Positions 1 to 64,000 of a stretch of DNA of 64,000 bases are shown in pieces. The stretch's first letter is position 1. Each line of letters starts with the position of its first letter. Below the pieces are notes generated by a model that ran no database searches, was not told where the DNA came from, and was given only the letters and a program-made list of their open reading frames with translations. The stretch comes from an uncultured Bacteroidota bacterium (lineage in GTDB: Bacteria > Bacteroidota > Bacteroidia > Flavobacteriales > Flavobacteriaceae). The stretch lies in the NCBI GenBank assembly GCA_902559035.1, contig CACEGG010000004.1, forward strand, positions 62,001-126,000. The letters run 5' to 3'. The position numbers and the translations under genes were made by a program.

Positions 1-364
1 TTTGAATTGGAGCACTACCAACGTTCCCAGGTATTAAACTTAAATTTTCAATCCCCCCATAATCTTTTCTTAAAGTCCAATTGACAAAATTATCCCAATT
101 TTCACCAGCACCAACAGAAATATAAACAAAAGCAGAGTCTTCTTTTACTACATTAATTCCTTTAATTTCAATTTTTAAGACAGGTCTTTCAATATCCTTC
201 TTAAATAAAATGTTAGATCCTCCTCCTAAAACTATTGGGTTATTATTAGAATGCTTATTTAAAAAATTAATTATTTCATCTTCGTTTTTAGCAATATTAA
301 AATCATTTGAAACTACATCTAATCCAAATGTATTAAATTGCTTTATAGATTTTGAAATATTCAA
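1..364 (-). CDS. murB: UDP-N-acetylenolpyruvoylglucosamine reductase, N-terminal part (cut by window edge)
   Basis: MurB uses FAD and NADPH to reduce UDP-GlcNAc-enolpyruvate to UDP-MurNAc in cytoplasmic peptidoglycan synthesis. About 121 codons are visible. The FAD-binding core shows a GGGSN motif at residues 47-51 and IPGNVGSAP shortly before the window edge, both typical of the family. The only good start is TTG at 364-362, giving MNISKSIKQFNTFGL, a normal MurB N-terminus; no ATG is in frame nearby. The start lies 17 nt downstream of the DUF1573 stop on the same strand, so the two probably share a transcript. The C-terminal half lies outside the window. Confidence 0.9.
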   Translation of the reverse strand, partial: MNISKSIKQFNTFGLDVVSNDFNIAKNEDEIINFLNKHSNNNPIVLGGGSNILFKKDIERPVLKIEIKGINVVKEDSAFVYISVGAGENWDNFVNWTLRKDYGGIENLSLIPGNVGSAPIQ

Positions 365-381
365 TTTTATGAGTATTTGAA

Positions 382-801
382 TTATTTTTCTTCTTTAATA
401 TCTTCCTCATCAGTCTCATCAGGTTCAGGGAGAACTTCTCCTTTAATTCGCAAAATTATATTAGGAGTCCTAGCATTTGATTTAACAGTAATCGCTTTTT
501 GAAAAATACCAGTTCTTTTTGTATCATAATTAACTTGAATTTCTCCAGATTCACCTGGCAAGACTGGTTTTTCTGGTTTTTTAGGAATTGTACATCCGCA
601 TGAAGAAAAAATTCTATTAAATACTAAAGGAGCATTACCAGTATTTTTGAATTCGAAAATTTTTTTACCATCCTCACCATTTTCAATGATTCCGTAATCA
701 ATAACAGTTTCTTTAAATTGAATTTCAGCTATCTTTTCTTGTCCGTAAGCTTGAGATGAGATAACTAAAAAGACTATTACAAATATTATTTTTTTTATCA
801 T
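382..801 (-). CDS. DUF1573 family exported protein
   Basis: A 139-residue protein with a signal peptide (residues 1-20, hydrophobic core then AYG-Q), so it is exported to the periplasm or outer surface. The rest is a single DUF1573 immunoglobulin-like beta domain. The motif CGCT sits at residues 68-71 and the C-terminus is acidic (DETDEEDIKEEK). DUF1573 proteins are very common in Bacteroidota and their function is not settled. The gene precedes murB and is divergent from valS. A -7 box (TATTTTTG) lies 36 nt upstream of the start. Confidence 0.85.
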   Translation of the reverse strand: MIKKIIFVIVFLVISSQAYGQEKIAEIQFKETVIDYGIIENGEDGKKIFEFKNTGNAPLVFNRIFSSCGCTIPKKPEKPVLPGESGEIQVNYDTKRTGIFQKAITVKSNARTPNIILRIKGEVLPEPDETDEEDIKEEK

Positions 802-836
802 AATTTAAATTTTGAATACTTTTTTTAAATATATTA

Positions 837-844
837 CAAAAATA
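837..844 (-). promoter_or_regulatory. -7 promoter box for the DUF1573 gene
   Basis: Minus-strand TATTTTTG fits the Bacteroidota consensus TAnnTTTG and lies 36 nt before the DUF1573 ATG. I do not see a convincing TTG -33 box at 17-23 nt. Confidence 0.5.
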
Positions 845-876
845 CAACTTACCTTTTAAAATCCTTTTTAGTTAAC

Positions 877-884
877 TACTTTTG
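877..884 (+). promoter_or_regulatory. -7 promoter box for valS
   Basis: TACTTTTG fits TAnnTTTG and lies 25 nt before the valS ATG in the divergent intergenic region. No clear -33 TTG is seen. Confidence 0.5.
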
Positions 885-909
885 TTTTCTGGAAAATCAA
901 AAATATTAA

Positions 910-3519
910 ATGGAAATTTCAAAAAATTTTGATTCGAAAAATCTAGAATCCAAGTGGTACGACTATTGGGTTAAAAATAAATATTTTAGTTCAATTCCAA
1001 ATGAAAAAACACCCTATACTATAGTTATTCCACCACCAAACGTGACAGGAATTTTACATATGGGTCATATGCTTAATAATACAATTCAAGATATATTGAT
1101 AAGGAAAGCAAGACTCGAAGGCTATAATGCTTGTTGGATTCCAGGAACTGATCATGCCTCCATTGCTACAGAGGCTAAAGTTGTTAATAAATTGAAATCA
1201 CAAGGAATCACTAAAAAGGACCTGACTAGAGATGAGTTTTTAAATCACGCTTGGGATTGGACAGAAGAACACGGTGGATTAATTTTAGAGCAATTAAAGA
1301 AGTTGGGTTGTTCGTGTGATTGGGACAGAACTAAATTTACTTTGGATAATGACATGTCAGAGTCTGTAATCAAAGTTTTTATTGAATTACATGAAAAAAA
1401 CCTAATTTACAAGGGTTATAGAATGGTGAATTGGGATCCTGAAGCCAAAACAACTCTCTCAAATGAGGAAGTGATATATGAGGAAGTTAATAGTAAGTTG
1501 TATCATATTAAATATAAAATAATAGGATCCGAAGAGACCCTTTCTGTTGCAACTACTAGACCTGAAACAATTTTTGGAGATACTGCAATTGCTATCAACC
1601 CATCTGATGAAAGATATACTCACTTAAAAGGAAAAAAAGTTTTAATTCCAATAGTAAATAAAGAAATTCCAGTAATATATGATGATTATGTAGATATTAA
1701 ATTTGGTACTGGATGTTTAAAAGTGACCCCCGCTCACAGTGAAAATGATAAAATAATTGGAGACAAGCATAATTTAGAGATCGTCGATATATTTAATGAA
1801 GACGCTACTTTAAATCATTTTGGTTTACATTTTGAGGGACTTGACAGATTCGTTGTTAGAGACAAAATTTCTATCGAATTAAATGAAATTGGTGCTCTCT
1901 CAAAAACTAAGAATCATATAAATAGTGTAGGAAAATCGGAAAGGACAAAATGCATAATTGAACCTAGATTATCTGAGCAATGGTTTTTAAAAATGGAAGA
2001 TATTTCTAAGCCAGCTTTAGACGCAGTTATGAAAGATGAAATAAAGCTTTTCCCAAAAAAATTTAAAAATACATATAGAAACTGGATGGAAAATGTTAGA
2101 GATTGGAATATTTCTAGACAGTTGTGGTGGGGACATCAAATTCCAGTATATTATTATGATACAAATAAATCAAAATATGTTGTAGCTGAGAACATTGATT
2201 TAGCCTTGGAAAAGGCAAAAAAAGAATCTGGAAACTACAATTTAAAATTAAGTGATTTATCACAAGAGGAAGATGTATTAGATACTTGGTTTTCATCATG
2301 GATATGGCCAATTTCAGTATTAGATGGAATTAGAAACCCCGAAAATGATGAATTTAAATATTACTATCCAACAAATGATTTAGTTACTGGACCAGATATT
2401 TTATTTTTTTGGGTTGCCAGAATGATAGTTTCAGGACTTGAATTTAAAAAAAATATTCCCTTTAGTTCAGTTTATTTTACAGGCTTAGTGAGAGACAAAC
2501 AAGGCCGAAAAATGTCAAAACAGTTAGGTAATTCACCAGATGCTGTTAAATTAATTGAGGATTTTGGTGCTGATAGTGTTAGGGTAGGACTTTTATTGAG
2601 TGCACCTGCTGGAAATGATTTATTATTTGATGTGTCTTTATGTCAACAGGGAAAGAATTTTTCAAATAAAGTTTGGAACTCTTTTAGACTTATAAGTTCA
2701 TGGAAAGTTTCTAAAGAAATTCAACAGAGCGATTATTCAAAATCAGCTGTAGAATGGTTTGAAAACAAATTTAACCTTAGACTTTTAGAGATAGAAGATC
2801 ATTTTAGTAAATATAGAATATCTGATGCATTAATGTCTATTTATAAACTTGTTTGGGATGATTTCTGTTCTTGGTACTTAGAAATAGTTAAACCTGGCTA
2901 CCAGCAGCCTCTAGATTTTTCTACTTACAATAGTTCTATTATTTTATTTAAAAAATGTTTGACTGTTATGCACCCTTTTATGCCATTTATAACTGAGGAA
3001 ATATGGTCTAAAATAAAATCTGAAAATGATTCTTCTTTGGTTGTTTCTAAATGGCCAAAACACATGAAAGGTGATAAATCAGTAATTGAAAAATTCCAAG
3101 AAATTACTGATCTTGTATCAGGTGTCAGAAAATTTAGAAAAAATAAAGGAATATCATTTAAGGAAGAAATAACTTTATTTTCAAAAGTAGTTTTTGAAAA
3201 AGAGCTAGTTTCAGTACTATTAAAGCTATCAAATGTTGTTCTTACCAATGATTTTTCTAAGAAAGAACTTAATACAACATCTTTTATTGTAGGAAGCAAT
3301 GAGTTTCATGTTAATAATAAGGTTGATGAAATTGAAGATACTGAGAAGATAAAACAAGATTTAGATTATAATTTAGGTTTTTTAAAATCTATAAAGGCAA
3401 AATTATCTAATAAAAGGTTTGTTGAAAATGCTCCTAAAAATGTTTTAGAAAATGAATTGAAAAAAGAGAAAGATACTCTAGCTAAAATTGCTATTCTAAA
3501 AAGTAAACTAATAAATTGA
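910..3519 (+). CDS. valS: valyl-tRNA synthetase
   Basis: Class Ia aminoacyl-tRNA synthetase that charges tRNA-Val with valine. At 869 aa it has the usual Bacteroidota length, shorter than the E. coli enzyme. PPPNVTG then the HIGH-type motif HMGH are at residues 41-53; the KMSKS-type loop is KMSKQ at 534-538. Between them lies the editing (CP1) domain with the TTRPETIFGDTA motif. The C-terminus is a helical, lysine-rich coiled coil (about 800-869) that contacts tRNA in this family. The TGA stop directly abuts the stop of the convergent psd gene, leaving no intergenic base. Confidence 0.97.
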   Translation: MEISKNFDSKNLESKWYDYWVKNKYFSSIPNEKTPYTIVIPPPNVTGILHMGHMLNNTIQDILIRKARLEGYNACWIPGTDHASIATEAKVVNKLKSQGITKKDLTRDEFLNHAWDWTEEHGGLILEQLKKLGCSCDWDRTKFTLDNDMSESVIKVFIELHEKNLIYKGYRMVNWDPEAKTTLSNEEVIYEEVNSKLYHIKYKIIGSEETLSVATTRPETIFGDTAIAINPSDERYTHLKGKKVLIPIVNKEIPVIYDDYVDIKFGTGCLKVTPAHSENDKIIGDKHNLEIVDIFNEDATLNHFGLHFEGLDRFVVRDKISIELNEIGALSKTKNHINSVGKSERTKCIIEPRLSEQWFLKMEDISKPALDAVMKDEIKLFPKKFKNTYRNWMENVRDWNISRQLWWGHQIPVYYYDTNKSKYVVAENIDLALEKAKKESGNYNLKLSDLSQEEDVLDTWFSSWIWPISVLDGIRNPENDEFKYYYPTNDLVTGPDILFFWVARMIVSGLEFKKNIPFSSVYFTGLVRDKQGRKMSKQLGNSPDAVKLIEDFGADSVRVGLLLSAPAGNDLLFDVSLCQQGKNFSNKVWNSFRLISSWKVSKEIQQSDYSKSAVEWFENKFNLRLLEIEDHFSKYRISDALMSIYKLVWDDFCSWYLEIVKPGYQQPLDFSTYNSSIILFKKCLTVMHPFMPFITEEIWSKIKSENDSSLVVSKWPKHMKGDKSVIEKFQEITDLVSGVRKFRKNKGISFKEEITLFSKVVFEKELVSVLLKLSNVVLTNDFSKKELNTTSFIVGSNEFHVNNKVDEIEDTEKIKQDLDYNLGFLKSIKAKLSNKRFVENAPKNVLENELKKEKDTLAKIAILKSKLIN

Positions 3520-4170
3520 TTATTTTTCAGCTATTATATCTTCAGCGCCTTTAACAATTTGATCAAGTTCTACTTTAATTTTAGAATTAAGAGGAAGAAA
3601 AAGATCCACTCTAGATCCAAACTTAATAAACCCTGCATCTGTTCCTTGAACAACTTCGTCTCCTACTTTTGCATAATTTACTATTCTTCTTGCAACTGCA
3701 CCTGCAATTTGTCTGTATAATATTTCACCAAAAATATTATTTTCAATAACAACAGTTGTTCTTTCATTTTTTTCAGATGACTTAGGATGCCATGCTACTA
3801 AATATTTTCCAGGATGATATTTACTAAATTTAATTTTTCCACTCGAAGCATATCTTGTGACGTGAACATTTAGAGGAGACATGAATATAGATATTTGTAT
3901 TCTTTCATCTTTAAAGTATTCTTTTTCATAAACTTTTTCAATTGCAACTACTTTACCATCGACCGGAGATATTATAATATTATCATTGATTTTTGCTTTT
4001 CTTTTAGGGTTTCTAAAAAACTGGAGTATTAAAATTAAAATTATGATGGTTACAATTCCAATTGAATAGATTAATGTATTATTATTAATAAAACTTTTTG
4101 ATAGTAAATTTATCATTGCAGTTATTATGAATGAGACCGTAATAATATAATGTCCTTCTTTATGAAACAT
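3520..4170 (-). CDS. psd: phosphatidylserine decarboxylase proenzyme
   Basis: Makes phosphatidylethanolamine from phosphatidylserine. This is the short form (216 aa) found in Bacteroidota and archaea. Two membrane-spanning segments lie near residues 8-26 and 32-52, followed by SPVDG (68-72) and MSPLNVH (97-103). The autocleavage site is the GS pair at residues 185-186, where Ser186 becomes the pyruvoyl group. The gene overlaps cdsA by 11 nt, and the two supply consecutive phases of phospholipid synthesis: CdsA makes CDP-diacylglycerol, an unseen PssA makes phosphatidylserine, and Psd decarboxylates it. Confidence 0.95.
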   Translation of the reverse strand: MFHKEGHYIITVSFIITAMINLLSKSFINNNTLIYSIGIVTIIILILILQFFRNPKRKAKINDNIIISPVDGKVVAIEKVYEKEYFKDERIQISIFMSPLNVHVTRYASSGKIKFSKYHPGKYLVAWHPKSSEKNERTTVVIENNIFGEILYRQIAGAVARRIVNYAKVGDEVVQGTDAGFIKFGSRVDLFLPLNSKIKVELDQIVKGAEDIIAEK

Positions 4171-4999
4171 AATTAAATATGGTTAATGTTAAATATATAA
4201 TTGGCGCGGCAAATATAATACTATCCATCCGATCATAAAGACCTCCATGTCCAGGGAGCAAATTTCCACTATCTTTTACACCCGCTTCTCTTTTAAATTG
4301 TGACTGTACTAAATCACCAAGCGTTCCTGTACAGCCAGTTAAAAGTCCTAAAATTATCCATTGTAATAATGTGATATTCAGACTTAGATAAAAAGAAAAA
4401 ATAATAGATAACATAATTGCAAAACTTAATCCCCCAATAAATCCTTCAATACTTTTTTTTGGTGAAACAGTTTTAAAAAGAGGCCTTTTTCCAAACGTAA
4501 CACCAAATACATATGCAGCCGAATCAGAAATCCAAATTAGAGATAAAAAAGAAAATACAATGTATGGGTTGTATTCACCAAAAATATTTGGGAGAGAGAA
4601 AAATATAACTAGGGAACCAACCAAGTAAAAATGTCCAATAAATCTATTTTTTAAAATAGAATATGAAAATAATTTATTTTTTATTAATGAGAATCCTAGT
4701 ACAACATTAGTTAAAACAATTGTTATCAAGAAAACTATTTCAAATATTTGATTTTTTGAAAGAATAAATAATGAAATATATAATGGAAATGTCATGTATA
4801 ATATAAAGTTTGATTTTCCAGTGTCTCTAGAAAAAAACTTATGATTATAATTTGAAATTAGCTTTATGAATTCAAACACTAAAATTAAACTACATATAAA
4901 TCCTATAGTGTAAAATAAATACTCACTGTAAAATAGTGGTAATAATATTACAGTTGCATAAGCAATTGCGGTTATTGATCTAGTGTAAAATTCTTTCAT
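4160..4999 (-). CDS. cdsA: phosphatidate cytidylyltransferase (CDP-diglyceride synthase)
   Basis: Integral membrane enzyme that joins phosphatidate and CTP to give CDP-diacylglycerol, the precursor of bacterial phospholipids. The 279-aa sequence has about eight hydrophobic segments and ends with the family signature, here SQFKRE...VKDSGNLLPGHGG..DRMDS near residues 232-262, which holds the metal-binding aspartates. It lies 1 nt after the LUD gene and overlaps psd, consistent with one minus-strand operon. Confidence 0.95.
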   Translation of the reverse strand: MKEFYTRSITAIAYATVILLPLFYSEYLFYTIGFICSLILVFEFIKLISNYNHKFFSRDTGKSNFILYMTFPLYISLFILSKNQIFEIVFLITIVLTNVVLGFSLIKNKLFSYSILKNRFIGHFYLVGSLVIFFSLPNIFGEYNPYIVFSFLSLIWISDSAAYVFGVTFGKRPLFKTVSPKKSIEGFIGGLSFAIMLSIIFSFYLSLNITLLQWIILGLLTGCTGTLGDLVQSQFKREAGVKDSGNLLPGHGGLYDRMDSIIFAAPIIYLTLTIFNYVS

Positions 5000-5000
5000 T

Positions 5001-5612
5001 TTAAAGATCTTCTAAAAGAAGCAAATATAAATTTTTTGCAGAGCTTCCGTATGTGAGAAAGTTATTATTCTCTTTACTGTCACTATTAAAATTTTTGATA
5101 GTTGTTATGTTTGTTGGTAGATTTTTTGGGTATTTACTTTTAATACCATTCAAGCCTAAACTCAAAGTTTCTGTAAATTGACTGATCTTGGCAAAGACTA
5201 TAAAATTTTGGGGGAGGTCATTAACTTTATGAGACTTAATCTGCTCAGCACATATCAATAAACTTCCGTCTTTAGCTACCAAAAATTCACAGGTTGTTAA
5301 AAAAAATTTTGAGTTTAAATTAGTTTTTGATACAACTAATTTAGTCTTAGCTGAAAATTTTTCTAATAATGAATCATCATAGCAGAGTATTTCAACATCT
5401 TCCCATTTGTTTTCTTCTAATATTTTTGTAAAAAAATCATCACATTCAGATTTATTTTCACAATACAAAAACTTACCCCCATTTTCTGTGAATTTATAGG
5501 AAAATCTTTCTTCGATAGGATCTTCCTTTTTAGGCATGTATCTACCTTCACTTACTTCGTCTTTCTCTATATTAGAGGGGTTGTTGAAAAATGATTTTAT
5601 GAATTTTTTCAA
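5001..5612 (-). CDS. LUD domain protein (LutC/YkgG-like)
   Basis: A 203-aa cytoplasmic protein with a LUD-type fold: a variable basic N-terminus, then a domain from about residue 35 containing ENGGKFLYCE and a central segment with LVAKDGSLLICAEQ. LUD proteins take part in lactate oxidation, but this stand-alone copy between ftsH and cdsA is a conserved Bacteroidota neighbour of unknown job. The start is TTG at 5612; an in-frame stop lies two codons upstream, so no longer form is possible. A perfect 12-bp hairpin ends 1 nt before the start codon (see separate entry). Confidence 0.75.
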   Translation of the reverse strand: MKKFIKSFFNNPSNIEKDEVSEGRYMPKKEDPIEERFSYKFTENGGKFLYCENKSECDDFFTKILEENKWEDVEILCYDDSLLEKFSAKTKLVVSKTNLNSKFFLTTCEFLVAKDGSLLICAEQIKSHKVNDLPQNFIVFAKISQFTETLSLGLNGIKSKYPKNLPTNITTIKNFNSDSKENNNFLTYGSSAKNLYLLLLEDL

Positions 5613-5613
5613 A

Positions 5614-5640
5614 TTTTATCTTTACCAAGTAAAGATAAAA
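5614..5640 (-). repeat. perfect inverted repeat (12-bp stem, 3-nt loop) at the LUD start codon
   Basis: The arms TTTTATCTTTAC and GTAAAGATAAAA match perfectly around the loop CAA. The structure fills part of the 70-nt gap between ftsH and the LUD gene and ends 1 nt before the TTG start. No long T-run follows on either strand, so it is not a normal intrinsic terminator. It could stabilise the upstream ftsH mRNA, act as a processing site, or limit translation of the downstream cistron. Confidence 0.6.
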
Positions 5641-5682
5641 AAACTTGTTATTCTATTCGAGAATGTTAATAATTATAAATAA

Positions 5683-7614
5683 TTATTTCTTCTTAACTAA
5701 ATCTTTAGGATCAAATGGCCTTTCACCATATATTCTAATCAAATCTTCTTTGAAAATAACTTCTTTTTCTAATAAAAAATCAGCTAATTCAATCAACTTA
5801 GTTTTGTGTTTCTTTAATAATTTAATCGCCCTCTGGTATTGTGTTTCTATAATATTAGATATTTCTTTGTCAATAACCTGAGCGGTTACATCACTGTATG
5901 GTTTAGTAAACCCATAGTCATTCTGTCCACTTGAATCATAGTATGTAAGATTTCCAATTTTATCATTTAAACCGTAAACTGTTACCATTGATCTAGCTTG
6001 TTTAGTTACTTTTTCTAAGTCACTTAGTGCACCAGTAGAAATATTATTAAACATTACTTTTTCAGCAGCTCTTCCACCTAATGCTGCACACATTTCATCT
6101 AGGATTTGTTCTGGCTTTACAATTTGTCTTTCCTCAGGAAGATACCATGCAGCACCAAGTGATTGGCCTCTTGGAACAATTGTCACCTTTACAAGAGGAG
6201 CAGCATGTTCTAAAAACCAACTTACCGTAGCATGACCAGCTTCATGAAAAGCAATTGTTTTTTTCTCATTTTCAGTTATAATCTTATTTTTCTTTTCTAA
6301 ACCACCAACAATTCTATCAACTGCATCTAAAAAGTCTTGTTTATTTACAGATTTTTTAGATTTTCTAGCCGCTATTAATGCTGCTTCATTACAAACATTT
6401 GCTATATCAGCTCCTGAAAATCCAGGTGTTTGTTTAGATAAGAAATCAGTATCAAGATTTTTTGCTGTTTTAATTGGTTTTAAGTGAACTGCAAAAATTT
6501 CTTTTCGTTCCCTAACGTCTGGGAGGTCAACATAAATTTGACGATCAAATCTACCTGCTCTCATTAATGCTTTATCTAATACATCAGCTCTGTTTGTAGC
6601 AGCTATCACTATAACATTAGTATTTGTTCCAAAACCATCCATTTCAGTCAAAAGTTGATTCAACGTATTTTCTCTTTCATCATTTCCACCTGTCATATTA
6701 CTTTTTCCTCTAGCTCTTCCGATTGCATCGATTTCGTCAATAAAGATTATTGCTGGAGATTTTTCTTTAGCTTGTTTGAATAAATCTCTAACTCTAGAGG
6801 CACCTACACCAACAAACATTTCAACAAAATCAGATCCTGACAGAGAAAAGAATGGAACTTTTGCTTCTCCTGCAACTGCTTTGGCTAGTAAAGTTTTACC
6901 AGTCCCAGGAAGTCCAACAAGAAGGGCTCCCTTAGGAATTTTTCCACCAAGCTTAGTGTATTTGGTTGGGTTTTTTAAAAAATCAACAATTTCTTGTACT
7001 TCTTCTTTCGCACCCTCAAGACCTGCTACATCCTTAAAGGTTACTTTAACATCACTCTTTTGGTCAAAAAGCTTAGCCTTAGATTTTCCAATACTAAAAA
7101 TTTGTGATCCGCCACCTCCACCAGCTCCTGACATTCTTCTCATAAAAAATATCCAAAGACCAACAAGTATTAAGAGTGGAAGAAAACCAATTAATACATC
7201 AAACCATTTGTTTTCAATTGTTTTAAAATTGTAGCTAAACTGAATTCCTTTTTCTTCTGCTAATTCAAGTTTATTTTGGAAAAGCTCTAGGTTTCCAATC
7301 TCAAAAACATAATGTGGACCATTAATATTTTTTTGACCTAAAAAGTTAACTGAATTGGCATTTTTGTGATCAGGACTGTTCAATGCATCTCTTTGCAGAG
7401 TAACTTGAGCTAAATTTTTATTTATAACAGTAACTTCCTTAATTTCTCCTTTGTTCAAAAATCTCTCAAAACTAGAGATATTAATGTTTTTTGAAACCGA
7501 AGTCGAACTATCTCCGCCTATGAAATAAGTACTTGCAAAAAATAATATCACAAGAGCATAAATCCAATAGGAACTTAGTTTAGGTTTATTTGTAGGTTGT
7601 TTTGTATTTTTCAT
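5683..7614 (-). CDS. ftsH: ATP-dependent zinc metalloprotease FtsH
   Basis: Membrane-anchored AAA+ protease that degrades misfolded membrane proteins and regulatory proteins. The 643 aa show TM1 at about residues 15-34, a periplasmic domain to about 137, TM2 at about 138-158 followed by a glycine-rich linker, the AAA+ module (Walker A at 234-241, Walker B IIFIDE at 289-294, arginine finger region near 354-358), and the zinc protease domain with HEAGH at 458-462. The Walker A reads GLPGTGKT where GPPGTGKT is usual. The gene starts 1 nt after the rsfS stop; the rsfS-ftsH pairing is conserved in Bacteroidota. Confidence 0.97.
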
Positions 7615-7615
7615 T

Positions 7616-7972
7616 TTAATATTTTGTTTCTATTGTGGTTGACTCTGCTTCTTCCCACAATTCTTCTAGTTTATAAAAGTCTCTGGTTTCTTTGTTAAAA
7701 ACATGAACCACTACATCTACATAGTCCATTAACACCCATTTGCAATTTTCTAACCCTTCAATATGCCAGGGTTTTTCTGATAATTCTTTACTGACACATT
7801 TTCTTACAGAACTAGTTATGGCATTCACTTGTGTTGATGAATTTCCCGTGCATATTATAAAGTATTTACAAGCGACATTCTCAATTGTTCTTAAATCTAA
7901 AATGTTAATTTCTTCTCCTTTAACATTTTCAATTCCCTCAATTACGTTAGAAATTAAATTATCTGTATTCAA
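7616..7972 (-). CDS. rsfS: ribosomal silencing factor RsfS
   Basis: Binds ribosomal protein L14 and blocks 50S-30S joining when nutrients are short. The 118 aa match the family along the full length: EINILDLRTIENVACKYFII, GNSSTQVNAI and PWHIEG are characteristic. The start is TTG at 7972, preceded two codons upstream by an in-frame stop; the resulting N-terminus MNTDNLISNVIEGIENVKGE is what the family has, so TTG is accepted. It is the first gene of the rsfS-ftsH-LUD-cdsA-psd run and is divergent from birA. Confidence 0.93.
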   Translation of the reverse strand: MNTDNLISNVIEGIENVKGEEINILDLRTIENVACKYFIICTGNSSTQVNAITSSVRKCVSKELSEKPWHIEGLENCKWVLMDYVDVVVHVFNKETRDFYKLEELWEEAESTTIETKY

Positions 7973-8046
7973 ATTTTATTTTATTAGATATAAATTTAGG
8001 ATAATTAAAGCTACTATTTTAGTTTTATTAAAAATTAAATTCATTA

Positions 8047-8775
8047 ATGAATATAATCAAACTTGATGCCATTGAATCTACAAATGATTATTTAAAAAGA
8101 AGTAAAATCAATGATATTGAGATTGTATATACCTATAATCAAACTAAAGGAAAAGGTCAAAGAGGTAATCAATGGTTTAGTGAATCAGGAAAGAACATCG
8201 CATTTTCTATAAAATTATTTCCAGTAAATTTTAAAGTCAAAGACCAATTTAGAATAAATGTAATTTTTTCTTTATTAATATTTAACACATTAAAATCTTT
8301 GAAAATTCCTGACATTAAAATCAAATGGCCAAACGACATAATGTCAGGAAATAAAAAAATCTGTGGAATATTGAATGAAATTAAGGTAAAAGGAAATTTT
8401 ATTGAGGAGATTGTCGTAGGATTTGGACTTAATGTGAATCAGGAAAACTTTGATAATTTACCAAATGCGTCATCATTAAAAAAAATAACTTCAATAAATT
8501 ATGATCTTGACGGAATCATAAATCTTTTCATTCAAAATATCAAAAGATATAATTATTTAAAAAAGTTAGTGTCATCAGAGCCTGAATATTCAAAATTATT
8601 AGCAACTTATAATAATAATTTATTTGGGTTAAATCTAATTTTAGAATTTTTTAATAAAACATCAAAATTTAAGGGACAAATATTATCCGTTTCCTCAACG
8701 GGAACTATAAATATTAAAAAAAATTCTGGATCTATTGGTAATTATAATATTCATGAAATTAAATTGATTTATTAG
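8047..8775 (+). CDS. birA: biotin--[acetyl-CoA-carboxylase] ligase
   Basis: Adenylates biotin and transfers it to the lysine of biotin carboxyl carrier protein. The 242-aa form has only the catalytic and C-terminal domains and lacks the DNA-binding helix-turn-helix of E. coli BirA, so it should not be a repressor. The biotinyl-AMP loop is GKGQRGNQW at residues 35-43 and KWPND lies at 93-97. The next gene begins on the base after its TAG stop. Confidence 0.93.
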   Translation: MNIIKLDAIESTNDYLKRSKINDIEIVYTYNQTKGKGQRGNQWFSESGKNIAFSIKLFPVNFKVKDQFRINVIFSLLIFNTLKSLKIPDIKIKWPNDIMSGNKKICGILNEIKVKGNFIEEIVVGFGLNVNQENFDNLPNASSLKKITSINYDLDGIINLFIQNIKRYNYLKKLVSSEPEYSKLLATYNNNLFGLNLILEFFNKTSKFKGQILSVSSTGTINIKKNSGSIGNYNIHEIKLIY

Positions 8776-9225
8776 ATGGAATCATTTGTTGAATGGGGTT
8801 TTATAGGTTTATTTTTAGCAAGTTTTCTGGGTGCCACTATAATTCCCTTAAGTTCAGAAATAGTTCTAAGTATTCTTCTAGCTAAGGGCTATGATTTAAA
8901 TATAAGTATAGTTGTAGCTACAATTGGAAACTGGCTTGGAGGTTTAAGTAGTTATTTTTTGGGAACTCTAGGAAAATGGAGTTTTGTTGAAAAATATTTT
9001 AGAATTCGCAAAGAAAAAATAATAAGATTTAAATCCAAGATTGATAAGTGGGGTAGTGTATATGCCTTCTTTTGTTGTTTGCCATTTATTGGTGATCCAT
9101 TAGCTATTAGTTTGGGCTTTTTTAGAACAAATTTGTTAAAAGTTTCTGTTTGGATGTTTTTTGGAAAATTAGTAAAATATATTTTGTGGGCTATTTTAAC
9201 TATCTGGGGAATTTCAATTTTTTAA
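8776..9225 (+). CDS. DedA/YqaA-family membrane protein
   Basis: A 149-aa integral membrane protein with about four hydrophobic segments. The N-terminal EWGFIGLFLASFLGATIIPL and the central GNWLGGLSSYFLG resemble the YqaA branch of the DedA/VTT family, whose larger members act in lipid or undecaprenyl phosphate flipping. The function of this short branch is not established. The ATG is directly after the birA stop, implying co-transcription. The 3' end overlaps the convergent SDR gene by 12 nt. Confidence 0.75.
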   Translation: MESFVEWGFIGLFLASFLGATIIPLSSEIVLSILLAKGYDLNISIVVATIGNWLGGLSSYFLGTLGKWSFVEKYFRIRKEKIIRFKSKIDKWGSVYAFFCCLPFIGDPLAISLGFFRTNLLKVSVWMFFGKLVKYILWAILTIWGISIF

Positions 9226-10017
9226 TTCTTCATATCTACCAGGTGCCAAAATCCCTGAAAGAAAATTAAAAATAAATTGAGGAACTATTTTTATTAAAAA
9301 AACAATGATTTTCCAGGTTTTGGTTGGGACAACAATTTTTTTTCCTTTTAACATACCAATTATGCCTTCTTCAGCAATTCTTGAAGCAGACTTCTTCAAA
9401 AACCATGGAACACTATCCATTTCTTCTTGAACCCCACTTGCTGTGTGAAAGTTAGTAACTGTATATCCAGGACATAATGCCGTTGATGTAATGCCAAATG
9501 AATTATAATTCATATTTAAAGCATCACTAAATCTATTCATGAATGTTTTTAGAGGCCCATACATAACCTGTATCGCAGCAGGTGGAGCAAATGCAGCAAC
9601 AGATGAAACAATCATTATTTTACCTTGTTTTTTTTTGATCATTTCACGAACAAAAAGTTTAGTCAAAGAAATTACAGAAGTTCCTAAAACTCTGATACAC
9701 TTTTCTTCATCTTCAACTGAATTTTTTTCAAAAGATTCAGGAAGAGCGTATCCAGCATTATTTATTAAAATATCAATATGATAGTTTTTTGATCTACAAA
9801 AATTAAAAATATTTTGTGGACCATTCTTATCAGCTAAATCTGTAGGAAAAAAATTGGATTCAACTTTATATTTGGATCTAATTTGCTCAGATATTGACTT
9901 TAATTTATCTTCAGACCTAGACGTTAAAATCACGTTGTATCCTCTACTTGCTAAAGAATGACATATTTGCAAGCCAATTCCTGAACTGGCTCCTGTAACT
10001 AAAGCAAAACTTTTCAT
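9214..10017 (-). CDS. short-chain dehydrogenase/reductase
   Basis: Classical SDR of 267 aa. The NAD(P) motif TGASSGIG is at residues 7-14, NNAG is at about 86-89, and the active-site Tyr and Lys lie in YGPLK, preceded by a serine in IVSSVAA. The arginine and serine in the SRSED segment after the second strand suggest NADP(H). The last 35 residues are hydrophobic and may associate with membrane. The substrate cannot be inferred. It shares one base with the upstream SRPBCC gene, so pyrE-SRPBCC-SDR look like one operon. Confidence 0.88.
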   Translation of the reverse strand: MKSFALVTGASSGIGLQICHSLASRGYNVILTSRSEDKLKSISEQIRSKYKVESNFFPTDLADKNGPQNIFNFCRSKNYHIDILINNAGYALPESFEKNSVEDEEKCIRVLGTSVISLTKLFVREMIKKKQGKIMIVSSVAAFAPPAAIQVMYGPLKTFMNRFSDALNMNYNSFGITSTALCPGYTVTNFHTASGVQEEMDSVPWFLKKSASRIAEEGIIGMLKGKKIVVPTKTWKIIVFLIKIVPQFIFNFLSGILAPGRYEELKN

Positions 10018-10412
10018 TATGCTAGTTTAGAAATATTGTTGGACAAGTCATTAATAAAGGACTGAAGAGGTGTTTTTACCATCATTTGTATCATTGGGTT
10101 TAGATCACCGTTGAATTCAAGAGAAAAACTACAATTACTTTCATCAATTTTATTAATATGGGCTGTCAGTGAAAAATTGATTTTTGATTCACTTGAATTA
10201 AGAGTAATTAAAGATGGAGATATTTTTTCTCCAAAGACTAATTTAATTTCTGGCATTCCTTTTAATGAAAAAATTAAAGTATTTGAATCAATAATTTCAA
10301 ATTTTGAAATATTTTCAGGCATAATTTTCTCATAATTATTTATATCAGTGAGTTTATAAAATAAATTTTGATCTGAAAGTTTTAGTTCGTTTGAAATACT
10401 GTTTAATGTCAT
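10017..10412 (-). CDS. SRPBCC-fold (START-like) protein
   Basis: A 131-aa cytoplasmic protein with the alternating beta pattern and long C-terminal helix of the SRPBCC/polyketide-cyclase fold, which encloses hydrophobic ligands. No catalytic signature is visible and no specific function can be given. It begins 10 nt after pyrE and overlaps the SDR gene by one base. Confidence 0.7.
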   Translation of the reverse strand: MTLNSISNELKLSDQNLFYKLTDINNYEKIMPENISKFEIIDSNTLIFSLKGMPEIKLVFGEKISPSLITLNSSESKINFSLTAHINKIDESNCSFSLEFNGDLNPMIQMMVKTPLQSFINDLSNNISKLA

Positions 10413-10422
10413 AGTTATTTTA

Positions 10423-11064
10423 TTAAATTTTCCACTGAGCTGGATTTTTCTTCCAGTCTTTTAATATTTTGAACTCATTATCTGTGATATAGTTAATATC
10501 AAGGGCTTGTTCCAATAAATAATCGTAGGAGCTTAATGAGTGAAAATCAACATTCTTATCTTTAAAATTTTCATATGAGATATCGAATCCGTATGTAAAA
10601 ATACTTATCATTCCCTTTACTTTTAGATCTTCACTTCTAAGGGCATTAATTGCCATAAGACTGCTGTTTCCAGTACTAATAAGATCTTCAATAACAACAA
10701 CTTTTTGAGATTTTGAAAATTGACCTTCTATTTGATTTTTTCTTCCATGTTTTTTTGAGCTAGGTCTTACATAAATAAAAGGAAGATTCATTAAATCTGC
10801 CACCAGCATACCAATCCCAATAGCACCAGTCGCAACTCCTGCTATAATGTCTGGTCTGCCATATAACTCTTCAATTTGTTTAACCATTTGTTCTCTAACA
10901 AATATTCTTATTTGTGGGTGAGAAAGAATTATTCTATTATCACAATAAATTGGAGAATTCCATCCACTTGCCCATTTAAAAGGATTTTTTGGACTTAATT
11001 TAATTGCTTTAATTTGAAGAAGTAATTCGGCAGTTTTTTTTGCAGTATATTTATCTAAAACCAT
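10423..11064 (-). CDS. pyrE: orotate phosphoribosyltransferase
   Basis: Transfers ribose-5-phosphate from PRPP to orotate in de novo pyrimidine synthesis. The 213 aa contain the PRPP-binding signature VVVIEDLISTGNSS near residues 121-134 and KNPFKWASGWNSPIYCD near the N-terminus (orotate/PRPP loop). Its ATG is only 8 nt from the ATG of the divergent NUDIX gene. A -7 box TACATTTG ends 5 nt before the start codon, so the transcript is probably leaderless or nearly so. Confidence 0.96.
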   Translation of the reverse strand: MVLDKYTAKKTAELLLQIKAIKLSPKNPFKWASGWNSPIYCDNRIILSHPQIRIFVREQMVKQIEELYGRPDIIAGVATGAIGIGMLVADLMNLPFIYVRPSSKKHGRKNQIEGQFSKSQKVVVIEDLISTGNSSLMAINALRSEDLKVKGMISIFTYGFDISYENFKDKNVDFHSLSSYDYLLEQALDINYITDNEFKILKDWKKNPAQWKI

Positions 11065-11069
11065 ATTAA

Positions 11070-11096
11070 CAAATGTATAAAGTTTTTGTCAATCAA
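11070..11096 (-). promoter_or_regulatory. pyrE promoter overlapping the NUDIX start codon
   Basis: Minus strand: -33 TTG (11094-11096), 16-nt spacer, -7 TACATTTG (11070-11077), then 5 nt to the pyrE ATG. The -7 box contains, on the other strand, the ATG of the NUDIX gene (11073-11075). Confidence 0.55.
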
Positions 11097-11651
11097 GATG
11101 TAATAATATTGACTAGTGAAATTCCTTTTGGAAAAAAAATTAATTTGTACGACTTAAAAAAAAAATCTTTGGATGAGATTATTTCTCTTGTTAAAAAACA
11201 TCATAAAATATTTTTATTTCATAAAAACTCTGAAAAGTTAGTTTCAACATTCCAAAAGAAGATCAAAGTCGTTAAAGCTGGAGGTGGAATTGTAAAAAAT
11301 ATAAATGACGAAACTCTTTTTATATATAGGAGAAATAAATGGGATCTTCCCAAGGGTAAAATGGATAAAGGAGAAACTATAGATCAAACTGCACTCAGAG
11401 AGGTTAGAGAAGAGACTGGAATTAAAAATCTTAGTATAATAGATTTTAAAATGAATACATACCATGTTTTTAAAAAAGGAAAAGAATATCGATTAAAAGA
11501 AACTTCTTGGTTTAATATGTTATCCACCCATGAGGGTAGCTTTAGTCCAGAATCAAAAGAAGGAATAACTAAAGTGGTTTGGAAAAGCAATAAAAAAATT
11601 AAAAAAATTAAAAATACTTTTCCAAATATTAAGTTATTATTGGATGACTAA
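11073..11651 (+). CDS. NUDIX hydrolase
   Basis: A 192-aa protein with the full NUDIX box (GX5EX7REUXEEXGU) from Gly95 to Ile117, its metal-binding glutamates in REVREE. The first 65 residues form an extra N-terminal domain with no recognised motif. The substrate (a nucleoside diphosphate derivative) is unknown. The gene is divergent from pyrE with start codons 8 nt apart, and its last 4 bases overlap coaD on the other strand. A possible -7 box TATATTTA at 11046-11053 lies inside pyrE. Confidence 0.88.
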   Translation: MYKVFVNQDVIILTSEIPFGKKINLYDLKKKSLDEIISLVKKHHKIFLFHKNSEKLVSTFQKKIKVVKAGGGIVKNINDETLFIYRRNKWDLPKGKMDKGETIDQTALREVREETGIKNLSIIDFKMNTYHVFKKGKEYRLKETSWFNMLSTHEGSFSPESKEGITKVVWKSNKKIKKIKNTFPNIKLLLDD

Positions 11652-12103
11652 GAAATTTTAACTGAGTCAGGAACTAATAACTGAAAATCTCCTTTGTTCA
11701 ATATTAGTTCTCTAACAATGCTACTGCTAATAAAAGATGTTTTAGCAGATGTTAATAGAAATACAGTTTCAATTTTAGAAAGTTTTCTATTGGTACGAGC
11801 TATGGCCTTTTCAAATTCAAAATCTCCGTTATTTCTAATTCCTCTTAAAATAAAATTAGCTCCATTTTCTTTACAAAAATCAATAGTTAAACCACTATAA
11901 CTTTGTACTTTGATTTTAGGCTCATCAGAAAAATAATTTTCAATGAAAGAAATTCTTTCAGATTCAGAAAACATTGTTTTCTTTTCAATATTTTTACCAA
12001 TACCAACAATAATTTCATCAAAAAGTGGAAGACTTCTTTTTAAGATATCTAAATGACCTAAAGTAAAGGGATCAAAAGAACCTGGAAAAACAGCTTTTCT
12101 CAT
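11648..12103 (-). CDS. coaD: pantetheine-phosphate adenylyltransferase
   Basis: Penultimate enzyme of CoA synthesis: ATP plus 4'-phosphopantetheine gives dephospho-CoA. Length 151 aa, normal for the family. The nucleotidyltransferase HxGH-type motif is TLGH at residues 14-17 in GSFDPFTLGH, and the second motif is SSSIVRE near residues 126-132. It lies 12 nt after ddl on the same strand, so the two are probably co-transcribed. Confidence 0.95.
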   Translation of the reverse strand: MRKAVFPGSFDPFTLGHLDILKRSLPLFDEIIVGIGKNIEKKTMFSESERISFIENYFSDEPKIKVQSYSGLTIDFCKENGANFILRGIRNNGDFEFEKAIARTNRKLSKIETVFLLTSAKTSFISSSIVRELILNKGDFQLLVPDSVKIS

Positions 12104-12115
12104 AAGGTAAATATA

Positions 12116-13090
12116 TTAATTTAAAGCCTGACTTAGCATTTCATTGCACAATTCTTTAATAGAAATTCCTTGAATTTTAGCTTGTTTTGGAAAAATACTT
12201 TCATCAGTCATCCCTGGAATCGAATTGATTTCAAGAAAATAAGCTTCGTTTTCGATAATGATAAACTCACTTCTAGTGAAGCCTTTCATCCCTAATTTTT
12301 TATATATTTTAATTGAAAGTTCAGAAACAAGCTTTTTTTGTTTTTCTGAGATATTAGCTGGTGTTATTTCTTTGGATTTCCCATTATATTTTGCATCATA
12401 ATCAAAAAAATCATTTTCAGTAATTAGTTCAGTAATTCCAAATACTTTTACTTCTTCTTTGTAATTCATTACTCCAACTGAAACTTCAATACCATTTAAA
12501 TAAGATTCAATCAAAATTTCATTATCAAAATCAAAAGCTTGATTGACATAACCTTTTAAATCCTCTTTTTTATTCACTTTAAAAACTCCAAAGCTGCTTC
12601 CCGATCTATTAGCTTTAACAAAGCAAGGTAAACCAAGTCTCGAAACAATTTTTTCTATTGAGTAAGGCTGTCCAAAATTGAGTTGAACAGATTTTGCTGA
12701 TGGTATATTATGTTTGTTTAAAACAGAAATACAATCTCTTTTATTAAATGTTAAAGACGAAACGTATGAGTTGCTTCCTGTGTATGGAATATTTTTGAGT
12801 TCTAGATAGGACTGTATTAAGCCATCTTCACCAGGTGAGCCATGTATAATTATAAAAGCGGCATCAAAAATAATTTTCTTGTTTTCTAGAGTAATTGAAA
12901 AATCATTTAAACAAACATCATATTCATTTTTATTTTTATCAGTGTAATACCATTTATGTTTTTCAATAATGATTTTGAAAGGTTTATACTTTGTCTTATC
13001 AATATTCTTAAAAATAACTTCGCCACTTTTAAACGAAATGTCTTTTTCAGAAGAAAACCCACCCATTAGTACGGCTACATTCTTTATCAT
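12116..13090 (-). CDS. ddl: D-alanine--D-alanine ligase
   Basis: ATP-grasp ligase that forms D-Ala-D-Ala for peptidoglycan. The 324 aa show the N-terminal GGFSSEKDISFKSG, HGSPGEDG near residue 84, the ATP-grasp lysine region PCFVKANRSGSSFGV, and the metal-binding end EINSIPGMTDES. A -7 box TATTTTTG ends 5 nt before the ATG, again implying a very short 5' UTR. It is divergent from the PASTA-rluD pair. Confidence 0.96.
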   Translation of the reverse strand: MIKNVAVLMGGFSSEKDISFKSGEVIFKNIDKTKYKPFKIIIEKHKWYYTDKNKNEYDVCLNDFSITLENKKIIFDAAFIIIHGSPGEDGLIQSYLELKNIPYTGSNSYVSSLTFNKRDCISVLNKHNIPSAKSVQLNFGQPYSIEKIVSRLGLPCFVKANRSGSSFGVFKVNKKEDLKGYVNQAFDFDNEILIESYLNGIEVSVGVMNYKEEVKVFGITELITENDFFDYDAKYNGKSKEITPANISEKQKKLVSELSIKIYKKLGMKGFTRSEFIIIENEAYFLEINSIPGMTDESIFPKQAKIQGISIKELCNEMLSQALN

Positions 13091-13095
13091 ATAAA

Positions 13096-13103
13096 CAAAA
13101 ATA
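13096..13103 (-). promoter_or_regulatory. -7 promoter box for ddl
   Basis: Minus-strand TATTTTTG (TAnnTTTG consensus) is separated from the ddl ATG by only 5 nt. No clear -33 TTG is seen. Confidence 0.5.
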
Positions 13104-13145
13104 TCATTTATTTTTTTTAAAAATCATTATGGTAACCTTATTTTA

Positions 13146-13153
13146 TATATTTG
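13146..13153 (+). promoter_or_regulatory. -7 promoter box for PASTA-rluD
   Basis: TATATTTG, a perfect TAnnTTTG box, lies 17 nt before the ATG at 13171. It supports 13171 rather than an upstream ATG at 13129 as the PASTA gene start. No good -33 TTG is seen. Confidence 0.55.
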
Positions 13154-13170
13154 AGTCAAATTATTTATTC

Positions 13171-13749
13171 ATGGATTTTTTAAAATTTTTGTTTAGCAAG
13201 CATTTTATAAAACAGTTATTAAAAGCATTAACATTCATGATTGTTTTCTTATTTGGCTTATATATTTATTTAAACCTTTCAACTAATCACAACAGATATA
13301 TAAAAGTTCCTGACCTAGTGGGTGTAAGTTTTGATCAAGCTGTAAAAATTTTAAATGATAATACTCTTTCATTTGTTGTGATAGATTCTGCATTATATAA
13401 TCCAAATTTTCCTAAATTTTCTATCGTTGATCAAATCCCGAGTTCAAATACTGAAGTGAAAAAAAACCGAAAGATTTATCTTACATTAAATCCTAGTAAT
13501 TATGGTAAAGTTTCAATTCCTAATATTATTCAAATCACTCAGAGAAGTGCAAACTCTGCTTTGTTATCCTCTGATTTAGAAGTTGGAGAGATTACTTATG
13601 AAAACAATATTGGTAAAGACATGGTATTACAAATTTTTTTTAATGGAAATGAAATAAATATTGGAGATATGGTTCCTAAAAAATCTAAAATTGATTTGGT
13701 TTTAGGAAATGGATTAATTGATGAAAAATTAGAGAATGGATCAAAGTAA
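13171..13749 (+). CDS. PASTA domain membrane protein
   Basis: A 192-aa protein with a cytoplasmic N-terminus, one membrane segment at about residues 18-37, then tandem PASTA repeats (VPDLVGVSFDQAV and IPNIIQITQRSAN are repeat starts). PASTA domains bind peptidoglycan or muropeptides in kinases and penicillin-binding proteins; here they stand alone without a kinase or transpeptidase, as is common in Flavobacteriia. I chose ATG 13171 because a -7 promoter box lies between it and the only earlier ATG. The 3' end overlaps rluD by 14 nt. Confidence 0.85.
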   Translation: MDFLKFLFSKHFIKQLLKALTFMIVFLFGLYIYLNLSTNHNRYIKVPDLVGVSFDQAVKILNDNTLSFVVIDSALYNPNFPKFSIVDQIPSSNTEVKKNRKIYLTLNPSNYGKVSIPNIIQITQRSANSALLSSDLEVGEITYENNIGKDMVLQIFFNGNEINIGDMVPKKSKIDLVLGNGLIDEKLENGSK

Positions 13750-14746
13750 TAATTTAGAAAATGATCTATTTGAGCATTACCAATTTAAAGCTGACAAGGG
13801 ACAAGAACCATTAAGAGTCGACAAGTTTTTAATGAACAGGATTGAAAATTCTACAAGAAATAAAATTCAAACTGCTGCTAAAAATGGAGCAATTTACTCA
13901 AACGATAAAATTGTAAAGTCAAATTACAAAGTTAAACCGGGTGATGTAGTTCGTGTTATGTTTTCACATCCCCCTTATGAAAATTTGCTGGTAGGAGAAG
14001 AAATGAATTTAGACATTATTTATGAGGATAAAAATCTATTGGTAGTAAATAAACCAGCAGGTCTTGTAGTTCACCCTGGTCACGGAAACTATAATGGAAC
14101 ATTATTAAATGGATTAATAAATCATTTTGAAAATTTACCACAAAATAAAGACGGAAGACCTGGTCTTGTTCATCGAATTGATAAAGATACCAGTGGACTT
14201 TTAGTAATAGCTAAAGATGAAGTGTCAATGACTGATTTAGCTAAACAATTTTATTTAAAAACTTCAAAACGAAAATATTTAGCTCTCGTTTGGGGAATAA
14301 TTCCTGATGAAAAAGGTACTATTAACAGGAGGTTAGCTAGAGATCCAAAAAATAGATTGATAATGAGTGTTCCAGTTGATGAGGATGGATATGGAAAAGA
14401 AGCTATAACACATTACAAGGTCATTGAAAGGTTTAATTACTTAACTCTTGTGGAATGCCAATTAGAAACAGGGAGAACCCATCAGATTCGAGCTCATATG
14501 AAACACATTGGTCATCCTATTTTTAGTGATGCAAGATATGGAGGAGATAAAATTTTAAAAGGAACAATTTTTAATAAATATAAGCAGTTCGTTTTAAATT
14601 GTTTTAAGTTAATGTCAAGACAAGCTTTGCATGCTAAATCATTAGGGTTTACACACCCTGTTTCAAAAAAAGAATTAAATTTTGAGTGTGAACTCCCCGT
14701 AGACTTTAAAAACTGTCTTGAAAAATGGAGAAATTATTCTAAATAA
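13736..14746 (+). CDS. rluD: 23S rRNA pseudouridine synthase, RluA/RluD family
   Basis: Isomerises uridines of 23S rRNA to pseudouridine. The 336 aa have an N-terminal S4 RNA-binding domain (about 25-85) and the catalytic domain with HRIDKDTSG at residues 146-154, where Asp149 is the expected nucleophile; ETGRTHQIRAHM is also typical. RluD is the likely member because of the S4 domain and the PASTA-rluD order seen in Flavobacteriia. Which uridines are modified cannot be told from sequence. Confidence 0.92.
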   Translation: MDQSNNLENDLFEHYQFKADKGQEPLRVDKFLMNRIENSTRNKIQTAAKNGAIYSNDKIVKSNYKVKPGDVVRVMFSHPPYENLLVGEEMNLDIIYEDKNLLVVNKPAGLVVHPGHGNYNGTLLNGLINHFENLPQNKDGRPGLVHRIDKDTSGLLVIAKDEVSMTDLAKQFYLKTSKRKYLALVWGIIPDEKGTINRRLARDPKNRLIMSVPVDEDGYGKEAITHYKVIERFNYLTLVECQLETGRTHQIRAHMKHIGHPIFSDARYGGDKILKGTIFNKYKQFVLNCFKLMSRQALHAKSLGFTHPVSKKELNFECELPVDFKNCLEKWRNYSK

Positions 14747-14788
14747 TTTCTATTTTTTTAAATTTGATAAATAAATTCAATTTTTAGT

Positions 14789-15550
14789 ATGAAAATAATT
14801 GTTTCACCTGCCAAATCATTAAACTTTGATAAAGAACTTCCCGTAAATAACTTTTCAACCCCAGTTTTTTTGAAGGATTCAAGTCATATAAATGAAATTT
14901 TAAGAAGGAAAAAACCTTCCCAATTAAAAGATTTGATGAATATTTCTGATAAAATTGCAGAATTAAATTGGAAAAGAAATAATGATTTTACAACTCCTTT
15001 TAATTCAACTAACGCAAGACCTTCTTTATTTACATTTAATGGAGATGTTTATAATGGAATCGATGCTTTTACTTTAGATGATAATAAGATAACTAAAGCA
15101 CAAAGTTCATTAAGAATCTTATCTGGGTTGTATGGTGTATTGAAACCATTGGATCTTATTCAAGCATATAGATTAGAAATGGGAACAAAAATAACCATAG
15201 ATGATTCAAAAAATCTATATGAATTTTGGAAAAATAAAGTGACGACTTTCTTTAATGATGAAATAGTTGAAAATGAACTGTTCGTTAATCTAGCAAGTAA
15301 TGAATATTCATCTGTAATAGATAAGAAGTCTTTAAATACAAAAATGGTATCACCAATTTTTAAGGATTTTAAAAATGGTAAATTGAAAATCATCTCTTTT
15401 TATGCTAAAAAAGCGAGAGGAATGATGACCAGATTTATATTAGATAATGAAATTAATTCATCAGATGACCTCAAAGGTTTCGATTATGGTGGATATTCTT
15501 ATGATGAACATGAGACCCAACAATCTAATGAATTAGTTTTTATCAGATAA
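14789..15550 (+). CDS. yaaA: YaaA family peroxide stress protein (DUF328)
   Basis: A 253-aa cytoplasmic protein that matches YaaA end to end: MKIIVSPAKSLNF at the N-terminus, NGDVYNGIDA, GLYGVLKPLD, NLASNEY, and a C-terminal GYSYDEHETQQSNELVF. In E. coli YaaA lowers free iron and protects DNA from peroxide. Its stop is 1 nt from the stop of the convergent trpA gene with no clear terminator between them. Confidence 0.92.
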   Translation: MKIIVSPAKSLNFDKELPVNNFSTPVFLKDSSHINEILRRKKPSQLKDLMNISDKIAELNWKRNNDFTTPFNSTNARPSLFTFNGDVYNGIDAFTLDDNKITKAQSSLRILSGLYGVLKPLDLIQAYRLEMGTKITIDDSKNLYEFWKNKVTTFFNDEIVENELFVNLASNEYSSVIDKKSLNTKMVSPIFKDFKNGKLKIISFYAKKARGMMTRFILDNEINSSDDLKGFDYGGYSYDEHETQQSNELVFIR

Positions 15551-15551
15551 G

Positions 15552-16316
15552 TTAACCTCTAATTAATTGCACAAACTTACCTATATCCTCGATTTTATTT
15601 TCTTTTAAGAAGTTTATAAAAGCAGAGCCAATTATAGCCCCATTGCTGTTTTCGATAGCATCCTTAAAAGTACTACTGTTGCTAATTCCAAATCCTATCA
15701 AAAGTTTTGATTTTAAGTTCATTTTGTTAATTCTTTTAAAATAATTTTTTTGCTCAAATCCGAAAGAATTGACTGCTCCAGTAATACTAAAACTACTAAC
15801 CATATAAATAAACCCATTTGACACTTTATCAATAAACTTTATTCTTTTGTCGCTGGTTTGAGGTGTTATTAAAAACATATTTAATAGACCGTGTTTGTCA
15901 AAAAGTGGTTTGTATTTTTTCTCATAAATATCAACAGGAAGATCAGGAATAATCATACCATCAATTCCTACATCATTACAACTTTTACAAAATTTTTCAA
16001 CACCAAATTGTAAAATAGGATTAAAGTAGCCCATAATTATAAGTGGAATGTTTGTTTTGTTTCTAATGTTTTTAAGTTGGACAAACAGATTTTCAGTATT
16101 CATTCCATTTTTTAATGCAATAGTAGAACTTTTTTGAATGGTTGGCCCATCAGCCAGAGGATCGCTAAATGGCAAGCCTATTTCAATCATATCAACATCT
16201 GACTTACTTAATTCATTTATAATTTTTTCGGTGTCATCTAAATTGGGATATCCTGCCGTAAAATATATTGAAAGTATATTTTTTTTTGTTTCTAAAACTT
16301 TATTAATTCTATTCAT
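15552..16316 (-). CDS. trpA: tryptophan synthase alpha chain
   Basis: Cleaves indole-3-glycerol phosphate to indole and glyceraldehyde-3-phosphate, passing indole to TrpB. The 254 aa contain IEIGLPFSDPLADGPTIQ, which holds the catalytic Glu and the substrate-binding Asp, and GFGISN near the C-terminus. The start is ATG at 16316, 1 nt after the trpB stop; a longer in-frame start at 16349 would lie inside trpB. It is the last gene of the trp operon. Confidence 0.96.
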   Translation of the reverse strand: MNRINKVLETKKNILSIYFTAGYPNLDDTEKIINELSKSDVDMIEIGLPFSDPLADGPTIQKSSTIALKNGMNTENLFVQLKNIRNKTNIPLIIMGYFNPILQFGVEKFCKSCNDVGIDGMIIPDLPVDIYEKKYKPLFDKHGLLNMFLITPQTSDKRIKFIDKVSNGFIYMVSSFSITGAVNSFGFEQKNYFKRINKMNLKSKLLIGFGISNSSTFKDAIENSNGAIIGSAFINFLKENKIEDIGKFVQLIRG

Positions 16317-16317
16317 T

Positions 16318-17505
16318 TTATAATTTAAAATAATCAATGTATGTATCAAGATCTTTATCTCCTCTTCCTGAACAATTAAAAACTAAAATATCATCTTTTT
16401 TAAATTTCTTTTTATCTAAAACTGCGAATGCATGAGATGTTTCAATAGCAGGAATGATTCCTTCAAGTCTTGATAGACTGAGACCCCACTCCATAGCTTC
16501 TTTATCAGTTATCGAAATAAACTCTCCACGTTTAGTTCTAAATAAATTGGCATGCATTGGACCAACGCCAGGATAATCTAAACCAGCAGAAATAGAATAA
16601 GGTTCAGTTATTTGACCATCAGTGGATTGCATTAATAATGTCTTAGCACCATGAATTATACCTTCTTTTCCAAGAATAGAGGTTGCAGCGCTCATTCCTG
16701 TATCAATTCCTTTACCGGCTGCTTCAACACAAATAATCTTTACTTTCTCGTCATCTAAATAAGGGTAAAATAATCCGGCAGCATTACTTCCTCCACCTAC
16801 ACAAGCAATAACATAACTTGGCTTTTTTGTGCCTTCTAATTCTTTGAGTTGTTTTTTTACTTCATCTCCAATTACAGATTGAAATCTTGCCACCATGTCA
16901 GGGTAAGGGTGTGGACCAACTACAGACCCAATTATATAATGAGTATCAACAGGGTTATTAATCCAATCCCTAATGGCCTCATTAGTTGCATCTTTCAATG
17001 TTTTACTTCCTGAAATTGCAGGCTTAACCTCAGCTCCCAACATTTTCATTCTAGCTACATTAGGTGCTTGTCTACTGATATCGACTTCTCCCATATAAAC
17101 AATGCATTTAATACCCATAAGTGCGCACACAGTTGCGGTAGCAACTCCGTGTTGACCAGCACCAGTTTCAGCGATTATCCTTGACTTACCAAGACGCTTT
17201 GCTAACAAAATTTGACCTATAGTATTATTGATTTTATGGGCTCCAGTGTGACAAAGATCCTCTCTCTTCAGGTAAATTTTTGTGTTGTATTTTTTAGACA
17301 GTCTTTCAGCAAAATATAGTGGTGTGGGTCTACCAACATATTGTTTTAATAATTCATTGAATTCTGATTGGAATTTTTTTTCTGAACATATATCCAAATA
17401 TTTAGACCTTAATTCTTCAATATTAGAATACATCATTTCGGGGATATAAGCTCCTCCAAAATCTCCATAATATCCCATTTTATTTACATTAAAACTAATT
17501 TTCAT
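16318..17505 (-). CDS. trpB: tryptophan synthase beta chain
   Basis: PLP enzyme that condenses indole with serine. At 395 aa it has the usual length. The PLP lysine is in HTGAHKINN near residue 90, and the phosphate-binding GGGSNAAG is near residue 238. The chosen ATG overlaps the trpF stop by 4 nt (ATGA); an in-frame ATG nine codons later (MGYYGDFGGAYIPE) is a possible alternative. Confidence 0.97.
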   Translation of the reverse strand: MKISFNVNKMGYYGDFGGAYIPEMMYSNIEELRSKYLDICSEKKFQSEFNELLKQYVGRPTPLYFAERLSKKYNTKIYLKREDLCHTGAHKINNTIGQILLAKRLGKSRIIAETGAGQHGVATATVCALMGIKCIVYMGEVDISRQAPNVARMKMLGAEVKPAISGSKTLKDATNEAIRDWINNPVDTHYIIGSVVGPHPYPDMVARFQSVIGDEVKKQLKELEGTKKPSYVIACVGGGSNAAGLFYPYLDDEKVKIICVEAAGKGIDTGMSAATSILGKEGIIHGAKTLLMQSTDGQITEPYSISAGLDYPGVGPMHANLFRTKRGEFISITDKEAMEWGLSLSRLEGIIPAIETSHAFAVLDKKKFKKDDILVFNCSGRGDKDLDTYIDYFKL

Positions 17506-18110
17506 AATGACAATTTATTTTTAAATAACTTTATTTTATCTACATCTTTTTTTAAATTTTTGAATTCAAATTTGCTATTAATATCGACTCCAATTAAAGG
17601 ATGTATTTTTTTAATTTTATTGATTTCTATAATATCCTCTAAATTAATTCCGCCACTTAAAAAAAAAGGTTTCTTTGAAGTGTAATTTTTTAGAATATTC
17701 CAATCAAATTTTATTCCAGATCCACCATGTAAATTTGATTTTGTATCAAATAAAAAATAATCAGAAACTTCTTCAAAATTTTTAGTTGTATTGAAATTAA
17801 AAGTATTATTGATTTTGAAAACTTTGATAATTTTAACAAAAGGTTTTAGTGATTTACAAAAGTCAACATTTTCATTACCATGTAACTGTACAAAGTCAAG
17901 TTTAAATTTTATAATTTTTTCTTTTATTTCTTCAATTTCTTCGTTTACAAATACTCCAACTCTATTTATCTTATCATTCAAAACCAAATCAGTTTGATCA
18001 AAGAATCTTTTAGATTTATTGTAGAAAATGAAACCCATAAAATCAGGTCTAAGACTTTCAATTTCACTTATGTTTTGAGGAAATTTCATCCCGCATACTT
18101 TTAATTTCAT
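17502..18110 (-). CDS. trpF: phosphoribosylanthranilate isomerase
   Basis: Isomerises phosphoribosylanthranilate in tryptophan synthesis; a TIM barrel of 202 aa. The catalytic Cys is in KVCGMKFPQN at the N-terminus, DFVQLHGNE is characteristic, and the catalytic Asp lies in FLFDTKS. The C-terminal GGINLEDI and VDINSKFE match the phosphate-binding loops. It overlaps trpC and trpB by 4 nt each. Confidence 0.94.
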   Translation of the reverse strand: MKLKVCGMKFPQNISEIESLRPDFMGFIFYNKSKRFFDQTDLVLNDKINRVGVFVNEEIEEIKEKIIKFKLDFVQLHGNENVDFCKSLKPFVKIIKVFKINNTFNFNTTKNFEEVSDYFLFDTKSNLHGGSGIKFDWNILKNYTSKKPFFLSGGINLEDIIEINKIKKIHPLIGVDINSKFEFKNLKKDVDKIKLFKNKLSL

Positions 18111-18889
18111 TTAATTTTACTTATTAAATCTAAAACTTCACTTCCTGGATTTTTTTTCTTCATAAAAGTTTCTCCAATTAAAAACCCTTTATAACCATAT
18201 TCTCGTAATTTGTTAATTTCAATTGAGCTTGAAATACCGCTTTCAGAAATTTTGGTGAATTCTTTTGGAATTAATCCTGACAAGTTTATGCTGGTTTTTA
18301 AATCAACTTCAAAAGTTTTTAAATTTCTGTTATTAACCCCAATTATATCAATTGACTGAATTAAGCATTTTTCAAGTTCTTTTTCATTATGAATTTCTAT
18401 TAAAACCTCTAGGCCTATACTTTTAGCCAGCTTACTAAGTTTTTTTATTTCAGTTTCGTTTAAGCATGCTGCAATCAAAAGTATAATATCAGCACCATTT
18501 GCTTTAGCTTCAATAATTTGATACTCATCAATAATAAATTCTTTTCTTAAAATAGGAATGGAAGTCATTGTTCTAGCCTCTTGTAAATCTTTCAAACTTC
18601 CTCCAAAGTAAGTATGGTCTGTTAAAACAGATATTCCACAAACATTTGCTTTGTTATATCCTTTAATTACATTTTTTAATTTTATGTTATCATTTATTAT
18701 AGACTTTGAAGGTGACTTTCTTTTATGCTCAGCAATTATTCCATGTCTGCTCAGTTCTAATCGTTCCTTTAATGAAAATGTCTGTTTTTCAAATAACTTT
18801 TTATTTTCTAAATCTTTAATGGAATTTAGACTTTTTAGAATTTTTAACTCTTTAGTTTTTGATGATATTATTTTTTCTAGAATAGTCAC
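18107..18889 (-). CDS. trpC: indole-3-glycerol phosphate synthase
   Basis: Closes the indole ring in tryptophan synthesis. About 260 aa, with the family motifs AEHKRKSPSK (catalytic Glu and Lys), ILRKEFIIDEYQI and GVNNRNLKTF. I prefer GTG at 18889, just after the trpD stop, which gives the usual N-terminus MTILEKIIS; a TTG three codons earlier (18898) would overlap trpD slightly and cannot be excluded. Confidence 0.95.
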   Translation of the reverse strand: MTILEKIISSKTKELKILKSLNSIKDLENKKLFEKQTFSLKERLELSRHGIIAEHKRKSPSKSIINDNIKLKNVIKGYNKANVCGISVLTDHTYFGGSLKDLQEARTMTSIPILRKEFIIDEYQIIEAKANGADIILLIAACLNETEIKKLSKLAKSIGLEVLIEIHNEKELEKCLIQSIDIIGVNNRNLKTFEVDLKTSINLSGLIPKEFTKISESGISSSIEINKLREYGYKGFLIGETFMKKKNPGSEVLDLISKIK

Positions 18890-18891
18890 TA

Positions 18892-19881
18892 TTAACAAAG
18901 TTTTTTCAAATTATTAAATGTTTTAAGAGCTTGGTTTGACAATAAAGATTCTTTTGCTTTTTCGATGCCTTCATTTAATGAAATTCCAAGTGCAGTTGAT
19001 ATCGCTAATCCAGAGTTGGCAAAAATCACTTCATTTTGTGAATTTGTTCCATTATTATTTAAAATATTCATAAAAATTTCAGCAGATTCTTTAATGCTAT
19101 TTCCACCTGAAATTGATTTTGGATTTGATCTAGTTAAACCCATATCATTAGGTTCATATACATTTTCTTCTTTTCTAGAAATAATTTTTGTTGCTCCGGT
19201 TAAAGAAATTTCATCGTACCCATCAAGTGAGTGAATAATAGCATAATTTTTTTTAGTTTTTTGAAACAAGTATGAATATAATCTAGCCAACTCTAAACTA
19301 TAAACTCCAACTATCTGATTTTTTGGAAAAGATGGGTTAACCAAAGGACCTAAAATATTAAAGAATGTTTTTAGACCTAATTCTTTTCTTATTGGTGCTA
19401 CATGTTTCATAGCGGGATGAAACAGGGGAGCATGTAGAATACAAATGCCGCATTTCTCAATAGATTTTCTAAGAAAATCAAAATTATTTGAAAATTTAAT
19501 TCCTAAATATTCTAAAACATTACTTGAGCCACAAGATGAAGAAACTCCATAATTTCCGTGTTTAGTAACATTAACACCTGCTCCAGCAGTCACAAATGCA
19601 GATAATGTAGATATATTAAAGGTATCTTTATTATCTCCACCTGTTCCACATAAATCAATAGCATTATATTCTGAAAGGTCAACCTTAATGCATAATTCTA
19701 GAAGAGCTTCTTTAAAACCCTCTAATTCTTGTAATGAAATATTTCTCATCATAAATACAGTCAGAAAAGAGCTTACGTGACTATTATTGTATTTACCTTT
19801 AGAAATATTAATTAAAATATTTTTAGCTTCATTTTTTGATAAAGTTCTGTGTAAGCTTAAATTATTAATTATGTCTTTCAT
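18892..19881 (-). CDS. trpD: anthranilate phosphoribosyltransferase
   Basis: Transfers phosphoribose from PRPP to anthranilate. The 329 aa contain the signature CGTGGDNKDTFNIST near residues 78-92, the KHGNYGVSSSCG segment, and GPLVNPS. It is not fused to the TrpG glutaminase, unlike the E. coli protein. Its start shares one base with the trpG stop. Confidence 0.96.
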   Translation of the reverse strand: MKDIINNLSLHRTLSKNEAKNILINISKGKYNNSHVSSFLTVFMMRNISLQELEGFKEALLELCIKVDLSEYNAIDLCGTGGDNKDTFNISTLSAFVTAGAGVNVTKHGNYGVSSSCGSSNVLEYLGIKFSNNFDFLRKSIEKCGICILHAPLFHPAMKHVAPIRKELGLKTFFNILGPLVNPSFPKNQIVGVYSLELARLYSYLFQKTKKNYAIIHSLDGYDEISLTGATKIISRKEENVYEPNDMGLTRSNPKSISGGNSIKESAEIFMNILNNNGTNSQNEVIFANSGLAISTALGISLNEGIEKAKESLLSNQALKTFNNLKKLC

Positions 19882-20450
19882 TAATTTAGTTTTAACCAGT
19901 TTTTTAGAAGTTCTTTTCCTTGTTCAGTCAAAATTGATTCAGGATGAAATTGAACTCCTCTGATGTTATATTCTTTATGTTTGATTGCCATTATCTGATT
20001 GTTTTCGTCAAAGGCCAAAATTTCAAGACAATCAGGGATTGGCTCTTCAACTACCCAAGAGTGATATCTTCCAACGTTTAATGGATTAGAAAGTCCATCG
20101 AAGATAAGATCTTCTTTAACTACATTTATTTTGCTAGCAACACCGTGATAAACTTCTTTAAGATTTTTGAGCTTTCCTCCATAGACTTCAGCTATAGCTT
20201 GATGACCAAGACAGACTCCTAAAATCTTTTTTTTGGATCCAAAATGTGAAATAATTTTTTTTAAATCTCCAGCTTCATTAGGAATTCCTGGTCCAGGCGA
20301 TAATACAATCATATCAAACTTTTCAATTTCTTTTAAGCTAACCTCATCATTTCTTTTTACGGTTACTTTACATCCTAGTTCTTCAAAGTAATGAACTAAG
20401 TTATAAGTGAATGAATCGTAATTATCAATAACTATTAATTTCATAATCAA
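19881..20450 (-). CDS. trpG: anthranilate synthase component II (glutamine amidotransferase)
   Basis: Class I glutaminase that supplies ammonia to TrpE. The 189 aa hold LSPGPGIP, the nucleophile Cys in LGVCLGHQAI, and the His-Glu pair in VQFHPES. The start overlaps the trpE stop by 4 nt; ATG two codons later is also possible. Its position directly after trpE supports tryptophan rather than folate synthesis. Confidence 0.95.
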   Translation of the reverse strand: MIMKLIVIDNYDSFTYNLVHYFEELGCKVTVKRNDEVSLKEIEKFDMIVLSPGPGIPNEAGDLKKIISHFGSKKKILGVCLGHQAIAEVYGGKLKNLKEVYHGVASKINVVKEDLIFDGLSNPLNVGRYHSWVVEEPIPDCLEILAFDENNQIMAIKHKEYNIRGVQFHPESILTEQGKELLKNWLKLN

Positions 20451-21841
20451 ATTTTTTCAGCGAGATCTAGAGCTTTAATAAGAGCTCCAAGTTTATTATT
20501 TATCTCTTGTAATTCACTTTTTGGATCAGATTTTGAAACAATTCCAGCACCTGCTTGAAAAATTAGTTCATGATTTTTACTAAGAAAAGATCGAATTATA
20601 ATAGCATGATTGAAATTTCCCTCAAAATCCATAAATCCAATAGCTCCCCCGTAAAAGGATCTATTGCTATTTTCATATTTCGAAATTAATTGCATGGCTT
20701 TATGTTTAGGTGCACCTGAAAGTGTGCCTGCTGGGAATGTATCAGCAACTATTTGAAATGTAGAAGAATTGTTTTTTTTCTCCGCAGTAACTTTGGAAAC
20801 TAAATGAATGACGTGAGAATAAAATTGTATTTCTCTATCTTTTTCAACCTTTACATTATTTCCATTTCTGCTTAAATCATTTCTAGCTAAATCAACAAGC
20901 ATCATGTGCTCACTATTCTCTTTTTGATCCACAGCCAATTTTTTTGCTTTTATTGAATCTTCAATATCGTTTCCTGTTCTTATAAATGTACCTGCTATTG
21001 GATGAATTTCAGCCTTACTATTTTTAACAACAAGCTGTGCTTCCGGGGAGCTTCCAAAAATTTTATAGCCTCCGTAATCAAAATAAAAAAGGTAAGGTGA
21101 AGGATTTATTGATCTTAATGCTCTATATAAATTAAATTCATCACCCTCAAAAGATTGTTTAAATTTTCTAGAAAGAACAATTTGAAATACATCGCCTCTT
21201 TTACAATGTTTGATTCCTTTTTTAACTAAATCAACATATTCGTTGTCTTTTAAATTGGATGTAATGTTACCGGATTTATGAAAATCAAATTTTGATATTT
21301 TATTAGATTTAAGAAGTTCTTCAATTTCTTTTAAATTATTTTTTTGATTAAAGCTGTGATGAAGCAATAAAGCTTCATTATTGAATACATTAATAATGAT
21401 TATGTTTGAATAAAAGGCATAAAAAATCTCAGGTATTTTTATATCATTTTCTTTTTCCTGAAAATTAATATTTTCGAGATGTTCTACGGCATCATAATTA
21501 ATGTAACCAATCAAACCATTTTCAAAAAATTTTGCATCAGATTTTTCTGTTTGAAAAATTTTCAAATAATCATCTAGTTCATTAACAACTAAATTAGTTT
21601 TTGTCAATTTAGTTTGTTGAGTTGAATTGTCTGGATATTTTTTTTCAATTAAATTATTGTAAACTTTAAATGATGATATTGGGTTGAAACATACGTAAGC
21701 ATAACTGTTATCATTGGCACCATAATCACTACTTTCTAACAAGACAGAGTTTGAGTATTTATCTCTAATTTTTTGATAGATACTGACTGGAGTTAAAGTA
21801 TCAGCAAGAATTTTTTTTCTGTATGTTTTGATTTTATACAC
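20447..21841 (-). CDS. trpE: anthranilate synthase component I
   Basis: Makes anthranilate from chorismate and ammonia. The 464 aa include the allosteric Trp-binding motif LLESSDY near residue 35, so feedback inhibition is expected, and the chorismate-binding C-terminal domain (PIAGTFIRTG, DLARNDLSRNG, PAGTLSGAPK, GGAIGFMDF). Translation starts at GTG 21841. The start codon lies 15 nt after the T-run of the attenuator terminator, so the whole operon is controlled by read-through. Confidence 0.96.
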   Translation of the reverse strand: MYKIKTYRKKILADTLTPVSIYQKIRDKYSNSVLLESSDYGANDNSYAYVCFNPISSFKVYNNLIEKKYPDNSTQQTKLTKTNLVVNELDDYLKIFQTEKSDAKFFENGLIGYINYDAVEHLENINFQEKENDIKIPEIFYAFYSNIIIINVFNNEALLLHHSFNQKNNLKEIEELLKSNKISKFDFHKSGNITSNLKDNEYVDLVKKGIKHCKRGDVFQIVLSRKFKQSFEGDEFNLYRALRSINPSPYLFYFDYGGYKIFGSSPEAQLVVKNSKAEIHPIAGTFIRTGNDIEDSIKAKKLAVDQKENSEHMMLVDLARNDLSRNGNNVKVEKDREIQFYSHVIHLVSKVTAEKKNNSSTFQIVADTFPAGTLSGAPKHKAMQLISKYENSNRSFYGGAIGFMDFEGNFNHAIIIRSFLSKNHELIFQAGAGIVSKSDPKSELQEINNKLGALIKALDLAEKI

Positions 21842-21856
21842 TGTCTTTTTTAAATT

Positions 21857-21886
21857 AAAAAAGGCTTGTCGATTAACAAGCCTTTT
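21857..21886 (-). terminator. trp attenuator terminator (regions 3:4)
   Basis: On the minus-strand RNA a perfect 11-bp stem (AAAAGGCUUGU with ACAAGCCUUUU) encloses a 6-nt loop and runs into six U residues. It is a textbook intrinsic terminator placed between the Trp-rich leader peptide and trpE. Region 3 can instead pair with region 2 at 21910-21918. Confidence 0.9.
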
Positions 21887-21937
21887 ATTATTTACTATAA
21901 ACTAAAAGAGTTATCGACTTAATGAAAATTAAGCGAT
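21868..21937 (-). promoter_or_regulatory. trp leader RNA: anti-antiterminator (1:2) and antiterminator (2:3)
   Basis: Region 1 (AUCGCUUAAU, 21928-21937) pairs with region 2 (AUUAAGUCGAU, 21913-21923) around a UUUC loop with one bulge. Region 2 can alternatively use GUCGAUAAC (21910-21918) to pair with GUUAAUCGAC (21868-21877, one bulge), which takes up the terminator loop and both stem tops. A ribosome stalled at the two Trp codons would cover the start of region 1 and favour 2:3; a ribosome at the leader stop codon would mask region 2 and allow 3:4. This is the classical attenuation geometry. Confidence 0.85.
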
Positions 21938-21969
21938 TGCCACCAATTAGTATTTAATTTTAAATTCAT
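21919..21969 (-). CDS. trpL: trp operon leader peptide
   Basis: A 16-codon frame, ATG to TAA, encoding MNLKLNTNWWQSLNFH. Two consecutive TGG Trp codons are codons 9 and 10 (21940-21945). It lies between a perfect promoter and a terminator hairpin upstream of trpE. The peptide itself is not expected to have a function; ribosome progress over the Trp codons is the signal. The ATG is only 8 nt from the -7 box, so the mRNA has nearly no 5' UTR. Confidence 0.88.
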   Translation of the reverse strand: MNLKLNTNWWQSLNFH

Positions 21970-21977
21970 AATCATTT

Positions 21978-22009
21978 CAAATATAGCAACGAAAATTATA
22001 GATTACAAA
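21978..22009 (-). promoter_or_regulatory. trp operon promoter
   Basis: Minus strand: -33 TTTG (22006-22009), 20-nt spacer, -7 TATATTTG (21978-21985). Both boxes and the spacing fit the Bacteroidota housekeeping sigma consensus. Transcription should start about 4 nt before the leader ATG at 21969. Confidence 0.8.
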
Positions 22010-22043
22010 AAATTATTGATAATTTTAAAATTTAATATTTAAA

Positions 22044-22352
22044 ATGGATTTGACTCAAACAGATTGGTCTAATAATTCAAAATCAAAACCCAATAATGTA
22101 ATTATTGACGTTAGGACCCCACAAGAATTTAATGATGGTTTTATAAGAAACGCTGTTAATATAAATATTTATGATTCAAACGATTTCATAGAAAAAGTTC
22201 AATCTTTTTCTAAAAAAGATGAAATTTATTTGTATTGTAAATCAGGAGCAAGAAGTTCTGCTGCATGTCAAATAATGGGTCAGTTAGGTTTTGAAAACGT
22301 ATACAATCTGGAGGGAGGAATAACTGACTGGAAAGGTGAGGTAATGAAATAA
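22044..22352 (+). CDS. rhodanese-like domain protein
   Basis: A single rhodanese domain of 102 aa without signal peptide. The active-site loop is YCKSGARSS with Cys65 as the sulfur-carrying residue, and VIIDVRTPQEFNDG marks the N-terminal strand. It may carry persulfide sulfur; the acceptor is unknown. The next gene (PspC) starts within its stop codon, so they are translationally linked. It is divergent from the trp leader. Confidence 0.85.
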   Translation: MDLTQTDWSNNSKSKPNNVIIDVRTPQEFNDGFIRNAVNINIYDSNDFIEKVQSFSKKDEIYLYCKSGARSSAACQIMGQLGFENVYNLEGGITDWKGEVMK

Positions 22353-22570
22353 TGTTAAGACTAAGATATTTTTTTGAAAGGCATGGTTTTTCAGTTTGTT
22401 CAAGGCTTGCTGATTGGATGGGTATGAAAAAGAAAAATGTTAGAATTTTTTTTATATACAGTAGTTTTTTTGCTTTAGGTTTTGGTTTTTTTATGTATTT
22501 AACCTTAGCATTTTGGTTAAAAATAAAGGATTTAATTTCATCTAAAAGATCATCTGTTTTTGATTTATAA
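22352..22570 (+). CDS. PspC domain protein
   Basis: A 72-aa small membrane protein with a PspC-type domain: a basic N-terminus (ERHGFSVCSRLADWMGMKKKNVR) then one long hydrophobic segment at about residues 31-57. PspC domains respond to envelope stress in other bacteria, but no other psp gene is visible here. It overlaps the rhodanese stop (TAATG). Confidence 0.75.
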   Translation: MLRLRYFFERHGFSVCSRLADWMGMKKKNVRIFFIYSSFFALGFGFFMYLTLAFWLKIKDLISSKRSSVFDL

Positions 22571-22637
22571 AAAAAAGATTTGAATTTTTACTTTTTATTC
22601 GCATCTTGTTAGTCCAAGAAATAAATCACCTAAAAAA

Positions 22638-24164
22638 ATGAAAAAAATATTTTTAAGCCTAGTTTTAGTAATGTCATCAACTTTATCTTTTTCCCAAGAA
22701 AAGGGTTTAGATAAACAAATTGATGAAGCATTTGCACCAATATCTGATTTTTTTAGTAACGTTGTCTTTTTTCAAGTAGGTGGGTACCCTTTTGTTATCC
22801 TATTGTTGGTTGGAAGTGCAATGTTCTTTACTATATATTTTGGGTTTCCAAATATCAAATATTTTTTAACTGCTATTAATGTGGTTAGAGGAAAATATGA
22901 TGATCATGATAAAGATGAATCATCTGAAGATGGAGAAGTATCACATTTTCAAGCTCTAGCAACAGCTGTTTCTGGAACTGTTGGTAATGGAAATATTGCT
23001 GGTGTTGCACTAGCCATTGCGTTAGGAGGTCCAGGTGCCACTTTTTGGATGATTATTTGTGGTTTATTGGGAATGTCAACAAAATTTGTTGAATGTACAT
23101 TAGGTGTTCAATACAGAGATGTGGGTGAAGATGGTACGGTGTATGGAGGACCAATGTATTACTTAACAAAGGGTCTAAAAGAAAAAGGTTTTGAAAGTTT
23201 AGGTAAAATAGCTGCTGTTGTTTTTGCAATATGCTGTATTGGTGGGTCTTTTGGTGGAGGAAATGCTGCCCAATCCAATCAAGCTACAATTGTAGTAAAA
23301 CAACTACTAGGTTTTGAAAGTGCTAGTGCAGGAGCTGTTATTGGAATTATTTTAGCAATCTTAGTTGGTATTATTATAATAGGTGGTATAAAAAGAATTG
23401 CATCAGTAACTGAAAAGGTGGTTCCATTCATGGCACTATTATATTTATTTGCTTGTTTATATATAATATTATCAAATTTTACTTTTGTTGATGATGCAAT
23501 TTCATTAATAATAACAGAAGCTTTTAATCCTACAGCTATTGGGGTTGGTGGTGTTATAGGAGTTCTAATGGTTGGATTTAAAAGAGCTGCATTTTCAAAC
23601 GAGGCTGGTGCAGGATCTGCTTCAATTGCACATTCTGCTGTAAAAACTAAGTATTCTGCTAGTGAGGGGTTAGTAGCCCTTCTGGAACCATTTATTGATA
23701 CGGTTGTTATTTGTACTATGACAGCTCTAGTAATAATTATATTTAATTTTGGAGGTTATTTTGAATATGGTGGAGATGGTCTTGGAACAGTTTTAATTGA
23801 CGGTGTTCCGTTCGAGGGAGCTGGTATAACTTCACAAGCTTTTGCTGAATATATTCCATATTCTGACGTGTTTTTAACAATAGCTGTAGTACTGTTTGCA
23901 GTTTCAACAATGATATCATGGTCTTATTACGGACTACAATCATGGAAATTTTTATTTGGCAGAGGAAAGGCCGCAGATTTAACATATAAACTTTTGTTTT
24001 GTTCATTTATAGTTATTGGAGCAGCAGCAAGTATGAATTCAATTTGGGCATTTTCTGATGCAATGATTTTTGCTATGGTATTTCCAAACATGATTGGATT
24101 GTACTTTTTATTCCCTGTTGTTAAGGAGCAACTTCACAAATATTTAAAAGCAATTAAACAGTAA
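22638..24164 (+). CDS. AGCS family sodium:alanine/glycine symporter
   Basis: A 508-aa inner-membrane transporter with about ten hydrophobic segments. Diagnostic features include the GTVGNGNIAGVALAIALGGPGA segment after the first helices, KFVECTLGVQYR, and FKRAAFSNEAGAGSASIAHS. It imports alanine or glycine with sodium. The N-terminus starts with a signal-peptide-like stretch (residues 1-19, ending SFSQ) before a short amphipathic segment, as in other Bacteroidota members. Confidence 0.93.
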   Translation: MKKIFLSLVLVMSSTLSFSQEKGLDKQIDEAFAPISDFFSNVVFFQVGGYPFVILLLVGSAMFFTIYFGFPNIKYFLTAINVVRGKYDDHDKDESSEDGEVSHFQALATAVSGTVGNGNIAGVALAIALGGPGATFWMIICGLLGMSTKFVECTLGVQYRDVGEDGTVYGGPMYYLTKGLKEKGFESLGKIAAVVFAICCIGGSFGGGNAAQSNQATIVVKQLLGFESASAGAVIGIILAILVGIIIIGGIKRIASVTEKVVPFMALLYLFACLYIILSNFTFVDDAISLIITEAFNPTAIGVGGVIGVLMVGFKRAAFSNEAGAGSASIAHSAVKTKYSASEGLVALLEPFIDTVVICTMTALVIIIFNFGGYFEYGGDGLGTVLIDGVPFEGAGITSQAFAEYIPYSDVFLTIAVVLFAVSTMISWSYYGLQSWKFLFGRGKAADLTYKLLFCSFIVIGAAASMNSIWAFSDAMIFAMVFPNMIGLYFLFPVVKEQLHKYLKAIKQ

Positions 24165-24241
24165 AAATTTATTTAATTTTCAGTTGATTTTTAATTAGTT
24201 TTGGCACTAATATTGTAACTAAATAATTAGTTTGAATTTTA

Positions 24242-25381
24242 ATGGATTTTAATCTAGGACCCAACAATAAATTAGTAGCAGAATCTGCAAGAGATTTTGC
24301 CAATCAATACATTAAGCCCAACGTAATGGATTGGGATGAATCTCAATTTTTTCCAAAAGAATTGTTCAAAAAAGCTGGTGAATTTGGATTTATGGGAATT
24401 CTTGTTCCTGAAAGTTTAGGAGGTTCCGGTCTAGGTTACCAAGAATATGTTACCATAATTGAAGAGATTTCAAAAGTCGATCCCTCCATTGGTTTATCTG
24501 TTGCTGCTCATAATTCATTGTGTACAAATCATATTCTTCTTTTTGGAAATGATGATCAAAAAAACAAATGGATTCCAAAATTAGCTTCAGGTCAGCATTT
24601 AGGTGCCTGGGGCCTAACTGAAAATAATTCAGGTTCTGATGCTAGTGGTATGTCATCTACTGCAGTTAAGAAGGGAGACGAATGGGTTTTAAATGGAACA
24701 AAAAATTTCATAACCCATGGAATTTCTGGTGATATTGCTGTAGCTGTTTTTAGAACTGGTGAAAAAGGTCAAAAAAGAAATGCTACTGCATTTGTTATTG
24801 AAAGAGGAACTGAAGGGTTTAAGGCGGGAAAGAAGGAAAATAAATTAGGTATGAGGTCATCTGAAACTGCAGAAATGATATTTGATAATTGCATCGTTTC
24901 AGACAAAAATAGATTAGGAGAAGTTGGAGAGGGATTTGTTCAATCGATGAAAATATTAGATGGTGGACGAATATCGATTGCAGCATTATCTTTGGGTATC
25001 TCTAAAGGAGCATTTAATGCTTCATTAAAATATTCCAAGGAGCGTGTCCAGTTCGGTAAACCGATTAGTTCTTTTCAAGGGATTTCATTTAAACTAGCTG
25101 AAATGGCAACAGAAATTGAAGCATCAGAATTATTAATTAGAAAAGCTTCTCACGAAAAAAACATGAACAGACCCATGACAAAGCTTAGTGCAATGTGTAA
25201 AATGTATGCTTCTGAAGTTTGTGTTAAGATTTCTAATGAGGCAGTACAAATTCATGGTGGATATGGATTTATTAAAGATTTTCCCGTTGAAAAATTTCTA
25301 AGAGATTCAAAGTTATGTACTATTGGAGAAGGAACTACAGAAATTCAAAAACTTGTTATTTCAAGAAATATTTTAAAATAA
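24242..25381 (+). CDS. acyl-CoA dehydrogenase
   Basis: FAD-dependent dehydrogenase of 379 aa that introduces the alpha-beta double bond of acyl-CoA. Motifs are GAWGLTENNSGSDASGM (FAD binding), KNFITHG, and the C-terminal QIHGGYGF...GEGTTEIQ, where the glutamate before TTEIQ is near the usual catalytic base. Chain-length specificity (short-chain or glutaryl) cannot be read from sequence. A weak -7 box TTAGTTTG lies at 24227-24234. Confidence 0.93.
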   Translation: MDFNLGPNNKLVAESARDFANQYIKPNVMDWDESQFFPKELFKKAGEFGFMGILVPESLGGSGLGYQEYVTIIEEISKVDPSIGLSVAAHNSLCTNHILLFGNDDQKNKWIPKLASGQHLGAWGLTENNSGSDASGMSSTAVKKGDEWVLNGTKNFITHGISGDIAVAVFRTGEKGQKRNATAFVIERGTEGFKAGKKENKLGMRSSETAEMIFDNCIVSDKNRLGEVGEGFVQSMKILDGGRISIAALSLGISKGAFNASLKYSKERVQFGKPISSFQGISFKLAEMATEIEASELLIRKASHEKNMNRPMTKLSAMCKMYASEVCVKISNEAVQIHGGYGFIKDFPVEKFLRDSKLCTIGEGTTEIQKLVISRNILK

Positions 25382-25406
25382 ATCTCAAGTAAATAAAAAA
25401 TGTTTT

Positions 25407-25414
25407 TATATTTG
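25407..25414 (+). promoter_or_regulatory. -7 promoter box for rpsU
   Basis: TATATTTG, a perfect TAnnTTTG box, 20 nt before the rpsU ATG. No TTG -33 box is obvious. Confidence 0.55.
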
Positions 25415-25434
25415 CTGCCTATTAAAAATAATAT

Positions 25435-25629
25435 ATGTTAATTATTCCAGTAAAAGAAGGTGAAAATATAGATAGAGCTTTAAAAAGATTCAAGCGTAAG
25501 TTTGACAGAACCGGCGCTATGAAAAGTTTAAGATCTAGACAAGCTTTTATCAAACCTTCTATACTTAATAGAGATAAGATCAAAAAAGCATCTTACATAC
25601 AACGCTTGAGGGATCGCGAAAATATTTAA
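25435..25629 (+). CDS. rpsU: 30S ribosomal protein S21
   Basis: Small-subunit protein of 64 aa near the 3' end of 16S rRNA. The sequence IPVKEGENIDRALKRFKRKF is characteristic of bS21 in Bacteroidota, followed by a basic helix ending RLRDRENI. It precedes a Xer recombinase, a conserved order in the phylum. The lack of Shine-Dalgarno sequences in the window fits the known sequestering of the anti-SD by bS21 and partners in Bacteroidota. Confidence 0.96.
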   Translation: MLIIPVKEGENIDRALKRFKRKFDRTGAMKSLRSRQAFIKPSILNRDKIKKASYIQRLRDRENI

Positions 25630-25651
25630 TTCTCAGTTCATATTGCTATTA

Positions 25652-25676
25652 TTACTTAACTTTAATTGTTAAGTAA
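25652..25676. repeat. perfect inverted repeat between rpsU and xer
   Basis: Arms TTACTTAAC and GTTAAGTAA (9 bp, perfect) around a 7-nt A/T loop, ending 7 nt before the recombinase ATG. There is no T-run after it, so it is not an evident terminator. It could be an operator, an mRNA stabiliser, or chance in AT-rich DNA. Confidence 0.5.
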
Positions 25677-25683
25677 ATTAATA

Positions 25684-26565
25684 ATGCACCTTTCTAATTT
25701 TTACGATTATCTATCCAAAGAAAAGAATTATTCATCCAATACTGTAATAGCATACAAAAAGGATGTAGAGACTTTCCAAGAATTTTGTAGAGTAAAATTT
25801 GAATTAAATAATTTATTAAAAGTAACCTATCCAATAATCAGAGAATGGGTAATTGATTTATCCGAAAAAGAATTGTCGCCTCTTACTATAAATAGAAAAA
25901 TTTCTTCTCTAAGTAAATACTATGATTTTTTAATTAAAATAAATGACCTTAAATCATCACCATTAAAAAATCATAAAAGATTAAAGGTTCAAAAAAAATT
26001 AATCATACCATTTTCAGAGGATGAAGTCTTAAAAGTTGTTGATGTTTTTAGTAAGAACTTTGAAGGGAAAAGAAATTTATTAATTGTTGACATGTTATAT
26101 TCAACTGGAGTCAGAAGAGATGAGTTAATTAATATAAAGTTAAATGATGTTTTGTTAGATGAAAATCTTGTAAAAGTTTTAGGTAAAAGAAATAAAGAAC
26201 GATTAGTTCCACTTGTTTTAAATTTAAAATCAAGAATAAATGATTATTTAAAATTTCGAAATGAAATAAAATCCAGTAGTTCTAGCTTTTTTATAACAAC
26301 CAAAGGAAAAAAAATTGGACCATCGCTTGTTTATAGGGTCGTTAAAAATTACTTTTCAAAGGTATCAACCAAAGTCAAAACAAGCCCGCATGTGTTGAGA
26401 CATTCTTTTGCAACTCATATGTTGAATAACGGAGCTGATATTAATAGTATTAAGGAAATTATGGGTCATTCTAGTCTGGCTTCCACACAAATTTATACTA
26501 AAATAAAGTTGCCTAAAATAATAAATGACTATAAGAAAAATCATCCAAGGGAAAGAAAAAAATAG
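25684..26565 (+). CDS. xerC: tyrosine recombinase XerC/XerD-like
   Basis: A 293-aa tyrosine recombinase with a SAM-like N-terminal core-binding domain (YLSKEKNYSSNTVIAYKKD) and a C-terminal catalytic domain. The catalytic residues are visible: Arg in STGVRRDEL, Lys in LGKRNKERLVPL, His-x-x-Arg in HVLRHSFATHM, His in GHSSLASTQ, and the nucleophile Tyr in QIYTKI. The role is probably chromosome dimer resolution; XerC versus XerD is not decided by sequence alone. ATG 25684 is preferred over a TTG at 25666, which lies inside the inverted repeat. Confidence 0.88.
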   Translation: MHLSNFYDYLSKEKNYSSNTVIAYKKDVETFQEFCRVKFELNNLLKVTYPIIREWVIDLSEKELSPLTINRKISSLSKYYDFLIKINDLKSSPLKNHKRLKVQKKLIIPFSEDEVLKVVDVFSKNFEGKRNLLIVDMLYSTGVRRDELINIKLNDVLLDENLVKVLGKRNKERLVPLVLNLKSRINDYLKFRNEIKSSSSSFFITTKGKKIGPSLVYRVVKNYFSKVSTKVKTSPHVLRHSFATHMLNNGADINSIKEIMGHSSLASTQIYTKIKLPKIINDYKKNHPRERKK

Positions 26566-26601
26566 TTAAATTTATTTTTTTTAAAAAATCATTATTTTTC
26601 T

Positions 26602-26633
26602 TTTGATTCAAAAAAAATAAATCAATACATTTG
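26602..26633 (+). promoter_or_regulatory. promoter of the tRNA array
   Basis: -33 TTTG (26602-26605), 20-nt spacer, -7 TACATTTG (26626-26633), 19 nt before the first tRNA. Both boxes match the Bacteroidota consensus. Confidence 0.75.
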
Positions 26634-26652
26634 CCAACCATTGAATGGAAAA

Positions 26653-26726
26653 GCCGATGTAGCTCAGCTGGCTAGAGCAGCTGATTTGTAATCAGCAGGT
26701 CGTGGGTTCGAGTCCCTCCATCGGCT
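26653..26726 (+). tRNA. tRNA-Thr (anticodon TGT)
   Basis: A 7-bp acceptor stem (GCCGATG/CATCGGC), D-arm with AGCTCAGCTGG, anticodon stem GCTGA/TCAGC with loop TTTGTAA giving TGT, and T-loop GTTCGAGTC. The 3' CCA is not encoded. It is the first of four tRNAs in a row. Confidence 0.96.
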
Positions 26727-26745
26727 CTTAGTTCTTTAAAATATT

Positions 26746-26827
26746 GGGGAGATACTCAAGCGGCCAACGAGGGCAGACTGTAAATCTGCTGTTTTTAACT
26801 TCGCAGGTTCGAATCCTGCTCTCCCCA
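26746..26827 (+). tRNA. tRNA-Tyr (anticodon GTA)
   Basis: An 82-nt class II tRNA with acceptor GGGGAGA/TCTCCCC, anticodon stem GCAGA/TCTGC with loop CTGTAAA giving GTA, a long variable arm as expected for bacterial tRNA-Tyr, and T-loop GTTCGAATC. CCA is not fully encoded. Confidence 0.96.
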
Positions 26828-26835
26828 CAATTTAA

Positions 26836-26908
26836 GCGGGAGTAGCTCAGTTGGTAGAGCGTCAGCCTTCCAAGCTGAATGTCGCCGGTTCGAACCCGGT
26901 CTCCCGCT
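26836..26908 (+). tRNA. tRNA-Gly (anticodon TCC)
   Basis: Acceptor GCGGGAG/CTCCCGC, anticodon stem TCAGC/GCTGA with loop CTTCCAA giving TCC, T-loop GTTCGAACC. No encoded CCA. Confidence 0.96.
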
Positions 26909-26917
26909 CAAATTTCT

Positions 26918-26989
26918 GCCGGTGTAGCTCAGGGGTAGAGCGTTTCCTTGGTAAGGAAGAGGTCACGAGTTCAAATCTCGTCATTGGCT
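26918..26989 (+). tRNA. tRNA-Thr (anticodon GGT)
   Basis: Acceptor GCCGGTG/CATTGGC with two G-T pairs, anticodon loop TTGGTAA giving GGT, T-loop GTTCAAATC. A run of ten T residues (26995-27004) begins 5 nt after its end and could terminate the tRNA transcript. Confidence 0.94.
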
Positions 26990-27058
26990 CTTCATTTTTT
27001 TTTTACTAATTTTTGGTATTAAGTTTGTTGTGTAATTTATATTCTTAATTTTACAAAC

Positions 27059-28405
27059 ATGATTAAAAATATCTTACCTATTATTTTAACCATTCTATTT
27101 GCTTCATGTGAATATGAAGATTTCGATGATAATAAAGAACTTAATTCTCCTTTGGCTCCATGCGTTGATGGTGTTGCTAAGGTCTTTGGAGCTAATCATG
27201 ATCATGTATATTCTTGTTCTAACTACGATCTTATGGGCCATGTTTCTCTAGAGGAAATGGATGCAGAAGATGGTAATGATTGTTGGGGATGGACAGACCA
27301 AGAAAATGGAAGAGAGTATGCAATAATGGGAGTAAATAATGGGACCGCTTTTATTGACATAACAGATTCTACTAACCCTGTTTATTTAGGAAAGTTACCA
27401 ACCGCTACTCTTGATAGTTCATGGAGAGATATGAAAGTTTACAATGATCATGTTTATATTGTTAGCGAGGCTAATGACCATGGTCTCCAAGTATTTGATT
27501 TAACTAACCTAAGAGGAGTTGAATCAGCTAAAATATTTTCAGCTGATCACACCTCAAATCAATTTGGACAAGCACACAACATAGCTGTTAATGAAGACTC
27601 TGGATATGCCTATGTTGCAGGAGCAGGAGGAAAAGGAATTTATGCTTTTAACCTTTTAAATCCATTGACCCCAACAATTGACTTAGAAGCTCCTAGTTTT
27701 GGATATAGCCATGACGCTCAAATAGTTAATTACAAAGGGCCAGACAATAGATATGATAACGATGAAATTTATATAGGAAGTAACGAGGATAGGGTTATTA
27801 TTGTTAATGTTTCTGACAAATCAAATCCAAAATTGATTTCAGAATTTAAATATGATGAAAAAGTAATAAATAATGACCAATACACACACCAGGCATGGTT
27901 AACAAAAGATCATAAATACTTATTGCTTGGAGACGAGTTTGATGAGCTTGAAAAAGGTTGTATTGAATCTAATTTTCAAAACTGTGACTTAGTTGATAAT
28001 ATTAAAACCTATGTCATAGACTTACAAGATTTAGAAGATCCAAAATTACATTTTGTTTACAAGTCTAACCTTGATGGTATAGATCACAATGGATACATTA
28101 AAGATTATAAATTTTATCTTGCTAGTTACACCAACGGCTTGAGAGTTATTGATATTTTAAATATAGATCAAAAAAATATTTCTGAAATAGGATTTTTTAA
28201 TACTTATCATCCTGATGATCATTCTGGTGTTATTGAAAAAACTAGTTCAACGAAGTGGTCAGACCCTGGAGATCATAATGGTGCTAAAGGTGAAAACATT
28301 GAGTCTTTTAATGGAGCTTGGAGTGTGTATCCATTTTTTAAAAGTGAAAACATTATTATTAGTGATATAAATTCTGGTTTGTTTATCGTTAAAAAACAGA
28401 ATTAA
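27059..28405 (+). CDS. LVIVD-repeat lipoprotein (choice-of-anchor B family)
   Basis: A 448-aa secreted lipoprotein: the N-terminal hydrophobic segment ends in FASC, with Cys17 as the likely lipidated residue. The remainder has repeated beta-propeller-like blades of LVIVD type (for example FIDITDSTNPVYLGKL, VIIVNVSDKSNPKLI, LRVIDI), and matches the choice-of-anchor B proteins, whose function is unknown. Conserved features include histidines and acidic residues (NHDHVYSC, HAHN-type AQAHNIAVNE, DHNGY). It lies between the tRNA array and tuf, where most Flavobacteriia have no gene. Confidence 0.82.
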   Translation: MIKNILPIILTILFASCEYEDFDDNKELNSPLAPCVDGVAKVFGANHDHVYSCSNYDLMGHVSLEEMDAEDGNDCWGWTDQENGREYAIMGVNNGTAFIDITDSTNPVYLGKLPTATLDSSWRDMKVYNDHVYIVSEANDHGLQVFDLTNLRGVESAKIFSADHTSNQFGQAHNIAVNEDSGYAYVAGAGGKGIYAFNLLNPLTPTIDLEAPSFGYSHDAQIVNYKGPDNRYDNDEIYIGSNEDRVIIVNVSDKSNPKLISEFKYDEKVINNDQYTHQAWLTKDHKYLLLGDEFDELEKGCIESNFQNCDLVDNIKTYVIDLQDLEDPKLHFVYKSNLDGIDHNGYIKDYKFYLASYTNGLRVIDILNIDQKNISEIGFFNTYHPDDHSGVIEKTSSTKWSDPGDHNGAKGENIESFNGAWSVYPFFKSENIIISDINSGLFIVKKQN

Positions 28406-28410
28406 AGTTC

Positions 28411-28452
28411 TTTCGTAAATATCATTAAATAACTTTCGTTTTACTTACGAAA
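28411..28452. repeat. inverted repeat upstream of tuf
   Basis: TTTCGTAA (28411-28418) is matched by TTACGAAA (28445-28452), and CTTTCGT occurs a second time at 28433-28439. The element lies upstream of the tuf -7 box, so it could be an upstream promoter or operator element, or the 3' end structure of the preceding gene. No T-run follows on the plus strand. Confidence 0.4.
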
Positions 28453-28490
28453 AAAAAATCAAAAAATTAAAAATTTTAAGATAAAATTTA

Positions 28491-28498
28491 TATATTTG
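28491..28498 (+). promoter_or_regulatory. -7 promoter box for tuf
   Basis: TATATTTG, a perfect -7 box, 34 nt before the tuf ATG. An A/T-rich tract precedes it; no TTG -33 box is seen. Confidence 0.6.
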
Positions 28499-28532
28499 CA
28501 CGCATTTTAAAAGTAATAAAACATTATATATT

Positions 28533-29717
28533 ATGGCAAAGGAAACATTTGACCGTTCGAAACCCCACTTAAATATTGGAACAATCGGACACGTAGATCA
28601 CGGAAAAACAACCCTTACTGCTGCTATTACAAAGGTATTAGCTGACGCAGGTTTATCTGAAGCAAGAAGCTTTGATCAAATTGACAACGCTCCTGAAGAA
28701 AAAGAAAGAGGGATTACAATTAACACATCTCACGTAGAGTACCAAACAGCAAATCGTCATTATGCGCACGTTGACTGTCCTGGTCACGCGGATTATGTTA
28801 AAAACATGGTAACTGGTGCCGCTCAAATGGATGGTGCAATTTTAGTTGTTGCAGCTTCTGACGGACCAATGCCACAAACTAGAGAACACATACTTTTAGG
28901 AAGACAAGTTGGTATTCCAAGAATTGTTGTGTTCTTAAATAAAGCAGATCAAGTTGATGATGAAGAATTATTAGAACTCGTTGAAATGGAAGTAAGAGAC
29001 TTATTGAATTTTTATGAGTATGATGGAGATAATGGTCCTATTGTTTTAGGTTCAGCCCTTGGAGCTCTTAATGGAGAACAAAAATGGGTTGATACGATAA
29101 TGAAATTAATGGAATCAGTTGATTCATGGATAGAACTTCCAACTAGAGAAGTTGATAAAGATTTCTTAATGCCAGTTGAAGACGTGTTTTCAATTACTGG
29201 ACGTGGAACAGTTGCTACTGGTAGAATTGAAACAGGTGTTGCCAATACTGGTGATGCTGTTGATATTATTGGTATGGGTGCTGAGAAATTAGCCTCTACA
29301 GTAACTGGTGTAGAAATGTTTAGAAAAATTTTAGATAGAGGTGAGGCTGGTGATAATGTTGGAATCCTTTTAAGAGGTATTGAAAAAACAGATATTTCAA
29401 GAGGTATGGTTATTTGTAAACCAGGTTCTGTTAAGCCACACGATAAATTTGAAGCAGAGGTTTATATTTTAAAGAAAGAAGAGGGTGGAAGACACACTCC
29501 ATTTCACAACAACTATAGACCACAATTTTATGTAAGAACAACTGACGTAACAGGAAACATTGTGCTTCCTGATGGAGTTGAAATGGTAATGCCTGGAGAT
29601 AACTTAACAATCAAAGTTGAGCTTATATCTCCAATCGCTTGTAGTGTTGGATTAAGATTCGCTATTAGAGAAGGTGGTAGAACTGTTGGTGCTGGTCAGG
29701 TTACTAAAATTTTATAA
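28533..29717 (+). CDS. tuf: elongation factor Tu
   Basis: GTPase that delivers aminoacyl-tRNA to the ribosome. The 394 aa have all G-domain motifs: GHVDHGKTT (19-27), [12 protein letters not shown], and the effector RGITI, followed by the two beta-barrel domains. C residues are more frequent at wobble positions than in neighbouring genes, consistent with high expression. It has its own promoter and a strong terminator, setting it apart from the tRNA-Trp-secE-nusG unit. Confidence 0.98.
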
Positions 29718-29736
29718 TAATATATAATAAATCCAG

Positions 29737-29767
29737 AAAAGGTATCTACTTTTTGTAGATGCCTTTT
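29737..29767 (+). terminator. intrinsic terminator after tuf
   Basis: A 13-bp stem (AAAAGGTATCTAC with GTAGATGCCTTTT, one G-T pair) with a 5-T loop, 19 nt after the tuf stop; the stem's own TTTT forms the tail. The symmetrical A and T flanks allow function on both strands. Confidence 0.85.
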
Positions 29768-29810
29768 GTGGCTATAAATCTTTGGTGTTTAATTACACCT
29801 TATAAGAGAG

Positions 29811-29883
29811 ACGGGTTTAGCTCAGTTGGTAGAGCACTGGTCTCCAAAACCAGGTGTCGGGAGTTCGAGTCTCTCAACCCGTG
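29811..29883 (+). tRNA. tRNA-Trp (anticodon CCA)
   Basis: Acceptor ACGGGTT/AACCCGT, anticodon stem CTGGT/ACCAG with loop CTCCAAA giving CCA, T-loop GTTCGAGTC, G discriminator. It lies 15 nt before secE, as in other Bacteroidota, and probably shares its transcript. Confidence 0.96.
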
Positions 29884-29898
29884 CAAATTAAGAGAATT

Positions 29899-30090
29899 AT
29901 GAATATAGTTTCATATATAAAGGAATCTTTTTCAGAGTTAAAAGAACACGTTTCTTGGACTGCTTTACCCGAATTATCAAACCTTACAGTTATTGTATTA
30001 GTTTTTTCTTTAATATTCGCTGGCTTAATATGGTTAGCAGATAGTATTTTATCTAGAATTGTTAAACTTTATTTTGACTTTATAAATTAA
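29899..30090 (+). CDS. secE: preprotein translocase subunit SecE
   Basis: A 63-aa single-span form of SecE, the small essential subunit of the SecYEG channel. It has an amphipathic N-terminal helix (YIKESFSELKEHVSWTALPE) and a membrane segment at about residues 33-55. ATG 29899 is the start; an upstream in-frame start would lie within the tRNA-Trp gene. Confidence 0.94.
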   Translation: MNIVSYIKESFSELKEHVSWTALPELSNLTVIVLVFSLIFAGLIWLADSILSRIVKLYFDFIN

Positions 30091-30093
30091 ATT

Positions 30094-30648
30094 ATGTCTG
30101 AAACAGTCGATCTTAAAAAATGGTATGTTGTTAGGGCTGTAAGTGGTCAAGAAAACAAAATTCGTGATTATATGGAATCTGAAATTAATCGTTTGGGTTT
30201 TAATAATCTTGTTGAAGACATTTTAGTTCCTACTCAAAAGGTTGTCCAAATCAGGAAAGGAAAAAAAATAAATAAAGAAAAAGTTTATTTCCCTGGCTAT
30301 ATAATGATAAAAGCCAATTTGGCTGGTGAAATACCTCACATTATTAAGGCACTTCCAAATGTAATTGGTTTTTTGGGTGAAACTAAAGGTGGTGATCCAA
30401 TTCCTTTAAGAACTGCTGAGGTTAATAGAATGTTAGGTAAGGTAGATGAGCTATCTACAGAGAGTGAAAGCGTATCGATCCCTTTTGAGATTGGCGAAAG
30501 TATAAAAGTTATTGATGGACCGTTTAATGGATTTAATGGATCTATAGAAAAGGTTAATCAAGAAAAAAGAAAGCTAGAAGTTATGGTGAAAATTTTTGGA
30601 AGAAAAACTCCTCTAGAACTTTCTTACATGCAAGTTGAGAAAATATAA
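30094..30648 (+). CDS. nusG: transcription termination/antitermination protein NusG
   Basis: Binds RNA polymerase and the ribosome, coupling transcription and translation. The 184 aa have the NGN domain (WYVVRAVSGQENKI at the start, FPGYIMIKA, LPNVIGFLG) and a C-terminal KOW domain (IKVIDGPFNGFNGSIEKVN). It lies 3 nt after secE. Confidence 0.97.
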   Translation: MSETVDLKKWYVVRAVSGQENKIRDYMESEINRLGFNNLVEDILVPTQKVVQIRKGKKINKEKVYFPGYIMIKANLAGEIPHIIKALPNVIGFLGETKGGDPIPLRTAEVNRMLGKVDELSTESESVSIPFEIGESIKVIDGPFNGFNGSIEKVNQEKRKLEVMVKIFGRKTPLELSYMQVEKI

Positions 30649-30711
30649 ATGTTACATATAAATCATTTCTTAAATAGCTTCCAATTGTTTAAGAGATAAT
30701 AAATATTAATA

Positions 30712-31149
30712 ATGGCTAAAGAAATACAAAAAGTACTAAAATTACAAATTAGAGGAGGTGCTGCTAACCCATCACCACCTGTTGGTCCTGCATTAGGAGC
30801 AGCTGGTGTTAATATTATGGAGTTTTGTAAGCAATTTAACTCAAGAACTCAAGATAAACCTGGAAAAGTTTTGCCTGTGGCAATTACCGTTTTCATGGAC
30901 AAGTCTTTTGAATTTGTTGTTAAAACACCACCTGCAGCCGTTCAGCTTTTGGAAGCAGCTAAAATTAAAAAAGGATCAGGAGAACCTAATCGTAGCAAAG
31001 TAGCTACAGTTTCTTGGGATCAAGTAAAAGCTATTTCTGAAGATAAAATGGTTGATCTTAATGCTTTTACAGTTGAATCTGCTATGAAAATGGTAGCTGG
31101 TACAGCTAGATCAATGGGTATTAAGGTTAAAGGTCAAGCTCCTTTTTAA
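30712..31149 (+). CDS. rplK: 50S ribosomal protein L11
   Basis: The 145 aa match uL11 fully: the proline-rich [21 protein letters not shown] in the N-terminal domain (GTPase-centre contact) and TARSMGI at the C-terminus. A 63-nt gap to nusG holds a weak TTTAAG-based repeat but no clear promoter. Confidence 0.98.
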
Positions 31150-31168
31150 TTTTAAACAAAATAAGATT

Positions 31169-31855
31169 ATGACAAAAATTTCAAAAAAACGTAAAGATGC
31201 GCTTTCTAAATATGATTCTACAAAAACATATTCATTGAAAGAAGCTTCTTCAGTAATAAAAGAAATATCCAACGTTAATTTTGATTCATCTATTGATCTG
31301 GCTGTGAGACTTGGAGTAGATCCAAGAAAGGCTGATCAAAACGTAAGAGGTGTAGTAACACTTCCAAATGGAACTGGTAAAGATGTTAAAGTTTTAGCGC
31401 TTGTTACACCAGATAAAGAAAAAGATGCTTTAGATGCTGGAGCTGATTTTGTTGGATTGGATGAGTATTTACAAAAAATTAAAGATGGTTGGACTGATGT
31501 AGATGTTATCATTACTATGCCTAGTGTTATGGGTAAATTAGGTCCTTTAGGGAGAGTTTTAGGTCCCAGAGGTTTAATGCCAAACCCAAAAACTGGTACA
31601 GTTACAATGGATGTTGCAAAAGCTATTAGCGATGTAAAGGCTGGTAAGATTGACTTTAAAGTTGATAAAACTGGAATAATTCATGCTTCCGTTGCTAAAG
31701 TTTCTTTTGACGCTGATAAAATTTATGGAAATTCTCTTGAGTTAATTCAAAATATAGTTAAACTTAAGCCAAGCTCATCAAAAGGTACCTATGTAAAAAG
31801 TATTTCTATGTCTAGTACAATGAGTCCAGGAATTAATATTGATACTAATATTTAG
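31169..31855 (+). CDS. rplA: 50S ribosomal protein L1
   Basis: The 228 aa match uL1 of the L1 stalk. Motifs [19 protein letters not shown] and [10 protein letters not shown] are diagnostic. In many bacteria L1 represses its own operon by binding the mRNA; no obvious mimic site was found in the short gaps here. Confidence 0.98.
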
Positions 31856-31869
31856 TTAAAAAAAATAAA

Positions 31870-32394
31870 ATGACAAGAGAAGAAAAATCTAAAGTAATAG
31901 AAAAGTTGACAGCTGAATTAGCTGAAAATACCAACATTTACATGACAGATGTTTCCGGACTTAATGCCTCTGAAACAAGTAAATTAAGAAGAGCTTGTTT
32001 TAAAGCAAATATCAAACTTTCAGTTGTTAAGAATACCTTATTAAGTAAAGCAATAGAATCGTCTGATAAAGATTTTGGAAGTTTAAATGAAGTGTTAGTT
32101 GGTAATACAGCATTGATGTATTCAGAAGTTGGTAATTCGCCTGCTAAATTGATAAAACAATTTAGAAAAAAATCTGAAAGACCTCTTTTAAAAGGAGCTT
32201 CGATTGAAGACTCAGTTTATGTTGGAGACGATCAGGTAGAATTTTTAGCTAATATTAAATCTAGAGAAGAATTAATAGGAGAAGTAATCACAATATTACA
32301 ATCTCCAGCTAAGAATGTAATATCCGCTTTACAATCAAGTGGATCAACTATATCGGGAGTTTTAAAAACACTTTCGGAAAACAATAAAAATTAA
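31870..32394 (+). CDS. rplJ: 50S ribosomal protein L10
   Basis: The 174 aa match uL10, which anchors L7/L12 dimers. N-terminal MTREEKSKVIEKL, then TDVSGLNASE and LRRACFKANIKLSVVKNTL. Only 14 nt separate it from rplA, too short for the L10 leader RNA known from Firmicutes and E. coli. Confidence 0.96.
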   Translation: MTREEKSKVIEKLTAELAENTNIYMTDVSGLNASETSKLRRACFKANIKLSVVKNTLLSKAIESSDKDFGSLNEVLVGNTALMYSEVGNSPAKLIKQFRKKSERPLLKGASIEDSVYVGDDQVEFLANIKSREELIGEVITILQSPAKNVISALQSSGSTISGVLKTLSENNKN

Positions 32395-32420
32395 TAATAA
32401 CAATAATAAATATTTAAAAA

Positions 32421-32798
32421 ATGGCAGATTTAAAAGATTTTGCAGAACAATTAGTTAACCTTACAGTTAAAGAAGTAAATGAGTTAGCTGATATCCTAAA
32501 AAATGATTACGGAATTGAACCAGCAGCAGCAGCAGTAGCTGTAGCAGGTCCAGCAGCAGGTGGCGATGCCGCTGCAGCTGAAGAAAAAACAGAATTTGAT
32601 GTTGTATTAAACGCAGCAGGTGGTTCAAAGCTAGCTGTTGTGAAACTTGTTAAGGAATTAACTGGTTTAGGTTTAAAAGAAGCTAAAGAATTAGTTGACA
32701 ATGCTCCAAGTAATATTAAAGAAGCAGTTTCTAAAGATGAGGCTGAAGGATTTAAAAAATCACTTGAGGAAGCAGGAGCTGAGGTTGAATTAAAATAA
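32421..32798 (+). CDS. rplL: 50S ribosomal protein L7/L12
   Basis: The 125 aa of bL12: an N-terminal dimerisation helix, an alanine-glycine hinge (residues 33-54), and a C-terminal factor-binding domain ([31 protein letters not shown]). An 87-nt gap to rpoB follows; it contains a weak 5-bp hairpin (ATGAG/CTCAT at 32830-32844). Confidence 0.98.
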
Positions 32799-32885
32799 TT
32801 AATTCAACTTTAGTTTGCGCTTTTAGCACATGAGCTAGTCTCATTTGTTCTATTTCTTATGTTCTTTTAACCTAAATTGTTTTAA

Positions 32886-35800
32886 ATGTATAATACTATT
32901 AACAGATTAAATTTTGCGTCAGCTACCGACATACCTGACTATCCAGATTTTCTTGATATTCAAATAAAATCATTCGGTGATTTCTTTCAACTTGAAACTA
33001 AATCGGATGAAAGAACCGATGAAGGTTTATTTAACACCTTCATGGAAAACTTTCCGATCTCAGATTCAAGAAACCAATTTGTTCTAGAATTTTTAGATTA
33101 TTTTGTAGATCCACCAAGATATTCAATACAAGAATGTATTGAGAGAGGTTTAACCTATAGTGTTCCTTTGAAAGCTAGGTTAAAGCTATACTGTACAGAC
33201 GAAGAACACGAGGACTTTGAAACAATTGTTCAAGATGTTTATTTAGGAGTGATTCCTTACATGACACCTAGTGGTACTTTTATTATTAATGGTGCTGAAA
33301 GAGTCGTTGTGTCACAGCTACATAGATCCCCAGGAGTTTTCTTTGGGCAATCTTTTCATGCTAATGGAACAAAATTATATTCCGCTAGAGTTATTCCATT
33401 TAAAGGATCGTGGATAGAATTTGCAACTGACATTAATAGTGTTATGTATGCTTACATCGATAGAAAAAAGAAATTACCTGTTACTACTCTTTTAAGAGCA
33501 ATTGGTTTTGAGAGAGATAAAGATATACTTGAAATATTTGATTTAGCTGAAGAAGTTAAAGTTTCAAAATCTGGTCTTAAGAAATGTATTGGGAGAAAAT
33601 TAGCTGCAAGGGTATTAAATTCTTGGTTTGAAGATTTTGTAGATGAAGATACTGGTGAAGTTGTTTCAATCGAAAGAAATGAGATAGTACTTGACAGGGA
33701 TATCATAATTGACAAAGACAATATTGAAGAGATTTTAGAAACTAATACTAAAACTATTCTTCTACACAAAATTGATGGTCAGCTGTCAGATTATGCAATT
33801 ATTCATAACACACTTCAAAAAGATCCAACAAATTCTGAAAAAGAAGCTGTTGAACATATTTACAGACAATTAAGAAATGCTGAACCACCTGATGAAGAAA
33901 CTGCTCGTGGAATTATAGATAAGTTATTTTTCTCTGACCAAAGATATAATCTTGGAGAAGTTGGTAGATATAGAATGAACAAAAAATTAGGATTAGACAT
34001 CGACATGGAAATGTTAGTCCTAACTAAAGAAGATATTATTACAATAATTAAGTATTTGATTGAATTAATAAACTCAAAAGCTGAAATTGATGATATTGAT
34101 CACCTTTCTAACAGAAGAGTTAGAACTGTTGGAGAGCAATTATCATCTCAGTTTGGAGTTGGACTTTCTAGGATGGCTAGAACTATTAGAGAAAGAATGA
34201 ATGTTCGTGATAATGAAGTTTTTACTCCAATTGACTTAATTAATGCTAAGACATTATCATCAGTAATTAATTCTTTTTTTGGTACAAATCAGCTTTCGCA
34301 GTTCATGGATCAAACCAATCCACTCGCAGAAATTACTCACAAAAGAAGATTATCGGCATTGGGTCCAGGTGGTCTTTCCAGGGAAAGAGCTGGATTTGAG
34401 GTGAGAGATGTACACTATACTCATTATGGTAGACTGTGTCCAATTGAAACCCCAGAAGGTCCTAACATTGGTTTAATATCATCATTAGGAGTTTTTGCAA
34501 AAGTAAATAACTTAGGTTTTATTGAAACTCCTTATAGAAAAGTTGAAAATGGAGTTGTAGATCTTAAAAATCATAGATTTTTAAGTGCAGAGGAAGAAGA
34601 AGGAATGTTAATAGCTCAAGCAAACATAGATAAGGATAAAGATGGTAAGATATTATCTGATAAGGTAATTGCAAGACAAGAAGCTGATTATCCAGTTGTT
34701 GATCCATCCCAGGTCAATTATACAGACGTTGCTCCAAATCAAATTGCATCGATATCCGCTTCATTAATTCCTTTCCTGGAGCATGACGATGCAAACAGAG
34801 CACTTATGGGATCAAACATGATGAGACAATCAGTTCCTCTACTTAGACCTGAGTCGCCAATTGTTGGAACAGGATTAGAAAGACAAGTTGCATCAGACTC
34901 AAGAGTTCTTATTAATGCTGATTTTGATGGTAAAGTTACATATGTTGATTCTCAAAAGATAACAATTAAATATAGTCTGACAGAAGAACAAAAACTTACA
35001 AGCTTTGACAGTGATGAGAAAACATATTCTCTTGTTAAGTTTAGAAAAACTAACCAAGGAACATGTATTAATTTAAAACCTATTGTTGTTAAAGGAGATA
35101 AAGTAAAAAAAGGCCAAGTTTTATGTGAAGGTTATGCTACACAAAAGGGTGAACTAGCTCTAGGTAGAAATTTGAAAGTTGCATTTATGCCTTGGAAAGG
35201 CTATAATTTTGAAGATGCAATTGTTATTTCAGAAAAAGTAGTTAGAGATGATGTCTTTACATCATTACATATTGATGAGTATTCAATTGATGTGAGAGAT
35301 ACTAAGCTTGGAATGGAAGAGTTAACAAATGATATCCCAAATGTCAGCGAAGAAGCTACATCAAATCTTGATGAAAACGGAATGATAAGAGTTGGTGCAG
35401 AAGTTAAGCCAGGTGATATCTTAATTGGTAAAATTACACCTAAAGGTGAATCTGATCCAACGCCTGAAGAAAAATTACTTCGAGCAATTTTTGGTGATAA
35501 AGCAGGTGATGTTAAAGATGCTTCTCTTAAAGCTCCACCATCATTGAATGGAATTGTAGTCGATAAAAAATTGTTTACAAGACCAATTAAAGACAAAAGA
35601 AAGAGGTCTGAAGATAAGGAATTGTTAGCTGAGCTAGCCAAAACCTATGACGTTAAGTTTGATGAGTTGAAGAAGGTTTTAGTTGAAAAGTTATACAATA
35701 TTCTTTCAGGAAAAACTTGTCAAGGTGTATTTAATGATTTAGAGGAGGAAGTATTACCTAAAGGAAAAAAATATTCTTTGAAAATGTTAAACCAAGTAGA

Positions 35801-36692
35801 AGAATATACTCACTTGGTTGGAGGTCAATGGACAGTTGATAAAAAAGTAAATGGATTAGTGATGTCTCTCCTTCACAATTATAAGATCAAAGAAAATGAT
35901 CTTCAAGGAATGTTAAGAAGAGAAAAGTTTACTATTTCAGTTGGAGATGAGTTGCCACCAGGTATTTTAAAACTAGCTAAAGTATATGTAGCTAAGAAGA
36001 GAAAATTAAAGGTTGGAGATAAAATGGCTGGTCGTCACGGAAATAAGGGAATTGTTGCAAGAATTGTAAGACAAGAAGATATGCCATTCTTGGAGGACGG
36101 AACACCTGTAGACATTGTTCTAAATCCTCTTGGTGTTCCATCAAGGATGAATATAGGTCAGATTTATGAAACTGTTCTTGGTTGGGCTGGTCAAAAATTA
36201 GGTAGAAAATTTTCTACTCCAATTTTTGATGGAGCTACCATTGATCAGATAAACGAATTAACTGATGAAGCAGGTGTACCTAAATTTGGACATACACATT
36301 TATATGATGGCGGTACTGGTAAAAGATTTGATCAAGCTGCTACTGTAGGGGTTATTTACATGTTAAAATTAGGACATATGGTTGATGATAAAATGCACTC
36401 AAGATCTATTGGTCCTTATTCACTAATCACTCAACAACCACTTGGTGGTAAAGCTCAATTTGGGGGTCAAAGATTTGGTGAAATGGAAGTTTGGGCTCTT
36501 GAAGCTTATGGTGCTTCAAGTACTCTACAAGAAATATTGACTATTAAATCTGATGATGTACAAGGTAGAGCTAAAGCTTATGAAGCAATCGTTAAGGGTG
36601 AAACTATGCCTGATCCTGGTCTTCCAGAGTCATTTAACGTATTGATGCATGAATTAAAAGGTCTAGGATTGGATATTAGATTAGAAGAATAA
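32886..36692 (+). CDS. rpoB: DNA-directed RNA polymerase subunit beta
   Basis: The 1268 aa span the whole beta subunit. The rifampicin-binding region is intact ([36 protein letters not shown]), as are GLISSL, the [17 protein letters not shown] lysine region, and the C-terminal [13 protein letters not shown]. No resistance-type substitution is evident in the visible core of the rifampicin cluster. rpoC follows after 17 nt. Confidence 0.98.
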
Positions 36693-36709
36693 TAAAATAA
36701 AAACACATT

Positions 36710-39700
36710 ATGTCTAGAAAAATTGAAATTAATAAATCTCAAAAGTTTTCAAAAATATCAATAGGATTAGCATCACCTGAAACTATTTTAGGTTCCTCAA
36801 GAGGTGAAATTCTAAAACCGGAAACAATTAATTACAGAACTCATAAACCTGAAAGAGATGGTTTGTTTTGTGAAAGAATTTTTGGACCTGTTAAAGATTA
36901 TGAATGTGCTTGCGGAAAGTATAAAAGAATCCGATATAAAGGTATAATATGTGACAGATGTGGGGTAGAAGTTACAGAGAAAAAGGTAAGAAGAGATAGA
37001 GTAGGTCATATTGATTTAGTTGTTCCTGTTGCACACATTTGGTATTTCAGATCACTTCCAAATAAAATAGGTTATTTGTTAGGTCTTCCTTCGAAGAAGC
37101 TCGACATGATAATTTATTATGAAAGATATGTTGTAATTCAACCTGGTTTGGCTGTCAATGCTGAGGGAGAGCCAGTAAATAAAATGGATTTCTTAACCGA
37201 AGAGGAGTACATTACAATTACTGATAATTTAGCAACAGAAAATCAATTTTTAGATGACGAAGACCCTAACAAGTTTATTGCTAAAATGGGTGCAGAATGT
37301 TTAATTGAATTACTTTCAAGAATTGATTTAAATGAACTTTCGTATGAACTTAGACACAAAGCCAATACTGAAACTTCAAAACAAAGAAAAATGGAAGCCC
37401 TTAAAAGGCTTCAAGTTGTAGAGTCATTTAAGGAATCTAACTTAAATAGAGAGAATAAGCCAGAATGGATGGTTTTGAAAGTTATCCCTGTTATTCCACC
37501 AGAATTAAGACCTCTTGTTCCTTTGGACGGAGGCAGGTTTGCTACATCTGATTTAAATGACTTATACAGAAGAGTTATAATTAGAAACAATAGATTAAAA
37601 AGATTAGTTGAAATTAAGGCTCCTGAAGTTATTCTAAGAAACGAAAAGAGGATGCTTCAAGAATCAGTTGATTCACTTTTTGATAATACTAGAAAATCAT
37701 CAGCTGTAAAAACAGATGCTAACAGGCCACTAAAGTCTCTTTCTGATTCTCTTAAAGGAAAACAAGGTAGATTTCGTCAAAATTTATTAGGAAAAAGAGT
37801 TGATTATTCTGCTAGATCAGTTATCGTTGGTGGACCTGAACTTAAATTATTTGAGTGTGGTTTACCAAAAAATATGGCAGCTGAATTATATAAACCTTTT
37901 ATTATTAGAAAATTAATTGAAAGAGGAATTGTTAAAACTGTAAAATCAGCTAAAAAAATTATTGACAGAAGGGAACCTTTAGTATGGGATATTTTAGAAA
38001 ATGTTCTAAAAGGTCATCCTGTACTTTTAAATAGAGCTCCAACTCTACATAGGTTGGGAATTCAAGCATTTCAACCAATATTAATAGAAGGAAAAGCAAT
38101 CCAGGTTCACCCACTAGTTTGTACAGCTTTTAATGCCGATTTTGATGGTGACCAGATGGCTGTTCATCTTCCATTAGGCCCTGAAGCAATACTTGAGGCA
38201 CAACTTTTAATGTTAGCTTCACACAATATTTTAAACCCTGCAAACGGTTCTCCTATTACTGTACCTTCTCAAGATATGGTTTTAGGTTTATATTATATGA
38301 CTAAATTACTTAAGTCTACAAAAGACCACAAAGTAAAAGGGGAAGGCTTAACTTTTTATTCGTCTGAAGAAGTAAATATTGCTTACAATGAAGAAAGAGT
38401 TGATTTAAATGCAATGATTAAAATTAGAGCAAAAGATTTTGATGAATCTGGAAATTTAGTTTTCAAAATTATTGAAACAACAGTAGGACGAGTTTTATTT
38501 AATCAAGTAGTTCCTGAAAAAGCTGGTTTTATTAACGAAGTATTAACAAAAAAATCATTACGTGATATTATAGGAGATATTTTAAAATTAACTAGTGTTC
38601 CAGAAACTGCCGAGTTCTTAGACAAAATTAAATCTATGGGATTCTCTTTTGCATTTGAAGGAGGTTTATCATTTAGTTTAGGAGATATTATGATTCCGCC
38701 TGAAAAACATGAAATGATAGCTAAAGCAAATGGAGAGGTTGATGGTATAATATCCAATTATAATATGGGATTAATAACAAATAATGAACGTTATAACCAG
38801 GTGATTGATGTTTGGACTTCTGCTAATGCTACTTTAACTGAACTTGCAATGAAGCGAATTAGTGAAGATAAACAAGGTTTTAACTCTGTGTTTATGATGT
38901 TAGATTCTGGAGCAAGAGGTTCAAAAGAACAAATTCGTCAACTTACAGGGATGAGAGGTTTAATGGCTAAACCAAAAAAAGCTAGTGCAAGTGGAGGAGA
39001 AATTATTGAAAATCCTATTTTATCCAACTTCAAAGAGGGATTATCTATTTTAGAATATTTTATTTCTACTCACGGAGCAAGAAAAGGTTTAGCAGATACT
39101 GCTTTGAAAACTGCAGATGCCGGTTACTTGACAAGAAGACTTGTTGATGTTGCTCAAGATGTTATAGTAAATTACGACGATTGTAATACCCTAAGAGGAA
39201 TTGCAGTTGAGCCATTAAAAAAGAACGAAGAAATTGTTGAAAGCCTTGGTGAAAGAATTTTAGGTAGGGTTTCTTTACACGATGTGTATAATCCACATAA
39301 CGATGAATTAATTGTTAAAGCTGGCGAAGAAATTTCTGATGATATAGTCAAATCAATTGAAGCTACTCCGATTGAAAAAGTTGAAGTTAGATCTCCATTA
39401 ACTTGTGAATCTCCTAAAGGAGTTTGTGCGAAGTGTTATGGTAGAAATTTAGCTACAGGAAAGATGGTTCAAAATGGTGAAGCCGTTGGAGTTGTTGCAG
39501 CTCAATCTATTGGAGAGCCTGGAACTCAGTTAACACTAAGAACTTTCCATGTTGGTGGTATCGCAGGAAATATTTCAGAAGAAAATAGCCTTTCTGTCAG
39601 ATTTGACGGTGTTGCAGAAATAGAAGACTTAAAAGTAGTTAAGTCGAAAGATTCTGATGGAAAAAATATTAATACAGTAATCTCTAGAACATGTGAAATT

Positions 39701-41017
39701 AAAGTTTTAGACAAAAAATCTGGTGTTGTTCTTAGTACTAATATCATCCCTTATGGATCGACTATTTTAATTAAAGACGGTCAAGCTTTGAAAAAAGGTG
39801 ATGTTGTTTGTCAGTGGGATCCTTATAATGGAGTTATTATTTCTGAATTTGGAGGTAAAATTGAATATGAAAATATTGAACAAGGTATTACTTATCAAGT
39901 TGAAATTGATGAACAAACTGGTTTTAAAGAAAAAGTAATTTCTGAATCTAGAAACAAAAAAGTTGTCCCAACTCTATTGATAAATGACAGTAAAGGTAAA
40001 AATGTAAGAACATATAACCTTCCAGTTGGTGCTCACTTAATGGTCGACGATGGTGATAAAGTAGAGGCAGGTAAAATTTTAGTTAAAATTCCAAGGAAAT
40101 CTGCAAAATCTGGTGATATTACTGGTGGTTTACCTAGAGTTACTGAGTTGTTCGAAGCAAGAAATCCTTCAAATCCAGCAGTGGTAAGTGAAATTGATGG
40201 CGTAGTTAGTTTTGGTAAAATAAAAAGAGGAAATAGAGAAATAATTATTGAATCTAAAACAGGTGAGGTTAAGAAATATTTAGTAAAGTTATCTAATCAA
40301 ATCTTAGTTCAAGAAAATGATTTCGTTAAAGCTGGTATGCCTCTTTCTGATGGAGCTATTACTCCAAATGATATATTAAATATTAAAGGACCATCTGCAG
40401 TTCAACAGTATTTAGTTAATGAAGTTCAAGAAGTTTACAGATTACAAGGTGTAAAAATTAATGATAAACATTTCGAGGTTTTGATTAGACAAATGATGCA
40501 AAAGGTTAAAATTCAAGATTCTGGAGATACGACATTCCTAGAGGGTCAGTTAATTCACAAAAATGAATTTATTGCAGAAAATGATAACCTATTCAATAAG
40601 AAAATAGTTGAATCTGTCGGAGCTTCTGAAAACTTTAAAGAAGGTCAGGTAGTAAGTGCTAGAGATCTTAGAGATGAAAACTCATTGTTGAAAAGGGAAG
40701 ATAAAGAATTAGTTATGGCTAGAGATGCTGTTAATGCTACTGCAACTCCAATTTTACAAGGAATTACAAGAGCATCACTACAGACTAAATCATTTATATC
40801 TGCTGCATCTTTCCAAGAGACAACAAAGGTCTTAAATGAAGCTGCTGTTAATGGAAAAGTTGATAGTTTGAGAGGACTAAAAGAAAATGTAATAGTTGGA
40901 CATAAGATTCCAGCTGGAACAGGAAATAGAAAATTCAATGATATAATTGTTGGATATGTTGATGAATATGAGGAGCTTTTAGCGAAGAAGAATTTAACAT
41001 TTAATGAAGAAATCTAA
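36710..41017 (+). CDS. rpoC: DNA-directed RNA polymerase subunit beta'
   Basis: The 1435 aa carry the N-terminal zinc ribbon (CACGKY...CDRCGVEV), the catalytic Mg motif [15 protein letters not shown], and the second zinc site ([13 protein letters not shown]). Length is normal for Bacteroidota. The last 14 bases overlap the DUF3467 gene. Confidence 0.98.
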
Positions 41018-41318
41018 TTCAAAAGAAAATGGTTTAAACCTTGAGCTTGATGAAAATCTTGCTCAAGGCACCTATTCAAACCTGGCTCTTATTAACCATT
41101 CTGTTTCTGAATTTGTTGTCGACTTTATTAATGTAATGCCTGGAGTCCCAAAGGCAAAAGTGAAATCTAGAATTATTTTAACTCCACAACATGCAAAACG
41201 ATTTTCAAAAGCTTTAAATGAGAATATTTCGAAGTTTGAAAGATCAAACGGTGAAATTAAAGAATACGAAAATCAAAAGCCAATTCAATTGAATTTTGGA
41301 CCTACTGGAGAAGCCTAA
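41004..41318 (+). CDS. DUF3467 protein
   Basis: A 104-aa soluble protein with the DUF3467 core ([26 protein letters not shown]...[10 protein letters not shown]). Its role is unknown. It overlaps the rpoC 3' end by 14 nt, a conserved arrangement in Bacteroidota that suggests a link to RNA polymerase expression. Its stop directly abuts the stop of convergent prfC. Confidence 0.85.
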
Positions 41319-42905
41319 CTAGAACTCTGATTTATAGTGAAATTTTAGAGATGGGTATTTTTGTTTTGTCATTTCTAAAGTGAATGATGAATCGGCTAAA
41401 AAAACTAGTTGCCCACTTTTATCTTTTGCTAAAAATTTATTCTTAATTTTTTTGAATTCAATAAATTCAATGTTTTTATTTGAATCAGTTTCTACCCAAC
41501 AAGCTTTAAAAATATTCAAATTTTCATATGAGCATTTGGCACCATATTCATGTTCTAGTCTATATTGAATGACTTCGAATTGTAATGCCCCAACTGTTCC
41601 TATGATTTTTCTCCCATTCATTTCAAGAACAAATAATTGAGCTACACCTTCATCCATTAGCTGATCAATCCCTTTTGCAAGTTGTTTAGATTTCATTGGA
41701 TCAAGATTATTAATATACCTAAAGTGTTCAGGTGAGAAACTTGGAATACCTTTGAAGATAATCTCTTCTCCCTCAGAAAATGAATCACCTATTTTGAAAT
41801 TTCCTGAGTCATGAACACCCACAATATCACCAGGAAATGATTCGTTTACAATTTCTTTTTTTTCAGCAAAAAATGCATTAGGGCTACTGAATTTGAATTT
41901 TTTATTTGACCTAACATGATGATATGCTGTATTTCTTTTAAATTTTCCAGAAACAATTTTAATAAATGCTAATCTATCTCTATGTTTCGGATCCATATTA
42001 GCATGAATTTTAAAAATAAATCCGGTGAACTTGTTTTCACCAGGTTCTATTACTCTTTCAGAACTTATTTTATTTTTAGGCGACGGTGCAATTGATATAA
42101 AACAATCCAATAATTCTTTAACTCCAAAGTTATTAAGAGCAGATCCAAAAAATACTGGTTGTTGTTCACATTTTAAATAATCTTCTTTTGAAAAATTGGG
42201 GTATACCTCATTAATAATTTCAATTTCTTCATCTAATTTACTAGCAGCATTTTCGCCAATTAATTTTTTTACTAATGGATCATCTATTTTATTTATTTTG
42301 ACTGAGTTAGCTATTTTTTGTTTGTTTTCTTCTTCGAATAACATAAGGTTTTGCTCCCAAAGATTATAAACTCCTTGAAAATCATAGCCCATTCCAATAG
42401 GAAAACTAAGTGGGCAAACTTTAAAATTTAATTTTTTTTCTAATTCGTCTAAAAGATCAAAACCATCTTTTCCTTCTCTATCCAATTTATTTATAAACAC
42501 TATTATTGGAATTTCTCTCATTCGGCAAACTTCAACAAGTTTTTCAGTTTGTTCCTCAACTCCTTTAGCCACATCAACAACAACTATTACGCTATCTACC
42601 GCTGTTAACGTTCTAAATGTATCTTCAGCAAAATCTTTATGTCCAGGAGTATCTAGAATATTTATTTTTATTCCTTGGTAATTAAAAGCTAAAACAGAGG
42701 TAGCTACCGAAATTCCTCTTTGTTTTTCAATTTCCATAAAGTCACTGGTGGCAGACTTTTTAATCTTGTGAGATTTTACAGCACCAGCCTCTTGAATTGC
42801 TCCACCAAATAATAATAATTTTTCAGTTAGAGTAGTTTTTCCGGCATCTGGGTGTGAAATAATACCAAAAGTTCTTCTTCTAGCAATTTCCTCAGTAAAA
42901 TTCAT
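41319..42905 (-). CDS. prfC: peptide chain release factor 3
   Basis: GTPase that removes RF1/RF2 from the ribosome after termination. The 528 aa have SHPDAGKTTLTEKLL (G1), RGISVATSV (G2), DTPGHKDFAEDT (G3) and FINKLDREGKD (G4), followed by domains II and III typical of RF3 rather than EF-G. A -7 box TATTTTTG lies 14 nt before the ATG. Confidence 0.95.
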   Translation of the reverse strand: MNFTEEIARRRTFGIISHPDAGKTTLTEKLLLFGGAIQEAGAVKSHKIKKSATSDFMEIEKQRGISVATSVLAFNYQGIKINILDTPGHKDFAEDTFRTLTAVDSVIVVVDVAKGVEEQTEKLVEVCRMREIPIIVFINKLDREGKDGFDLLDELEKKLNFKVCPLSFPIGMGYDFQGVYNLWEQNLMLFEEENKQKIANSVKINKIDDPLVKKLIGENAASKLDEEIEIINEVYPNFSKEDYLKCEQQPVFFGSALNNFGVKELLDCFISIAPSPKNKISSERVIEPGENKFTGFIFKIHANMDPKHRDRLAFIKIVSGKFKRNTAYHHVRSNKKFKFSSPNAFFAEKKEIVNESFPGDIVGVHDSGNFKIGDSFSEGEEIIFKGIPSFSPEHFRYINNLDPMKSKQLAKGIDQLMDEGVAQLFVLEMNGRKIIGTVGALQFEVIQYRLEHEYGAKCSYENLNIFKACWVETDSNKNIEFIEFKKIKNKFLAKDKSGQLVFLADSSFTLEMTKQKYPSLKFHYKSEF

Positions 42906-42919
42906 AATTATATTTGATT

Positions 42920-42927
42920 CAAAAATA
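42920..42927 (-). promoter_or_regulatory. -7 promoter box for prfC
   Basis: Minus-strand TATTTTTG 14 nt before the prfC ATG. No -33 TTG box at the right distance. Confidence 0.45.
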
Positions 42928-42982
42928 CTATTGTTTTTTAAATATTGTATGGCTATTTTTTTAAAATTTGTAACTTTAAATT

Positions 42983-43513
42983 ATGAATGAAGAAATGGTT
43001 ATTCTAGTTGATGAAAATGATAATGAACTTGGTTTGATGGAAAAACTTAAAGCTCATGAAAAAGGAGTTTTACATAGAGCATTTTCAGTTTTTCTTTTAA
43101 ATAAATCAAATGAACTATTATTGCAAAAAAGAGCATTGTCTAAGTATCATTCACCTGGACTTTGGACCAATACTTGCTGTAGTCATCCAAGGGATAATGA
43201 AACTATAATAGAAGCTGCAAATAGAAGGTTGGGTGAAGAAATGGGGATAAGTAGTTCTATGAAGCCATTATTGTCGTTTATTTACAAAGCAGAATTTGAC
43301 AATGGTTTAACTGAACATGAATTAGATCATGTTGTTATTGGAAATTTCAATGGTCAACCCTCAATCAACAAAGACGAAGTGTGTGATTGGAAATGGGAAA
43401 ACATTGATTTTTTAAAGAAAGATTTAGTTGATAGACCAAGCGTTTATACTGCATGGTTTAAAATTATTTTTGAAAAATTTTATAATAGTATTAAAAATGA
43501 AAGTAACAGTTAG
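42983..43513 (+). CDS. idi: isopentenyl-diphosphate delta-isomerase (type I)
   Basis: Interconverts IPP and DMAPP for isoprenoid synthesis. The 176 aa are a NUDIX-fold enzyme with the catalytic Cys66 in TNTCCSHP, the histidine of HRAFSVFLLN, and the glutamates of EHELDHV. The next gene starts 17 nt before its stop. Confidence 0.93.
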   Translation: MNEEMVILVDENDNELGLMEKLKAHEKGVLHRAFSVFLLNKSNELLLQKRALSKYHSPGLWTNTCCSHPRDNETIIEAANRRLGEEMGISSSMKPLLSFIYKAEFDNGLTEHELDHVVIGNFNGQPSINKDEVCDWKWENIDFLKKDLVDRPSVYTAWFKIIFEKFYNSIKNESNS

Positions 43514-43907
43514 TAGAAGAGGGCATTTTAATGCAGCTCATCGTTTATATGTAAAAGATTGGTCTGAAGAAAAGAATAGTAATGTATTTGGAAAATGTAA
43601 TAACCCAAATTTTCATGGTCACAATTATGAACTTATTGTTGATGTAAAAGGTTCTGTTGATAAAGTTACAGGAATGGTAATAGATTTGAAAGACTTGAAA
43701 GATTTAATAACAAATGAAGTTGAAGATTTACTTGATCATAAAAATTTAAATCTTGATATATCTTACTTTGAAAAAGTTCTTCCAACCGCAGAAAATATTT
43801 GTATTTTCATATGGGATATTTTAAGAAAAAAAATATCAAAAGATAAAGAGCTTTCTGTAACTCTTTACGAAACACCTAGAAATTTTGTTAAATATTCTGG
43901 AAACTAA
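43497..43907 (+). CDS. queD: 6-carboxy-tetrahydropterin synthase / 6-pyruvoyl-tetrahydropterin synthase family
   Basis: A 136-aa T-fold enzyme. The zinc ligands are His15 (FNAAHR) and His40/His42 (NFHGHNY), and Cys34 in FGKCNNPN is the expected catalytic thiol. QueD acts in queuosine/deazapurine synthesis, while close relatives act in biopterin synthesis, so the exact product is uncertain. ATG 43497 gives the normal N-terminus MKVTVSRRGHFNAAHR and overlaps idi by 17 nt. Confidence 0.85.
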   Translation: MKVTVSRRGHFNAAHRLYVKDWSEEKNSNVFGKCNNPNFHGHNYELIVDVKGSVDKVTGMVIDLKDLKDLITNEVEDLLDHKNLNLDISYFEKVLPTAENICIFIWDILRKKISKDKELSVTLYETPRNFVKYSGN

Positions 43908-43919
43908 AAAATAATAATT

Positions 43920-44186
43920 ATGGCAAGCGTTAAAAATTTAAAAAAAGATTTGAATAACATTATTGGAGAAATAATTCAGAATGTAAACCTGTGGCAATTG
44001 GAAAATCCCGATGTTGATTTAAAGAAGAGTGAAAAATTAATAGATGAATGCTTTGATGCTTTTGATGCATTTATTAAAAAGATTCATAATAAAGATGTAA
44101 AAGATAAGAACAAATATTTTAAAGCTTTGAGTTTGGAACTTGCTAATGTAGCCTCAGATTTAGTTAAAAAATTTAACTCACTTTAA
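43920..44186 (+). CDS. conserved protein of unknown function
   Basis: An 88-aa, highly charged and predicted all-helical protein without signal peptide, membrane segment or known motif. A short conserved-looking stretch (DECFDAFDAFIKKIH) lies in the middle. It follows the queD-like gene after 12 nt and is probably in that operon; small proteins of this kind recur at this position in Flavobacteriia. Its last 4 bases overlap the convergent DUF4369 gene. No function can be assigned. Confidence 0.75.
   Translation: MASVKNLKKDLNNIIGEIIQNVNLWQLENPDVDLKKSEKLIDECFDAFDAFIKKIHNKDVKDKNKYFKALSLELANVASDLVKKFNSL
44162..44178. repeat. inverted repeat at the 3' end of the 88-aa gene
   Basis: AGTTAAA/TTTAACT, 7 bp with a 3-A loop, lies in the last codons; a T-rich tail starts 5 nt later on the plus strand. 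It might act as a terminator within the coding overlap of two convergent genes, but the A/T-only stem is weak. Confidence 0.3.
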
Positions 44187-44863
44187 TTTTTTTCTCTAAT
44201 AGCTTCAAACATTTTTCCGTATTTAGAAGCTAATACTTCCTCACTCATGGAACTTCTAATTGTATCTAATACGACTTTACTAGATTGAGAAAATTCATTT
44301 ATTGCTATTAATGGAGATATAAAACTATCACCATTATTAACAGCATAGTTTAAATTAAATAAGTATTGTCTTTTGTTAAGCGCTTCGATATTTTTTTGAA
44401 CAATTTTCAAACTGTCTTTTAAATTAGTTTTTGATAATTTAAATGATAATTCTATTAAGTCTAATGAGTTATTATTAAACTTCCTTATTACTTTCAAATA
44501 GTCTCTATAAATAGAATCATTTGAAGAACCACTTACATTAAAATCAGAATTAAATTTTTCCAAAGAAGTACTAATATTAATATTTCCTTTTTCAGCAAAA
44601 AATTCAATTCTTTTTTCGATGCTTGATCCATCAAGATATAAGTAGAATAGCTCAGGAGATTCTATATCATGACTTAGTATTATTGGTTTCTCATTAGTGA
44701 CAAAAATTGAATCAACGTTTATTAAAGTTGAGTCGGAAATTTTTTGTAAATAAATATTTCCTTTCTTAAAGTTTTCAATGTTAACATTAACATTCATGTT
44801 TTTGTTATCGTTTTTACAACTTAAAAACGTAATTATAAAAAGGGTTAGAATTAATTTTTTCAA
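44183..44863 (-). CDS. DUF4369 domain lipoprotein
   Basis: A 226-aa exported lipoprotein (hydrophobic N-terminus then Cys16 in FLSC). Residues 22-115 resemble DUF4369 (GNIYLQKISDSTLINVDSIFV, ESPELFYLYLDG), a domain usually fused to a thioredoxin-like domain in Bacteroidota; here no thioredoxin part or CxxC is present and no remnant is seen downstream. Short DUF4369-only proteins are known in Flavobacteriia, so it need not be a truncation. It is probably the third gene of htpG-DoxX-DUF4369. Confidence 0.72.
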   Translation of the reverse strand: MKKLILTLFIITFLSCKNDNKNMNVNVNIENFKKGNIYLQKISDSTLINVDSIFVTNEKPIILSHDIESPELFYLYLDGSSIEKRIEFFAEKGNINISTSLEKFNSDFNVSGSSNDSIYRDYLKVIRKFNNNSLDLIELSFKLSKTNLKDSLKIVQKNIEALNKRQYLFNLNYAVNNGDSFISPLIAINEFSQSSKVVLDTIRSSMSEEVLASKYGKMFEAIREKN

Positions 44864-44897
44864 AATGATTTTAATTAATTAACAAGTTTACAAAAAA

Positions 44898-45263
44898 TTA
44901 GTCAGAAGCTAATTTAATTCTATTGATCCAAGCCCAATAAATTAGTATAAATTGGAATAATGCCCTTACAACTAGTAAAGAATAGCTATAGCCCATAGTA
45001 TTCTCAGGAACCAACATGTTCAAATGGACTGACATAAATAAAATTAAAATAATTATTATTCCAGCTAAAGCAATATTCCTATATTTTTCAAATAAAACTC
45101 CAATTCCGAATGTGAATTCAAGAATCCCTGCAAATAAAATTAATTCCCAGTGAAAAGGGAAAAAATCTGGCATTATGGGTAAGTAGGATTCAGTGAAAAT
45201 AAAATGAAATATTCCATTTAAAATGTAAAAAAAACTTAGTAGAAAAAGGTTTAGTTTTTTCAT
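44898..45263 (-). CDS. DoxX-like membrane protein
   Basis: A 121-aa protein of four membrane segments with features of the DoxX/DoxD-like family (GIFHF near the N-terminus, LILFAGILEFTFGIGVLF in the middle). Function unknown. Its ATG is on the base after the htpG stop, so it is co-transcribed with the chaperone gene. Confidence 0.7.
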   Translation of the reverse strand: MKKLNLFLLSFFYILNGIFHFIFTESYLPIMPDFFPFHWELILFAGILEFTFGIGVLFEKYRNIALAGIIIILILFMSVHLNMLVPENTMGYSYSLLVVRALFQFILIYWAWINRIKLASD

Positions 45264-47138
45264 TTATTTAATTAAATCAAAACTTCTTTTTATAAATGAA
45301 GTCAATTCTTCACCCTTTAAAAGATTTTGTGAAAGTTTAGCTAAATCAAGTGATTGATTTATTAACCTTTCTTTTTTTGTTTTACTTTTTGAATTTAAAA
45401 TTTCAGAGCATATAGGGTTGTTTACATTAACAATCAAATTATACATCTCTGGCATATTACCAAACATACCATTTCCACCACTTTGTTGCATTTCTTTCAT
45501 TCTACGCATAAATTCAGGCAAAGTAATAACAAATGGAGCAGAATTACTATCAATTGCCTCTAATTGAACAGTGTATTTTTCCTTTGGGACAGTTTCTTCA
45601 ACAATATTTTTTAATTTTTCTTTTTCCTTGTCATTAAGTTTTGACACCTCTTTTTCATCTTTTTGAATTAATTTATCTACAACATCGGCGTCAACTCTGG
45701 TAAATTTAATTTTCTCGTTAGATGTCTCTAACTTCTGAATTAAATGACTTATTATTGGAGAATCCAAAAGTAAAACTTCATATCCTTTTTCCTTTGCAGA
45801 TTCTATATATGAGTGTTGATCATTAACATTAGAGGCATATAGTAAAATAAGATTTCCATCTTTATCAGTTTGAGATTTTGATACCTTGTCCTTAAGTTCC
45901 TCAAAAGTAAAAAAGCCATTGTCAACATTTGGATATAAAGCAAAATTTTGAGCTTTATCAAAAAATTTATCCTCACTTAGCATTCCATATTCAATCACAA
46001 CTTTAATATTATTCCATTTTTCTTCAAACCCATTTCTATCCTTTTTGAAAAGTGAATTTAGTTTATCAGCAACTTTTCTGGTTATGTAATTACTGATTTT
46101 TTTAACTGCTCCGTCTGCTTGCAAATAACTTCTGGAAACATTCAAAGGTATATCAGGTGAATCAATAACTCCTCTTAATAATGTTAAAAATTCTGGAACA
46201 ATTCCTTCAACATTATCAGTTACAAAAACTTGATTCTGATATAATTGAATTCTGTCCTTTTGCATGTTTATGTCATTTGAAATCTTAGGAAAATAAAGTA
46301 TTCCAGTAAGATTGAAAGGGTAATCTACATTCAAATGAATATTGAAAAGTGGTTCTTCAAATTGCATTGGATATAACTCTCTATAAAACTCTTTATAGTT
46401 TTCTTCTTTTAGATCGCTTGGTTTTTTAGTCCATGCTGGATTTGGATTATTTACAATATCATCAACAATCTCTTTTATTTCTTTTTCATCTTTACCTTTA
46501 CCAACTTTATTTGAAATTTCTTTGGTACCAAATTTAATTGGAATAGGCATAAATTTGTTGTATTTATTTAGAAGAGTTCTGATTCTTGCATCTTCAAGAA
46601 ATTCTTTTGAGTCTTTGCTGACATGAAGAATAATTTCAGATCCTCTATCTTTTTTATCGCTTTTTTTCAATGTATACTCAGGTGATCCATCACAAACCCA
46701 ATGAGCTCCAGGTTCATCCTTATAAGATTTTGTAATGATTTCAACTTTATCAGCTACCATAAAAGCAGAGTAGAAACCTAAACCAAAATGACCTATAATT
46801 CCACTATCCTTAGCACTGTCTTTATACTTTTCTAAAAATTCTTCAGCTCCTGAAAAAGCAACCTGATTAATATACTTTTTAACTTCATCGGATGTCATTC
46901 CAATCCCTTGATCAATAATATGAATCTTCTTTCCTTTTTTATCTAATTTAATTTCGATTAAAGGATTATCTATATCTATTTTATTTTCTCCAATACTACT
47001 TAAATGTTTTAATTTTAAAGTAGCGTCTGTTGCATTTGAAATAAGTTCTCTTAAAAATATTTCGTGATCACTATACAAAAACTTTTTGATTAGTGGAAAT
47101 ATATTTTCTACTGAAACATTAATTTTACCTTTAGCCAT
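45264..47138 (-). CDS. htpG: Hsp90 family chaperone HtpG
   Basis: The 624 aa have the GHKL ATPase domain (LRELISNATDA, DQGIGM, GHFGLGFYSAFMVAD), the middle domain with SRSYLQ, and the C-terminal dimerisation domain. Length and motifs are normal. No heat-shock operator is recognisable upstream; the 122-nt divergent region to the KAS III gene shows no clear consensus promoter. Confidence 0.97.
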   Translation of the reverse strand: MAKGKINVSVENIFPLIKKFLYSDHEIFLRELISNATDATLKLKHLSSIGENKIDIDNPLIEIKLDKKGKKIHIIDQGIGMTSDEVKKYINQVAFSGAEEFLEKYKDSAKDSGIIGHFGLGFYSAFMVADKVEIITKSYKDEPGAHWVCDGSPEYTLKKSDKKDRGSEIILHVSKDSKEFLEDARIRTLLNKYNKFMPIPIKFGTKEISNKVGKGKDEKEIKEIVDDIVNNPNPAWTKKPSDLKEENYKEFYRELYPMQFEEPLFNIHLNVDYPFNLTGILYFPKISNDINMQKDRIQLYQNQVFVTDNVEGIVPEFLTLLRGVIDSPDIPLNVSRSYLQADGAVKKISNYITRKVADKLNSLFKKDRNGFEEKWNNIKVVIEYGMLSEDKFFDKAQNFALYPNVDNGFFTFEELKDKVSKSQTDKDGNLILLYASNVNDQHSYIESAKEKGYEVLLLDSPIISHLIQKLETSNEKIKFTRVDADVVDKLIQKDEKEVSKLNDKEKEKLKNIVEETVPKEKYTVQLEAIDSNSAPFVITLPEFMRRMKEMQQSGGNGMFGNMPEMYNLIVNVNNPICSEILNSKSKTKKERLINQSLDLAKLSQNLLKGEELTSFIKRSFDLIK

Positions 47139-47260
47139 AATTACTTTTTTTAAATCATAAGAATCAAATCATATACCAAAAACAAGGTAGTGACAAAATG
47201 ACATTATTGGCTAAAAAATAAATACTATTATCTATATTTAGATGACATTTAAAATCAATT

Positions 47261-48268
47261 ATGTATAATTCTAAAATTACTGGACTAGGTTATTATCTTC
47301 CTGAAAATGTAGTAACAAATGATGATTTATCAAAAATCATGGATACAAATGATGAATGGATACAGGAAAGAACAGGAATAAAAAAAAGAAGATGGATAGA
47401 TCCAAAATCTGGAGATACTACATCAACTATGGGCGCTAAAGCATCTGAAATAGCAATTAAAAGATCTGGATTAAATAAAGAAGATATTGATTTTATAATT
47501 TTTGCTACATTAAGTCCTGATATGTACTTTCCAGGTGGTGGTGTTCGAGTACAGGATATGTTGGGTATGCCAACAATTGGTGCTCTTGATGTAAGAAATC
47601 AATGTTCAGGATTTATATATTCTTTATCTGTTGCTGATCAATTCATAAAAACAGGAATGTATAAAAATATATTAGTAATTGGCTCTGAAAATCACTCTGG
47701 TGGTTTAGAAAAATCAACACGAGGAAGAGGTGTAACTGTAATTTTTGGAGATGGTGCTGGTGCTGCTGTGGTTTCAAGATCCAAAGAAAAGAATAAAGGC
47801 ATTTTATCATCTCATTTACATTCTGAGGGAAAACATGCTAGAGAACTCATGTTAGATGGACCAAACACAGGGAGATGGGTACCTGAAATTTTAGAAGATA
47901 ATGATCCAAATGACGAATCTTATTATCCATATATGAATGGTCAGTTTGTTTTTAAAAATGCTGTAGTTAGATTTTCCGAAGTTATAAATGAAGGACTGAA
48001 AGCAAATGAACTAGAAAAAGATGATATTGACTTGCTAATCCCTCACCAAGCAAACTTGAGAATAGCACAATTTATTCAAAGAAAATTTCAGCTTTCAGAT
48101 GAGAAAGTTTACAATAATATCATGAATTATGGCAACACAACAGCTGCTTCTATAATAATAGCTCTTACAGAAGCTTGGGAACAAGGAAAAATTAAAGATA
48201 ATGACTTAGTTGTCTTAGCAGCTTTTGGAGCAGGATTCACCTGGGGTTCAGTTATTATAAGGTGGTAA
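47261..48268 (+). CDS. 3-oxoacyl-[ACP] synthase III family protein
   Basis: A 335-aa thiolase-fold condensing enzyme. The Cys-His-Asn triad is Cys115 (QCSGFIYS), the His of LIPHQANLRI and the Asn of NYGNTTAAS. WIQERTGIKKRRW is the usual FabH start. It may prime fatty acid synthesis or make another acyl condensation product; Bacteroidota often carry several such paralogues and there are no other fatty acid genes nearby, so I give no symbol. It ends in TAATG shared with the next gene. Confidence 0.88.
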   Translation: MYNSKITGLGYYLPENVVTNDDLSKIMDTNDEWIQERTGIKKRRWIDPKSGDTTSTMGAKASEIAIKRSGLNKEDIDFIIFATLSPDMYFPGGGVRVQDMLGMPTIGALDVRNQCSGFIYSLSVADQFIKTGMYKNILVIGSENHSGGLEKSTRGRGVTVIFGDGAGAAVVSRSKEKNKGILSSHLHSEGKHARELMLDGPNTGRWVPEILEDNDPNDESYYPYMNGQFVFKNAVVRFSEVINEGLKANELEKDDIDLLIPHQANLRIAQFIQRKFQLSDEKVYNNIMNYGNTTAASIIIALTEAWEQGKIKDNDLVVLAAFGAGFTWGSVIIRW

Positions 48269-48624
48269 TGACAACTTTAGTATTAGGAGCCTCAACTAAT
48301 ATTCAGCGATATTCGAATATTGCAATTAAAAAATTAGTATTAAATAAAATTGAGGTTAAAGCTATTGGATTAAAAACTGGAGTTGTAGTAAATGTTTTGA
48401 TTGAAAAAGATTTAGTTAAATTTAAAAATATTCACACTGTATCTTTGTATTTAAATAAGCTTAGACAAAAAGAATATTATGATTATATAATTTCTTTGAA
48501 ACCAAAAAGAGTAATTTTCAATCCTGGTACAGAAAACCCCGATTTTTACAGAATTTTGAAAAGTAATCACATTTCATATTTTGAGGCTTGTACTTTAGTT
48601 TTACTTTCTACGAATCAGTACTAA
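48268..48624 (+). CDS. CoA-binding domain protein
   Basis: A 118-aa Rossmann-like protein with the N-terminal nucleotide loop TLVLGASTNIQRYSN and the later KRVIFNPGTENPDF, typical of the small CoA-binding (YccU-like) family. Its role is unknown. ATG 48268 overlaps the KAS III stop by one base. Its last 24 bases overlap the convergent symporter gene. Confidence 0.8.
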   Translation: MTTLVLGASTNIQRYSNIAIKKLVLNKIEVKAIGLKTGVVVNVLIEKDLVKFKNIHTVSLYLNKLRQKEYYDYIISLKPKRVIFNPGTENPDFYRILKSNHISYFEACTLVLLSTNQY

Positions 48625-50058
48625 TCCTAAAAACGTAATAAAACCATTTATTGGCAATAGTTCATACCCAATCTTATAACCACCAAGGTATGTAGGGTCC
48701 AGGTTGGCCAGCAAGTAAACTGAAAGAACAGAAAGAATTGTAACTATCCAAACATATCTATCGTGTATTTTGTAATCAGTAAAAATTCCAAATGCAAATA
48801 GTCCTAATAATGGACCATAAGTGTAGCCTGCTAAAACTAATAGTCCATCAATTACACTCCTCTCTAAATAATTTTCAAAAATTATAATAACTATTATAAG
48901 AACAGCGCTCATAACTAAATGGGCAATTTTTCTAATTTTAATCTGATATTCTTGGCTTTTGTTTTTTAAATTGATGACATCGACACAAAAAGAAGTTGTC
49001 AGGGAAGTTAGTGCACTGTCAGCACTGCTGTAAGCAGCCGCTATTAGACCTAATAAAAATGTTATTCCTATTATACTCCCAAGATTACTATTTAATGCAA
49101 TTTCAGGAAATAATAAATCTGCATTTGGAGAGCCATTAAGTTCAGGAATAATAATACCAGATTTTTGAGAATAAATAAATAATAAAGCACCTAATAATAA
49201 AAATACAAAGGTCACAATAACTAAAACGATACTAAATACAATCATGTTTTTTTGAGCATCTTTCAAAGATTTACAAGTTAGATTTTTTTGCATCATGTCT
49301 TGATCTAAGCCAGTCATACAAATTGTAATAAACATACCACCAATAAAAGATTTTAAGAAATGATTTTTTTCTAGAAAACTATCTGTTACTAGAAAGTTTG
49401 AGTATGTTTTAAGTTCATCAGAATTAATAAAATCTACGAACGACCAATTCAAACTGTCGTTTATTAAATAAATAGATAATAAAACTGAAATAAGCATAAA
49501 TACAGTTTGTAATGTATCTGTCCAAACTATTGTTTTTATTCCTCCTCTAAATGTGTAAATCCAAATAAGTAAAACAGAAAAAACTACAGTAATCTCAAAT
49601 CGGATATTTAATTCACTAAAAACAAATTGTTGAAGAACAATAGCTACTAAATATAATCTAAACGATGCTCCAGTTATTCTAGACAGAAAAAAGAAAAATG
49701 CTCCAGTCTTGTGACTTACATTCCCAAAACGTACTTTCAAATATTCATATATGGACGTCAGGTTGAGCTTGTAATAGATGGGTAATAGAACTAAAGCAAC
49801 TACAAAATATCCAAACAGGTAACCTAGAACAACTTGAAAATATGTAAATTGAGTAGTTCCAACATCACCTGGAACTGAGATAAATGTTATTCCTGATAGA
49901 GATGCTCCAACCATACCAAAAGCAACAAGGTACCATGGAGATTCTTTATTGGCAGAAAAAAAAGTTTTGTTATCATTATTTCCAGTAGTTAGATTAGAAA
50001 TAACAAAAAGACCAAAAAAATATAGAAAAATGACGATAAGGATAATTGATGAGCTCAT
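48601..50058 (-). CDS. sodium:solute symporter (SSS family)
   Basis: A 485-aa inner-membrane transporter with about 13 hydrophobic segments. The family signature is represented by GMVGASLSGITFISVPGDVG near residue 48 and LLGLIAAAYSSADSALTSLT near 335. Substrate unknown. It is divergent from recR, with a perfect -7 box 13 nt upstream of the ATG. Confidence 0.9.
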   Translation of the reverse strand: MSSSIILIVIFLYFFGLFVISNLTTGNNDNKTFFSANKESPWYLVAFGMVGASLSGITFISVPGDVGTTQFTYFQVVLGYLFGYFVVALVLLPIYYKLNLTSIYEYLKVRFGNVSHKTGAFFFFLSRITGASFRLYLVAIVLQQFVFSELNIRFEITVVFSVLLIWIYTFRGGIKTIVWTDTLQTVFMLISVLLSIYLINDSLNWSFVDFINSDELKTYSNFLVTDSFLEKNHFLKSFIGGMFITICMTGLDQDMMQKNLTCKSLKDAQKNMIVFSIVLVIVTFVFLLLGALLFIYSQKSGIIIPELNGSPNADLLFPEIALNSNLGSIIGITFLLGLIAAAYSSADSALTSLTTSFCVDVINLKNKSQEYQIKIRKIAHLVMSAVLIIVIIIFENYLERSVIDGLLVLAGYTYGPLLGLFAFGIFTDYKIHDRYVWIVTILSVLSVYLLANLDPTYLGGYKIGYELLPINGFITFLGLVLIRRK

Positions 50059-50071
50059 TTCTAATGTTATC

Positions 50072-50079
50072 CAAATATA
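50072..50079 (-). promoter_or_regulatory. -7 promoter box for the SSS symporter
   Basis: Minus-strand TATATTTG, 13 nt before the symporter ATG. On the opposite strand a near-match TATATTTA (50110-50117) ends 4 nt before the recR ATG. Confidence 0.5.
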
Positions 50080-50121
50080 CTAATTTATGGTTCTTATTAA
50101 ATGTAGTAGTATATTTAACAA

Positions 50122-50739
50122 ATGAATTTTTCTTCAAAATTATTAGAAAATGCGGTAGATGAAATGTCTCAATTACCTGGAATAGGAAAGAGAACTGCGT
50201 TAAGACTTGTTTTATTTCTTCTTAACCAACCCAATTCTCAAACTGTAAAGCTTTCGAAGTCTTTAGTTGATTTAGTTGAGGGAGTAATTTTATGTAAAAA
50301 TTGCCATAATATTTCTGATTTAGAACTGTGTGAAATATGTACAAACAACAAAAGAGATAAATCAGTTGTTTGTGTAGTTGAAGATATAAGAGATGTAATG
50401 GCTATAGAAAGTACTGGTCAATTTAATGGTGTTTATCATGTTTTGGGAGGAAAAATATCACCAATTGAAGGAATCGGCCCAAATCAGTTAAACATAAAGT
50501 CCTTAATTGAAAAAATTAGATCTAAAAATGTGTCGGAACTTATTTTTGCTTTAAGCGCAACTATGGAGGGCGATACCACTAATTTTTATATTTTCAGACA
50601 AATTAAAGATGTTGATATCAAAATCACTACTATAGCAAGAGGCGTTTCGGTTGGAAATGAATTGGAATATACTGATGAAGTTACACTGGGCAGGAGTATT
50701 TTAAAAAGAATTCCTTTTGAAAATTCTTTAAAAACTTAA
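50122..50739 (+). CDS. recR: recombination protein RecR
   Basis: DNA repair protein that works with RecO/RecF in loading RecA at gaps. The 205 aa have the N-terminal helix-hairpin-helix ([12 protein letters not shown]), a four-cysteine zinc site (Cys58, Cys61, Cys70, Cys73) and a Toprim domain ([14 protein letters not shown]). Confidence 0.96.
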
Positions 50740-50783
50740 ATTAAACTATTTAGTAATACAGTCAATATCAAATTATAATTTGA

Positions 50784-50791
50784 TATTTTTG
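50784..50791 (+). promoter_or_regulatory. -7 promoter box for the E2 gene
   Basis: TATTTTTG, 18 nt before the ATG at 50810. It lies within the ORF extension that would result from an upstream start, and so supports ATG 50810. Confidence 0.5.
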
Positions 50792-50809
50792 CATAATCAA
50801 TTAATAGAG

Positions 50810-52111
50810 ATGTCTAATAAAATCGAAATTGTCTTACCTAAAATGGGAGAAAGTGTTGATGAAGCAACCATAACTGGTTGGTTAAAAAATGAAGGTGATG
50901 ACATTAAGGAAGATGATTTAATTGTTGAAATAGCTACTGATAAAGTTGACTCAGAAGTTCCAAGTGAAGTTTCTGGTGTACTAATACAAAAGCTATGTAA
51001 AATTAACGATGTAGTAAAAGTTGGAGACCCTATAGCAATAATTGAAACAGATAAAAAAATTGAATCCCTTACTATTGAAAATAATCAAAAAACTTCTTCA
51101 GATAAAACGGAAACAACATCATATAAATCTGAAACAATTGTTACCGAACCAATTGAATATTTTAAAAAAGCTGACTCTATAATAGAAAAAAATGACTATA
51201 AATCATCTGAAAGAATATACTCTCCTTTAGTAAAAAATATTTCAAAAAAAGAAGGGATTTCTTTAAAAGAATTAGATTCCATAATTGGATCAGGTAAAAA
51301 TGGAAGATTAACTAAAAATGACCTTTTAAATTATATTTCTTCAAAACTAAAAGAACCAAATAAAATTATTGAAACGATAAAGTCTGTAAATACTAATAAA
51401 GAGTCTGATGAGATTTTAGAAATGAGTAGGATGGAAAGACTCATTTCTGATCACATGCTTTCCAGTAAAGAAAAATCTGCCCACGTCCAAGCTTTTATTG
51501 AAGCTGATATATCTGAACTTTGGAATTGGAGAGAAAAAATTAAAAATTCCTTTTTTGAAAGAGAAAATGAAAAAATTACATTTACACCTATTTTTATAAG
51601 TTTAGTTGCTCAAGCATTAAGGGAATTCCCAATGCTTAATGTTAGTGTCGAAAATTATAAAATCATAAAAAAGAAGTCAATAAATATTGGCATGGCAACT
51701 GCTTTAAAAGATGGTAATCTAATTGTTCCAGTAATTAAAAAAGCAGATCAATTAAGCCTATTTGGTCTAGTAAAAAAAGTTAATGATTTAGCCAGTCGTG
51801 GAAGAAACGGCCTTTTATTGCCTGATGAAGTTCAAGACGGAACATACACAATTAGTAATGTTGGAGTATTTGATACATTGATGGGAACACCTATAATAAA
51901 TCAACCTCAGGTCGGTATTTTAGCTTTTGGAGCTATAACAAAAAAACCCTCTGTAATTGAAACTGAAAAAGGAGATTTTATTGGTGTAAGAAGAAAAATT
52001 ATCCTTTCTCATAGTTTTGATCACAGAGTTGTTAATGGAGCTCAGGGTGGATTATTTATTAAAAGGATAAAAGAGCTTATTGAAAATTGGGATTCTTCCA
52101 CCTCAATTTAG
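50810..52111 (+). CDS. 2-oxoacid dehydrogenase E2 (dihydrolipoamide acyltransferase)
   Basis: A 433-aa E2 subunit: one lipoyl domain with the lipoylated Lys45 in ATDKVDSEV, a Ser/Thr/Lys-rich linker, the peripheral-subunit binding domain (about 138-172, SPLVKNISKKEGISL), and the acyltransferase domain. The active-site motif reads DHRVVNG where DHRVVDG is normal. Whether it serves pyruvate, 2-oxoglutarate or branched-chain oxoacids is not clear and no E1/E3 gene is nearby. Confidence 0.9.
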   Translation: MSNKIEIVLPKMGESVDEATITGWLKNEGDDIKEDDLIVEIATDKVDSEVPSEVSGVLIQKLCKINDVVKVGDPIAIIETDKKIESLTIENNQKTSSDKTETTSYKSETIVTEPIEYFKKADSIIEKNDYKSSERIYSPLVKNISKKEGISLKELDSIIGSGKNGRLTKNDLLNYISSKLKEPNKIIETIKSVNTNKESDEILEMSRMERLISDHMLSSKEKSAHVQAFIEADISELWNWREKIKNSFFERENEKITFTPIFISLVAQALREFPMLNVSVENYKIIKKKSINIGMATALKDGNLIVPVIKKADQLSLFGLVKKVNDLASRGRNGLLLPDEVQDGTYTISNVGVFDTLMGTPIINQPQVGILAFGAITKKPSVIETEKGDFIGVRRKIILSHSFDHRVVNGAQGGLFIKRIKELIENWDSSTSI

Positions 52112-52123
52112 TAATTCTTAAAT

Positions 52124-52897
52124 ATGAAAATAAAACTATCAAAGCCTATTTGTTTTTTTGATTTAGAAACAACTGGAATAAATATTTCTAAAGATAGGAT
52201 AGTTGAAATTTCAATTTTGAAGGTTTATCCAAATAGCAATAAAGAATCAAGAACATGGTTAGTTAATCCTGAGATTTCTATTCCAAGTGAGGTTTCAAAA
52301 ATTCATGGTATCACAAATGAAATGGTAATTAATGAGCCTAATTTTAAGGAAATAGGCTCTCAGGTCAAAGAAATGATAAACAATTGTGATCTTGGAGGTT
52401 TTAATTCTAATAAATTTGACATTCCTCTTTTGGCTGAAGAATTTCTCAGATCAAATATTGACTTTGATTTAGAAAAAATTAAGTGTATTGATGTCCAAAA
52501 TATTTTTCATAAAATGGAAAAGAGAACCTTAGGTGCAGCTTATAAATTTTATTGTAAAAAAGATTTAATTGATGCTCATTCTTCGAAGGCCGATACTTTA
52601 GCAACTTATGAGGTTTTGGAAGCTCAGATTGAAAAGTATTCTGAATTAGAAAATAATGTTACGTTTTTATCGGAATTCTCCTCTAGAAATAGAACAGTTG
52701 ATTTGGCAGGTTTTATAATTTATGACCAAAATAATGTACCCTGTTTTTCTTTTGGAAAACATAAAGGTAAATCAGTTGATTTTATAATTGATAATGAGCC
52801 TGGTTATTTTGGGTGGATATTAAATTCTGATTTTCCAATGTATACCAAGAAAATATTGACTAAATTAAGGTTAAATAAGCTTAACAATAAATTATAA
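52124..52897 (+). CDS. DEDDh 3'-5' exonuclease (DnaQ family)
   Basis: A 257-aa protein with an RNase H-like exonuclease domain: Exo I FDLETTG (residues 10-16), Exo II GFNSNKFDIPLL, and Exo IIIe HSSKADTLATYEV. Residues about 200-250 hold a separate small domain with FSFGKHKGKSV, as in DUF3820 proteins. It could be a DNA polymerase III epsilon-like proofreading or a repair/RNA nuclease; the extra domain is typical of the Bacteroidota version. Confidence 0.85.
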   Translation: MKIKLSKPICFFDLETTGINISKDRIVEISILKVYPNSNKESRTWLVNPEISIPSEVSKIHGITNEMVINEPNFKEIGSQVKEMINNCDLGGFNSNKFDIPLLAEEFLRSNIDFDLEKIKCIDVQNIFHKMEKRTLGAAYKFYCKKDLIDAHSSKADTLATYEVLEAQIEKYSELENNVTFLSEFSSRNRTVDLAGFIIYDQNNVPCFSFGKHKGKSVDFIIDNEPGYFGWILNSDFPMYTKKILTKLRLNKLNNKL

Positions 52898-52898
52898 A

Positions 52899-53510
52899 AT
52901 GAAAATAATTTGTATTGGTAGAAATTATGAAGATCACGTTAGTGAACTGCAAAATGAAAGGCCTGATAGTCCTGTTATTTTTATCAAACCGGATAGTTCA
53001 ATAATCCTAAAAAATCAACCTTTTTTTATTCCTGATTATTCTAATGAAATTAATTATGAAATTGAAGTTATTTTAAAGATTTGTAAACTTGGAAAATCTA
53101 TTGAAAAGAAATTCGCAAAAACATATTATGATAAAGTTGGATTGGGGATTGACTTTACAGCCAGAGATCTACAATTTGAATTGAAATCAAAAGGTTTACC
53201 CTGGGAAAAAGCAAAAGCTTTTGACGGCTCTGCTTTAATTGGAAATTGGATAAACAAAACAGAATTTAAAAATCTAAATGATATCAATTTTTCAATGAAT
53301 AAAAATGGGAGTTTAGTTCAAAAAGGAAATACTAGTCAAATGATGTGGAATTTTGATGAATTAATTTCAGAAATATCAAAATTTTTTACTCTAAAAATTG
53401 GAGACGTTATTTTTACGGGAACACCAGCTGGAGTTGGAAAAGTTAACAGGGGTGATAAATTAGAAGGTTTTATTAATAATAATCATAATTTCAAGATCAA
53501 TATTAAGTAA
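52899..53510 (+). CDS. fumarylacetoacetate hydrolase family protein
   Basis: A 203-aa protein of the FAH C-terminal fold. It has ICIGRNYEDH at the N-terminus, the metal-ligand segment NYEIEVILKI, GIDFTARDLQ, and GDVIFTGTPAGVG. Members are hydrolases or oxaloacetate decarboxylases; the substrate is unknown. It shares one base with cinA and follows the exonuclease by 1 nt. Confidence 0.88.
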   Translation: MKIICIGRNYEDHVSELQNERPDSPVIFIKPDSSIILKNQPFFIPDYSNEINYEIEVILKICKLGKSIEKKFAKTYYDKVGLGIDFTARDLQFELKSKGLPWEKAKAFDGSALIGNWINKTEFKNLNDINFSMNKNGSLVQKGNTSQMMWNFDELISEISKFFTLKIGDVIFTGTPAGVGKVNRGDKLEGFINNNHNFKINIK

Positions 53511-54763
53511 TGATTAGAGCAAAGATTATTACTATTGGTGATGAAATTTTAATAGGTCAAATAGTTGATACAAATTCAACTTTTATCTCAAATGAATTAA
53601 TCAAAATAGGTGTAGAGGTTTGTGAAATTTTGTCAATTAGGGATACTAAAGATGATATTATAAACGCATTTAATAATTCGATTGATAAATTTGATATTAT
53701 AATTACAACAGGTGGGCTTGGTCCAACAAATGATGATATAACAAAAGATGTTTTTTGTGAATTTTTCAATGATAAATTAATACATAATCAAGAATTATTA
53801 GTCCATATTGAAAACCTTTTTAAGAATTTTGTCGACAATCCTATTAATGATTTAAATAGAGCTCAAGCCTTAGTCCCATCAAAAGCATTACTAATTGAAA
53901 ATCAATATGGAACAGCAGCTGGTATGCAAATAAAAAAAAATAATTCCTTTTTCATTTCTCTCCCTGGAGTTCCGTATGAGATGAAATCTATGATTGTTAA
54001 CTCAGTTGTTCCATTTATTGAAAAGGAATTTAATTGTCCGATTATTTTAAAAAAAACCTTGATGACTTATGGAGTTGGAGAAAGTACCATAGCAAAGAAG
54101 TTAAAAGACTTTGAAGATGGTTTATCTAAAAATTTCAAATTAGCATATTTACCAAATTTAGGTAGAGTAAGGTTAAGGTTATCATGTAGAGGTTTTGATC
54201 GAACTGATCTTGAGAAAAAAATGGACAATTATATCGCTCAACTTTTTGAGATTCTAGGTAAAATTATAATAGGATTTGAGTCTGTAAATTCAATAGAATC
54301 TGAAATAGGAAAAATATTAAAAAAATCAGGAAAAACTTTATCAACTGCAGAAAGTTTTACAGGTGGTTTAATATCTTCAAGAATATCTTCTGTTCCTGGA
54401 GCTTCATCATATTTTAAGGGAGCTGTTGTGGCATATGACACAAATATTAAACAAAACCTTTTGTCAGTGAATCAAAATGATATTGATTTGCATTCAGTTG
54501 TAAGTTCTCAGGTAGCTAACAGCATGGCTTTAAATGCTAAAAAGCTTCTAAAGACAGATTATGCAATATCTACAACTGGGAATGCTGGTCCAGATAAGGG
54601 AGACTCAAAAAAAGAAGTGGGTTCTATTTATATTTCATTAGCCACTTTAAATGATGTTAAGTCATATGAATTTAATTTTGGAAAAAACAGGGAAAAAAAT
54701 ATAAAAAAATCTGTTAATAAAGCTTTAGAACTTTTATTTTCTGAATTATTAACAGAAGACTAA
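53510..54763 (+). CDS. cinA: CinA family protein (competence/damage-inducible; nicotinamide-nucleotide amidase)
   Basis: A 417-aa two-domain protein. The N-terminal MoCF/COG1058 domain has IITIGDEILIGQIVDTNS and TTGGLGPTNDD; the C-terminal domain (about 255-417) has TAESFTGGLIS and STTGNAGPDKGD, with the serine and lysine of NMN deamidase. The family recycles NMN or ADP-ribose. The stop is about 60 nt before rpmB, which has its own promoter. Confidence 0.92.
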   Translation: MIRAKIITIGDEILIGQIVDTNSTFISNELIKIGVEVCEILSIRDTKDDIINAFNNSIDKFDIIITTGGLGPTNDDITKDVFCEFFNDKLIHNQELLVHIENLFKNFVDNPINDLNRAQALVPSKALLIENQYGTAAGMQIKKNNSFFISLPGVPYEMKSMIVNSVVPFIEKEFNCPIILKKTLMTYGVGESTIAKKLKDFEDGLSKNFKLAYLPNLGRVRLRLSCRGFDRTDLEKKMDNYIAQLFEILGKIIIGFESVNSIESEIGKILKKSGKTLSTAESFTGGLISSRISSVPGASSYFKGAVVAYDTNIKQNLLSVNQNDIDLHSVVSSQVANSMALNAKKLLKTDYAISTTGNAGPDKGDSKKEVGSIYISLATLNDVKSYEFNFGKNREKNIKKSVNKALELLFSELLTED

Positions 54764-54768
54764 AAAAT

Positions 54769-54799
54769 TTGGCATTACTGTAAAAATGTTGTTAATTTG
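54769..54799 (+). promoter_or_regulatory. promoter of rpmB-rpmG-DUF4295
   Basis: -33 TTG (54769-54771), 20-nt spacer, -7 TTAATTTG (54792-54799, one mismatch to TAnnTTTG), 25 nt before the rpmB ATG. Confidence 0.55.
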
Positions 54800-54824
54800 C
54801 ACCCTATTTTAAAATAAGATAGTT

Positions 54825-55055
54825 ATGTCTAAAGTTTGTGAAATTTCAGGAAAAAAAGTTTTAGTTGGAAACAATGTTTCAAAAGCAATGAATAAAACTA
54901 AAAGGAGATTTGAACCTAATTTAATCAAAAAACGTTTTTTTATCCCTGAAGAAGGTAAATGGATAACTCTTAAGGTATCGACTTCTGTTTTAAAAACAAT
55001 TAATAAAAAGGGTATTTCAGCAGTTTTGAAAGAATCCAAAATTAATAAAGCTTAA
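54825..55055 (+). CDS. rpmB: 50S ribosomal protein L28
   Basis: The 76 aa match bL28: start MSKVCEISGKKVLVGNNVS, then KRRFEPNLIKKRF and TLKVSTSVLKTINKKG. First gene of the small ribosomal operon. Confidence 0.97.
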   Translation: MSKVCEISGKKVLVGNNVSKAMNKTKRRFEPNLIKKRFFIPEEGKWITLKVSTSVLKTINKKGISAVLKESKINKA

Positions 55056-55065
55056 TTAATTTATT

Positions 55066-55248
55066 ATGGCTAAGAAAGGAAATAGAGTACAAGTAATATT
55101 AGAATGTACAGAACATAAAAATTCAGGTCTTCCTGGTACATCTAGATATGTAACTACAAAAAATAAAAAAAATACACCTGATAGATTAGAGATAAAAAAA
55201 TTTAATCCTATCATGAAAAAAAATACTATTCATAAAGAAATTAAATAA
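55066..55248 (+). CDS. rpmG: 50S ribosomal protein L33
   Basis: The 60 aa match bL33 ([33 protein letters not shown]). It has only one of the four zinc-binding cysteines (in LECTEH), the zinc-independent type. It lies between rpmB and the DUF4295 gene. Confidence 0.97.
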
Positions 55249-55256
55249 TAAGAGAA

Positions 55257-55406
55257 ATGGCAAAAAAGACTGTAGCATCACTTCAAACCTCTTCGAAAAG
55301 ACTTACAAAGGCTATAAAAATGGTTAAAAGCCCCAAAACTGGTGCGTATACTTATGTAGAATCGATTATGGATCCCTCTTTGGTTAATGATTGGTTAAGT
55401 AAATAA
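55257..55406 (+). CDS. DUF4295 small protein
   Basis: A 49-aa basic protein starting MAKKTVASLQTSSKRLTKAI and ending VNDWLSK. DUF4295 genes follow rpmB-rpmG throughout Bacteroidota, and members are small basic proteins that probably bind the ribosome, though this is not proven. It starts 8 nt after rpmG and is followed by an intrinsic terminator. Confidence 0.9.
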   Translation: MAKKTVASLQTSSKRLTKAIKMVKSPKTGAYTYVESIMDPSLVNDWLSK

Positions 55407-55432
55407 TTAAATCTTTGGATATTAATTACAAG

Positions 55433-55456
55433 AGTCACTTTTTAGTGGCTTTTTTT
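55433..55456 (+). terminator. intrinsic terminator after DUF4295
   Basis: A 7-bp stem AGTCACT/AGTGGCT (one G-T pair) with a TTTT loop, followed by six T residues, 26 nt after the stop. It closes the rpmB-rpmG-DUF4295 operon. Confidence 0.85.
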
Positions 55457-55464
55457 GTTTTACA

Positions 55465-55472
55465 TATCTTTG
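55465..55472 (+). promoter_or_regulatory. -7 promoter box for ftsY
   Basis: TATCTTTG fits TAnnTTTG and lies 16 nt before the ftsY ATG, directly after the terminator. Confidence 0.5.
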
Positions 55473-55488
55473 ATAAAACTTTTATTAA

Positions 55489-56442
55489 ATGAATTTTTTC
55501 AAAAAACTATTTACAAAAGAAAAAAAAGAGACTCTTGATAGTGGTCTTAAAAAAAGTAAAGATTCATTTTTTAACAAAATTTCCAAAGTAATCGTTGGTA
55601 AAAGCAAGGTTGATGATGAAGTTTTAGATAATCTAGAAGAAGTACTGATTAGTTCTGATGTTGGAGTTAAAACTACACTCAAAATAATAGATCATATTGA
55701 AGACAGAGTAAAAAAAGATAAGTTTATTAGTTCTGACGAATTAGACACAATTCTAAAAGAAGAAATAACCAAAATAATATGCGATTCTCAAGATGATGAT
55801 GATTTCTTGTCAATTGGTGATAATAAGCCACATGTTATATTAGTTGTTGGAGTTAATGGGGTTGGTAAAACCACTTCCATCGGCAAAATGGCTAATCATT
55901 ATAAGTCATTAGGACTTAAAGTAATGATTGGTGCTGCAGATACTTTTAGAGCTGCTGCTATTGATCAATTAGAGGTTTGGTCAAATAGAGTAGGTGTTGA
56001 ATTGGTAAAACAAAAAATGGGAAGTGATCCAGCATCAGTTTCTTATGACACACTTGAGTCTGCAATAAATAAAAATATTGATGTTGTTTTAATTGACACA
56101 GCAGGAAGACTCCACAATAAAACTAATTTGATGAATGAACTTGGAAAAATTAAAAGAGTTTTACAGAAAAAAAATGTAAACGCTCCTCACGAAGTTCTGC
56201 TTGTAATTGATGGTTCAACTGGGCAAAATGCATTTGAACAAGCTAAGCAGTTTACAAGTGTTACAGAAATAACATCTTTAGCTGTTACTAAATTAGATGG
56301 AACAGCAAAAGGTGGTGTTGTTTTAGGGATCTCAGACCAATTTAATATTCCTATAAAATTTATTGGAGTTGGTGAAGGTATTGAAGATTTACAGGTATTC
56401 AATAAAATAGAATTTGTGGATTCATTTTTTAAAAAATCATAA
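55489..56442 (+). CDS. ftsY: signal recognition particle receptor FtsY
   Basis: SRP-GTPase that docks ribosome-SRP complexes at the membrane. The 317 aa have the NG domain with the P-loop GVNGVGKTT (121-129), ADTFRAAAIDQL, DTAGRLHN and TKLDGTAKGG. The N-terminal acidic domain of E. coli FtsY is absent and replaced by a short basic segment that may bind membrane. rimO follows after 10 nt. Confidence 0.96.
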   Translation: MNFFKKLFTKEKKETLDSGLKKSKDSFFNKISKVIVGKSKVDDEVLDNLEEVLISSDVGVKTTLKIIDHIEDRVKKDKFISSDELDTILKEEITKIICDSQDDDDFLSIGDNKPHVILVVGVNGVGKTTSIGKMANHYKSLGLKVMIGAADTFRAAAIDQLEVWSNRVGVELVKQKMGSDPASVSYDTLESAINKNIDVVLIDTAGRLHNKTNLMNELGKIKRVLQKKNVNAPHEVLLVIDGSTGQNAFEQAKQFTSVTEITSLAVTKLDGTAKGGVVLGISDQFNIPIKFIGVGEGIEDLQVFNKIEFVDSFFKKS

Positions 56443-56452
56443 ACTTTAATAA

Positions 56453-57763
56453 TTGAGAACAAAATATTCAAAAAAAAACACAATTAATGTAGTTACTTTA
56501 GGCTGCTCAAAGAACATTTACGACTCTGAGGTTCTTATGGGTCAATTAAAAGCCAATAATAAAAATGTTGTTCATGAAAAAGAAGGTAATATTGTTGTTG
56601 TAAATACATGTGGTTTTATAGATAATGCGAAAGAAGAATCTATTAATACAATATTAGAATATTCTTCAAAAAAAGAAATAGGTGAAATAGATAAACTATT
56701 TGTTACAGGTTGTCTTAGCGAAAGATATATGCCTGATTTAAAAAAAGAAATTCCAAATGTTGATCAGTATTTCGGAACAACTGATTTACCAAAACTTTTA
56801 AAAGCTTTAAAAGCAGATTACAAACACGAGTTAGTAGGTGAAAGATTAACAACTACCCCAAAAAATTATGCATATCTAAAAATCTCTGAAGGTTGTGACA
56901 GACCTTGTTCCTTTTGCGCAATTCCGTTGATGAGAGGAAAACATAAATCAAAATCTATTGAAGTGCTTGTTAATGAAGCAACTTTACTCGCAAAAAATGG
57001 GGTTAAAGAACTTATTTTAATTGCACAAGACTTAACCTATTATGGACTAGATCTATATAAAAAAAGAGAGTTGTCGTCATTACTTAAAGAATTGGTAAAA
57101 GTTGACGGAATTGAATGGATTAGATTACATTATGCTTTTCCAAATGGGTTTCCTTTAGATGTTTTAGAAGTAATTAAACAAGAAGAGAAGGTTTGTAATT
57201 ATATAGATATACCACTTCAACATATATCTACTAAAATATTAAAATCAATGAGAAGGGGGTCCAAAAAAGAAAATATCATTGAATTAATCAATAAGATGAG
57301 ATTATTGAATCCTGAAATTGCAATAAGAACAACAGTAATAGTTGGCTATCCAGGTGAATCAGAAGAAGATTTTAATGAACTTAAAGAATGGATAATGGAA
57401 ACTAAATTTGATAGGTTAGGATGTTTTGCTTACAGTCACGAGGAAAATACTCACGCCTACAGCTTGGTTGATGATGTTTCTCCAAAAATTAAGCAAGAAA
57501 GAATTAACTCAGTAATGGAAATCCAATCTCAGATTTCGTTGGAGTTAAACCAAAAAAAAATTAATCAAGTTTATAAATGTGTTATTGATAGAAAAGAGGG
57601 TATTAATTATATTGGAAGAACAGAATTTGATTCACCAGATGTTGACAATGAAGTTTTAGTGGATGCAAGTAAATATTATCTTAAAATTGGGGATTTTGTC
57701 AATTTAAAAATAATAGATTGTACAGAGTTTGATTTATATGCAATCCCTAATGAAAAATTATAA
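56453..57763 (+). CDS. rimO: ribosomal protein S12 methylthiotransferase RimO
   Basis: Radical SAM enzyme that adds a methylthio group to Asp of ribosomal protein S12. Of 436 aa, the N-terminal MTTase domain has three cysteines (Cys18, Cys53, Cys87) for the second [4Fe-4S] cluster; the radical SAM triad CxxxCxxC is Cys148, Cys152 and Cys155 (CDRPCSFC); a TRAM domain closes the protein. The start is TTG 56453, 10 nt after ftsY; no usable ATG is near. Confidence 0.94.
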   Translation: MRTKYSKKNTINVVTLGCSKNIYDSEVLMGQLKANNKNVVHEKEGNIVVVNTCGFIDNAKEESINTILEYSSKKEIGEIDKLFVTGCLSERYMPDLKKEIPNVDQYFGTTDLPKLLKALKADYKHELVGERLTTTPKNYAYLKISEGCDRPCSFCAIPLMRGKHKSKSIEVLVNEATLLAKNGVKELILIAQDLTYYGLDLYKKRELSSLLKELVKVDGIEWIRLHYAFPNGFPLDVLEVIKQEEKVCNYIDIPLQHISTKILKSMRRGSKKENIIELINKMRLLNPEIAIRTTVIVGYPGESEEDFNELKEWIMETKFDRLGCFAYSHEENTHAYSLVDDVSPKIKQERINSVMEIQSQISLELNQKKINQVYKCVIDRKEGINYIGRTEFDSPDVDNEVLVDASKYYLKIGDFVNLKIIDCTEFDLYAIPNEKL

Positions 57764-57784
57764 TACCTTATATTTAAAAAAACC

Positions 57785-59380
57785 TTGACTTATATAAAAC
57801 CTGAAATATCAAATCATTTACCAAAAATTACTCTTAGTTATATAAATAATGATAAGGGAATCACCTCTTTTTACAATAATTCATTTGAAATAGATAATTA
57901 TTTGGATCAGCTCAAAGGAAAAAAAGAGCAATATAATGATGATTATAGAAAAGTTTTAGGTCAAGAATTGTTTAAACAGTATAAGGATTTGAAAAATAAT
58001 GATAAGCAATTAAAACACATTAAAAGTTTATCAAATTCAAACACATTTACAGTTTGTACTGGTCACCAATTAAACTTATTTACCGGTCCACTATATTTTT
58101 TTTATAAAATAATAGACGCAATTAAAATATGTGATCAATTAAAACTAAAATATCCAGAATACAATTTTGTTCCAATTTATTGGATGGCCTCTGAAGATCA
58201 TGATTTTAAAGAAATAAATTTCTTCAACTTGAATAAAACAAAATTTGAATGGAATATTAACTCTAAAGGGCCTGTGGGAAGATTAAAGACTGATGATTTA
58301 AGTATTGTTTTTGAAAAATTGAAATCTTTTTTCAAAAATTCAAATGATAAAAATTTATTATCTCTTTTTAAATCATCATACTTAAATAATAGAAATTTAT
58401 CGGAATCAACTTTGAGTTTGGTTCACAGTTTGTTTGCTGATTACGGCCTTCTAATAATTCAACCTGATAATAAAAATTTAAAAAATCTTTTTAAAGAATT
58501 TTTTTTAGACGAAGTTCTGAACAAATCCTGTTACAACAAGGTTTCAAAAACTAATAATAATCTAAAAAACTCATTAAACTTTAGTTTTAATCCTCAAGTC
58601 AATCCAAGAGAGATTAATATGTTTTATATTTTAGATAACATTAGAGAAAGAATAGATTATAAAAACAACATGTATCATGTTTTAAATACTGAAATCTCTT
58701 TTACTCAAACTGAAATCATTGATGAAATAAATAATTTTCCTGAAAGATTTTCACCAAATGTATTGTTAAGACCATTATATCAAGAACATATTTTACCAAA
58801 TCTGTCCTACGTTGGAGGTGGAAGTGAAATTGCATATTGGTTGCAGCTTAAGGACTATTTTGATTTTCAAAAAATTTCTTTTCCAATACTTTCTGTAAGA
58901 TCGTCACTAATGTTGATTTCTAAAAAACAACAAGAAAAATGCGATAAATTAAACATAAAGATTGAAGATCTGTTTAAAAACATAGATCAACTAAAAGTAC
59001 ATTACTTAAAGAATAACTCAAAAATAGTAACGGATTTGAGTGTGCAAAAAGAAGCTGTTAGGAAAAATTTTAATAATATATATAATCTAGCTAAGCAAAC
59101 AGATAAATCCTTCATTGGAGCAGTTAAAGCTCAAGAAAAAAAACAACTAAATGGCTTGAATAATCTTGAAAAACGACTAATTAAGGCTGAGAAAAGAAAA
59201 CATAAAGACTTTTTAGATAGAATTGAAATTTTAAAAAAGGATTTATTTCCAAATAATTCTTTTCAAGAACGCCAACTAAATTTTTCTTCTTTTTTTAATA
59301 GTAACAAAAAAAACTTTTTAAGTTTTTTAATTGAAAAAATTGACCCGTTTAATAATAGCTTTAATGTTGTGAAATATTAA
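57785..59380 (+). CDS. bshC: putative cysteine ligase BshC (bacillithiol biosynthesis)
   Basis: Catalyses the final step of bacillithiol synthesis, adding cysteine to glucosaminyl malate. The 531 aa include the conserved TGHQLNLFTGPLYFFYK, YWMASEDHDFKEIN and YVGGGSEIAYWLQLK, and a long C-terminal coiled coil. BshA and BshB are not in the window. The start is TTG 57785; a -7-like box TATATTTA ends 8 nt before it, so its own promoter is possible though it also follows rimO by only 21 nt. Confidence 0.92.
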   Translation: MTYIKPEISNHLPKITLSYINNDKGITSFYNNSFEIDNYLDQLKGKKEQYNDDYRKVLGQELFKQYKDLKNNDKQLKHIKSLSNSNTFTVCTGHQLNLFTGPLYFFYKIIDAIKICDQLKLKYPEYNFVPIYWMASEDHDFKEINFFNLNKTKFEWNINSKGPVGRLKTDDLSIVFEKLKSFFKNSNDKNLLSLFKSSYLNNRNLSESTLSLVHSLFADYGLLIIQPDNKNLKNLFKEFFLDEVLNKSCYNKVSKTNNNLKNSLNFSFNPQVNPREINMFYILDNIRERIDYKNNMYHVLNTEISFTQTEIIDEINNFPERFSPNVLLRPLYQEHILPNLSYVGGGSEIAYWLQLKDYFDFQKISFPILSVRSSLMLISKKQQEKCDKLNIKIEDLFKNIDQLKVHYLKNNSKIVTDLSVQKEAVRKNFNNIYNLAKQTDKSFIGAVKAQEKKQLNGLNNLEKRLIKAEKRKHKDFLDRIEILKKDLFPNNSFQERQLNFSSFFNSNKKNFLSFLIEKIDPFNNSFNVVKY

Positions 59381-59389
59381 TTACTTTCT

Positions 59390-59422
59390 TTTGATTTTTT
59401 CTATCATTAAATAGTATTTTTG
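59390..59422 (+). promoter_or_regulatory. guaA promoter with an almost leaderless start
   Basis: -33 TTTG (59390-59393), 21-nt spacer, -7 TATTTTTG (59415-59422). Only 3 nt separate the -7 box from the ATG at 59426, so the transcription start falls at or inside the start codon region. Confidence 0.7.
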
Positions 59423-59425
59423 AAT

Positions 59426-60955
59426 ATGGAAGAAAAAGTTTTGATAATTGATTTTGGTTCACAATATACCCAGCTTATCGCTAGAAGAGTAAGAGAGTTG
59501 TATGTTTATTGTGAAATTCATCCATACAATAATTTAAAAGTAGATCTTAATTCTTTTAAAGCTGTAATATTGTCTGGTTCTCCATTCTCTGTAAGATCAG
59601 AAGATGCTCTTCATATTGATTTAAGTGAAATTAAAGGAAAAAAACCTTTACTTGGTGTCTGTTATGGAGCTCAATATATTGCACACTTTTTCGGAGGAAA
59701 AGTTATTCCTTCGAATAAAAGAGAATATGGTAGAGCTAAATTAATGGAAATTGATTCAGAAAGTTTATTATTTCATGGAGTTGATTTAGGTTCTCAAGTT
59801 TGGATGAGTCACAGTGATACAATCGAAACTCTTCCGCTAAACTCAAAATGTATTTCTAGTACTGCAGATGTTAAAAACGCAGCTTTTTCTATAATTGATG
59901 AAAACCTTTATGGAATTCAATTTCACCCCGAAGTTTACCATTCAAAAGATGGAAAAAAAATTATAGAAAATTTTTTATTAAATATTGCTAAAATTAATCC
60001 AGATTGGACTCCAGATGTTTTTTCTGAAAAAACAATCAACGATATTAAAAATAAGATTGGTGACGATAAAGTGATTTTAGGTTTATCTGGAGGTGTTGAT
60101 TCAACTGTAGCAGGAGTTTTAATTCATAGAGCAATAAAAGATAATTTACATTGTATTTTTGTTAATAATGGTTTATTAAGAAAAAATGAATTTAATAGTG
60201 TTTTAGATCAGTACAAGGGAATGGGTCTTAATGTAAAGGGTGTAGATGCTTCAGATTATTTCATTAAAAAACTTTCAGGAATTGATGATCCTGAAAAAAA
60301 GAGAAAAATTATTGGCAAGGCATTCATCGATGTGTTTGATCAAGAATCAAAATTAATTGATGGTGCAAAATGGTTAGCTCAGGGAACTATATATCCTGAT
60401 GTTATAGAATCAATATCTGTCAAGGGGCCATCTGCAACCATTAAATCACATCATAATGTTGGTGGATTACCTGATTTTATGAAACTTTCAGTTGTAGAAC
60501 CTCTCAAAATGCTTTTTAAAGATGAAGTTAGAAGAGTTGGTAAAAGTCTAGGAATTGATTCAAAGTTGTTGAAAAGGCATCCGTTTCCAGGCCCTGGACT
60601 AGCAATTAGAATCTTAGGAGATATTACTAATGAAAAAGTAAAGATTCTTCAAGAAGTTGATAGCATTTTTATTTCCGGATTAATTGATAATGGTCTCTAT
60701 GATAAGGTGTGGCAAGCAGGAGCAATCCTTCTTCCCGTAAAGAGTGTAGGAGTTATGGGAGATGAAAGAACTTATGAGCAATGTGTTGCCTTAAGGGCGG
60801 TAGAATCTACTGATGGCATGACAGCTGACTGGGTAAATTTACCTTACGAGTTTTTGCAAGAAGTTTCTAATAAGATCATCAATAATGTAAAAGGGGTAAA
60901 TAGAGTGGTATATGATATAAGCTCAAAACCACCTGCTACAATAGAATGGGAATAA
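59426..60955 (+). CDS. guaA: GMP synthase (glutamine-hydrolysing)
   Basis: Converts XMP to GMP. The 509 aa have the class I glutaminase domain (nucleophile Cys in [14 protein letters not shown]), the ATP pyrophosphatase P-loop [10 protein letters not shown], and the C-terminal dimerisation domain ending PATIEWE. ATG 59426 is chosen because a TTG two codons upstream lies within the -7 box. The stop shares a base with the following LysM gene. Confidence 0.96.
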
Positions 60956-62382
60956 TGAGACATTTAAGACTTTTTTTACTTTTTTTTATAATCTCAATTT
61001 TTGGATTTTCTCAGAATACAAAATCTGTAAATGATTCTGAAATTAATATTGAATTTATTGATCACAGTGTAAAAAGAAAACAAACCTTATTCACTATTTC
61101 TAATTTATATAATGTTCCAATTGACTTAATAAAAAAATATAATCCTCAAATTAAAGGAAATAAAATTTCTAAAAAAATGGTTTTAAAAATACCATTTATT
61201 AAAACTATAGAACTAGAAAAATCGATCGAAGAAATTATTGAAAAAATAGTAGATAAATCAAAAAAATCAACTATTAATTTAATTGATAGTGTTCCTAAAA
61301 AGAAATCTATTTCTTTTGCTTTTATAGCTCCTTTTAACTTAGATAATATTGAAATTGACTCAATTGAAAAAACAAAAATATATTTAGAAAAGTTAAATCT
61401 TTCTACTCTTTCATTAGATTTTTACAGTGGGACCTTAATGGCTCTTCAAAAAGCAAAAAACCTAGGAATTAATCTTCAAGTTGATACTTATGATAATAAG
61501 AATAGTTTTGAAGAAATTGATAAAATTGCCAATTCTAAAAAAATAAAAAACTATGATTTTATTTTAGGTCCTTTCATCCCTAGAAACATAAATAGACTTT
61601 CTTCAATGTTAAGTGAATTTAACACTCCAATTGTATCTCCTCTTACATCCAAAGAAATTAATTTAAACAAAAATATTTTTCAATCAATTCCCCCAGTAGA
61701 ATTACAAAGAGAATTAATGTTTAGACACGTTGACAGTTTAATTTTACAAGATCCTGATCCATGTGTTATGATTATATATGATACTTCGACTGAAAATGTA
61801 AAAGAAGAATTATTGAAACGCTTTCCTTATGCTGAACTTATAGATACTGACTTAACTATGGGATTAGTTGATCCTGAAATAACTGATTCTCTATTAGTCG
61901 AGCAAAAAAATAATTTAGTTTTTTTAGAATCTCAAAACTTGAATGTAATAACTAGTGTTTCTTCCTTGCTGAACTCTCAAATTTCTAAAGAAAGAAATAT
62001 TAATATGTTGTCTAGTTATCGTTCAGAAACTTATGAAAATGAAAATATATCATTTCAACATTTGGGAAATTTAAAATTCACTTATCCAACATATTTTTAT
62101 CCAAAATATGATGAAGAATTAAATGAGCTTAATGATTTATTTTTTGAAAATTTTGGGAAGCTCCCTAATAAAATAGTAATTAGAGCCTATGAAATTACAT
62201 TAGATTTGATTTTACGTTCAGCATATCGTAGAAAATTAGTTAAATCAATAAATATTGGTGAGACAAAATATTATCAAAATAGATTTAAGTATAAAAAACT
62301 TAATAATGGATATATTAACGAATCAGTTTTACTAATCCAGCATGATGATTTAGATGTATTTGAAATTACATCAGAAAAATAG
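60955..62382 (+). CDS. LysM domain plus periplasmic-binding-protein-like exported protein
   Basis: A 475-aa secreted protein with a signal peptide (hydrophobic residues 4-19, then FSQN). A single LysM motif follows (VKRKQTLFTISNLYNVPIDLIKKYNPQI), which binds peptidoglycan or chitin-like glycans, and a C-terminal type 1 periplasmic-binding fold (IAPFNLDN...FILGPFIPRNI). Ligand and role are unknown. The ATG overlaps the guaA stop, an order common in Flavobacteriia. The in-frame ATG at 60946 would start inside guaA and is less likely. Confidence 0.8.
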   Translation: MRHLRLFLLFFIISIFGFSQNTKSVNDSEINIEFIDHSVKRKQTLFTISNLYNVPIDLIKKYNPQIKGNKISKKMVLKIPFIKTIELEKSIEEIIEKIVDKSKKSTINLIDSVPKKKSISFAFIAPFNLDNIEIDSIEKTKIYLEKLNLSTLSLDFYSGTLMALQKAKNLGINLQVDTYDNKNSFEEIDKIANSKKIKNYDFILGPFIPRNINRLSSMLSEFNTPIVSPLTSKEINLNKNIFQSIPPVELQRELMFRHVDSLILQDPDPCVMIIYDTSTENVKEELLKRFPYAELIDTDLTMGLVDPEITDSLLVEQKNNLVFLESQNLNVITSVSSLLNSQISKERNINMLSSYRSETYENENISFQHLGNLKFTYPTYFYPKYDEELNELNDLFFENFGKLPNKIVIRAYEITLDLILRSAYRRKLVKSINIGETKYYQNRFKYKKLNNGYINESVLLIQHDDLDVFEITSEK

Positions 62383-62390
62383 TTTCCTAA

Positions 62391-64000
<1,610 letters not shown>

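Follow-up and report, generated by a model that had tools for sequence, protein, structure and literature searches.

Comparative analysis of a Bacteroid-trp (RF01692) attenuator upstream of a Flavobacteriaceae trp operon

In Escherichia coli, the trp attenuator relies on two Trp codons in a leader peptide, on three mutually exclusive helices (1:2, 2:3 and 3:4) and on a stop codon placed near region 2, which pairs with the ascending arm of the terminator. Attenuators usually work by a kinetic mechanism. Leaderless attenuator leaders are known from other phyla: the trp leader RNA of S. meliloti, whose transcription begins at the AUG, is active in trans (PMC7298713), and the leader of the C. glutamicum ilvBNC attenuator is leaderless (PMC11857589). 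In Bacteroidota, the motif called Bacteroid-trp was listed by Weinberg et al. in 2010 as a Bacteroidetes cis-regulatory candidate (PMC2864571), a 2019 paper recorded this motif before the trp operon of F. psychrophilum and likened it to the E. coli attenuator (PMC6414381), and a 2021 transcriptome of the same species presented strong clues to leader-peptide attenuation before amino-acid operons (PMC9723704). According to the latter, the F. psychrophilum -7 box (TAnnTTTG) spans positions -12 to -5, 5.5% of the mRNAs are leaderless, the median 5'UTR measures 24 nt, and the mRNAs of the group lack Shine-Dalgarno sequences; in B. thetaiotaomicron, about 3.7% of the 5'UTRs are shorter than 10 nt (PMC7366714). 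No description of an antiterminator or of a leaderless leader for Bacteroid-trp was found in the available text of openly licensed papers, which is weak evidence of absence.

The trp element of the window and its family

The window (the whole stretch of 64,000 nucleotides analysed here) carries on its minus strand, at 21857-22009, a trp attenuator with all its parts present, immediately 5' of trpEGDCFBA. The element is real and beyond chance: the full RF01692 model aligns to it at 61.3 bits, above its gathering score of 49 (E 4.6e-05, whole window searched), and its 114-nt leader folds at -26.2 kcal/mol, with a z-score of -4.86 and none of 200 shuffles equally stable. The features are the following.

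22006..22009, minus strand: -33 element TTTG, read from the sequence with the consensus of PMC7366714
21978..21985, minus strand: -7 element TATATTTG, read from the sequence with the box position of PMC9723704
21875..21992, minus strand: match to RF01692 (Bacteroid-trp), model positions 1-131
21919..21969, minus strand: leader ORF MNLKLNTNWWQSLNFH with stop TAA, read from the sequence and from the tandem Trp codons of relatives
21940..21945, minus strand: two adjacent, regulatory Trp codons (TGG TGG), read from the sequence
21928..21937, minus strand: region 1, 5' strand of hairpin 1:2, beginning 2 nt past the last Trp codon
21913..21923, minus strand: region 2, 3' strand of hairpin 1:2, with the stop codon in its 5' part
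21913..21918, minus strand: antiterminator 5' strand GUCGAU within region 2, from pairing search and alignment
21887..21912, minus strand: linker, 3' strand of the outer stem in the Rfam consensus, pairing with the Trp-codon segment when untranslated
21857..21886, minus strand: intrinsic terminator AAAAGGCTTGT-TAATCG-ACAAGCCTTTTTT, 30 bases, from sequence reading, alignment and fold
21868..21873, minus strand: antiterminator 3' strand AUCGAC (terminator loop and top of the descending arm), from pairing search and alignment
20447..21841, minus strand: trpE with GTG start, Anth_synt_I_N and Chorismate_bind above cut-off
19881..20450, minus strand: trpG, NCBIfam cut-off passed
18892..19881, minus strand: trpD, NCBIfam cut-off passed
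18107..18898, minus strand: trpC, NCBIfam cut-off passed
17502..18110, minus strand: trpF, top NCBIfam match under its curated cut-off
16318..17505, minus strand: trpB, PALP family match, assigned as TrpB by position and sequence
15552..16349, minus strand: trpA, last gene of the operon

The genes follow the order trpE-G-D-C-F-B-A with successive genes overlapping one another, and 15 nt separate the end of the terminator from the trpE GTG (21841); the top NCBIfam match of trpE, trpE_most, stays under its curated cut-off. A first-pass annotation, made from the sequence alone, had announced the promoter TTTG-N20-TATATTTG, a leader of 16 codons, two of them neighbouring Trp codons, the GTG start of trpE 15 nt past the terminator and the complete operon, and each of these is read in the window as announced. 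On the plus strand, a divergent gene for a rhodanese-domain protein (PF00581, 22044-22352) starts 35 nt from the trp -33 box.

The element agrees with RF01692 in sequence and structure, in its Bacteroidota host, in its position (15 nt 5' of trpE, the family being found before trp genes) and in the consecutive Trp codons of the leader ORF (NWWQ). It is the sole RF01692 match in its own genome (88.6% complete), and it is a sound addition to a family already on record rather than a novel type of element. The first-pass annotation regarded such circuits as best known from Proteobacteria and a clean case here as noteworthy; that novelty was overstated, since the kind is already held in Rfam as RF01692 and attenuation had been deduced in F. 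psychrophilum (PMC6414381; PMC9723704). What is new here, from comparison of loci, is detail on the antiterminator pairing and on the start position of the leader in Bacteroid-trp.

In a sample of 199 genomes of the family, 141 have an RF01692 match (E <= 0.001), 123 of them above the cut-off, and at the same E value matches occur in 24 of 148 genomes of the order, 27 of 395 of the class and 30 of 296 of the phylum, these samples overlapping one another. The closest named TrpE relatives of the window are Flavobacteriaceae or Bacteroidetes MAGs. A TrpE search was run on 20 of the 58 family genomes without an RF01692 match; 14 of the 20 hold a close TrpE relative (at least 50% identity, E <= 1e-135), and a tandem-Trp leader with a terminator was seen by eye at 12 of these 14 loci, so the real share of the family that carries the attenuator exceeds 141/199. 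The remaining two are L257, interrupted by a contig end, and L261, which shows none. One genome of the same genus (G004) has no RF01692 match and yet its trpE locus, L248, displays the same architecture by eye. In a scan of ten sources, three of nine trp sources reached the RF01692 cut-off and six fell below it; L142, L145, L148, L150 and L248 have the same architecture despite missing the cut-off in that scan. The model itself stops in the ascending terminator arm (position 131), leaving the terminator loop and the antiterminator outside.

As to gene context, inspection by eye of the first part of the frame places the element before a trpB-like frame and not before trpE at L228, L279, L282, L283, L285-L287 and L294, which belong to other orders of the class plus one other family of the same order (L279). 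At L280 (G199), two TGGTGG leaders stand seemingly in tandem, the second just past the first terminator.

Leader peptide and its predicted start

Since the RF01692 model itself includes Trp codons, the 80 loci picked as closest by TrpE similarity alone are of particular value as an independent set; the joint set comprises 216 loci, of which 207 are distinct, nine elements being identical across sets. Adjacent Trp codons occur in all 141 RF01692 loci (WWW in 136 and WW in five, the window among the latter), and at least two adjacent Trp codons occur in 75 of the 80 TrpE-selected loci within a short ORF at most 420 nt upstream, three of them in 65 loci; the other five lack adjacent Trp codons under the ORF criterion used. 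The leader ATG of the window lies at 21967-21969 and its TAA at 21919-21921 (minus strand, 16 codons), and region 2 begins between -10 and +9 nt of the leader stop in 208 of 210 loci (search range to stop +14). The first-pass annotation had named, among its refuting conditions, a lack of conservation of the leader peptide or of the pairing among relatives; the tandem-Trp leader recurs, and compensatory changes are seen in the helices of the terminator and the antiterminator.

The leader is preceded by a promoter of the Bacteroidota type. In the window, TTTG is separated from TATATTTG by 20 nt and TATATTTG from the leader ATG by 8 nt. Of the 135 RF01692 loci with an ATG start, 131 have a perfect TAnnTTTG box ending at most 40 nt before it, compared with 158 of 4847 control windows of 48 nt; six of the 141 loci have no ATG and would start at GTG or TTG. 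At 201 of 203 loci, the first ATG 3' of the box shares the reading frame of the Trp codons, with the proviso that boxes were selected for having an in-frame ATG. If the -7 box spans -12 to -5, the transcript of the window is predicted to begin near 21973, and a second in-frame ATG (21973-21975), only 2 nt past the -7 box, probably lies 5' of the transcript start.

Taking the predicted 5'UTR as the box-to-ATG spacing minus 4, the window (spacing 8) would have a 5'UTR of about 4 nt, and among loci with a perfect box and an ATG the predicted 5'UTR is shorter than 10 nt in 60 of 132 RF01692 loci and 51 of 71 TrpE-selected loci. The spacing is bimodal, with a peak at 5 and a second one at 16-19. 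For the 11 nearest named relatives, with TrpE identities of 72-82%, the spacing is 4 at eight loci (L142, L143, L145-L149, L151), 5 at L144 and L161, and 7 at L150. The leader AUG stands 3-9 nt past the -7 box in 96 of 203 loci (47 RF01692 and 49 TrpE-selected), so that the near-leaderless arrangement remarked on in the first-pass annotation turns out to be recurrent without being universal. Because the spacing is so short, a nearly or fully leaderless message is predicted, with the leader peptide probably beginning almost at its 5' end. A leaderless attenuator leader would be shared with S. meliloti trpL and C. glutamicum ilvBNC (PMC7298713; PMC11857589), which belong to other phyla; the start here is a predicted one.

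Alternative helices and predicted switching

Hairpin 1:2, which the first-pass annotation listed, is found in the window, 21928-21937 pairing with 21913-21923 in 10 bp with one bulged U. A hairpin 1:2 overlapping region 2 by at least 3 nt is present at 205 of 207 loci, a count without shuffle comparison, and region 1 starts between -3 and +10 nt from the last Trp codon in those 205 loci. In a fixed register on the 70-locus alignment, the helix is paired at 57.5%, 448 of 500 shuffles equal its count of two-sided changes and a version slid by -3 scores higher, so that the fixed-register helix does not outscore its slid control. The picture for hairpin 1:2 is mixed, and its register seems to vary among loci. 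In the free full-length minimum-energy fold, the Trp-codon segment pairs with the linker in 203 of 208 loci.

A terminator stands 3' of the leader stop in 210 of the 216 loci; of the six others, L036 is interrupted by a contig end and L074, L089, L095, L120 and L183 failed the criteria. On the alignment it is paired at 100%; two-sided changes occur at 7 of its 12 pairs, a count that none of 500 shuffles attains, but the variety of pair types is unremarkable, since 114 of 500 shuffles equal it. Its loop is unusually conserved, mostly ATTCAC, ATCAC or AATCAC before GACAAGCC. The "perfect 11-bp terminator with a U6 tail" of the first-pass annotation stands as a terminator; the stem and the tail share four U's, and it is better described as a 7-bp G+C-containing core followed by U6.

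The alternative helix 2:3 was also correctly proposed, its partner being left unstated: region 2 pairs, as compensatory changes across the loci indicate, with the loop of the terminator together with the upper part of its descending arm. This helix reaches at least 5 bp in 207 of 210 loci, at least 6 bp in 196 and at least 7 bp in 166, and shuffled versions of region 2 equal the observed score in 4.2% of the trials. The three loci without a 5-bp helix in the stretch searched are L016, where an early stop shortened the range, L135 and L159. The commonest version is UCGUGA:UCACGA and that of the window GUCGAU:AUCGAC; other types are UCGCGA:UCGCGA (L148, L149, L151), GUCGAUAA:UUAUCGAC (L144, L161) and UCGUAAAC:GUUUACGA (L139), with a 10-bp version at L102 and the further compensatory types UUGUCGCAAU:AUUGCGACAA and GUCGUAAG:CUUACGAC. 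On the 70-locus alignment, the antiterminator is paired at 85.1%, with two-sided changes at 5 of 7 pairs (2 of 500 shuffles), 19 two-sided-change cells and a covariation score of 0.175 (0 of 500 for each), and 12 further pair types (8 of 500), counts that are not probabilities because shuffles discard relatedness; slid versions go no higher than 53.7% paired and a score of 0.108. Covariation among relatives, which the first-pass annotation had named as the check on its pairings, is therefore borne out for helices 2:3 and 3:4, along with the tandem TGG, while helix 1:2 in a fixed register does not rise above its slid control. As a general rule for the 210 loci, a helix between region 2 and the ascending arm was rejected, since shuffles match it in 66% of the trials, compared with 4% for the loop and descending arm. 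By eye, region 2 seems to pair with the loop and ascending arm at L258 (same family) and L288, with the ascending arm alone at L245, L278 and L290, and with the descending side, as in the window, at L228 and L294 (same class, another order).

Switching was followed in predicted nascent folds that keep the 3' arm of the terminator inside the polymerase. A stalled ribosome was represented by masking everything up to 10 nt beyond the last Trp codon, or only as far as region 2 where that comes first. The antiterminator is then predicted at 205 of 208 loci with a stalled ribosome, compared with 32 of 208 when no ribosome is present; with the ribosome at the stop the number is zero because region 2 is masked by construction. 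The loop is paired to some upstream base in the stalled state at all 208 loci compared with 250 of 1040 shuffles, and the loop together with the ascending arm at 208 of 208 compared with 873 of 4160. It is unlikely that the complementarity of region 2 to the loop merely mirrors region 1, which resembles the loop, and that the true antiterminator is formed by the linker and the ascending arm: this latter pairing looked universal, the ascending arm being paired upstream in the stalled folds of all 208 loci, but it is unspecific (2805 of 4160 shuffles do the same), whereas pairing of the loop is both specific and covarying. The antiterminator formed by region 2 with the loop and descending arm shares bases with the terminator, and the two are mutually exclusive in the predicted folds as well. 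In the free full-length fold, region 2 is paired upstream in 206 of 208 loci. Even when the ribosome is stalled, the full-length minimum-energy fold prefers the terminator over the antiterminator at 203 of 208 loci, which speaks against a plain equilibrium switch, so antitermination would have to be kinetic in this model; in the window, the stalled nascent antiterminator is predicted at -11.3 kcal/mol and the finished terminator at -14.8 kcal/mol, and at L102 the antiterminator wins outright.

Taken as a whole, the element of the window is very probably a ribosome-mediated transcription attenuator of the trp operon and a member of RF01692, the reading of the first-pass annotation that conservation supports best, with its Trp leaders and covarying helices. 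Transcription would begin only a few nucleotides 5' of the leader AUG, so that the ribosome would initiate on an almost leaderless message. When charged tRNA-Trp is scarce, the ribosome would stall at the two Trp codons and cover region 1, and the freed region 2 (GUCGAU) could then pair with the emerging loop and top of the descending arm (AUCGAC), so that the terminator could not zip up and trpEGDCFBA would be transcribed. With plentiful Trp, the ribosome would reach the stop at region 2 and cover this region, the terminator would form and transcription would end; if there is no translation, hairpin 1:2 and the outer stem would hold region 2 and the terminator would form as well. The leader, its codons, the position of the stop, the terminator and the antiterminator helix are drawn from comparison, and the start site, the stalling, the direction of the response and the kinetics we infer.

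Such a circuit shares with that of E. coli the two Trp codons, the mutually exclusive helices and the stop near region 2, and differs in the target of region 2, which is the loop and descending arm here and the ascending arm there. The "classical" layout of the first-pass annotation accordingly stands for the Trp codons 2 nt before region 1 and for the stop at region 2, and the label is inexact because the antiterminator uses the terminator loop. Additionally, the Bacteroidota leader is predicted to be near-leaderless, unlike that of E. coli, in a group described as devoid of Shine-Dalgarno sequences (PMC9723704).

Attenuation might be combined with a terminated leader RNA or peptide acting in trans, by analogy with rnTrpL/peTrpL of S. 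meliloti, whose trp leader RNA also starts at its AUG (PMC7298713) in an arrangement similar to that found here; the bases just 5' of the Trp codons are conserved too, but the outer stem accounts for the conservation of that segment, and we judge this addition very improbable. Least probable of all is that uncharged tRNA (as in a T-box) or a protein, and not a stalled ribosome, reads the switch: a structured leader with a terminator, as seen in the window, is common to all such systems, yet at gathering score no Rfam T-box or riboswitch model hits the element, and no T-box is among the window's six Rfam matches, the sub-threshold Rfam matches are small RNA and microRNA families far under their cut-offs, and in-frame tandem Trp codons with a stop at region 2 are conserved, as is the frame of the first ATG past the box, subject to the choice of box given above.

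Further candidates and significance of the proposed design

When the whole window was searched for other leaders of this layout (ORFs of 6-45 codons with an ATG start, lying 3-13 nt past a perfect -7 box and followed by a terminator), only the trp leader was recovered. Elsewhere in the same genome, a Phe-rich leader, MNRNYFFQSFYFFFYFEEETGPFYI, lies upstream of pheA on contig C3 (L295), 16 nt past a TAnnTTTG box and with a terminator-like repeat between it and pheA; judged from sequence, it is likely a Phe attenuator. PMC9723704 also notes that in Flavobacteriaceae pheA is preceded by a conserved 5' element. On contig C20 (L296), a terminator-like inverted repeat directly precedes ilvD, with no clear leader ORF. 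The hisG gene was considered as another candidate for an attenuated operon, and no PF01634 match was found in the genome (G000, 88.6% complete), which reflects either missing histidine synthesis or an assembly gap.

Loci inspected by eye, in which region 2 seems to catch the loop with the descending arm in most Flavobacteriaceae and the ascending side elsewhere, offer a lead that the antiterminator may have changed sides while the logic of the switch stayed the same. It is a tentative proposal, and one we hold at somewhat less than even confidence, that the trp attenuators of Bacteroidota make up a distinct design in which a leaderless leader would load ribosomes at the 5' end and a loop-catching antiterminator would have changed sides under the same logic. 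The analysis supplies a pairing model for a family whose descriptions, in the openly available text of PMC2864571 and PMC6414381, were of an in-silico motif only. The RF01692 model could be extended, and such an extension should recover loci that are now missed. In this group, whose mRNAs have no Shine-Dalgarno sequences, attenuation seems to depend on ribosomes initiating close to the 5' end, and if the loop-catching antiterminator is true, terminator hairpins would be controllable without hiding their ascending arm.
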